DNA of 35,273 nucleotides from an uncultured Spirochaetales bacterium. Lineage in GTDB: Bacteria; Spirochaetota; Spirochaetia; Sphaerochaetales; Sphaerochaetaceae. This document shows, piece after piece, positions 1-35,273 of the stretch. The notes under the pieces are model-generated. The model was not told the origin of the DNA. It saw nothing but the letters and a program-made list of their open reading frames with translations, and made no database searches. The position numbers and the translations under genes were made by a program. The stretch is from the NCBI GenBank assembly GCA_902797395.1, contig CADBSO010000008.1, positions 1 through 35,273 on the forward strand. Direction: 5' to 3'. Each line of letters opens with the position of its first letter. Position 1 is the stretch's first letter.

Positions 1-200
1 ATGCGCCGCATATGCGCACTTTGGGTCGCAAAGCCATTTGGATAGGCACGAAGCCTTATCCTGCATTAGGCTTTTCGCCCCAAAGCGCCTCTCCAGCACC
101 TCTCCGGCTCTGCGGCTCTGTCCTATCAGTCAAACTTTCGGACATAGCCTTGAAATTTAAGAATATGTTGCGATATTTTCAAGAAATCAAGACCGAACGC
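1..200. other. Left-edge intergenic DNA, no gene seen
   Basis: This stretch follows the stop of the minus-strand flavodiiron gene. I find no credible gene in it. It contains a weak inverted repeat (AAGCCT at 51-56 and AGGCTT at 68-73, followed on the plus strand by four T) and another 5-bp one (119-123 with 140-144). Neither is followed by a T tract on the minus strand, so I cannot call a terminator for the glycogen operon. Confidence 0.6.
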
Positions 201-1382
201 CTACAATCTGGCGATCATATCCTTGATTTTCGCAAAATCCTCCGTTTCAGGATTCCAAAGCGATTTGATTTCCTCATCAACAACTTCGAATCCAGCGTCT
301 TTGAGCTTTTCCCTCAGAATCCTGTTGCCCTCGCCGCTCCAGCCATAGCATCCGAAAACAGCCGCCTTCTTATTTTTAAATTTGAGCTGCTTGAGAAATG
401 CCAGCCAACCAGTCATGCTGGAAAGTATGTCATTGCTCACCGTTGGAGAACCGACCACTATGGCCTTGCTCTTGAACACTTCCGTCATGACCTCATTCTT
501 ATCCGATTTTGACACGCTGAACACCTTGACAACAGTGTCCGGCTTAGCGGCGGAAAGCTCAAATGCTATTTCACGAGCCAATCTGGCCGTACCCTCCCAC
601 ATCGTATCGTAAATCACCGTGATCTGGTTCTCCTGATACGATTTCGACCACTGGGCGTATTTTTCCACTATCTGAAGGGGATTATCACGCCATATCACCC
701 CATGACTCGGACAAATCATGCTTATATTCAAATTCATGCCCGATATTTCCTCAATCTTCTTCGCCACCAAAGGGGAAAACGGATTCAGGATATTGACATA
801 ATACTTCAAAGCCTCCTTCATAAGCAGGCATTGGTTCGCCTTGTCGTTGAAAAGCTCCTCTACGGCAAAATGCTGGCCGAACGCATCATTGGAAAACAAA
901 ATATCATCTCCGGTCATGAAAACAGCCATAGAATCGGGCCAATGCAGCATCTTCATCTCGACGAACACGAGTTTCTTTCCATTGCCTATATCAAGCTCAT
1001 CACCCGTCTTGACGACCTTGAAATTCCAACCGCGCTTCCCGTACTGCCCTTCCAAACTCTTGACTGCAGCAGCCGTGCAATAAACGGGAGTGCCGGGAAT
1101 CTCATCAAGAAGCGCTGTCAAAGCGCCCGAGTGATCCGTTTCGCCATGATTGGCTATTATAAAATCTATCTTCTTCAAATCAACGGCTTTTCTCAAGTTC
1201 TCAACAAACTCAAACCTATGAGGAGCCCATACCGTATCGACAAGAACCGTCTTTTCCTCTTCTATCAGATATGCGTTCTGACTCGATCCGTTCATTATCG
1301 AATAATCATCACCGTGAAAAGTCTCGAGATCCCAATCGATATGCCCCACCCAGGACACATTGCCTTTAATATTCCTCTTCAT
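201..1382 (-). CDS. fprA: FprA-type flavodiiron protein (A-type flavoprotein)
   Basis: Flavodiiron proteins are cytoplasmic enzymes that reduce O2 to water, or NO to N2O, using electrons usually delivered by rubredoxin. They protect anaerobes from oxygen. The 393-residue product has the expected two-part build. The N-terminal metallo-beta-lactamase-like half carries diiron ligand motifs (HGETDH, the LHWPDSM stretch, SNDAFGQH, CPSHGVIW). The C-terminal flavodoxin half starts near YDTMWEGTARLA and has an FMN-loop stretch GCYGWSGEG. There is no fused rubredoxin or flavin reductase, so this is the minimal class. The start chosen is the ATG at 1382, because GGAGG at 1390-1394 lies 7 nt from it but only 1 nt from the ATG at 1388. 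It is the last gene of the glycogen train, next to the Ntn-hydrolase gene. Family assignment is firm; O2 versus NO preference cannot be read from sequence. Confidence 0.93.
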   Translation of the reverse strand: MKRNIKGNVSWVGHIDWDLETFHGDDYSIMNGSSQNAYLIEEEKTVLVDTVWAPHRFEFVENLRKAVDLKKIDFIIANHGETDHSGALTALLDEIPGTPVYCTAAAVKSLEGQYGKRGWNFKVVKTGDELDIGNGKKLVFVEMKMLHWPDSMAVFMTGDDILFSNDAFGQHFAVEELFNDKANQCLLMKEALKYYVNILNPFSPLVAKKIEEISGMNLNISMICPSHGVIWRDNPLQIVEKYAQWSKSYQENQITVIYDTMWEGTARLAREIAFELSAAKPDTVVKVFSVSKSDKNEVMTEVFKSKAIVVGSPTVSNDILSSMTGWLAFLKQLKFKNKKAAVFGCYGWSGEGNRILREKLKDAGFEVVDEEIKSLWNPETEDFAKIKDMIARL

Positions 1383-1384
1383 AA

Positions 1385-2554
1385 TCATTCCTCCGTTTCT
1401 TCATCTTGCTTCACTAGCTTGAAATCCTTGAAAACCAATCTATGCTGGGAATCCTTATGATATTCCACCGTAAATTCCCTGGTGGAATTATTCGCCATGA
1501 ACGACCAGATCGTCGAATCCTGCCAAGCATTATGCAAAGCCGTCCAGCCCACATCCTCAGTGGCCTCCGGCGCATTGTCAAATGCATTCTTCAGCGCCTG
1601 ATACCTGTCCTGACCATAACCATAATCGCTTCCAGCCGGATCATTGTTGTCCATAACATAAAAATTAGTCACACGATCCGATCCTGTAGCCGTTGTCGCT
1701 CTTGCCGGATCATCCGGATCAAATTCCACAACCCTGGCATCGCCGCTGGCGTCAGATATGTAGAAATGGTAATCGATAATAGTTCCCGTTGTAAGATCCT
1801 GCAAGGCGCCGAATACATCATACTGGCTTATCAGTTCAACAGCCTGCTGCGTCGTAGCAGCCCTATCAAGCACCATGCGAATCAAAAACGGCAGATAAAG
1901 CACAGGCTTTCCCGTATTCTGCTTGAGATTCTCAGCATTAACCATCAAAGTGCAGATGCTGACGCCTTTCTCGTTTATGCCATCAATGCAGCAATACGGA
2001 GCCATAAGCGCCGCCTTGGTTTGAACGGAACCGCTTAAAGGCTCATTGTCGAATATATGGCTCAAACAAGCGATTCCGATGGATTCGTACCCGCCTTTAG
2101 GCTTGCAATGCACAAGAAGCATCGAGGAATCGCTTGCCCCCCAATCATAATTCCTGCCCATGATCCAATCACCAGCGGCCATCCTCTTTGAGAAAGCGCT
2201 GCAAGCGAATGACATGCCATTGCTGTTCTGCTGCCCATACAATGCCAAAAGCACTGCAAGAAAACCGCTATCCAATGTAGAATCCTTATATGCGGCCTCC
2301 AAACACGACATATCATTCCGCTGGCATTCGCTTATCACCTTATCCAGATCATAATCGTATTTCACGTCGATGTAATAGGCATCGTAAACGCCATTATCAT
2401 CCTTAATGCGCTCAAGCGTGCTCATCGTCTGCGAGCGTGATGCGAATTTGTCAGGGCCGCATGACGGCAGCAGCAGAAGCCATGCTGCCATGAAAATCAA
2501 AAAGCAGGCTGCTTCCAGCCTGCCTCCGATGCGAAAAACATCATCAAAAAACAT
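1385..2554 (-). CDS. Lipoprotein Ntn-hydrolase (choloylglycine hydrolase / C45-like)
   Basis: Predicted N-terminal-nucleophile hydrolase that cleaves a linear amide bond (bile-salt hydrolase, penicillin acylase and acyl-CoA:6-APA acyltransferase relatives). The 389-residue protein starts with a hydrophobic segment ending in LPSC (lipobox Cys32), so it should be a lipoprotein outside the cytoplasm. The likely catalytic Cys118 sits in FACSAF. It is followed 16 residues later by the Arg and 19 later by the Asp of GRNYDW, the same spacing as Cys2, Arg18 and Asp21 of bile-salt hydrolases. Residues 33-117 would be a propeptide or linker. The ATG at 2554 has GGAG (2566-2569) 11 nt upstream and gives a clean signal peptide; the alternative is a TTG at 2575. 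It lies between pgi and fprA. The substrate is unknown: conjugated bile acid, N-acyl amino acid, peptide or beta-lactam are all possible. Confidence 0.8.
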   Translation of the reverse strand: MFFDDVFRIGGRLEAACFLIFMAAWLLLLPSCGPDKFASRSQTMSTLERIKDDNGVYDAYYIDVKYDYDLDKVISECQRNDMSCLEAAYKDSTLDSGFLAVLLALYGQQNSNGMSFACSAFSKRMAAGDWIMGRNYDWGASDSSMLLVHCKPKGGYESIGIACLSHIFDNEPLSGSVQTKAALMAPYCCIDGINEKGVSICTLMVNAENLKQNTGKPVLYLPFLIRMVLDRAATTQQAVELISQYDVFGALQDLTTGTIIDYHFYISDASGDARVVEFDPDDPARATTATGSDRVTNFYVMDNNDPAGSDYGYGQDRYQALKNAFDNAPEATEDVGWTALHNAWQDSTIWSFMANNSTREFTVEYHKDSQHRLVFKDFKLVKQDEETEE

Positions 2555-2571
2555 ATTATGGGAATCTCCGA

Positions 2572-3987
2572 TCAAAAGCTATCAGCAACTTCCTTAAGGT
2601 CCGCATCGCTTCCGGCAGATATGGCTTTGAGAAGCTTTTTCCCGAGTTCCACGCCAGGCTGATCAAAACTGTTGATCCCGTACATGAATCCCTGGAACAT
2701 CGTCTTGTTCTCATAGAAGGATATTATCTGCCCCAATGACTTCGGGGAATATTTCTCGAAAAGAAGCATCGTGCTGGAGCGATCTCCATCGAAGCCCTTG
2801 TCCTTATCACCGCAATACAGCGCAAGACACTGCGATACGGCGCTCATGAAAAGCTCATGCTTGTCCCTGAAGCAGATGAACTCCAGAGAGAACGGATAGT
2901 TCCCCTGATGAAGCAGCTGGCAGAAGGAATGCTGGGCGCAAGTGCCTCTGTCGCCGAAGAAGAACTGTCCGGTATGCGCTTTTGTGTATTTTCCGTCATG
3001 ATCATGGTTCTTGCCATTGGATTCCATCACGAGCTGCTGCAGATACAGCGGCAGAAGCTTGGCGCCCTCGGCATAAGGAAGACACACTGAAATGTTCTTG
3101 CTCTGTTTGAGGTTCTCGTATACTGAATAAAGCGCTGCGAGCATTGCCGGATTCTCATCAGCCTTCTCCTTAAGCGAAAGGGCATCCATATCCCTCATGC
3201 CGGACAGGAACTCCTCGCAAGCCTCCTGACCATAGACGATGCTTGTTATGAGCATCGCGCATGGCGAACTGATGGAATATCTTCCGCCAACATAATCATC
3301 TATGAAGAACTTCTCGAAATATCCGTCTCCCTTTGCCATCGGACTCGTTTCGCTAGTCACGGCCACGGAATGCTTTTTGAGATCAAATCCCTTGATGTTC
3401 TTCTCCGAAACATATTCCTCTATCCATGTCTTGGCCAACTGGGTCTCGTATGTGGTTCCGCTCTTGGAGACAAATATGAAAAGCGTCTTGTCGAATCTCA
3501 GCGAATCAAGCGTCTCCATAAGGTATTCCTTATCGATATTGGAAACGAAAAACGCTCTGTACTCGTCCTTCGCCCTCTTCACGCATGGAGAAAAGGCATC
3601 ATAAAGAAGCTGCGCCCCAAGAATGGAACCGCCGATTCCTATTTGAACGAAATCACAGAACTCGTCGGAACCATGAACCTTCTTGGCGAACTCAAAGCAC
3701 TTGTCCCTCTGCGACGCATAAAAATCGAATTTCTCCTTGATTCCGCTGCTGCATTTGTCCGCTCTGAGAAGATGATGAAGAACCATCCTGTTTTCGGACT
3801 TGTTCCAGATGTCGCCTGACGTGATCGTCTTGTATTTTCCGACAAGATCGTTTTCCTTGGATTGCCTGTTGAAATTGCCCATAAGGCTCTCATCGATATC
3901 CGTAGTCCCATAAAGGAAATCAAATCCGTTTCCGGAAATCCTCTTGTTCCTGATCTCCGGAGCCAATTTCTTGTAATTCACGCTCAT
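2572..3987 (-). CDS. pgi: Glucose-6-phosphate isomerase
   Basis: Interconverts glucose 6-phosphate and fructose 6-phosphate in the cytoplasm, joining glycogen turnover to glycolysis. The 471-residue product has the phosphosugar-binding GIGGSILG loop, the FVSKSGTTYET sugar-isomerase loop, the GGRYSISSP signature, a catalytic-region MESNGK, the QHSFCQLLHQG histidine segment and the C-terminal FDQPGVELGK signature. Length fits the compact bacterial PGI group (about 450 residues). The start preferred is the ATG at 3987, with GGAGGG (3992-3997) just upstream. An ATG at 4008 would add seven residues and overlap the upstream gene by 4 nt. It is followed by the Ntn-hydrolase lipoprotein gene. Phosphoglucomutase, needed between glucose 1-phosphate and glucose 6-phosphate, is not encoded in the window. 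Confidence 0.96.
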   Translation of the reverse strand: MSVNYKKLAPEIRNKRISGNGFDFLYGTTDIDESLMGNFNRQSKENDLVGKYKTITSGDIWNKSENRMVLHHLLRADKCSSGIKEKFDFYASQRDKCFEFAKKVHGSDEFCDFVQIGIGGSILGAQLLYDAFSPCVKRAKDEYRAFFVSNIDKEYLMETLDSLRFDKTLFIFVSKSGTTYETQLAKTWIEEYVSEKNIKGFDLKKHSVAVTSETSPMAKGDGYFEKFFIDDYVGGRYSISSPCAMLITSIVYGQEACEEFLSGMRDMDALSLKEKADENPAMLAALYSVYENLKQSKNISVCLPYAEGAKLLPLYLQQLVMESNGKNHDHDGKYTKAHTGQFFFGDRGTCAQHSFCQLLHQGNYPFSLEFICFRDKHELFMSAVSQCLALYCGDKDKGFDGDRSSTMLLFEKYSPKSLGQIISFYENKTMFQGFMYGINSFDQPGVELGKKLLKAISAGSDADLKEVADSF

Positions 3988-4004
3988 ATTGCCCTCCACA
4001 ACAT

Positions 4005-6914
4005 TCATGCCCCGCTTCCAGCGGCAGCAGTTCTTCCAGATTTCTCAAGCATCTTCCTGATGCGCAATGCCGCAGCAGACGTAAGCCTTCCGGGCTCGCA
4101 TTGCCATTTCCAGTTCCCATCCATAGTTCCCGGCACGTTTATCCTGCACGAATCATCCAAAAACAGCAAGTCCTGAAGCTGGAATATCACCCATGGGGAA
4201 TCCGATTCGCAAAGCTTGTTCATCACTTCCTCTGACTTCGCCTTGTCGCCTTCGCACCACGACAAAAGAGTGCTGTTGTCATGGGTTCCGGAATAAAATA
4301 TCCTATTGGAACAGTCCTCGCCTTTCATGTTCTCCATGTCTGAACTCGAGAACTGCCAAACGTTCATGCCCGGTATTCCTGTAAGCTTAAGAAGATTGAA
4401 CACCGCATCATCCAGACAGCCAAGATCCTCAGCTATGAACTTCATATCCGGAAACCTGTTTCTGACTTTCCTGAAGAAATCAAGCCCCGGTCCGGTGAGC
4501 CATTTTCCATCCTTGGGCTTTTTGCCCTCAGGTATCGCATAGTATTCGGAGAAACTTCTGAAGTGATCAAGCCTTATATAATCAAAGAGCTTGCTGCACA
4601 TCTCTATCCTTCGCATCCACCAATCATATCCGTCCTCGCACATCCTCGCCCAGTCATAAAGCGGATTCCCCCAATCCTGGCCGTCCTGCTGGAAATAATC
4701 TGGCGGAACCCCGGCATGAACCCTCATATTGCCTTTGGCATCAAGTTGGAAGCATTCCGGATTGCGCTTCACATCCGCGCCTTTCGGATCAACATATATG
4801 GGAATATCCCCGATTATGGAAATGCCCTTGGAATGAGCGTATTCACGAAGCTCCTTCCACTGCGCAAGAAACAGATCATCAGATGATGCGGCCCTGCCAC
4901 GACGCGCCTCGCTGCGGTTTATGAAGCTCTCATTGAACTTGAACACATCCGGCGAAAGATACGGCGAATCACCCATCCCAACAGGATGTATCGGCAAAAC
5001 CTGCCAAAGGGTGATGCCGCACGCGCTCATCCAGTCCACAAAATCCTTTGCGGGCTTGCCGAGTTTGCCTCCGGGTATTGAAAAAATCGGAGCTATCACT
5101 CCCGCTTTTCTCTTGGATCCGAACGGAAGCTCTATTTGCGGCGGAAGCCTCTTAAGAAGCACGAGAGCAGTGTACATGGGCGGTATGGAAATCGTTACGC
5201 TTTCCCCATTACCCGCAAAAACACGCGACTTGACAAGATCCAGCGCATACCTGCAACTCGTCTTGAACTTCAATTCCTTGGTATGGAATTCATTGCGGTT
5301 GGCGATTACCAATATCCTCTCGTCATTGCTTCTTCTCTCATACGCGAATATGTCCGGATCATCATTGAAAACCGCTTTGTATTCGCTGTTGTCCCTAAGA
5401 ACCATGTGATCATTGTATATCACTTTAAGCATTCTCAGTGAGTAATGCATATCATAATCAGCAGTCGGCCCCCAGTTCATGCAAGCGCGGTTCTCCGGAT
5501 CGGCATTTCCACGCATCGCAAGCTCATCGCCATAATATACAGCCGGAACCCCAGGAAGGGTATAGGTAAGAGCAAACAGCATCTTCACCTTCTCGCGCGA
5601 ACCATTCACCTCATTGATAAGCCTTCTGGTGTCGTGCGTTCCAAGAAGATTGAACAAGGAATAGAATATTTCCCTAGGATAATTCTCATTAAGCGACATG
5701 AAGCGCCTTTGGAAATCATTTCCGCTTATCCTGCCCATGACGAAATCCAACGCCATATTCCTGAGCGGATAATTCATCACGCTATCAAGCTCGTCGCCCA
5801 TCAGATAGCGGCGCTTCTCTCCATAGCTCTCCTTGTTTGAAGCGTCCTCCCAGACCTCGCCTATAAGAACCTTGTCCTCTCCGCACCTTTTCACAGCTTT
5901 GCGCACAAGCCTTATGAACTCGTCCGGAAGCTCATCCGCGACATCAAGCCTGAAACCCGAAGCGCCGGCTTTCAGCCAATGCTCGATAACCCCGCCCGCC
6001 CCGCATATGTATTTGACATACGACGAATTAAGCTCGTCGACTTCAGGAAGGTCCTTAACCCCCCACCAAGCCTTATAGCCTATATCGGAATCATCGAACT
6101 TGAACCAATCGCGATAAGGAGATCCTTCCTTGAAATATATGCTGTTTACCCCAACATGGCTGAAAACGCCATCAAGTATGATCCTTATTCCATTCTCTTT
6201 CGCTTCCTTGCAAAGAAGAACAAAATCCTCCTCAGTACCCAAAAGCGGATCTATCCTCATGAAATCGGATGTGTCATACCTATGATTGGAAACCGCCTTG
6301 AATATCGGATTCAAATACAAAATCGTGATTCCAAGGCTTTTCAGATACAGAAGATTCTCCCGTATGCCGTTGAGGCTTCCGCCATAAAAATCCCAACGCA
6401 CCACATCACCGGCGCTGTTCTTCTCGTATTTCGGAGGCACGGACCAATCGGTCAGCTCGATTTCAAGCTTCTTCGCCCTGTCAGCGGATGCGACATCCTT
6501 GGCGAACCTATCGGGAAAAATCTGATAAAGAATGCCCTGGCTGAACCACTGCGGAACCTTCTGCTCCTTATAGACTGTTATCTGGTAATCCTTCGGGATA
6601 TCGCTCGTCAGAATTCCAGGACCGCCAAGCTTCTCATGGTTATTGCCATAGTAGCAAACGCTCCCATCCTCCCCGGTCAGAACAAAATGATACCAAAGCA
6701 ACCTGCCGGTTTCATATGTCCTGAAATTCAAATAGAATCCATGATCCGTCCTACTCATCGGAAGAATCGACTCGCCGTCGACGTCATCCCAAATCCTCAC
6801 CTGACAGGACTCAACCCCTTGTGTTTCTATAAACAAGGAGACCTGAGACGAGACCTTCACAGCCCCGAACGGCTTCTTATGCTTCTCGTCCCAGGAATCG
6901 AAATAAGCCTTCAC
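4005..6914 (-). CDS. GH13 alpha-glycosidase fused to 4-alpha-glucanotransferase (MalQ)
   Basis: A 969-residue two-enzyme fusion for remodelling alpha-1,4-glucans and maltooligosaccharides. Residues about 1-115 look like the N-terminal beta-domain seen in neopullulanase-type GH13 enzymes. Residues about 120-590 are the GH13 barrel and C-terminal sheet: DGVFSH at 248-253, nucleophile Asp324 in FRLDVADE, acid/base Glu353 in IGEVWED, transition-state Asp428 in GTHD. Residues about 600-957 are a GH77 amylomaltase: Asp783 in IRLDHFR, Glu829 in IAEDLG, Asp879 in GTHDN, plus GDIPIYV and GVPPDYF. The GH77 part is roughly 140 residues shorter than a usual 500-residue MalQ. The segment normally present between the DSPY/FxxN region and the QW..L motif is missing. 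Translation starts at GTG 6914 (AGAGG 9 nt upstream), overlapping the glgA stop by 4 nt. Whether the GH13 half debranches or cleaves alpha-1,4 bonds is not decided by the sequence. Confidence 0.92.
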   Translation of the reverse strand: MKAYFDSWDEKHKKPFGAVKVSSQVSLFIETQGVESCQVRIWDDVDGESILPMSRTDHGFYLNFRTYETGRLLWYHFVLTGEDGSVCYYGNNHEKLGGPGILTSDIPKDYQITVYKEQKVPQWFSQGILYQIFPDRFAKDVASADRAKKLEIELTDWSVPPKYEKNSAGDVVRWDFYGGSLNGIRENLLYLKSLGITILYLNPIFKAVSNHRYDTSDFMRIDPLLGTEEDFVLLCKEAKENGIRIILDGVFSHVGVNSIYFKEGSPYRDWFKFDDSDIGYKAWWGVKDLPEVDELNSSYVKYICGAGGVIEHWLKAGASGFRLDVADELPDEFIRLVRKAVKRCGEDKVLIGEVWEDASNKESYGEKRRYLMGDELDSVMNYPLRNMALDFVMGRISGNDFQRRFMSLNENYPREIFYSLFNLLGTHDTRRLINEVNGSREKVKMLFALTYTLPGVPAVYYGDELAMRGNADPENRACMNWGPTADYDMHYSLRMLKVIYNDHMVLRDNSEYKAVFNDDPDIFAYERRSNDERILVIANRNEFHTKELKFKTSCRYALDLVKSRVFAGNGESVTISIPPMYTALVLLKRLPPQIELPFGSKRKAGVIAPIFSIPGGKLGKPAKDFVDWMSACGITLWQVLPIHPVGMGDSPYLSPDVFKFNESFINRSEARRGRAASSDDLFLAQWKELREYAHSKGISIIGDIPIYVDPKGADVKRNPECFQLDAKGNMRVHAGVPPDYFQQDGQDWGNPLYDWARMCEDGYDWWMRRIEMCSKLFDYIRLDHFRSFSEYYAIPEGKKPKDGKWLTGPGLDFFRKVRNRFPDMKFIAEDLGCLDDAVFNLLKLTGIPGMNVWQFSSSDMENMKGEDCSNRIFYSGTHDNSTLLSWCEGDKAKSEEVMNKLCESDSPWVIFQLQDLLFLDDSCRINVPGTMDGNWKWQCEPGRLTSAAALRIRKMLEKSGRTAAAGSGA

Positions 6915-8497
6915 TTCAACAAGCCTCTATAAAGTTCGCGATATTGCTCGGCAGGACCTCTCCATGAGAAATCACGAGTCATGCATTCCCTCTGCATCTT
7001 CCTCCAGTCAGCCTTCTCGTTGTAAAATACCGTAAGTGCATTGTCAATCGCTCCCATAAGCTCATCCGCGCTGTAGTTCGCAAATGAGAATCCGGTGCCG
7101 CTCTTGTCATACTTGTTATACGGCTGGACCGTATCCTTCAAACCGCCAGTCTCCCTGACGATCGGAAGCGTCCCGTATTGCATCGCTATCATCTGCGAAA
7201 GGCCGCAAGGCTCGAACCTGGAAGGCATGAGAACAGCATCCGCGCCGGCATATATCCTATGCGAAATCCCCTCGTCAAAATACAACCTGGCTTGGAACTT
7301 CTCCGGATTCTTCCACGTGTAGTACGCAAATGCGTTCTCATATTTCTTATCACCAGAGCCAAGAACTATGAGCTGCATGGCCCTCTTCTCCATTTCCGCG
7401 AGCTTATTTATGACCAGATCAAGCCCCTTCTGCTCCGTAAGCCTGCATATTATCGCAAACACCGGAATATTGGGATCAACCTTCAAATACAGTTCCTTCT
7501 GTATCGCCAGCTTATCCTCAACCTTCTTGTCGATGCTGTTCACATCGTATTGCACGGGAATGAACTTATCAACCTGGGGGTTAAACACCCTCCAGTCTAT
7601 TCCATTGACTATTCCGCTCAAAACCGATGCCCTCTTTCTGAAAACAGCATCCTGATTCTCACCGAAATACGGCGTCTTTATCTCTTCGGAATATGTAGGG
7701 CTGACTGTGGTTATGCGATCCGAATATGAAATCGCACCAAGCAAATAGTTGACCGCCTCCCTCTTGCCGTATTTGTTGTATACGGACATCTGCGGCTCCG
7801 CAGGCGTTCCGGACAGTCCGAGAATATCCGACATAATGGCATCATCATACTGGCCCTGGAATTTCAGATTATGGATCGTGAACACGGTCTTGATCCTATT
7901 GAAATCCGGAAGGTGATTGTAATGCTCCCTCAGAAAGACAGTCGACATCGCCGTATGCCAGTCATTGCAATGAAGTATATCGACTCTCCAGCCCATGTAC
8001 TCTATCGCCTCAAGAAGCGCCTTCGAGAAATATGCGATTCTCTCTCCATCATCGAATTCCCCGTATGCCTTGTTCCTATGAAAATAATACTCGTTGTCAA
8101 GGAAATAATAGGTAAGACCCTTGTATTTCATTTCAAAAAGGCCGCAATAAACGCTTCTCCAGCCAAGCGGAACCGTAAAACTGGTCTTGAATACCATCTT
8201 CTCCTGATATTCCTGCGGAATCAGACTGAGCTTAGGCAGAATCACCCTCACCTCGAAATCGCTTCCATTGAGAAAATACGGAAGCGATCCGGCGACCTCG
8301 CCAAGGCCGCCGCTTTTGAAAAACGGAACCGCCTCAAACGAAGCATACAGGACATGATGCGCTGCCGCTTCGGATTCAACCGCACCACCCGATTCCGGAA
8401 GATGAATGTACTTCACGATATGCTCCTCCTTCTTGAAGCTCTCATCGAATATGGATTTCTTGTCGCTGGAGTCCGAATTGTTCATGTTATTGCTCAT
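6911..8497 (-). CDS. glgA: Glycogen synthase (ADP-glucose type, GT5)
   Basis: Transfers glucose from ADP-glucose to the non-reducing end of alpha-1,4-glucan. The 528-residue protein has the GT5 hallmark KSGGL at residues 61-65 (ADP-glucose binding, residue 15 in E. coli GlgA). It also has the family stretches HCNDWHT, TIHNLKFQGQY and SGIVNGIDW, and the C-terminal donor-site RFEPCGL (427-433) with the conserved Glu429. It carries an extra hydrophilic, acidic N-terminus of about 46 residues before the catalytic fold. Start ATG 8497 has AGGG (8506-8509) 8 nt upstream and overlaps the glgD stop as ATGA; a second in-frame ATG four codons in is less well placed. It is flanked by glgD and the glycosidase/MalQ fusion, so its role in glycogen synthesis is secure. 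Confidence 0.97.
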   Translation of the reverse strand: MSNNMNNSDSSDKKSIFDESFKKEEHIVKYIHLPESGGAVESEAAAHHVLYASFEAVPFFKSGGLGEVAGSLPYFLNGSDFEVRVILPKLSLIPQEYQEKMVFKTSFTVPLGWRSVYCGLFEMKYKGLTYYFLDNEYYFHRNKAYGEFDDGERIAYFSKALLEAIEYMGWRVDILHCNDWHTAMSTVFLREHYNHLPDFNRIKTVFTIHNLKFQGQYDDAIMSDILGLSGTPAEPQMSVYNKYGKREAVNYLLGAISYSDRITTVSPTYSEEIKTPYFGENQDAVFRKRASVLSGIVNGIDWRVFNPQVDKFIPVQYDVNSIDKKVEDKLAIQKELYLKVDPNIPVFAIICRLTEQKGLDLVINKLAEMEKRAMQLIVLGSGDKKYENAFAYYTWKNPEKFQARLYFDEGISHRIYAGADAVLMPSRFEPCGLSQMIAMQYGTLPIVRETGGLKDTVQPYNKYDKSGTGFSFANYSADELMGAIDNALTVFYNEKADWRKMQRECMTRDFSWRGPAEQYRELYRGLLK

Positions 8498-9609
8498 ATG
8501 TTTGTCCCTTTTTCAACTATCGTAGGCGAAGATGATGAGCCTTTAAGCGATTTCCCTTCTCCTATTGTAACATACTTATCGAGAATCACATCGCTCAAAA
8601 CAGCATTCCTGCCGATCTCCCCATGCTGCATTATTATGGAGTTTCTGACTACGCTGCCCTCAGCTATATGAACCGATCTGAATATTATGCTGTTTTCGAC
8701 CTCACCGCGTATGACGCACCCTGACGCGACTATTGAATTCCTCACCTTGGCATTGCCGATATACAAACACGGGACCTCATCCTGAACCTTCGTCATTATC
8801 GGACGCTCATCACAGAAAAGATTCGTCTGGGATATGGATTCGTCCATAAGACCCATGTTCACATTATAGTAATCGTAGACCGAATCTATCCTTTCCGCAT
8901 ATTCGTTGTACTCGCAAGCATTTATGGTGAGCTTTGGGAAATTCTCAATGAGCAAGTCAATGAAATCGGTATTCTTAAACACGCTGTATGCGTTAAGAAT
9001 CTCCATGAGGCAAGTGCGGTTCACAACAAAAATGCCAAGGAACACATTATTAGTCTTGTCATACGAATCAAGGAACTCCTTGATGCGGCCATCAGATCCG
9101 ACGTTGAAGTTTATGGTATTCACAACTTCGCTTCTGATCTTCCCCTTCTTATAGAGCAAGGTGGCCTGGCATCCGCTCTTAACATGATTCTCCAGAATCT
9201 TGTTCATATCGGCGTTCATAACGCAAGAGGTATCGGCAAATACGACATAGTCGGTATTATAGTTCCTGAAGATTCGCGAATTTCGGACAAGATCTCCAAC
9301 AAGGAACCTGGCCTGAGGGTTCTTGGTTCCGAACACCGTTCCGGGCATTATATAAAGGCCGCCCTCGCGCTTGTCGAGATTCCATGATCTGCCGCTCTCA
9401 AGATGATCTATAAGCGAACGATAGTAATACGGCGCAATCACACCCACCGTGGTAATGCCGGCGTCAACCATGCTGGAAAGCGGAAAATCTATCATTCTGT
9501 ATCTTGCGCCGAACGGAAGGGTGGCGAGAGACCTTCTCGCAAGAAGAGATCCGAAAGTCCCGTTCGGCTCATACATCGCCGAAATCAAACCGATTGCATT
9601 GTATTTCAT
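8494..9609 (-). CDS. glgD: GlgD, regulatory-type subunit of glucose-1-phosphate adenylyltransferase
   Basis: Paralogue of GlgC that forms a mixed ADP-glucose pyrophosphorylase with it, as known in Firmicutes. The 371-residue product keeps the nucleotidyltransferase layout ([15 protein letters not shown], the WNLDKREGG stretch, a C-terminal left-handed beta-helix with hexapeptide-like repeats such as [19 protein letters not shown]). It lacks the GGxGTRL nucleotide loop found in GlgC; the equivalent N-terminal position reads [12 protein letters not shown]. This fits a non-catalytic or weakly catalytic modulating subunit. A GGAGG lies 6 nt before the ATG at 9609, which overlaps the glgC stop by 4 nt. 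The adjacent glgC and immediate downstream glgA support coupled expression of the ADP-glucose route. Confidence 0.95.
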
Positions 9610-10733
9610 TTTTTGCCTCCCTCAGAGAAAATCATCACTTCCTCGGAACTTCCGAAAACAGTACCGCTCGGAACCACGCTGTCCTCATTGACTATGGAAT
9701 GGATCAGCTTGCTGTTCTTGCCAACCGAGCAATCGGGAAGAAGAATGGAATCCACTATTTCGGCGCCTTCCTCAACTCTTGCTCCGCATCCTATCACCGA
9801 ATTCACGACTTTTCCCTTCACTATGGCGCCATTGCACACCACGGATCTCGAAACAGAAGCCTTGCTTCCGATTATATGCGCCGGATAAAGCGATGATGCG
9901 CCCGAACGTATCTTGAAATTATCGTTGTAGAGATCGAACTCCGGGTTCTCCTTCAATATATCGAAATGCGCCTCATAATAGCTGTCAACGGTTCCGATAT
10001 CCTTCCAATAACCGCGGAACGGATAAGCGAACACCTGCGACTTGCTCGCAAGCAGACCCGGGATTATGTTCTTTCCGAAATCATGCTCCGATTTCGGGTC
10101 CTCGTGATCCGCAAGCAACGCCTTCTCCAAGGTCTTCCATGTGAATATGTAAATGCCCATCGAAGCCAGATTGCTCTTCGGCTGGGCAGGCTTTTCAGCG
10201 AATTCGGTTATCCTCCTATCGCCATCAATGCTCATGATCCCGAACCTGCTCGCCTCCGCCATCGGAACTTCCATGACCGAAACCGTCAGGTCAGCCTTCT
10301 TCTCCTTGTGGAAATCGAGCATCTTGCTGTAATTCATTTTGTAAAGATGATCGCCCGACAGAATCACGATGTATTCCGGAGAATAGGAATTCACAAAGTC
10401 GATATTATGGTATATGGCATCAGCAGTCCCCTCATACCACGCTCCGCCATTCTGAGTGGCATATGGAGGAAGTATGTGCACGCCGCCATCCGACTTGTCG
10501 AGATCCCATGCTTCGCCCGAACCTATGTACCTATTGAGCACCATCGGCCGGTATTGAATCAAAACCCCAACCGTATCAATGCCCGAGTTCACACAATTGG
10601 ACAAAGAGAAATCAATGATCCTGTACTTGCCGAAGAAGCTGACGGCAGGTTTGGCTATCTCATTCGTCAATGCTTTAAGCCTAGTACCCTGTCCGCCTGC
10701 AAGAAGCATGGCAATGCACTCCTTTTTTTTCAT
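9606..10733 (-). CDS. glgC: Glucose-1-phosphate adenylyltransferase, catalytic subunit
   Basis: Makes ADP-glucose and pyrophosphate from ATP and glucose 1-phosphate, the committed step of bacterial glycogen synthesis. The 375-residue product has the nucleotide loop GGQGTRL at residues 13-19, the [15 protein letters not shown] segment, [11 protein letters not shown], the metal-binding [16 protein letters not shown] and the GYWKDIGT sugar-phosphate motif. These are followed by a beta-helix C-terminal domain. Start ATG 10733 is set by a strong GGAGG (10741-10745) at 7-nt spacing. It lies 49 nt after glgP, with a small GC hairpin in that gap, and overlaps glgD. The usual length of this shorter (Firmicute-like) class is 370-390 residues. 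Confidence 0.97.
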
Positions 10734-10749
10734 ATATACACCTCCACAA

Positions 10750-10762
10750 GCGGCTGCGCCGC
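10750..10762 (-). other. GC hairpin in the glgP-glgC spacer
   Basis: A perfect 5-bp stem (GCGGC / GCCGC) with a 3-nt loop lies between the glgP stop and the glgC ribosome site. No T tract follows, so it is not a classical terminator. It may stabilise an mRNA end or tune read-through, because glgP and glgC are the only genes of the glg train separated by a real spacer. The role is inferred. Confidence 0.4.
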
Positions 10763-10782
10763 CATATTAGACTACAAAGCGA

Positions 10783-13215
10783 TCAAACGCCTTTGGTATT
10801 CCAAATATCCCGATCGTATTCCGCAATCGTTCTGTCGCTTGAGAAGAACCCGGATTTCGCTATATTGATAAGCGACATCCTGTTCCACACCTTGGAATCG
10901 CCATAGGTGTTTGACAATTCCATCCAAGCCCCGACATATGAATCGAAATCCTTCAAGACGAAGAACTCGTCATTCCTGCTCATAAGAGCATCATGAATTC
11001 CCCAGAAGCTCTGCCCCGACGAATTGAAGAACCCATCAACCAATTGACCGGTTATCTTCGAAAGGGTCCCATGACCAGACACGAACTGCCTGGAATTGTA
11101 CTCCCTGCTCCTAAGAGCATGAGCCACTTCCTCAGCAGTCATTCCGAAAATCTTGCAATTGTCGTTTCCGACAAGTCTTGAAATCTCAACGTTCGCGCCA
11201 TCAAGAGTTCCAAGAGTTATGGCGCCATTCATCATGAACTTCATGTTTCCCGTTCCGCTCGCTTCCATTCCGGCAGTGGAGATCTGCTCGCTTATGTCTG
11301 CCGCAGGATAGATCTGCTGAGCGACTGAGACGCAGAAATTCTCAATGAATACGACTTTGATGACCTTGCTCACTTTCTCATCGGAATTCACTTTGTCGGC
11401 AACCGAGCATATGAACTTGATGACCTCTTTCGCAAAATGATACCCTTGCGCGGCCTTTCCCGAGAAAATGAAAACACATGGATGCGGCAGCGTCACCGAC
11501 CCATCCTTTATGCCATTATACAGCCAAAGCACCTTGAAGGCATTGAGCAGCTGCCTTTTATACGCATGCATTCTTTTGACCTGTATGTCGAAAATCGAAT
11601 CGACATCAACATCGATGCCGGACTTTTTCGATATGTAGGATGCAAGCCGCGCTTTACTCTCGCGCTTGACAGCAGCCAGCTTCTCCAAAACCGACTTGTC
11701 ATTGGCATATTTCTCCAACCCGCTCAGCTTCTCCGGATCCTTCTTCCACGACTCGCCTATGCAATCCGTAATCAGCGAAGCCAAAGGCTTGTTCGACTGC
11801 ATGAGGAACCTCCTATGGGAAATTCCATTTGTCTTGTTGGAGAACTTGTCGGGATTCATAAGATAGAAGTCCTTGAAAAGATCTGCCTTCAGTATCTGCG
11901 AATGTATTTCCGCAACGCCATTCACATGATGCGATCCGATTATCGACAGATTCGCCATCCTGGTCATGCCATCGACGATTATCCCCATATTCCTGCAGTT
12001 ATTATACCAATCGCCAAGCTCGTTCCTAAGCATTTCCTTGAACCGCCTGTCTATCTCCTCGATTATCATGTATATTCTAGGCACAACGTGCTGCAGCATA
12101 TCAGACGGCCACTTCTCCAGAGCTTCGGGCAGAACGGTATGATTGGTATACGACACAACGCCTCTGGTTATATCCCACGCATCATCCCATTCAAGACCCT
12201 TGTCATCCAAAAGCACACGCATGAGTTCCGGTATGCAGAAAGCCGGATGAGTGTCGTTTATATGAATGCTCACATGCTTCGGCATATCAGCCCACGCATC
12301 ATTTCCATAAATGGATTCATATATGCGCAATATGGATGCGATTCCAGCGGATACCATCAGGTATTCCTGCTTTATCCTCAAAACCCTTCCGGAAGGCTGC
12401 CCATCCTCAGGATAGAGGATGCATGTTATAGCCTCGGCTTCGCTTTTCTTCGCCATAGCCTCGGCATACTTTCCATTATTGAATGCCTGCATATCAACAG
12501 TGTCATCCATCGGAAGCGCCTGGAAAATGCGCAAGCTTGTGATGTTCTTGCCGCCATACCCTACAATGGGAATATCATACGGAACCGCAAGCACGCTGTC
12601 ATAACCCTTATGTATGAAACCGAGCTTGCCGTTGTCATATGTCCTGTCGACCACACCGCCGAACTTGACTTCAACAGCCTCGGATGGCTTGGCCATTTCC
12701 CACGGATATTCGTTCGTAAGCCAAGCATCCGGCTGCTCTATCTGATAGCCGTTATCTATCCTCTGCTTGAAAAGGCCGAATCTGAAGCGCAACCCAACGC
12801 CATAACCGGCAATGCCAGTCGAAGCCATCGAATCAAGAAAACATGCCGACAGCCTTCCCAGTCCGCCGCTGCCCAGTCCCGGATCATTTTCCATCTCCGC
12901 CAAATCATAGAAATCAATTCCGAGATCCGAAAGTCCCTTGACAACCACATCAAGCAGCCCGAGATTTATAAGATAGTTCTCCAGCAGCTTGCCGATGAGG
13001 AATTCCATTGAAAAGTAGAAAACCATCTTCGTTTTGTTTTTCACAAAACGGCTCATGGTGTTTTCCTTGTCCTCAGCGGTCTCCCTCACTATGAGGCGAA
13101 CCAAAGACTCATACTTTTCTCTTGTTGTGCAATTCTTCAGCGGCTTTGAGAACAGGCTTACCGTTTCTTCCTCGTAATCCCTTTTGAACTGATCCTTTTT
13201 GTAATTCTTTTGCAT
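10783..13215 (-). CDS. glgP: Glycogen / maltodextrin phosphorylase (GT35)
   Basis: Releases glucose 1-phosphate from the non-reducing ends of alpha-glucan using pyridoxal phosphate. The 810-residue product has FYFSMEFLIGK near residue 69, GSGGLGRL, HINDTHPAF, the TNHTVLPEALEKW stretch, the KRMHAYKRQLLN segment and the cofactor site EASGTGNMKFMMNGA, with Lys659 as the Schiff-base lysine. The start at ATG 13215 (AGAGG 4 nt upstream) lies 107 nt inside glgB. It is supported because the helix KYESLVRLIVRE (residues about 34-45), needed by the family fold, is encoded inside the overlap. The next in-frame ATG (near residue 54) would remove it. Located between glgB and glgC, so synthesis and breakdown genes share a transcript. 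Confidence 0.97.
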   Translation of the reverse strand: MQKNYKKDQFKRDYEEETVSLFSKPLKNCTTREKYESLVRLIVRETAEDKENTMSRFVKNKTKMVFYFSMEFLIGKLLENYLINLGLLDVVVKGLSDLGIDFYDLAEMENDPGLGSGGLGRLSACFLDSMASTGIAGYGVGLRFRFGLFKQRIDNGYQIEQPDAWLTNEYPWEMAKPSEAVEVKFGGVVDRTYDNGKLGFIHKGYDSVLAVPYDIPIVGYGGKNITSLRIFQALPMDDTVDMQAFNNGKYAEAMAKKSEAEAITCILYPEDGQPSGRVLRIKQEYLMVSAGIASILRIYESIYGNDAWADMPKHVSIHINDTHPAFCIPELMRVLLDDKGLEWDDAWDITRGVVSYTNHTVLPEALEKWPSDMLQHVVPRIYMIIEEIDRRFKEMLRNELGDWYNNCRNMGIIVDGMTRMANLSIIGSHHVNGVAEIHSQILKADLFKDFYLMNPDKFSNKTNGISHRRFLMQSNKPLASLITDCIGESWKKDPEKLSGLEKYANDKSVLEKLAAVKRESKARLASYISKKSGIDVDVDSIFDIQVKRMHAYKRQLLNAFKVLWLYNGIKDGSVTLPHPCVFIFSGKAAQGYHFAKEVIKFICSVADKVNSDEKVSKVIKVVFIENFCVSVAQQIYPAADISEQISTAGMEASGTGNMKFMMNGAITLGTLDGANVEISRLVGNDNCKIFGMTAEEVAHALRSREYNSRQFVSGHGTLSKITGQLVDGFFNSSGQSFWGIHDALMSRNDEFFVLKDFDSYVGAWMELSNTYGDSKVWNRMSLINIAKSGFFSSDRTIAEYDRDIWNTKGV

Positions 13216-15100
13216 CTTTCCTCTTCTTCCTTTTAAGCACGGTTGCTCCCAGCGGCGGTATTCTCAAGACTATCGAATAATCTCTTCCATGATATGGAAC
13301 CTCTTCGGCTTCAATCATTCCGGTGTTCACGACACCGCTCCCTCCGAACTTCTCGCTATCCGTATTGAAAATCTCATAATATGTTCCGAGGCTGTCAACG
13401 CCGATCCTATACTCCTCGTAAGGATTGACCTCACAATTGAGAACGACATAGACGTTATCCTCGTCATTTCTGCCCATCCTGATATAACTGGCTACGCATT
13501 GCGCGCCATTATTGGCATCTATCCATGAAAAGCCTTCCCACGAATGATCAACCTCCCACAAGGCCTTTTCATTCAAATAAAGCTTGTTGAGCGCCTTCAC
13601 GAAATCATGATGCTTGCGGTGCGCCTCGAACTGATCGATTAAAAACCACTCCACGGACTCGTATTCATGCCATTCCGTCCATTGCGCCAGCTCGTTGCCC
13701 ATGAAATTCAGCTTTGCGCCCGGATGCGTCATCTGATACAGCATCAGAAGTCTGAGACCGGCGAACTTCCTCCAATAATCGCCAGGCATCTTCCCGATGA
13801 GGGAAGCCTTGCCATGCACTATCTCGTCGTGCGAGAAAGGCAAAACGAAATTCTCGCTATACGCATACATCATGGAGAAAGTCAGCAGATTGTGATTGCC
13901 TGGCCTATAGGGGAAATCCATTGAAAAATAATTTAGAGTATCATGCATCCAGCCCATATCCCACTTGTAATTGAACCCAAGCCCGCCGTTCTTTGGCGGA
14001 TATGTGACCAAAGGCCATGCCGTGCTCTCCTCAGCTATGAGACACGCTCCGGGATGAATGCTGCCGACCATATCCGAAAGCTCATGAAGGAACTCTATCG
14101 CCTCAAGGTTTCCCTCATCTCCGTATTTGTTGAATTTCTTCTGTTTCGGATCATCTATTCCGAAATTAAGATACAGCATGCTTGACACGCCATCAACGCG
14201 CATTGCATCCGCATGAAACTCGCCGAACCAATAGTTCGCATTCGACAAAAGGAACGAGCGCACTTCAGGTCTCCCGAAGTCGAACTTACCCGTTCCCCAA
14301 TTCGGATGCATGTCCTTCTCGTAAAGATAGTGTCCGTTGAATAAGGCAAGGCCATGGGAATCATAGCAGAAATGGCCAGGGACCCAATCAAGGATCACGG
14401 AAATCCCGCTCTGATGCGCGCAATCGATCAAATGCATCAGATCCTCCGGCTTGCCATACCTGCTTGTCGGCGAATAAAAACCGGTAACCTGATACCCCCA
14501 TGATGCATCAAGCGGATGCTCCATCACCGGAAGAATCTCCATATGGGTATAGCCCATCTCCTTGACATAATCCACCAGCTCCGCGGCCAATTCCGAATAT
14601 GTGTAAAAGCCGTCTTTCCCGTCCGTTCCGCTCGCATCATGCCTTTTCCAGCTGCCGAGATGAACCTCATATATGTTCTTAGGACGACCTGAGCCTTCAC
14701 GCACAGCCCTGCCCTTCATCCAGTCCGAATCGCTCCATTCGTATTTCGCAGTATGGACTATCGACGCAGTGGAAGGCCTCATCTCGGAATAAAACGCAAA
14801 CGGATCCGATTTCTCCAATGTCTTGCCGTTATCCGTTTCTATTATGTATTTGTAGATATCACCTTCGTGAACATCAGTGAAGAATCCGGTCCAAATCCCG
14901 GAGTTGCCAACAGGCTTAAGCTCATGATCCCACCGCCAATCATTGAAATTCCCGTAAACACGAACTTTCCTCGCTCCCGGAACCCACACGGTGAAATGCA
15001 CGCCGCCATCAGCGACATGCGATCCGAACGAGCGATACGCATAAAAATACCGGCCCTCATTAAAAAGGTAAATCTGGTCTTCGTCGATAATCTTCCCCAT
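13109..15100 (-). CDS. glgB: 1,4-alpha-glucan branching enzyme (GH13)
   Basis: Cuts alpha-1,4-glucan and transfers the piece to form alpha-1,6 branches. The 663-residue product has an N-terminal CBM48-like domain (VHFTVWVPGARKVRVYGNFN), then the GH13 barrel. The nucleophile Asp303 is in MRVDGVSS, the acid/base glutamate is in IAEEST and LPFSHDEIVHGK carries the third acid. The usual enzyme end is PPLGATVLK. Here a basic tail of about 40 residues follows, whose last 35 residues are encoded within glgP. ATG 15100 is preferred over the TTG at 15106. It is the first gene of the glycogen train, with a promoter about 30 nt upstream. The ribosome site is weak (CGGGA). Confidence 0.97.
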   Translation of the reverse strand: MGKIIDEDQIYLFNEGRYFYAYRSFGSHVADGGVHFTVWVPGARKVRVYGNFNDWRWDHELKPVGNSGIWTGFFTDVHEGDIYKYIIETDNGKTLEKSDPFAFYSEMRPSTASIVHTAKYEWSDSDWMKGRAVREGSGRPKNIYEVHLGSWKRHDASGTDGKDGFYTYSELAAELVDYVKEMGYTHMEILPVMEHPLDASWGYQVTGFYSPTSRYGKPEDLMHLIDCAHQSGISVILDWVPGHFCYDSHGLALFNGHYLYEKDMHPNWGTGKFDFGRPEVRSFLLSNANYWFGEFHADAMRVDGVSSMLYLNFGIDDPKQKKFNKYGDEGNLEAIEFLHELSDMVGSIHPGACLIAEESTAWPLVTYPPKNGGLGFNYKWDMGWMHDTLNYFSMDFPYRPGNHNLLTFSMMYAYSENFVLPFSHDEIVHGKASLIGKMPGDYWRKFAGLRLLMLYQMTHPGAKLNFMGNELAQWTEWHEYESVEWFLIDQFEAHRKHHDFVKALNKLYLNEKALWEVDHSWEGFSWIDANNGAQCVASYIRMGRNDEDNVYVVLNCEVNPYEEYRIGVDSLGTYYEIFNTDSEKFGGSGVVNTGMIEAEEVPYHGRDYSIVLRIPPLGATVLKRKKRKDAKELQKGSVQKGLRGRNGKPVLKAAEELHNKRKV

Positions 15101-15130
15101 ATGCAAATCCCGAAAATGGCTTTGGAGTTT

Positions 15131-15159
15131 ATTCTACTTTATAACAACAAGAAAATCAA
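15131..15159 (-). promoter_or_regulatory. Sigma70-type promoter of the glycogen operon
   Basis: On the minus strand, TTGATT (15154-15159) and TAGAAT (15131-15136) are separated by exactly 17 bp. Each matches the sigma70 consensus at four or five of six positions. The predicted transcript would start near 15124, about 24 nt before the glgB ATG at 15100. No other convincing promoter was found up to fprA, which suggests one transcript of nearly 15 kb. Confidence 0.7.
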
Positions 15160-15174
15160 CTGATTCCAGAGACC

Positions 15175-15199
15175 GCGCCGACGCAAATCACGCCGGCGC
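15175..15199 (-). terminator. GC-rich hairpin after the binding-protein gene
   Basis: A 9-bp stem with one G-T wobble (arms 15175-15183 and 15191-15199, 7-nt loop) lies 36 nt beyond the stop of the importer binding protein and just upstream of the glgB promoter. Its position fits a terminator, but no T run follows directly. It could be Rho-assisted, or simply a hairpin separating two operons. Confidence 0.5.
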
Positions 15200-15234
15200 C
15201 ATATAACCACACTCACCGATATCAGCCGGAGCAA

Positions 15235-16320
15235 TCATTCGCCCAACGGACGCCAAACCCTATCCATTATCCTCCCGGCATCGCTCTCCGTAACAATCAG
15301 CCCTATCCTGACATAATCATTGGCTATGGCTCTGAGCTCGCCCTCTGTCATGATATTGGAATACATTCCGAACGACATGAGCGCATTAAGCTCTATGTTC
15401 TTTTCCCTGCTTCCGCTATTAAGCCCCTCTTTGAGGAGGAAATCAGTCGCTTCTTCCGGATTCTCTCTCATCCAATCCAATGCATTCCTAATCGCGCGCG
15501 CCATCTTGCCGGCGGTAATAGGATTTTCCTTCACAAAAGTCCCATTCATCGTTATAGCGCAGCATATCTGATTCGTGCTCATTCCATCTTTCGAATTGAC
15601 TTTCCTAAGCCTTCCTTCACGAACCATGTCATACACGAACGATTCGCCCAAAATGGCGCAATCAACATCCCCTCTCTCCATGGCGGGAACAGAAGCGGAA
15701 TTCTCGATGACTTTTATTTCCACATCATGCAACGGGTCTATGCCATAAGCATCCAAAAGCCGAGCCGTAATGTTGAAATCACTCGCGCCGCGCCCATTCG
15801 GGCATGATATCCTCTTGCCTTTCAAATCCTCAATGTATTTGATCGGACTATTTGCAGGAACAACAAGCGTCTTGCATCCGGAAAGCCTATGGGCGCCCCC
15901 AACAAATACCAAATCCGTCCCGTTCACCGCCGGCACAAGTTGCTTTGAGATATGACCAATGGCAACATCAGCCTTGCCAAGCCCAAGCGCCTCGACATCG
16001 CTTTTGCCCTTGAATCCCTCTACCTTAAGACCTTCTTTCGCATAAAAGCCCTTCTTATCAGCAACCACAACGCCGGCAGTGCATCCGTCACTGATAAAAT
16101 ACCTGAGCGTATCATTATACCGCGGCTCTTTTTTCCAAGTCTCCAATTCCTCCTCCGCATTCGCGAACTTCAAGACGGATGACGCCGCAGGCGATACCGA
16201 TCCTGATTGGCTTCCTTGCGAACCTGACTGCATTTTCTTCGCGCATGAGAAGAGAAAAACGAAAAATGTGAAAGCCACCGCGCAGACAACAGCGCTGCGC
16301 ATGAATCTGTTTGATACCAT
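15235..16320 (-). CDS. NitT/TauT-type ABC transporter substrate-binding lipoprotein
   Basis: Extracytoplasmic binding protein for a small compound, of the NMT1/SsuA-like class (nitrate, sulfonate, bicarbonate and thiamine-precursor importers). The 361-residue product has a signal peptide ending in LFSC with Cys26 as the lipid-anchored residue, then a Ser/Gly-rich linker. The periplasmic-binding fold follows: the VVADKKGFYAKEGLKVE start typical of this class, DVAIGHISKQL, IEDLKGKRISCPNGRG, ERGDVDCAILGESF. The start is ATG 16320 (GGAG at 16329-16332, 8 nt away) rather than the TTG at 16326. It belongs with the permease and ATPase upstream but is separated from them by a 228-nt repeat-bearing gap. 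The ligand cannot be named; it lacks an obvious match to any single substrate class. Confidence 0.85.
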   Translation of the reverse strand: MVSNRFMRSAVVCAVAFTFFVFLFSCAKKMQSGSQGSQSGSVSPAASSVLKFANAEEELETWKKEPRYNDTLRYFISDGCTAGVVVADKKGFYAKEGLKVEGFKGKSDVEALGLGKADVAIGHISKQLVPAVNGTDLVFVGGAHRLSGCKTLVVPANSPIKYIEDLKGKRISCPNGRGASDFNITARLLDAYGIDPLHDVEIKVIENSASVPAMERGDVDCAILGESFVYDMVREGRLRKVNSKDGMSTNQICCAITMNGTFVKENPITAGKMARAIRNALDWMRENPEEATDFLLKEGLNSGSREKNIELNALMSFGMYSNIMTEGELRAIANDYVRIGLIVTESDAGRIMDRVWRPLGE

Positions 16321-16345
16321 AATCAAATCTCCTTATCTGATCATC

Positions 16346-16417
16346 TAAGAGGTTTTTTCAAAACTCATTTCAAAATGATGCGAAATCCATTTTAAACCAG
16401 GACATTTTCCAAGAAAA
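16346..16417. repeat. Dispersed intergenic repeat, copy A
   Basis: These 72 nt align without gaps to 35110-35181. The first 39 nt are identical, and the remaining 33 differ at 11 positions, all transitions. The unit contains GAGGTTTTTTCAAAA and CATTTCAAAATG, both able to fold as small hairpins. It lies between the importer ATPase gene and the binding-protein gene, inside what should be one operon. Confidence 0.85.
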
Positions 16418-16424
16418 CATCTTT

Positions 16425-16538
16425 AAGGGCGCTTCTAAAAACCTCAGAGTGCGATTTCGCCAATGTCTTTCAGGTCTGAAAACCGCCTCTGAAACCCACA
16501 GGCGCTTTTTGGACAGCAAGTTTTTTAGAAGCGCCCTT
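16425..16538. repeat. 17-bp perfect inverted repeat with 80-nt loop
   Basis: AAGGGCGCTTCTAAAAA at 16425-16441 is exactly complementary to 16522-16538. The 80-nt interior holds further short palindromes, such as CTTTCAGGTCTGAAA near 16477. It lies directly beside repeat copy A and ends 10 nt from the ATPase stop, so the pair looks like one composite palindromic element. It could act as an mRNA stabiliser or partial terminator between ATPase and binding protein. Function is inferred. Confidence 0.8.
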
Positions 16539-16548
16539 GAGGCGTTCC

Positions 16549-17310
16549 TCAGGAACCATTCCCGGACAATCCGTTCAAAATCTCATTCCTGTATGCAACA
16601 AACGCATCGCTATCCCTGCGTCTTCTATATGGGATGTCAATCGGAATAATCCTCTTCACCCGGCCCGGATTCGGCCGCATGAGAATCACTTTCGTGCTCA
16701 TATACACAGCCTCATCAACATCATGCGTAACCATTATGGCCAGCGAACCGCTTCCGCTCCACATGTCCAGAATCTCATCCTGCATGCTCATCCTGGTGAT
16801 GGCATCCAATGCGGAAAGAGGCTCATCAAGAAGAAGAATTTTCGGATTGCATATCAATGTCCTCGCCAAAGCAACACGCTGCCTCATTCCTCCGGAAAGC
16901 GCAGACGGATAGGAATTAGCAAACTTCTCGAGACCTATCTTCCTGACATACTCATCCACCTTCGCCTTGTTTTCCCTCGCCCTTCCCGACATTTTGAATG
17001 AAAAACCTATGTTCTGCGCAACAGTCAAATACGGAAAAAGCGAATATTCCTGAAAGACCATCCCGCGTTCCTTCGACGGACCTTTTACAACCTGCGAATC
17101 CACGGACACCAATCCAGCTGTAGGATTCACAAGACCGGCTATCATCCTCAATATTGTTGATTTCCCGCATCCTGAGCGTCCGACTATGGATACGAACTCG
17201 CCATCATGACACGAAAAGCTGACGTTTTCCACCGCACTGATCCTATCGCCTTTTCCATGCGGGGAATCAAAGCTCTTGCTCACATCATTCAAAACAAGCT
17301 CAGTTGCCAT
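16549..17310 (-). CDS. NitT/TauT-type ABC transporter ATP-binding protein
   Basis: Cytoplasmic ATPase powering the importer (SsuB/TauB/NrtD-like). The 253-residue product has Walker A GRSGCGKST (44-52), the Q-loop VFQEYSLFPYLTV, the ABC signature LSGGMRQRVALAR (from 138), Walker B ILLLDEP (158-164) and the switch histidine in MVTHDVDEA. LFPYLTV and DEPLSALD are typical of this subfamily. Start ATG 17310 has a GAGGTGG ribosome site and overlaps the permease stop by 11 nt, so the two are probably translationally coupled. It is followed by the palindromic repeat block, after which comes the binding-protein gene. Confidence 0.93.
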   Translation of the reverse strand: MATELVLNDVSKSFDSPHGKGDRISAVENVSFSCHDGEFVSIVGRSGCGKSTILRMIAGLVNPTAGLVSVDSQVVKGPSKERGMVFQEYSLFPYLTVAQNIGFSFKMSGRARENKAKVDEYVRKIGLEKFANSYPSALSGGMRQRVALARTLICNPKILLLDEPLSALDAITRMSMQDEILDMWSGSGSLAIMVTHDVDEAVYMSTKVILMRPNPGRVKRIIPIDIPYRRRRDSDAFVAYRNEILNGLSGNGS

Positions 17311-18241
17311 TTTCCCACCTCAGAAAATGCTTTTTGCATTTTTTCAGCGTAAAATTGACCAGATTGAACAGCACGCAAATCGTTATGATCGCCACATACA
17401 TCCTATTGAACATAGCCCATGCCTTCGCCCATTCGATATACCAGCCCAAACCAGCCTCAACCCCAATCATCTCGGCTATTATCAGCGTTATGCATGCAGA
17501 AGTCATGCCGGATGAAAGACCTTGGAATATGCTCGGAAGGGATGAGGGAATCACAACTCTGAAAACTATCTGGAGTTCACTCGCCCCAAGTATGCGCGCC
17601 GAGTCCAAATGCTCCTTTTTCACATTCATCACGCCTATCAGCGTCGATAAGGACACGTTATACCATACCCCTAACGCAATGATGAATACCGACCCTGAAA
17701 AAAGCGTTTTCGCCAATATCATCGAAAGAGGAATCCATGTGGCCGGCGGAATCGGCCCCAAAACATTCAGAACCGGCTCGATCCAATATCTTACGCTTTT
17801 CGAATAACCCGCAACCACCCCAGTGGCAACGCCGGCAAGCGCTCCCACAACATAGCTGACCAATAGAAGACGCAAGGAAAAAAGAGTGCTTTTCAGCAAC
17901 ATAGGCCAATCCGCAACGGCTGAATTTATTATGTCATTAAACCACGGTATGAAAGGATACGTCAGCCGCCCCGTCTTCAGAGTAAGGACATCGAATAAGG
18001 CCAGAAAAACGTAGACAGCGCAAAATATCGGCGCTCTGTACGACAACCTGTTAAAAAGCCTCAATCCTTTGTCCTTTCTCAGAAATGAAAACAAGGCAAA
18101 TGCCGAATATGCGACAATCCCTGCCGTAAGAACAATAAAATAACGCTCCGGAAAAGCATTTTCCCTAACATTCGGCAGCAAGAAATATTCAATAGACGCC
18201 AAGGCATAGCCAAGCAAAGGCAAGAAAACCCTAATCATCAC
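17300..18241 (-). CDS. NitT/TauT-type ABC transporter permease
   Basis: Membrane subunit of the importer. The 313-residue product has a C-terminal BPD_transp_1 domain of about 200 residues with several membrane helices. Its EAA coupling loop (HLDSARILGASELQIVFRVVIP) contacts the ATPase. The N-terminal 100 residues add about three further hydrophobic helices beyond the usual SsuC/TauC permease of about 250 residues, with short polar loops (LRKDKGLRLFNR). The gene begins at ATG 18241, overlapping the reductase stop by 4 nt. It overlaps the ATPase gene by 11 nt at its other end. The tight coupling to the reductase gene is the main clue to function. Confidence 0.9.
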   Translation of the reverse strand: MMIRVFLPLLGYALASIEYFLLPNVRENAFPERYFIVLTAGIVAYSAFALFSFLRKDKGLRLFNRLSYRAPIFCAVYVFLALFDVLTLKTGRLTYPFIPWFNDIINSAVADWPMLLKSTLFSLRLLLVSYVVGALAGVATGVVAGYSKSVRYWIEPVLNVLGPIPPATWIPLSMILAKTLFSGSVFIIALGVWYNVSLSTLIGVMNVKKEHLDSARILGASELQIVFRVVIPSSLPSIFQGLSSGMTSACITLIIAEMIGVEAGLGWYIEWAKAWAMFNRMYVAIITICVLFNLVNFTLKKCKKHFLRWENGN

Positions 18242-19392
18242 AGCATCTCCATAAAAGCCTCGATTCTCGTACGAAGCTGCTCCGCGTCGGATTTGGAATA
18301 GTCGGTCTCCACGCTAAGGCACGGCCTGCCCGCCTCCTTGCATAAACGCGAAACGAGCGAATCCTCGATGAGATACGGGGTACAAGCGTGCAACGAAATA
18401 TCAATCACACCGTCAACCTTGAACTCGCTTATCATATCACGAAGGTTTCCCATCCTTCCGGAATTCGGCGTCATGACAGCGCAACCTATTTTCAGGTAGC
18501 GTTCCGCTATGGCGCGAACAGGATCCTCCGCTGCCTCATCCACCAGATTCAAACAGGCTTTGACACCAGCGCAATTCTCAAATGCCACAACCACACCGCC
18601 TGAACGCTCAACCGCGCCTACGGTCTTATCCAAAACACCCCCTATCGGGCATCCGGTAACCAGAATCCTTTTCGCCTCCAAGGGCACCGGAGAGCCTTTC
18701 TCCTTATACTCAGCAGCCAGCTTCTCACACAGACCTCTTATTTTTTCAATTCTCTCTTCCCCGTTGAACAAAAAGCCGGTTGCATCAATTGTCGAATATA
18801 TTTCCTTTCCAAAACTGACAGCCGGTACGCTCTTATTCAATTCCAAAAGACGGCGCTTCTCCGTTCTCTCCGCATTCCTCATACGTATGGCCTGCCTCAA
18901 GCCCTCATCGGTTATCATGCAATGAAATTCCGATTCCAGGTAATCCTTAAACCTTATCAGCTCCTTATGCCACATATCCAGGGCATATGGCGCATCCCCT
19001 TGCGGCAGATGCAGAATGTATGTCTTTTTGTAATCGGATACAAGCTCATACATCTTCTTTTTACCATCGCAAGTGGTCTCGCCCACTATCAAGTCCGCGA
19101 AAAAAGCATACGGACATTTTTCAGAAGCAATGAACCCGAAACTCGACTTGATAAGAGGGCAAAGATTCTTTGGAAGATGCTTTTCACCTTCCGGTACGGT
19201 TTCCTCGCTCATGCCGCATAAGCTTACCGGCACAAACCCAGCCGCATCCAGCATCTCAAGCGGTGTGAAAGTACAGAATACGCCGGCTATTCTGCCGCCG
19301 TTCTCCTTCAACTCCATCACTTTTAAAAATCCGTTCCTTCTAGTTTCCGAATAATCGAGAAAACCTGTGGGAAGTTTTTGGTCACCTGCCAT
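18238..19392 (-). CDS. Double-cubane-cluster reductase, 2-hydroxyacyl-CoA dehydratase D-component family
   Basis: Cytoplasmic iron-sulfur protein of the HgdB/BcrB/DCCP superfamily, in which an ATP-dependent partner supplies very low-potential electrons. The 384-residue product has the family cysteines in typical surroundings: Cys40 in GVFCTFTPLEML, Cys78 in NLCPLIKSS, Cys108 in GETTCDGKKKMYE, Cys248 in VTGCPIGG, Cys274 in FENCAGVKAC and Cys337 in HACTPYLIED. The single-subunit form and these motifs resemble the double-cubane-cluster protein of Carboxydothermus, known to reduce small molecules. They fit less well with the two-subunit dehydratases. Start is ATG 19392 with AAGGGG upstream; the TTG at 19407 is rejected. 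It is the first gene of an operon with the importer. No HgdC-like activator ATPase is encoded nearby. The substrate is unknown. Confidence 0.8.
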   Translation of the reverse strand: MAGDQKLPTGFLDYSETRRNGFLKVMELKENGGRIAGVFCTFTPLEMLDAAGFVPVSLCGMSEETVPEGEKHLPKNLCPLIKSSFGFIASEKCPYAFFADLIVGETTCDGKKKMYELVSDYKKTYILHLPQGDAPYALDMWHKELIRFKDYLESEFHCMITDEGLRQAIRMRNAERTEKRRLLELNKSVPAVSFGKEIYSTIDATGFLFNGEERIEKIRGLCEKLAAEYKEKGSPVPLEAKRILVTGCPIGGVLDKTVGAVERSGGVVVAFENCAGVKACLNLVDEAAEDPVRAIAERYLKIGCAVMTPNSGRMGNLRDMISEFKVDGVIDISLHACTPYLIEDSLVSRLCKEAGRPCLSVETDYSKSDAEQLRTRIEAFMEML

Positions 19393-19455
19393 CCCCAACC
19401 CCTTCAATCACACATGACTGCCATGCCGGAGCAGACCTTCCGGCTATACGAAAGT

Positions 19456-19479
19456 CATTATGTTTTCAAAAGCATAATG
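19456..19479 (-). promoter_or_regulatory. Inverted repeat over the predicted start site (operator candidate)
   Basis: CATTATG at 19456-19462 and CATAATG at 19473-19479 form 7-bp perfect arms 10 nt apart, five bases downstream of the -10 box. The predicted transcription start (about 19477) falls inside the right arm. Such a site is well placed for a repressor controlling the reductase-importer operon. No regulator gene is adjacent. Confidence 0.6.
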
Positions 19480-19483
19480 GCAA

Positions 19484-19513
19484 ATTATAGCAATAGTCCG
19501 ATATTTTTTTCAA
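19484..19513 (-). promoter_or_regulatory. Sigma70-type promoter of the reductase-importer operon
   Basis: On the minus strand TTGAAA (19508-19513) and a perfect TATAAT (19484-19489) are 18 bp apart. This gives a leader of about 85 nt before the ATG at 19392. The promoter lies about 40 nt beyond the terminator of the preceding operon. Confidence 0.78.
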
Positions 19514-19552
19514 GTGCGCTCCCGCAAATGACATATCGGTAAAAACAATAAG

Positions 19553-19634
19553 AAAAAAGGCTTACAGGGATTCCTCCGCTCACGCTGCCGACTTCAAAAC
19601 AGCGGCACATCATCCGGAACGAATCCTGAAAGCC
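19553..19634 (-). terminator. Long-loop intrinsic terminator of the cdaA operon
   Basis: On the minus strand GGCTTTCAGGATTC (19621-19634) can pair with GAATCCCTGTAAGCC (19559-19573). The pairing covers 13 bp with one T-T mismatch and one bulged C, and runs straight into TTTTTT (19553-19558). The 47-nt loop holds a second stem (TGCCG/CGGCA, 19586-19590 with 19603-19607). Position, stem and T run fit an intrinsic terminator, though the branched loop is unusual. Confidence 0.7.
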
Positions 19635-19682
19635 TCATAAGCCATAATAGGCACGCATCACCTGCGAAACGACATGCTACCG

Positions 19683-21788
19683 TCAGCGGGGCTTACCCGT
19701 ACCGGGACCAGTCGGCCTCTGACCATCCGCAGGTCCGGAGGTTCCCGCTCCGCTTTGAGTATGAACATAACCGCTGGCAAACGAAATGCCATTGATCGCA
19801 GGTGATCCGCCGCTGCACGATTCCGGCATAACCGTATAAATGCCACGGAATACGCTTCCTCCGGAAACAGTAGCCCCCGATACGACCGAATATGTTTCAT
19901 CAGCCGTCAACCCTGGCGATGAAAAAATGACAACCAGATTCGAACCCGAATTCAAAGGCACATTATAAGCGAACCTGACGTTACCAGACGAATCCTTTAC
20001 GACAAGCGCCTTGTTCCGGTCTCCGATCGATGTGCCGGACATGATGACAACACCTTGTCCGCACTTGGCTGCAGTCGGTCTGGAATAATTCCCGGTCCCT
20101 ATGCCGATAAGCGTTCCTCCGGTTATGATGAAATCATTATTATCGCAATCGAAAGCGCATTCCGGTGTTACCGTAGTAAGAGCGACCACTACACCACCGC
20201 TTATCTTTATGGTACCGTTTGAATCTATGCAATCATTCTTGCTGCTATAGGCATAAACATATCCGTCATGAATGTCTATGGTTCCGGTATTGAGGCTGAC
20301 ATTAAGACAATCATCAGTAGTATTGCATTCGATCCTGCCGCCATAAATGTATAGACCGGATTTGCCCTCTATGCCCTCCGGGGAAAGCGAAAGATCGGTT
20401 ATGGTCTCGGTCACGCCATCCGCATTCAAAACATCAGCTGCTCTTGTGGATTCATATGGAGTCCCTGTTGTCCTTATCGTTATCGCCCCGCCGGTTATCA
20501 GAACATGCGGATCAGGAGAATAGCCTTCAGCAGCACCCGTCTCCGTCTGGTCCTCCGATGCCACCCATTTAGCTGTAATGGCCTTGGAAACCGTTGTTAT
20601 ATTCAAGCTGCCGCCCTTAATCACTATGAATCCAGCCTTGTCGCCTGTCGCATCCTCATCATAGCCCTCAACGACTATTCCCCTGCTTTCATTATCCGTT
20701 CTGTCTCCGGCGCCGCTTACGGTTATGGTTCCGTTGTCCATTATAAAGCCATTAGCCGCATGAAATCCGTTCCGGCCAGTTGATGTTATGCTTATTACAG
20801 CATTATCGCATATCCTGATGAACCCCTTGCTTGAAACAATGCCATGCTTATAGCCCTCGGTCACATTCAGCGTTCCGGTACCTGTCACATACATATCCCC
20901 TTTCGTGAAAACAGTCCCTTTGCTGCTGTCGCCCAAAGCCCAAGTTCGGGTCTCCTCCAAATCCTCGCCCTCATCCTCGGCTGCCTGTCGCGCCGCCGCA
21001 AGATCCGAAGCGCCCAACGAAGAGTCATAGAATTTGACTCCATTAGCCTCGCTATACCCCGTACCGAATGATCTGCCATCAGCAACGTTGTTAACGGTTC
21101 CATCCTTGATTTCCAAGTAGACAGGAGCCTTTCCGTCATTCATTATGCAAGGATAATTTCCACTGCTTATCGTTGCTCCATCAAGAACGATCCGAACAGA
21201 CGCATCCTTTTTCACCTTTACGCACAATCCCTTTTCAGCGGTGCCTTTCAACACTATCGAAAGCTTCCTGTTGTTATATGTGTATTTGGGAGCATCCGGT
21301 TCATCGCTAACAGCCTTGCCATCGCCATAGAACCACAACTGGCCATCATTCTCTCCGGCCGTTCCAGTATAATATGCGGCCAGCTTTCCATCAAAAAGCG
21401 AAAGGGCGTTGGCTTTCACCGGTATCGACTGCTCCTCACCATCCCCCGCTTTGACTTTCATTGCGCTAAGATCCACAGTCAGAACATCATCCGCAACAAA
21501 ATCCGCGACTTCAGCATACGAATAATGCCCCGAAGTCCCATCGTAACCGGCATAACCGCCTATAGCCTCAAAAGCCAATGCGCCGGAAACGGAAGTGGCC
21601 TGTCCGCCGCCCGAAGGCGTCACCGAAGGGACGCTATCATCCGTGCTTCCATTGTCATCGCTTTGCGAAACAGCGCCTCCAGCCACCGTATTCGGATCAG
21701 CACCGTTTTCCTGCGGATTGCAGGCAAAACAGCATAAAAGCGAAAAAACCAACAACAGAATTCCCCACACGCCATAAAACCTTTTCAT
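19683..21788 (-). CDS. Cthe_2159-like carbohydrate-binding beta-helix lipoprotein
   Basis: Large exported protein, 701 residues. A signal peptide ends in CFAC (probable lipid-anchored Cys23; the lipobox is loose, as is common in spirochaetes). A Ser/Thr/Gly/Asp-rich linker follows to about residue 65. The rest is a string of beta-helix turns with recurring patterns (DGATISSGNYPCI, GTGTLNVTEGYKHGI, GFHAANGFIMDNGTITVSG, GLYIYGGRIECNTTDDCLNVS, KNDCIDSNGTIKISGG). This layout matches the carbohydrate-binding family first described in a Clostridium thermocellum protein, which binds cellulose or pectic polymers. The C-terminal about 25 residues are Gly/Pro-rich. ATG 21788 (GGAG 8 nt upstream) is preferred over the ATG at 21794. 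It is the last gene of the cdaA operon; its link to c-di-AMP or tRNA modification is not evident. Confidence 0.82.
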   Translation of the reverse strand: MKRFYGVWGILLLVFSLLCCFACNPQENGADPNTVAGGAVSQSDDNGSTDDSVPSVTPSGGGQATSVSGALAFEAIGGYAGYDGTSGHYSYAEVADFVADDVLTVDLSAMKVKAGDGEEQSIPVKANALSLFDGKLAAYYTGTAGENDGQLWFYGDGKAVSDEPDAPKYTYNNRKLSIVLKGTAEKGLCVKVKKDASVRIVLDGATISSGNYPCIMNDGKAPVYLEIKDGTVNNVADGRSFGTGYSEANGVKFYDSSLGASDLAAARQAAEDEGEDLEETRTWALGDSSKGTVFTKGDMYVTGTGTLNVTEGYKHGIVSSKGFIRICDNAVISITSTGRNGFHAANGFIMDNGTITVSGAGDRTDNESRGIVVEGYDEDATGDKAGFIVIKGGSLNITTVSKAITAKWVASEDQTETGAAEGYSPDPHVLITGGAITIRTTGTPYESTRAADVLNADGVTETITDLSLSPEGIEGKSGLYIYGGRIECNTTDDCLNVSLNTGTIDIHDGYVYAYSSKNDCIDSNGTIKISGGVVVALTTVTPECAFDCDNNDFIITGGTLIGIGTGNYSRPTAAKCGQGVVIMSGTSIGDRNKALVVKDSSGNVRFAYNVPLNSGSNLVVIFSSPGLTADETYSVVSGATVSGGSVFRGIYTVMPESCSGGSPAINGISFASGYVHTQSGAGTSGPADGQRPTGPGTGKPR

Positions 21789-21793
21789 AATCA

Positions 21794-22651
21794 TTACTCC
21801 TTCATGGCAGATCTGAATTTCAAATACTCTTCCTCATCATATATCACCCGCTTGAGATAAAGGCCTTGCGCCGGAGCAATGAAGTCCGCCTTGATGCCGA
21901 GTTCAGGCCTCATCAATCCGGAAAACATGGAAACCGCATCCTTGCGATCATGCTTGAGCGCCAAACTCACGCTCATGCCGACAATAGCCCTGACCATATG
22001 ATAAAGGAAGGCATTGCCCGTTATCGTGAACACAAGGCTATCACCGCGCCTCTCAAACCGCGATTTCAAAACATCTCTTTTCTGCGAATGCCCATCATTC
22101 GATTTGGTGAAATCAAATGCTCTGAAGTCCACATCCTCACCTATTAGAAACTTCTGCATCTCATTCAATGTGGAAATATCAGGCAGATTTCTGAGACGCC
22201 ATGCCCTGCCGTTATCGAAAGGCGTCCAATGGACATCATCCTTCAAAACATATTCGTATTCCCTCAGCAGCGTTGAAAACCGGGCATGAAAAGCATCAAA
22301 CCTTTCCGTCACTCCATTGATTCTGATCGTTTCGGGAAGATTCGCATTCAAAGCGCGCCTGAGAGTCTCCTCATCCATCCTCAAACAGGATGAATCAAAG
22401 TGAGCGCATTGGCCAAGCGCATGCACGCCGCTGTCCGTTCTTCCTGATCCGTATGCGTTCGAGCGCTCTCCGGAAATCTTGAATATCGCCTTTTCAAGAA
22501 AACTCTGAACGCTCCTATCCTCAACCGATTCGCTGTCCTGCCGCTGCCACCCGTAATGCGCGGGACCATAATATGAAATAACCAGCTGGAATCTTCTTGC
22601 AGGCGGAATCGGCGGCGATAATACCGCGCTCCTCTTCCAGTTCTCCCTCAT
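21794..22651 (-). CDS. truA: tRNA pseudouridine synthase A
   Basis: Converts uridines 38-40 of the tRNA anticodon stem to pseudouridine. The 285-residue product has the conserved YYGPAHYGWQRQ start of the fold and GSGRTDSGVHALGQ with catalytic Asp73. Further family blocks are ALNANLPETIRI, FHARFSTLLREYEYVL and NAFLYHMVRAIVG. About 20 extra residues precede the usual start of the family fold. ATG 22651 overlaps the cdaR stop by 4 nt; the gene ends in TAA, overlapping the region before the next lipoprotein gene. Housekeeping function, clear assignment. Confidence 0.96.
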   Translation of the reverse strand: MRENWKRSAVLSPPIPPARRFQLVISYYGPAHYGWQRQDSESVEDRSVQSFLEKAIFKISGERSNAYGSGRTDSGVHALGQCAHFDSSCLRMDEETLRRALNANLPETIRINGVTERFDAFHARFSTLLREYEYVLKDDVHWTPFDNGRAWRLRNLPDISTLNEMQKFLIGEDVDFRAFDFTKSNDGHSQKRDVLKSRFERRGDSLVFTITGNAFLYHMVRAIVGMSVSLALKHDRKDAVSMFSGLMRPELGIKADFIAPAQGLYLKRVIYDEEEYLKFRSAMKE

Positions 22652-23058
22652 ATGGAAACGGAATCCGGCCGCTTGACCATGCTGATGCGAATATTCGGCT
22701 GAGTCGAATATATCTCGACCTTCGCCGAATTCAGAATCCCCAAATCATAAACGATCTCCACCGGTATTACGTATATCCCCTCCATGTAAACGCTTGACAG
22801 GTCCAGTCTGGCGGAAATCCTATCGGCATCTATTCCGTAAATGAGATCCTGGCTGCCCTTCATAACCACATTGACGAACTTAGGTATATTGGAATTGTTT
22901 ATGTATTGGCTATTCGCCCTTACCGTAATCGGAATGCTGACATTTCTAGTATCTCTCGCATATATGGAAAAAACAATATACACCATGCATGCGAAAAACA
23001 CCGAATATGCCATATTCAACATCTTGGAATATTTTGCCTTGCCACGATTTATCACCAT
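22648..23058 (-). CDS. cdaR: CdaR-like protein with a single YbbR domain
   Basis: Membrane-anchored regulator of the diadenylate cyclase CdaA. The 136-residue product has a basic N-terminus, one transmembrane segment (about residues 16-34, MAYSVFFACMVYIVFSIYA) and an extracytoplasmic beta-rich domain with a YbbR-like pattern (VPITVRAN..., FVNVVMKGSQDLI..., YVIPVEIVYDLG). Firmicute CdaR proteins usually carry three or four YbbR repeats; here there is only one. The assignment rests on topology, the repeat pattern and its place 6 nt after cdaA, the standard order in other bacteria. ATG 23058 is chosen, with an AAGGA further upstream. Confidence 0.78.
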   Translation of the reverse strand: MVINRGKAKYSKMLNMAYSVFFACMVYIVFSIYARDTRNVSIPITVRANSQYINNSNIPKFVNVVMKGSQDLIYGIDADRISARLDLSSVYMEGIYVIPVEIVYDLGILNSAKVEIYSTQPNIRISMVKRPDSVSI

Positions 23059-23064
23059 AGCGCA

Positions 23065-23925
23065 TCATTCCTTCTTATCATCATAGCCAAGCAGCTGATC
23101 AAGAAACACCACCGCATCGTCCTGACCCAAGTCGTAATATATGTTGCCGCCATAACATATCGAAATCGCCTTCGATTCCTCGCTGACAACTATGGCTATG
23201 GCATCGGAAACCTCGGTTATCCCTATGGCAGCCCTATGCCTTGTGCCGAAAATCTTGTTCTCGCGCCTGCTTCTGGAAGCCAAGCGCAAATCTTCCTCCA
23301 GCTCATCAGCTTCCGATTCGCCCTGAGGGACATATTCAGAAGGTTTTATCGAGCCCTTGCTGCTCGAAGGAAGAACGCATCCTGCAAATTGTATCCTGTT
23401 GTTGGCAACCACTATCGCGCCATCATGCAAAGGGGTGTCATAGCTGAAAATCGTGACTATCACATTTGAAGTTATCTCGCAATCAAGAACCGTTGGAGTG
23501 TTTTTCAGCTTATCATCAATCCTATCGTTCTTCTTGATTATCACAAGAGCGCCCCTCTTCATATCAGCAAGGGCATATAAAGCGCTGAGAATCGCCTTGA
23601 TTTCGGGGGCGGAAACAAAATTCTCCCTCTTGCGAATCATCCTGATTGAATTCCTGCCGCTCACAATTGAAGCCTTTATGTCATCCTGAAAAGCAATCAC
23701 AACTGCTATGAAAAACGGAACAAGCATGTATTTGAGCATGTTTTCCAGCACTCTAAGCTCCAAATAATGGGAAACAAGCAGCACGAATCCATAAAAGAAC
23801 ATCACATAGAAAGCGGCAACGGCCTTTGACTGATGAAAGACATCGTACAGCTTGTAGAGCACTCCGGCTATGAAGGCGATCTGAACCGCGACCTTCAAAA
23901 TAGGTATGATGAGCGTCACATTCAT
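23065..23925 (-). CDS. cdaA: Diadenylate cyclase (c-di-AMP synthase)
   Basis: Condenses two ATP into cyclic di-AMP at the membrane. The 286-residue product has three hydrophobic helices in residues 1-80, a linker, then a DisA_N cyclase domain with the DGA motif (PLHDGAI, 168-170) and the ATP-binding GTRHR motif (227-231). Between CVLPSSS and GTRHR it has about 41 residues where usual CdaA proteins have about 10-12, an acidic/basic insertion of roughly 30 residues (EADELEEDLR...). The ATG at 23925 lacks a ribosome-binding sequence, and the -10 box is only 14 nt upstream, so the mRNA leader would be very short. It is first in the operon cdaA-cdaR-truA-lipoprotein, and divergent from the two paired lipoprotein genes. 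Confidence 0.94.
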   Translation of the reverse strand: MNVTLIIPILKVAVQIAFIAGVLYKLYDVFHQSKAVAAFYVMFFYGFVLLVSHYLELRVLENMLKYMLVPFFIAVVIAFQDDIKASIVSGRNSIRMIRKRENFVSAPEIKAILSALYALADMKRGALVIIKKNDRIDDKLKNTPTVLDCEITSNVIVTIFSYDTPLHDGAIVVANNRIQFAGCVLPSSSKGSIKPSEYVPQGESEADELEEDLRLASRSRRENKIFGTRHRAAIGITEVSDAIAIVVSEESKAISICYGGNIYYDLGQDDAVVFLDQLLGYDDKKE

Positions 23926-23939
23926 AATATTTTTCTATT

Positions 23940-23945
23940 ATTATA
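23940..23945 (-). promoter_or_regulatory. -10 box for cdaA
   Basis: A perfect TATAAT on the minus strand ends 14 nt before the cdaA ATG. No good -35 box is found at 16-18 bp; CTGTTG at 17-bp spacing is weak. The 15-base repeat motif GAGGTTTTTTCAAAA (23949-23963) lies just upstream, between the two boxes. Confidence 0.55.
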
Positions 23946-23948
23946 CAA

Positions 23949-23963
23949 TTTTGAAAAAACCTC
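23949..23963 (-). repeat. 15-base repeat-core match (GAGGTTTTTTCAAAA)
   Basis: On the minus strand this equals the core of the dispersed repeat at 16348-16362 and 35112-35126. Flanking sequence differs, so it is either a decayed copy or an independent functional motif. It lies in the cdaA promoter. Confidence 0.55.
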
Positions 23964-24059
23964 AACAGAAAAAGCCTCCGAAAGGCCAGCAGCTGAAATC
24001 GCAAAGTCATTTTCAACCAAAAGCGGAGACAATTCCGCTGTTCCGCGCATATCATACGC

Positions 24060-26585
24060 ATGACAATCATAAGACATGCGATTCCAAAGCATTTTAAATG
24101 GCGGCTAGCGCTTGCGATTTTCATTTCCGCGCTTGCGCTCGGATGCGAAAACGGAAATATCTTCATATCAGACATGTATTTCATCTGCGCCAATCCGGAG
24201 GCATTCTCGCAAGAAGATGACAAGGGGAAAAACACATATATTCTCAATTCCCAAACGCAAACGGTATTGGTGCTGACATTAGGGATAGCAACCGGAAACT
24301 CGATCTTCTCATCGGCAAACCCCGGCAAATATTCGATAGCTTTCAAGTTCTCAAAAGGGAACGGAGAGGAAAAGCCCCTATCCCAATTCAGGAATTCAAA
24401 TGGCGAGCAAATAGCCGAAATCGAAGACAAAACAGTGAAAATACGCCTGAATAGAATCGACAGCCTATCGGATTACGAGATAAGCGCCTATGCGAACAAC
24501 CGAAAAGCGTCGTTCCGATTCTCAGTCGATTCATCCGAAACCATATCCGGAAACCTCTCCCTTTACTATGTCGGAGATTATGACGACGAATTCGACGATA
24601 CAAACATGATCTCCAAAAAACTTAAAAAGGAGATAGGACTTCAAGTGTCATCAACATACGCGATAATATGCAGGAACCGCAGCAAGCTGGGGAACCTGGA
24701 ATTCAGTCTGGACAGCAATGAAAACCTGAGAATGGCTCAAAACGCGCAACGGCGGCAAGATGATGACAGCGGCAGCCAATGCGATGAAACCGTATATCTC
24801 GTATCTGGAAGCAAGCCCAACAGCAAATCCGTACTAACGGTTTCGGCCGGAAGCAAAAAGAAAGAGAGCTTCCTGATATCCTTGGAAAAGTTCCAGGACA
24901 GGGTAATTCCGGATCCGCCTCCGAGCCTGTTTCTGATTCCGATCAGCAACGGATATAGGGTTGTCGCAAGGCTATCATCAGACATGATAAGCCGCAAATT
25001 CAATGTGATGATGAACATCAACAATTCCGAAACGGATATCAGGCTGGAAAACAAATTCACGGAAAATGAAAAGCTGGCAGGATACTTCCATGACATAACC
25101 TGCGAAGGCGCATACGTTATAAGCGCATACTATCGGAACTCATACCTGAGAACGGAAAGCAGCACGATCTGCTTTTCCGTGGAAAAGGACAGCATTTTGC
25201 ATAAGCTGAGCGCAGATGCTCTGATCAGAACCGCCAACTCTACTCAGACGCTAAGCAGCATCAGCGACAATCCGCTCGTCAAAACCATAACGATAAGCCT
25301 TCCTCCGCTAAGCGAGCGCATGGAAAACATACCGGAATCCGTTCCCCTCAAATCGTACAGTCCCTACCAGAATCTGAATCTTCGGGTTGAAATATCAAGA
25401 ATCAGCACCACTATCGTAACACCGCATTACGACTGGGAAAAAGGGTGGAGCATGAGCGAGCGCGTATACGGAGACGACAAAGACGAAAGCATCACAATAA
25501 AATTGAAGGCCGAAGGCATTCTGGGGAAAACGGCGGGCGATGAGCGGATATTCATAATACGAAACGAAAAGCAGAGCCACTCATGCTCTCTGGAATATTC
25601 CGGAACCTGCTATGAGGGAAACGCGCTGAAGCATAAGTTCGCTCTCGGCATAAGCAACCACAGCAATGCGCAAGCGCGGCTGTACTATTCGTATTCGGAA
25701 GATGGCGGAAAAACGTTTTCAGCTTTAAGATGCAAAAGCGTTGGCGCAGGAACGCAAAAGATACCGCTTGACAAACCGGACAGCGCCGGATTCGCAAGCA
25801 AGAGCGTGCTTTTCAAGGCAAAAATCATTCAGAATGGGAAAAGCGCATACGATATCGGAATACTGAACGCAGGCAGTCTTAAAATCGCCGAAAAGGCATC
25901 GCTGTCCTGTTCGGACAGCATACAAGACCAGCCAAACATCAGAAAAGCGAGAATCACAGCTCCCAGCGGCTCATGCAAGGTAAGCTATGCCATATCGGAT
26001 TCCAAGGATTCAAACAGCGATCGCCTGATATTCACGCCTCTGGAAAACAGCACATCGATAATAACCGCAATCAAAGCAGACAGCGACACCATTTCAAATG
26101 CGATAACAAAATACATATGGCTGAAATCAGAAGACACATCCGCTTCCGATTCCTACCCCATGGTCGAAAGGCATGCGATAACGCTTACAGCAGCCGCGCC
26201 AGCCATAAATGAAAACAACAAGGAAAACATATGGGGAAACGAAGGGATTTTCGGCGCAGGCATAACCCTTACCCTAACCGCGCCAATGGACAACTGTTAC
26301 CTGAGAACAAAGGCTTATGCCGAAAACGTAAGAACCGATTACATGCAGCATCTCAGCAAAGCAGGCGACCAGCATCGCTTCGCATCGGATTGGGACATGT
26401 GCATGGCCGGCTACAGGCACAACAGATTCGCAATTGTCTCGTTCACAAGAAAAAACGGATACATGGATTCGCAAATATGCGAATACTGCGGAGAATGCAG
26501 AAGCGGAAGCGGAATCCACAACAGCGATGCCGAGCAATTCATGGAAGACCTCAAGAAGGAATGGAGATGCGCATATGAGATTTAA
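24060..26585 (+). CDS. Large lipoprotein of unknown function, first of a related pair
   Basis: Not recognised as any named family. The 841-residue product starts with a basic segment and hydrophobic stretch ending in LALGC (lipid-anchored Cys29). It should sit on the periplasmic or outer surface. The mature part is rich in Ser/Lys/Asn and predicted beta strands, with no repeats I could line up inside it. It shares blocks with the next gene: KTVKIRLNRI..L...EI (about 124-141), SSTYA (197-201) and SKKKESFLISL. Near the C-terminus Cys807, Cys810 and Cys813 form a CxxCxxC cluster, with Cys837 close to the end. No ribosome site is visible before the ATG at 24060. The gene overlaps its partner by 11 nt. 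Its position opposite cdaA could be chance. Confidence 0.8.
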   Translation: MTIIRHAIPKHFKWRLALAIFISALALGCENGNIFISDMYFICANPEAFSQEDDKGKNTYILNSQTQTVLVLTLGIATGNSIFSSANPGKYSIAFKFSKGNGEEKPLSQFRNSNGEQIAEIEDKTVKIRLNRIDSLSDYEISAYANNRKASFRFSVDSSETISGNLSLYYVGDYDDEFDDTNMISKKLKKEIGLQVSSTYAIICRNRSKLGNLEFSLDSNENLRMAQNAQRRQDDDSGSQCDETVYLVSGSKPNSKSVLTVSAGSKKKESFLISLEKFQDRVIPDPPPSLFLIPISNGYRVVARLSSDMISRKFNVMMNINNSETDIRLENKFTENEKLAGYFHDITCEGAYVISAYYRNSYLRTESSTICFSVEKDSILHKLSADALIRTANSTQTLSSISDNPLVKTITISLPPLSERMENIPESVPLKSYSPYQNLNLRVEISRISTTIVTPHYDWEKGWSMSERVYGDDKDESITIKLKAEGILGKTAGDERIFIIRNEKQSHSCSLEYSGTCYEGNALKHKFALGISNHSNAQARLYYSYSEDGGKTFSALRCKSVGAGTQKIPLDKPDSAGFASKSVLFKAKIIQNGKSAYDIGILNAGSLKIAEKASLSCSDSIQDQPNIRKARITAPSGSCKVSYAISDSKDSNSDRLIFTPLENSTSIITAIKADSDTISNAITKYIWLKSEDTSASDSYPMVERHAITLTAAAPAINENNKENIWGNEGIFGAGITLTLTAPMDNCYLRTKAYAENVRTDYMQHLSKAGDQHRFASDWDMCMAGYRHNRFAIVSFTRKNGYMDSQICEYCGECRSGSGIHNSDAEQFMEDLKKEWRCAYEI

Positions 26586-28653
26586 GGGCACAGCTGCGTT
26601 TTTCCGAGGTTTTGCCTTCGCATTGCTAGCAGCGCTATCCGCCATAGGATGCGAATACGGAATCTTCAATAAAGACTACCCCGATCATTCCGAAATCCTG
26701 GTCTATGCAGACAACGATCTCGATAACGCCCTATCAAAATCCAGAACGCTGACATATCTCCTTGACGATGAGAAAATGTCGGAGAAATTCATCAGAATAG
26801 AAGCCAAGCACATGAAAGGCGAAAGCGAATCCAAAGGCGGATTCGCATTCGAAAGCGACACAGTAAGCTGGACTGTGGCGGACGAAAAAACAATAGTGGT
26901 CCCTCTCAACAGAATAAGAACGCTAGGAGTGCACGAGATAAGAATAATCAGCTCCCTCGGAGACCAATTCAACAAAAAATTCCTGATATGCGCCTCCTCA
27001 TCGCTGAAATCGATCGATGTGGAATATTCCATAGAGAAAAAAGCCGAAGGCATAGAATACGGCGGGTCGGACAAAGGCAGCTTCACGACGCAGGACGATT
27101 TCACATCCCCTATAACGCTAATACCATCATCAACATACGCATTCAAGCTCGGCAGCGAAAGCAAATTCAAGATTCCCACAGTGGATTTCACCGTAAAAGA
27201 CAGCGGCGTGATGCATTTTGAAAAAGAATCGGACTGCGCCGCAAGACTGATAATAGAAAGCGGATCCGAATCAAAGGAAAGCTCATTCACCATCAGCATA
27301 AGAAATTCAGATATAAAAATCACCGTTCCCGTGCTTATAAAGGACATAGCGAATCTCAGCATATCCGAAGAAAGCGTCAAAGACGACAAAACGAACGTCA
27401 TATTCATAGAAAATACCGACAGCGCCAAGAACTATGCGATAAGCCTGAAAACAGCAAGCGATGACAACAGAACCCTTGTCGCATACTTCGCAAAGCAGGG
27501 CAACAGCGAAGACATATCAGGAAGCATCACCAACTCATTGAAGAACGCAGTCACGGTTCAAAGCAACGACTATTTCTCACTAAACTTCAACGGAAAGGCA
27601 AAAACGCTAAACATCATCCCGAAAAAGCAAACCACGCTCGATAACAGGAATCTGCATTTCTATCTGTATGTTTATGATGTCGATGACAACTATTTCGGAA
27701 GATGGAGAATCATGATCGGCGGAAACATCGAAAAGATCGAATTGGAGCCAACCGAGATAAGCGCCAAAACACAAACATCCTCCAGCACGCGCGCCGCGCT
27801 CACGCCGAATAGCGACAGCAGAATGCTAATATGGTACTTATCCAAAAGCAAAGGCGATGACATAGCTCCGCCACCGATGGAGAAACAATTCCAGGATAAT
27901 ATTGTGTCGTTCATGACAAAATACGCAGCATCCGACACAATAAGAATAGGCGACCTGACATACGACACATCAAAACACTCTTTCGGCATGACGCAAGGCC
28001 TTGATCACACAATGCGCTGGACCACAGGCAGCGAAGCCGCATGCGCATATCTGATAGCATTGGATCCGGAGAGCCTGCAATTCGATTCGGTTCCGTTCCT
28101 CGTATCAGCCGAATCATCCATAGTGCTGAAAAGCGATGACCCGATATCGGGCAAAAAAGCCAGCGACATGGCATACAACGGAAACACAAAAGAGTTCGAA
28201 GATGGGTTCCATGCGATAAGCTTTCCCTACGGGCAATGCTATCCGGACACATATGCCAACGGAGAAAACGGAAGGATGACAAGGATGTTCTATCTTCCTC
28301 ACAATCGCATAAGCCGCATAGGAATCAAAACCTCAAACATAAGGATGCTAACGGTTTCCCCTACCTCGCAAAGCAATCAGCTGCTTTCATTCGAATTGCT
28401 GAGATCCGAAAGCGAAGGATGCTATGATCTGGAAATCACACCCGCCTGGCTGGATCTCGACAGCAAATCAAAAAGCGGTTCGACCGGAGCCAAACCGCCT
28501 TGTCAGAATCCGAGCGCAGGCGCGGACTCATATGGAAAAATATTCTACCAATACATCGGCCGATGCTCGCTCGAAATGACCGCATATCCCAAAAGCGAGG
28601 AGAACTGCGAAAGCAAAATCAAAATCAAAATAGTGCTTTTCGAGAACACATGA
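26575..28653 (+). CDS. Large lipoprotein of unknown function, second of a related pair
   Basis: Unrecognised family, 692 residues. A short basic start and hydrophobic stretch end in SAIGC (Cys26), so it is predicted to be a lipoprotein. It resembles the preceding product over the N-terminal third: a Cys-Glu start, KTIVVPLNRI..L...EI at about 105-122, SSTYA at 185-189 and SESKESSFTISI. This points to an old duplication. The C-terminal half (from about 300) has no counterpart I can align in the first protein. ATG 26575 was chosen because it gives the signal peptide and has GGAG 8 nt upstream; a longer open frame from 26434 would bury the signal peptide. It starts inside the end of the first gene, so the two are translationally coupled and may work as a pair. 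Confidence 0.8.
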   Translation: MRFKGTAAFFRGFAFALLAALSAIGCEYGIFNKDYPDHSEILVYADNDLDNALSKSRTLTYLLDDEKMSEKFIRIEAKHMKGESESKGGFAFESDTVSWTVADEKTIVVPLNRIRTLGVHEIRIISSLGDQFNKKFLICASSSLKSIDVEYSIEKKAEGIEYGGSDKGSFTTQDDFTSPITLIPSSTYAFKLGSESKFKIPTVDFTVKDSGVMHFEKESDCAARLIIESGSESKESSFTISIRNSDIKITVPVLIKDIANLSISEESVKDDKTNVIFIENTDSAKNYAISLKTASDDNRTLVAYFAKQGNSEDISGSITNSLKNAVTVQSNDYFSLNFNGKAKTLNIIPKKQTTLDNRNLHFYLYVYDVDDNYFGRWRIMIGGNIEKIELEPTEISAKTQTSSSTRAALTPNSDSRMLIWYLSKSKGDDIAPPPMEKQFQDNIVSFMTKYAASDTIRIGDLTYDTSKHSFGMTQGLDHTMRWTTGSEAACAYLIALDPESLQFDSVPFLVSAESSIVLKSDDPISGKKASDMAYNGNTKEFEDGFHAISFPYGQCYPDTYANGENGRMTRMFYLPHNRISRIGIKTSNIRMLTVSPTSQSNQLLSFELLRSESEGCYDLEITPAWLDLDSKSKSGSTGAKPPCQNPSAGADSYGKIFYQYIGRCSLEMTAYPKSEENCESKIKIKIVLFENT

Positions 28654-28667
28654 TGCCCTAATGTATC

Positions 28668-29498
28668 CTAGAATCCCAATCTCGCTTGTAAAGTCACTCC
28701 GCCTGTGAATCCCTTATCCTCTTCAAAAGACGGAAACGCATCCAGCGAAACCAGCGCGAATTTTCCCATGGCAATATCCTTTTGCAGAGCCTTATTATGC
28801 CTGTCAGCATATGTGAACGGACGAATCCAGCCCCAAATCCTTGAAACTACAGTTATTACCGCGCCGGAAACCATCATCACGATTTCTCCTGTATTCATGC
28901 CGCCGCCATGTCTCGTACTTCCCAATCCACCGCCAAGCATAAGACCGACCCCTCCCAATTGGGTTCCCAGCATTATCCATCCTCCCAAATCATCGCCTTC
29001 AACAAAGCTGCCTATCCCGAAACCCAAGATGAAATTCAGGATGAAAGGAAGCACTGGTTCCTTCTTATGATTATCATAATATGTCTGACTCGCCATGAAA
29101 CTCAATGCCGGACTCTGCTGTTGCTGAACGTTAGCAACCGTATTGCCGGCCGGATTGGAATTATTGGGAGCCAGATTGGGATAAGGCATGGTTCCATAAT
29201 AATTCGGCTGCTGATACCCCTGGCCATACGCATCTTGGAATGGATAAGCATAAGCCGGCGCTGGATAAGCGGCTTGCGGCTGATATCCGTTTCCATTCGC
29301 TCCCTGTGACATCGGATTTGATGCGGCAGGCATAGCCAAAGCGGCGGGTGCTGGGTAAGATGCGGCCGGCGCAGCCTGAACCGCAGGCGTTTGGTAGGAT
29401 CCGGCGGGTGCGACTGGCTGACTCGTATCAGCCTCCTCGGCAAACGCAAAAGCGCAAAACAGTAATGCGATAAGCGCCGACACGATAAATTTTCTCAT
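28668..29498 (-). CDS. P13-like spirochaetal membrane protein with Pro/Ala/Tyr-rich linker
   Basis: Exported protein of 276 residues. A cleavable signal peptide (cut near FAFA/EEAD) is followed by a low-complexity region, residues about 22-135, with loose repeats of Pro, Ala, Tyr and Gln (PAASYPAPA, AYPAPAYAYP). A C-terminal domain (about 145-245) follows, with two or three hydrophobic segments (LPFILNFILGFGIGSF, GGWIMLGTQLGGVGLMLGG, VMMVSGAVITVVSRIWGWI) and the ending TADRHNKALQ. The pattern of Gly-rich hydrophobic segments and IRPFTYADRHNKAL resembles Borrelia P13 and related treponemal proteins; this is a recognition from memory, not a search. AGAGG lies 9 nt before ATG 29498. It is convergent with the lipoprotein pair, only 14 nt away. 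Confidence 0.6.
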   Translation of the reverse strand: MRKFIVSALIALLFCAFAFAEEADTSQPVAPAGSYQTPAVQAAPAASYPAPAALAMPAASNPMSQGANGNGYQPQAAYPAPAYAYPFQDAYGQGYQQPNYYGTMPYPNLAPNNSNPAGNTVANVQQQQSPALSFMASQTYYDNHKKEPVLPFILNFILGFGIGSFVEGDDLGGWIMLGTQLGGVGLMLGGGLGSTRHGGGMNTGEIVMMVSGAVITVVSRIWGWIRPFTYADRHNKALQKDIAMGKFALVSLDAFPSFEEDKGFTGGVTLQARLGF

Positions 29499-29514
29499 TT
29501 TTCAAAACCTCTGA

Positions 29515-29543
29515 AAGATATATTTTTCAGGCATGGGTGTCAA
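29515..29543 (-). promoter_or_regulatory. Promoter of the P13-like gene
   Basis: A perfect -35 box TTGACA (minus strand, 29538-29543) precedes possible -10 boxes TATCTT (29515-29520, 17-bp spacing) or TATATC (29517-29522, 15-bp spacing). Either start point would leave a leader of about 10 nt, which makes the exact -10 uncertain. Confidence 0.5.
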
Positions 29544-29579
29544 GCCATGCCCCTTCCATGCGATGATAGCATGGAAGGG
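29530..29579. promoter_or_regulatory. Two adjacent palindromes framing the -35 box
   Basis: Palindrome 1 is GGCATGG (29530-29536) with CCATGCC (29545-29551); the 8-nt gap contains the -35 box. Palindrome 2 has 11-bp perfect arms (29551-29561 and 29569-29579) around GATGATA. All four arms contain GCATGG or its complement. Palindrome 2 may also serve as terminator for the minus-strand AAA-ATPase gene, though no T run follows. Confidence 0.6.
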
Positions 29580-29642
29580 CGGCGACATCAGGCGACAGTT
29601 GGCGTTTTCAGAGGTTTGGACATATCGGACGCGCTGTGCGAA

Positions 29643-31217
29643 TCACGCCTTTTCTATCTGACACTCATGCTTCTTGGTTTTGCGATCATAGGATATGCCG
29701 ACGAGAAGAATATTCCCCTCATACTTGTCAAGACCGGCAAAATACCGTTTCTCCCTTATCTGGTCAAGCGCGGTGCAAACAGAGCCATTCACCTTCAGTT
29801 CAACAACAATCGCAGGAATGTCAGGCTTGAAAGGAATAAAAGCCAAATCGGCATAACCCTTGCCTGCAGGATACTCAGACACGATCGTATAAAACCCGTC
29901 CGCATGGATAAAGGCCAGGCGGATAGCCGACTGCAAGGATTGCTCATTGTTATACGACATGGAGCTTGAAAGGCGTTCATGAGCTTTGGAAAGAGCTTGC
30001 GCCACCATACCGGAATCATTGCTCCAAACCGCTTCCAAAAGGCTTTTGGATTCCCTGAAAACCTCCACGAACAACGAGCATTCTCTGCTAACAGCAAGCG
30101 CATTCAGCCATTCGCCACGCACCTCGCGATTTGGAATCCTGCAAGTCTGCCGCTTCCGATCATATGCCAAATATCCAAGATGACAAAGATATGTGAACAC
30201 ATCATCCCTGCGCTTCATTGACTGCGGCGTGTTTAAAAACGATGTTATATTGACAGGAACGCTTTCACCAGCCACCATGGCTTCTATGTCGGCCCTCATG
30301 CCATCCATATCCAATCTGATCGGATCCAAAATGGCTTCATATTGCGATGTCTGGTTCCAATACTCCCTAAACTCATGATTGCGCATCGCAGATACAACCG
30401 ATTTCGGCGAATATGCCTCAAATTCGGTCTGCCGAAATCCAAGCCTATAGCCATCATACCAACTCCGGCATTCATCAAAAGCCATTCCGTACTTTTCACA
30501 AAGCGATCTGACCTCATCCTCCGTGAATCCGGTGAACCGGGCAAAGCGATCAGGGTTCAAAAACGTGATGTCGCTAAAATTGTTCAATTTCGATTGCGCC
30601 TTTTCACGTATGATCGGCAATATGCCCGTAAGATATGCAAGCGCTATGCAAGGAGACATGGTAGAGCTTTTAAGCAGCCCATTAAGCAATGCCAGATAGC
30701 TTTCAATCAGACAATCGGCTTTCTTCTCTCTGAATATTACATCATATTCGTCAAAAATCACGACGAAAGGAATCCTGGTGCGCTCGTAAACAAGTCTTAT
30801 GCATCCGGCTACAGTCGAGTTCGCGGAAAAAGCAACATTCGGAAATTCCTTCTTGAAATCCCCGACGACCTCCTTCCTCATAGCGGACAATGCTCTTCCG
30901 CCATAATCAGACCAAAAAGCATTGATATCCAAATGAAGAACATTGTACTTGTTCAAATGCTGCGGAAAACTCGGATCGGATGCCGCTTCCAAACCGGCAA
31001 ACAACCCGGACGAATCGCAGCCCTTCGAATAATATGCGGCCATCATCTGGCCGGCAATCGTCTTGCCGAAACGACGAGGGCGCGAAACGCACAGGAACCT
31101 CTCATCCGTCCTGATCAGCCTGTTAAGCTCTGCGAGCATCATGCTCTTGTCGACATATATCTCGCTGTTCAGGACGATCTCAAAGCTCTCATTTCCAGGA
31201 TTCACATAGAAGCCCAT
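29643..31217 (-). CDS. AAA-ATPase-like protein with PD-(D/E)XK nuclease domain
   Basis: Two-domain protein of a family abundant in Treponema, Bacteroidetes and Fusobacteria; its function is not established. The 524-residue product has the N-terminal AAA-like domain with Walker A SRPRRFGKT (45-53), Walker B FVVIFDEYD (151-159) and the LTGILPI segment. Its C-terminal nuclease-like domain has Asp457 (GYADLAF), Glu473 and Lys475 (VVELKVN), the D...ExK arrangement, followed by the usual Gln (ALDQI). All key residues are present, so it looks intact. ATG 31217 is chosen over the GTG at 31220; no ribosome site is clear. It begins 10 nt after pheT, an odd place for such a gene, and may be a mobile-type cargo or toxin-like gene. 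That role is inference. Confidence 0.85.
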   Translation of the reverse strand: MGFYVNPGNESFEIVLNSEIYVDKSMMLAELNRLIRTDERFLCVSRPRRFGKTIAGQMMAAYYSKGCDSSGLFAGLEAASDPSFPQHLNKYNVLHLDINAFWSDYGGRALSAMRKEVVGDFKKEFPNVAFSANSTVAGCIRLVYERTRIPFVVIFDEYDVIFREKKADCLIESYLALLNGLLKSSTMSPCIALAYLTGILPIIREKAQSKLNNFSDITFLNPDRFARFTGFTEDEVRSLCEKYGMAFDECRSWYDGYRLGFRQTEFEAYSPKSVVSAMRNHEFREYWNQTSQYEAILDPIRLDMDGMRADIEAMVAGESVPVNITSFLNTPQSMKRRDDVFTYLCHLGYLAYDRKRQTCRIPNREVRGEWLNALAVSRECSLFVEVFRESKSLLEAVWSNDSGMVAQALSKAHERLSSSMSYNNEQSLQSAIRLAFIHADGFYTIVSEYPAGKGYADLAFIPFKPDIPAIVVELKVNGSVCTALDQIREKRYFAGLDKYEGNILLVGISYDRKTKKHECQIEKA

Positions 31218-31227
31218 CACAGTCAGA

Positions 31228-32919
31228 TTATTTTCTCAATCTGACCGTATCGAGTTCTATTGCAAAGGAAGGGTATGTTATGCCGAAATTCTCCAAAACC
31301 TGAGGGTTGACCTCGCCGAGGATTCCAGCTTGTTCGCCGGATACCATGACCTTGGCGCAACGACCGCTTATGAAACGCGGATCATCACACTCCTTCAGCT
31401 CATATGCGAGGTTCAGATAATACATGAAGCTGTTCAATACGGAAACGCAATTGTTCAAGTTCGCGCTTGCGGAACATTCCAGAATGCCCACGCTATCATC
31501 AGTCCTTGTTCCGGTTACGGTATTATCATCTCTGACGCACGTCTTTCCGGTTTCGAATATCCTATGCGGATAAACAGCTTGTCCCGACTGGCTCTCGCTT
31601 TTAAGCAAGGAAGGAATTATGGACGGCCTGACGACTTTATAATTCAAGTTCATGGCATTCTGTATCCGCACAGCATCTTCACCGGACACCAGCATGTTCC
31701 CAATATATTCCTTCTCGGACGAGAGATAATTGAAAATCATTTCGCTGAAGCCCAGACCGATAAGAATCTTCTGAACTTTCCTGTTGAATTCCTCCGCAGG
31801 CGAAAGGCGGCCTACAGTGAAATCGGTCAGCATCTCCTTTTTGAAGTTGTTGAGCCCGAAGCCTATCGCAACATCCTCAGCAACATCCGATGCGGCCAGG
31901 AAATCATTCCTGTATTCCGGCGGAAAAGCGACTATGCCCTTTGCCCTGACCTGCGATTTCACGCCCATCTTCCCAAGGCATTCGGCTGCCTTGTCCAAGC
32001 TTATTCCCGTGCCGAGAAGCGCTTCCAAATCGGCTTTCGGACACAAGCGCTTTTCCTGAAAATAAAACGGAACGGTTATTTCCTTGCCGAACTCGGTCTC
32101 TTCCGGGAAAATCGTCTTGCACGGAAGAACCTTGAAGCCCAAATCAGCAAAATCGCAAGCGAATATGTTGGCAGCCAGAAGAACCTGCTTGAGGTATTGG
32201 CCGTTGATCTCGATGAAAATGCTGCTGTCCCCGACTTGAAGCGCCCCGACATCATTGGAATTGATTATAGGGGGCATTGAGAGCGTCTTGCCGGATGAAT
32301 CGACCAGATACGGGAACTTCTTCCAACCAGCTATCAAATGTCCGAACTCCTTGCCCTTCTCGGTATTATCAAGCACTTCCTCAAGCGTCATCTCATGATC
32401 CTCATGAAGAGGCGCAAACGAGTTTTTCTTAGGATCGGCGCCTTTGTAGATCACAGGAAAATCAATCCTGTCGCTTCTGTAGAGCCCCATAGAAATGCTC
32501 TTGCGCTTGCGGCCGTAATTGCTATGCATTTTCTCCTGAAAATCAATCAGAAGCTTCAGAGTGTCGTCATCCAATTTCTTTCCCGTTACGCAAAAGCCGA
32601 CAGAATACGGCCTGGCATCCGGACGGGATGCGTCTATCACAAATTCACGGCCTTCGCAATCAAGAGGCTTTTTGGGCGTGGAAAAGAAATCATACGAATA
32701 GGTTTTTCCTTTCACATACGACGACAACTGTCTGGCCAATCCGGGCGTACTCCACAGATCAGGCCTGTTCGTATCATTCAGCTCAACCTTGATGAAATCG
32801 CCTTCCTCGCCATCAAACTCGGCTTTTGCGCACGGGAAGACCTCTTCAAGCGCTTCCTGCGATATGTTCTTGCCGTAAAGCTTCTGGAATATCCTCTTAT
32901 TAACATCTATCTTAGGCAT
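31228..32919 (-). CDS. pheT: Phenylalanyl-tRNA synthetase beta subunit, archaeal/eukaryotic type
   Basis: Beta chain of the tetrameric enzyme that charges tRNA-Phe. The 563-residue product is much shorter than the usual bacterial PheT (about 790-800). It begins like archaeal and eukaryotic beta chains (MPKIDVNKRIF), with ELNDTNRPDLWS at 47-57, and lacks the N-terminal tRNA-binding (EMAP-like) and C-terminal anticodon-binding domains of the bacterial form. The core B5 and catalytic-like domains are present (AEDVAIGFG, GFSEMIFNYL). ATG 32919 is set by GAGGTGAT 9 nt upstream. It follows pheS after a 38-nt gap containing partial repeats of a CGCATCA motif. This form of the enzyme is a known spirochaete feature, so it marks lineage. 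Confidence 0.96.
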   Translation of the reverse strand: MPKIDVNKRIFQKLYGKNISQEALEEVFPCAKAEFDGEEGDFIKVELNDTNRPDLWSTPGLARQLSSYVKGKTYSYDFFSTPKKPLDCEGREFVIDASRPDARPYSVGFCVTGKKLDDDTLKLLIDFQEKMHSNYGRKRKSISMGLYRSDRIDFPVIYKGADPKKNSFAPLHEDHEMTLEEVLDNTEKGKEFGHLIAGWKKFPYLVDSSGKTLSMPPIINSNDVGALQVGDSSIFIEINGQYLKQVLLAANIFACDFADLGFKVLPCKTIFPEETEFGKEITVPFYFQEKRLCPKADLEALLGTGISLDKAAECLGKMGVKSQVRAKGIVAFPPEYRNDFLAASDVAEDVAIGFGLNNFKKEMLTDFTVGRLSPAEEFNRKVQKILIGLGFSEMIFNYLSSEKEYIGNMLVSGEDAVRIQNAMNLNYKVVRPSIIPSLLKSESQSGQAVYPHRIFETGKTCVRDDNTVTGTRTDDSVGILECSASANLNNCVSVLNSFMYYLNLAYELKECDDPRFISGRCAKVMVSGEQAGILGEVNPQVLENFGITYPSFAIELDTVRLRK

Positions 32920-32957
32920 TTCGCATCACCTCGCATCATTTCACGCAGTCTCCCGCA

Positions 32958-34490
32958 TCACCCGCGTCTGAGCCTGACATTCTCAATATTTCCCGTGAAC
33001 AGCTCCCTTATGTCATTAAGACCGAGATTCATCAAAGCCATTCTGTCTATTCCCAATCCCCATGCGAGAACAGGACATTTTATTCCAAGCGGAGCCGTGA
33101 CTTCCTTGCGGAATATACCGCTTCCTCCCAATTCGAACCAACCGAGAACCGGATGCTTTATATGAACCTCCACACTCGGCTCCGTAAACGGAAAGTAACC
33201 TGGAACATACTTGATCTCCTTCGCTCCGGCTATTTCCTTGGCGAACATCTCCAGAAGCCCCAAAAGGTTCTTCAGATTCACATCATCTCCAAGGACTATG
33301 CCCTCGGTCTGATAGAAATCGCTCCCATGCGTGGCATCAACCTGATCATATCTGAAGCAACGGACAACCCCGAAATATCTTGACGGCACCTTGGCTTTCG
33401 TCAGCTGATGCGCAGAAAGCACCGTCCCTTGCGACCTCAAAAGGTTGCGCAATGAAAATTGCCTGTCAAAAGGATATTCCCAGCCCTTGGAATTCGCACC
33501 CTTGCCGTTCTCATGCACATTGGCGACATTAGTGAGGTATGGCTCGTCTATTTTCTTTGAATGGGAAGGATTCTCTATGTAGTATACATCGTGTATGTCT
33601 CTTGCGGGATGGAATTGCGGCATGAAAAGCGCATCTCCGTTCCAGAACTCGTTCTCAACAAGGCCACCGTCGAATTCCTCGAACCCCATTGCAACCAGCT
33701 TGTCCTTTATGCTTCGTATGAAGGCCGAATAAGGATTCTCCCTTGCCACCAGAAGCTTCGACACCGGGACATGCTCGACATCATACGCCCTGAACCTCTT
33801 GCCATGCCAATCGCCTGACTCCAGAAGATCCTTGGTGACTTCTCCGATTTCATCTCCGGTGATATGCTCCTTCTTCAATTCAATGCCTGCGGCAACACCC
33901 TCATCCGTAAGGCAATATACGCTATGATCCCTCTCTATTGTTCTGAAGAACGCATCGGAACCTCTCTTCTTCGACACCTTCTGCATCTCGGCCCTTTCCT
34001 CCTCGGAAAGATCAAGATCCATGACAGGACCTTCGGCTCCGCGCTTGAGAAGCGATTCCACCACCACCACATATCTCGGAATCTCATGGTTCTCATTCAG
34101 CTCGATCTTCTTATCAGGAGTAACGCTCAGAATTCCCGCTTTCTTCAAAAGAGCGAAATCCGACCCGATGCTCTTCTGATCCTCCTCAAGCAATTTCGGC
34201 AGATCCGCAATGGAGACCCCCGCCTTCGCGACCAGGCTTATTATCCTTCTCGCAATCATGCCCTTGACAAGCGCATCCCTGCCGATATCAGACAACTCAT
34301 AGCTCACAATGGTTTCAGAAGACACTTTGCTTATCAGATTCTTGGAAAGCGTCCACGAAACCGCCTGATTGGCATGCCCCGGATTGAAGGAACATCTCTT
34401 CTCTATTTCCTCGTTATCGAACTTCTCGCCCTCTTTGAAGCCAAGTAAAAGCCTTATCTCCAAAGGATGCAGATTTCTGACATCAATCAT
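32958..34490 (-). CDS. pheS: Phenylalanyl-tRNA synthetase alpha subunit, archaeal/eukaryotic type
   Basis: Catalytic chain of phenylalanyl-tRNA synthetase (class II). The 510-residue product has the N-terminal winged-helix region of archaeal/eukaryotic alpha chains (MIDVRNLHPLEIRLLLG). The catalytic domain carries HPARDIHDVYY, GSDFYQTEGIVLGDDV, YFPFTEPSVEVHI, GWFELGGSGIFRKEV and motif 3 GLGIDRMAL (478-486). Bacterial PheS is about 330-350 residues, so length alone points to the archaeal type. ATG 34490 has GGAG 6 nt upstream and overlaps the dCMP deaminase stop by 4 nt. It lies directly upstream of pheT. Confidence 0.97.
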   Translation of the reverse strand: MIDVRNLHPLEIRLLLGFKEGEKFDNEEIEKRCSFNPGHANQAVSWTLSKNLISKVSSETIVSYELSDIGRDALVKGMIARRIISLVAKAGVSIADLPKLLEEDQKSIGSDFALLKKAGILSVTPDKKIELNENHEIPRYVVVVESLLKRGAEGPVMDLDLSEEERAEMQKVSKKRGSDAFFRTIERDHSVYCLTDEGVAAGIELKKEHITGDEIGEVTKDLLESGDWHGKRFRAYDVEHVPVSKLLVARENPYSAFIRSIKDKLVAMGFEEFDGGLVENEFWNGDALFMPQFHPARDIHDVYYIENPSHSKKIDEPYLTNVANVHENGKGANSKGWEYPFDRQFSLRNLLRSQGTVLSAHQLTKAKVPSRYFGVVRCFRYDQVDATHGSDFYQTEGIVLGDDVNLKNLLGLLEMFAKEIAGAKEIKYVPGYFPFTEPSVEVHIKHPVLGWFELGGSGIFRKEVTAPLGIKCPVLAWGLGIDRMALMNLGLNDIRELFTGNIENVRLRRG

Positions 34491-34993
34491 TTGCCACTCC
34501 CGTCAACAGCCAGCGCCAAACTGACCTTATGCTCCAATTTCACCATCTCCACGCCGCTCGCTTCGAACATCCTGCGGCTTGCGATCTCAAACTTCTCATT
34601 GCCCTTTTCAGACTGATAAACAACTTTCCTTATCCCGCTTTGAATAATCGCCTTTGCGCATTCATTGCATGGAAAAAGCGAAACATAAATCGTACAGCCC
34701 CTCAAATCGGTCTTGGCATTGAGTATCGCGTTCAATTCCGCATGGACCACATACATGTATTTGTTGTCCAAGGGGTCCGGAAGATCCCTGTCCCATGGAA
34801 AATCATCATCGCTGATGCCTTCGGGAAATCCGTTGTATCCCATCGAAACGATTCTCCTGTGCTCATCAACGATGCAAGCGCCGACCTGTGTGGACGGATC
34901 CTTGCTTCTCATGGCGGACAAGACCGCCACCCCCATAAAATACTCATCCCATGATATGTAGTTCTTTCGTTTGGTTGTTCTGCTTTGCGACAT
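34487..34993 (-). CDS. dCMP deaminase / ComEB-like cytidine deaminase
   Basis: Zinc enzyme turning dCMP into dUMP for thymidylate synthesis. The 168-residue product has the zinc motif His84-Ala-Glu86 (HAELNAIL) and Pro-Cys109-Asn-Glu-Cys112 (FPCNECA). It also has the family start SWDEYFMGVAVLSAMRSKDPSTQVGACIV and the GYNGFPEGISDDDFPW substrate loop. The perfect TATAAT ends only 7 nt before the ATG, so the message is probably leaderless. It leads the operon dCMP deaminase-pheS-pheT-AAA. Note that the rest of the usual thymidylate pathway is outside the window. Confidence 0.95.
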   Translation of the reverse strand: MSQSRTTKRKNYISWDEYFMGVAVLSAMRSKDPSTQVGACIVDEHRRIVSMGYNGFPEGISDDDFPWDRDLPDPLDNKYMYVVHAELNAILNAKTDLRGCTIYVSLFPCNECAKAIIQSGIRKVVYQSEKGNEKFEIASRRMFEASGVEMVKLEHKVSLALAVDGSGK

Positions 34994-35000
34994 TCCCGCT

Positions 35001-35029
35001 ATTATACCATTTATGCTGTTTTTTGGCTA
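35001..35029 (-). promoter_or_regulatory. Promoter of the dCMP deaminase-pheST operon
   Basis: A perfect TATAAT (35001-35006, minus strand) with an extended TGG before it, and a weaker TAGCCA -35 box (35024-35029) at 17 bp. The expected start lies at or one base before the ATG at 34993. A 10-bp perfect palindrome (ATCCGCGGAT, 35062-35071) is further upstream. Confidence 0.75.
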
Positions 35030-35109
35030 TAGGAAGCTTTCAAAACCTGCTATTCGAAGATATCCGCGGATTTGCAAAACCCATGTAAAATATCAAATAG
35101 TGATGCTTA

Positions 35110-35181
35110 TAAGAGGTTTTTTCAAAACTCATTTCAAAATGATGCGAAGCCTGTTTTGAGCCAGGGCGTTCTTCGAGAAAA
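35110..35181. repeat. Dispersed intergenic repeat, copy B
   Basis: Ungapped match to 16346-16417: 61 of 72 positions identical, the first 39 without change, all 11 differences transitions. Here it lies upstream of the dCMP deaminase promoter, in the same relative orientation to the following minus-strand gene as copy A. It continues into a nested inverted repeat. Confidence 0.85.
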
Positions 35182-35242
35182 TCGCAAATACTGTATGTAT
35201 TAGTGTTTTTTCTTTTCTCAAGAAAAAACATTTCTCGAAGAA
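35169..35242. repeat. Nested inverted repeats beside repeat copy B
   Basis: Outer arms TTCTTCGAGAAA (35169-35180) and TTTCTCGAAGAA (35231-35242) are perfect over 12 bp. Inside, GTTTTTTCTT (35205-35214) and AAGAAAAAAC (35220-35229) form a 10-bp stem with a 5-nt loop. The long hairpin beside copy A occupies the same position but has different sequence. Confidence 0.8.
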
Positions 35243-35273
35243 TCCATTGGCATTTTTTCTGGAGAAGAGAAAA

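Follow-up and report, generated by a model that had tools for sequence, protein, structure and literature searches.

Here, we describe a four-gene operon from an uncultured Spirochaetales bacterium in which a double-cubane-cluster reductase (DCCP) is joined to an ABC importer of the NitT/TauT type. We propose, with a probability of about 0.4, that the four genes form a module that imports an organosulfur or organoselenium compound and then cleaves it in an ATP-driven reduction. DCCP has been described as the archetype of its own enzyme family; what its known reactions mean for the cell is unclear (PMC11971306). An importer wired to DCCP offers a handle, since the ligand of the binding protein may reveal the substrate of the reductase. 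In addition, DCCP is linked through the shared importer family to nitrogenase-like C–S reductases, and also to selenium genes, which narrows a broad question to a few assays.

The proposed module would work in five steps. First, the lipoprotein would capture a soft (i.e., sulfur- or selenium-bearing) ligand, perhaps via four conserved cysteines. Second, the permease and ATPase would bring this ligand into the cell. Third, a homodimeric DCCP would receive low-potential electrons from an ATP-driven activator encoded on another contig, C112. Fourth, DCCP would reductively cleave the ligand, acting on a C–S or C–Se bond or on an oxidized form of sulfur or selenium. Fifth, the sulfide or selenide set free would pass to an Se/S carrier, YedF and SelD, whose genes lie in other parts of the genome. 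We infer that the importer and DCCP share one molecule, i.e., that what the importer carries is the DCCP's own substrate. A preliminary description of this DNA had named no substrate, and it was the present analysis that pointed to sulfur or selenium.

Operon anatomy and transcription signals

The four genes are minus-strand open reading frames of the window, by which we mean the whole 35,273-nucleotide stretch of DNA analysed here, and they are the set that the preliminary description had read as one operon (Table 1). DCCP comprises 389 amino acids from TTG 19407 or 384 from ATG 19392, the latter being the more likely start. The binding-protein gene likely starts at ATG 16320, which follows AAGGAG. 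With a permease start at GTG 18241, the DCCP and permease genes overlap by 4 nt, as previously claimed; with a start at ATG 18238, the overlap is 1 nt.

Table 1. Features of the operon and their coordinates in the window.
Feature	Position	Strand	Evidence
DCCP, double-cubane-cluster reductase	18238..19407	-	NF040772, PF06050, 6eno/7yyl match
ABC permease, NitT/TauT type, with N-terminal extension	17300..18241	-	PF00528
ABC transporter ATPase	16549..17310	-	PF00005
Substrate-binding lipoprotein	15235..16326	-	PF09084
Predicted sigma-70-like promoter TTGAAA-18-TATAAT, TG before -10 (extended -10)	19484..19513	-	11/12 matches to consensus
Hairpin with 17-bp perfect arms, between the ATPase and binding-protein genes	16425..16538	-	z -5.6

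The operon had also been placed behind one promoter. A single strong promoter-like site is indeed present, but the ATPase and binding-protein genes are separated by 222 nt with a strong hairpin inside, for which no T tail was found. Because this gap and its hairpin set off the binding-protein gene, it is likely, rather than certain, that the single predicted promoter drives all four genes. No riboswitch was found when the window and eight related loci were scanned with Rfam. The GC content of the operon equals that of its flanks, and there is therefore no compositional sign of transfer.

The reductase, its likely activator and selenium genes

The window DCCP passes the NCBIfam double_cubane model NF040772 (473.6 bits, cut-off 350) and matches PF06050 with 355.8 bits and the solved DCCP (6eno/7yyl) with 263.7 bits. 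No second PF06050 gene lies beside it. These results bear out its earlier assignment as a single-subunit double-cubane-cluster reductase. Over the aligned stretch, the window DCCP has eight of the ten cysteines of 6eno/7yyl. Cys 45, 83, 113, 279, 309 and 342 each have a cysteine counterpart in 6eno; at five of the six positions, BzdN also has an aligned cysteine, and at the sixth it has one nearby. Judging from the alignment, the window DCCP appears to have the six cysteines for holding an [8Fe-9S] cluster.

PF06050 is also common to CoA-ester dehydratases and aryl-CoA reductases (HgdAB/BcrABCD-like), such that the operon might instead combine an enzyme of this kind with an importer of aromatic compounds or amino acids. 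We consider this highly improbable. The window DCCP reaches 78 bits with the curated HadC model (cut-off 700) and 74 bits with the BzdN model (cut-off 454), which rejects an identity as CoA dehydratase or benzoyl-CoA reductase; moreover, it is a single subunit, and the operon has no gene for a CoA ligase or CoA transferase.

The closest known arrangement on the reductase side is the DCCP/DCCP-R pair of Carboxydothermus hydrogenoformans (6eno, 7yyl), which shares with the window a single-subunit PF06050 protein, the cluster cysteine positions and a PF01869 activator in the genome. The window DCCP differs from its C. hydrogenoformans counterpart in starting ~30 residues later and in being joined to an importer; the gene for its likely activator is located on a different contig, next to a second and closer DCCP. 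The preliminary description had noted that no activator is encoded nearby and had assumed one elsewhere. Consistent with both points, the window contains no PF01869 gene, and a profile search of the genome returned a sole match, at C112:5396-6142 (158.7 bits). This activator gene adjoins the second DCCP (DCCP2) and the Se/S carrier, and sequence inspection places a YedF-like gene after these three. The genome also has selD, with a yedE-like gene near it (again by inspection); selA was not found in this genome, which is 87.5% complete.

Across genomes, selD is present in 86 of 89 with DCCP versus 112 of 210 without (p 1.6e-15). For the importer, the corresponding numbers are 15 of 19 and 183 of 280 (p 0.32). 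The selD link belongs to DCCP as a whole and not to the importer. Within the window's own family, 34 of 37 genomes carry selD, which makes its profile uninformative there.

The importer and its cysteine-rich binding protein

The permease is 44–53% identical to six DCCP-linked permeases, and the ATPase is 50–55% identical to the DCCP-linked set. The binding lipoprotein, numbered from TTG 16326, has a lipobox cysteine (Cys28) and four further conserved cysteines: Cys82, Cys151, Cys255 and Cys256. Each of these four is kept in 59–60 of 61 relatives, and all four in 58 of 61. The present analysis newly places the protein in a binding-protein family with four invariant cysteines besides the lipid anchor. 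The four cysteines may bind the ligand, or they could instead be structural disulfides. An AF2 model of the lipoprotein (pLDDT 83.9) shows the substrate-binding-protein fold of the SsuA/TauA class, matching 278 residues of SsuA 2x26 with Z 25.9 and rmsd 2.9; the sequence fails the curated SsuA_fam (116/163.5 bits) and taurine (34/304 bits) models.

The importer is also related to those of SAO (selenocysteine-assisted organometallic) systems (SaoX/SaoA/SaoP; reviewed in PMC13188914), which likewise have a cysteine-rich binding protein and are sometimes next to a DCCP. The operon might thus be a simplified SAO relative, in which the cysteine-rich protein imports an organometal or a soft metal or metalloid that DCCP reduces or detoxifies. 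The best NCBIfam models of the ATPase and permease are SaoA and SaoP, the CC pair is kept in SaoX together with a cysteine near the Cys82 site, and DCCPs also adjoin bona fide SaoX-type operons (locus L061, SaoX 507 bits). However, all three equivalog cut-offs are failed (SaoX 59.5/300 bits, SaoA 231/360, SaoP 92/295), and SAO membership is rejected on these grounds. Furthermore, the four open reading frames are uninterrupted, with no selenocysteine codon inside, no other Sao family is found among the four genes, and relatives of the importer adjoin genes for sulfur assimilation and C–S reductases. Overall, we regard this explanation as unlikely.

Recurrence of the pairing and gene company

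Among the 80 nearest DCCP loci, 6 have this importer no more than 7 kb away (about 0.04 expected by chance), and gene order varies among the DCCP–importer loci. On the permease tree, the window falls in a clade of eight, six of them DCCP-linked (SH-aLRT 97), and there is a separate DCCP-linked group (L054, L140). On the DCCP tree, the importer-linked members are scattered, forcing at least six changes, which suggests that the pair was re-formed or retained on several occasions. Most importer orthologues, e.g., those in the family of Parvimonas, have no DCCP beside them. Among close importer relatives sampled without bias (L116, L136, L137, L139, L140 and L141, the contig of L139 being short), only L140 has an adjoining DCCP. 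The pairing is recurrent but not obligate in either direction. The preliminary description had asked whether the importer genes stay beside the reductase, and had counted unrelated neighbours in most genomes against a functional link. Recurrence far above chance, in varied order, favours the link; the objection holds in part, because 74 of the 80 nearest DCCP loci, and the majority of importer orthologues, stand without the partner.

These numbers also fit a looser association, in which the importer takes up sulfur or another nutrient, DCCP performs a separate task in selenium metabolism, and the two are neighbours because they are co-expressed in the same anaerobic sulfur/selenium regime. The majority of importers and of DCCPs stand without each other, and DCCP is tracked by selD while the importer is not. 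Nevertheless, the DCCP and permease genes overlap in the window and the pair recurs on both trees, and we judge separate tasks to be rather unlikely.

Deeper members of the importer family adjoin nitrogenase-like genes (Mar-type C–S reductases) at eight loci, as well as CysK, MetY, CGS and MetA, i.e., genes for cysteine and methionine synthesis. The L126 protein matches the methylthio-alkane reductase structure 9FMG with 412 bits. Because of the gene company that DCCP and the importer keep elsewhere, joint uptake and reductive breakdown of a sulfur or selenium compound is suggested. Mar catalyses ATP-driven reductive C–S cleavage (9FMG, PMC12552129); unlike the loci where Mar-like genes adjoin the importer's relatives, the window operon has no nitrogenase-like H, D or K gene among its four. 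In Rhodobacter capsulatus, use of isethionate sulfur needs an SsuABC-type importer and the nitrogenase-like IsrBHDK (PMC11423573). Isr-SsuABC and the window system both combine a NitT/TauT-class importer with an ATP-driven low-potential reductase. For Isr-SsuABC, the substrate is known and the pathway has been shown to require the importer (PMC11423573); its reductase is nitrogenase-like, whereas that of the window is a DCCP. We view the window system as a counterpart of Isr-SsuABC that does not use a nitrogenase-like enzyme, and as related to the SAO importers.

Both reductases paired with this importer family, although unrelated, hold large Fe-S clusters (PMC11971306, PMC12552129). The importer might accordingly supply iron, sulfur or a metal-thiolate for building such clusters, in DCCP and nitrogenase-like enzymes alike, rather than a substrate, and the four cysteines could hold a metal. 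This is improbable, given that CysK, MetY, CGS and MetA serve sulfur amino acid synthesis and not Fe-S assembly, and that many importer members stand alone. A tentative extension of the uptake-and-cleavage reading is that at least this DCCP branch may serve physiologically to cleave organosulfur or organoselenium compounds, once imported, in an ATP-driven reduction; in that case two unrelated reductases, nitrogenase-like Mar/Isr and DCCP, would each have become joined to the same four-cysteine importer family.

Some DCCP–importer operons have additional genes, i.e., an activator, YedF, a selenium LysR or GrdA.

Components of the operon and its probable distant activator

The draft genome (2.0 Mb, completeness 87.5%) carries the operon on contig C8, where a single-subunit double-cubane-cluster reductase (DCCP) is joined to a NitT/TauT-type importer, downstream of a promoter-like site (11/12 match). 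The ATPase and lipoprotein genes are separated by a 222-nt gap that contains a hairpin whose 17-bp arms pair perfectly (z −5.6). This strong inverted repeat, at 16425-16538, lacks a T tail and has no second copy in the window. Upstream of the operon, at 19683-21794, is a large gene for a lipoprotein-like product that includes a Cthe_2159 carbohydrate-binding domain; nothing indicates that this gene is part of the operon.

Genes of the reductase–importer operon
Gene	Position	Strand	Place in operon
DCCP	18238-19407	minus	first of four
Permease	17300-18241	minus	second of four
ATPase	16549-17310	minus	third of four
Binding lipoprotein	15235-16326	minus	fourth of four

The preliminary description had proposed a reductase of the double-cubane-cluster type, served by an activator encoded elsewhere; the reductase type is upheld, and an activator is indeed encoded elsewhere. 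The reductase scores 473.6 bits against the NCBIfam double_cubane equivalog (cut-off 350); its scores as a dehydratase or benzoyl-CoA reductase fall far under those models. It aligns over nearly its full length with the solved Carboxydothermus DCCP (263.7 bits), sharing eight of the latter's ten cysteines in the aligned stretch. An [8Fe-9S] cluster is present in both DCCP and BzdN, with six thiolate ligands in BzdN (PMC11971306). Window residues Cys 45, 83, 113, 279, 309 and 342 all match DCCP cysteines; five of these six also match BzdN, and the sixth is close by.

The only PF01869 activator in the genome, at C112:5396-6142 on a different contig, is similar to HgdC and to the DCCP reductase. 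It is flanked by a second DCCP and a PF11823 Se/S carrier, followed by a YedF-like gene (recognized by sequence inspection); together, the four genes form one run (4119-7065 of the C112 stretch L091). The second DCCP is closer than the window DCCP to the solved protein (431 bits). Because it is the sole copy found, the activator probably serves both DCCPs, although the eighth of the genome that is missing may encode another. Contig C1 carries selD, with adjoining yedE-like and Se/S-carrier-like genes (7317-10063 of the C1 stretch L090); selA was not found in the genome at 87.5% completeness.

Recurrence of the pairing in other genomes

The preliminary description had proposed checking whether the importer genes stay beside the DCCP, and they do so in part. 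Among the 80 DCCP loci of reference genomes that are nearest the window's, six (L010, L011, L020, L025, L031 and L054) have all three importer orthologues within 7 kb, with identities to the window proteins of 44-55% (permease), 50-55% (ATPase) and 37-53% (lipoprotein). By chance, ~0.04 such loci are expected given the rarity of the importer, and 0.56 even on the assumption that every genome carries it (P 3e-5). Because the six loci were located via DCCP, their frequency is inflated; a search via the permease gave six near relatives, one of which (L140) is DCCP-linked. Gene order in linked loci differs, with the DCCP first, last or divergent, or with an activator, LysR or second DCCP interposed. 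The permease tree places the window within a clade of eight, six of them DCCP-linked (SH-aLRT 97), with a second linked group of Parvimonas-type loci (L054 and L140). In the DCCP tree, by contrast, importer-linked members are dispersed, and well-supported branches require at least six changes. This conflict between trees suggests that the pair has probably been reassembled more than once.

The pairing is not obligate. Of 299 genomes surveyed in the L020 phylum, 19 encode a member of the permease family; DCCP is present in 12 of these and in 77 of the other 280 (p 0.003), but in none of the 19 besides L020 does it lie within ~7 kb of the permease. In the near-identical loci L166 and L167, DCCP and permease are ~10 kb apart in one sulfur-gene island. 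Most importer orthologues in the family of Parvimonas stand alone or amid housekeeping genes. The DCCPs nearest the window's (~60%), in L009 and L017, adjoin a PatB C-S lyase (in L017, a gene that groups in the same cluster) and a different NitT-type permease. In L009 (1821-4888), the DCCP stands between PatB and YedF, an order that gives a further hint of organosulfur or organoselenium cleavage.

Proposed ligand and reaction, and the sulfur/selenium context

The AF2 model of the binding lipoprotein has a confident SsuA/TauA/Thi5-type fold (pLDDT 83.9; Z 25.9 against SsuA). Cys82 and Cys151 each occur in 59 of 61 family members, the same two lacking both, while Cys255 and Cys256 each occur in 60, the exception having an unreadable X at that site. 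All four are visible in 58 members, and 40 of the 61 proteins have exactly four cysteines beyond the lipobox. Glycines, one proline and the lipid anchor aside, other near-invariant positions are few. The four cysteines are predicted to line the ligand cleft; alternatively, they may form structural disulfides. The CC pair, retained in the L009 binding-protein fragment, is aligned with a Thi5 stretch rich in cysteine (CCCFC), and Cys82 falls near the expected place of MqnD Cys11 and DszB Cys27, judged from aligned ranges only.

Nitrogenase-like genes adjoin eight deeper importer members (L117, L118, L121, L122, L123, L124, L126 and L138), and cysteine, homocysteine or cystathionine synthase or MetA genes lie beside many members in this group and in a further seven. 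The D subunit scores 412 bits against methylthio-alkane reductase (9FMG) in L126 and is more divergent in L117 (161 bits). The four-cysteine importers at these eight loci likely serve the neighboring C-S reductases. To grow on isethionate sulfur, R. capsulatus needs its isethionate reductase, which is nitrogenase-like, as well as an importer of the SsuABC type (PMC11423573), an experimentally supported pairing of importer and ATP-driven reductase for C-S cleavage.

Selenium genes also accompany DCCPs. selD exceeds its cut-off in 39 of 40 chosen DCCP genomes; in the 299-genome set, it occurs in 86/89 genomes with DCCP versus 112/210 without (p 1.6e-15, ignoring phylogeny). DCCP-locus neighbors include a selenium LysR and YedF (both over cut-off), GrdA and Se/S carriers. 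Since DCCP has already been tied provisionally to selenium metabolism (PMC10418091), this association is a numerical confirmation rather than a new link.

From this gene company, we infer that the lipoprotein would capture a sulfur- or selenium-bearing molecule, which the importer would carry into the cell. The distant activator would charge the DCCP, spending ATP, and the charged DCCP would reduce or cleave the molecule, the resulting sulfide or selenide passing to carrier proteins. Rival readings of the same neighborhoods are that (i) the importer takes up an organometal, as in selenocysteine-assisted organometallic (SAO) systems; (ii) it delivers building blocks for Fe-S clusters; or (iii) importer and DCCP have two distinct sulfur/selenium functions under one shared regime. 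DCCP, NitT importers, SAO importers and nitrogenase-like C-S reductases are already known. The preliminary description knew of no account of the gene pairing; likewise, our literature search, which did not cover the key SAO paper, found none on this importer together with a DCCP.

Four-cysteine importers also occur in the family of Parvimonas at L161-L164; on sequence inspection alone, neighbors in L161 resemble cytochrome c nitrite reductase and ResB, and these families of neighbors are seen again across four loci. L061 (3171-5917) has a SaoX-type operon whose DCCP is broken into two ORFs (192 and 182 aa), through either a frameshift or an assembly error.
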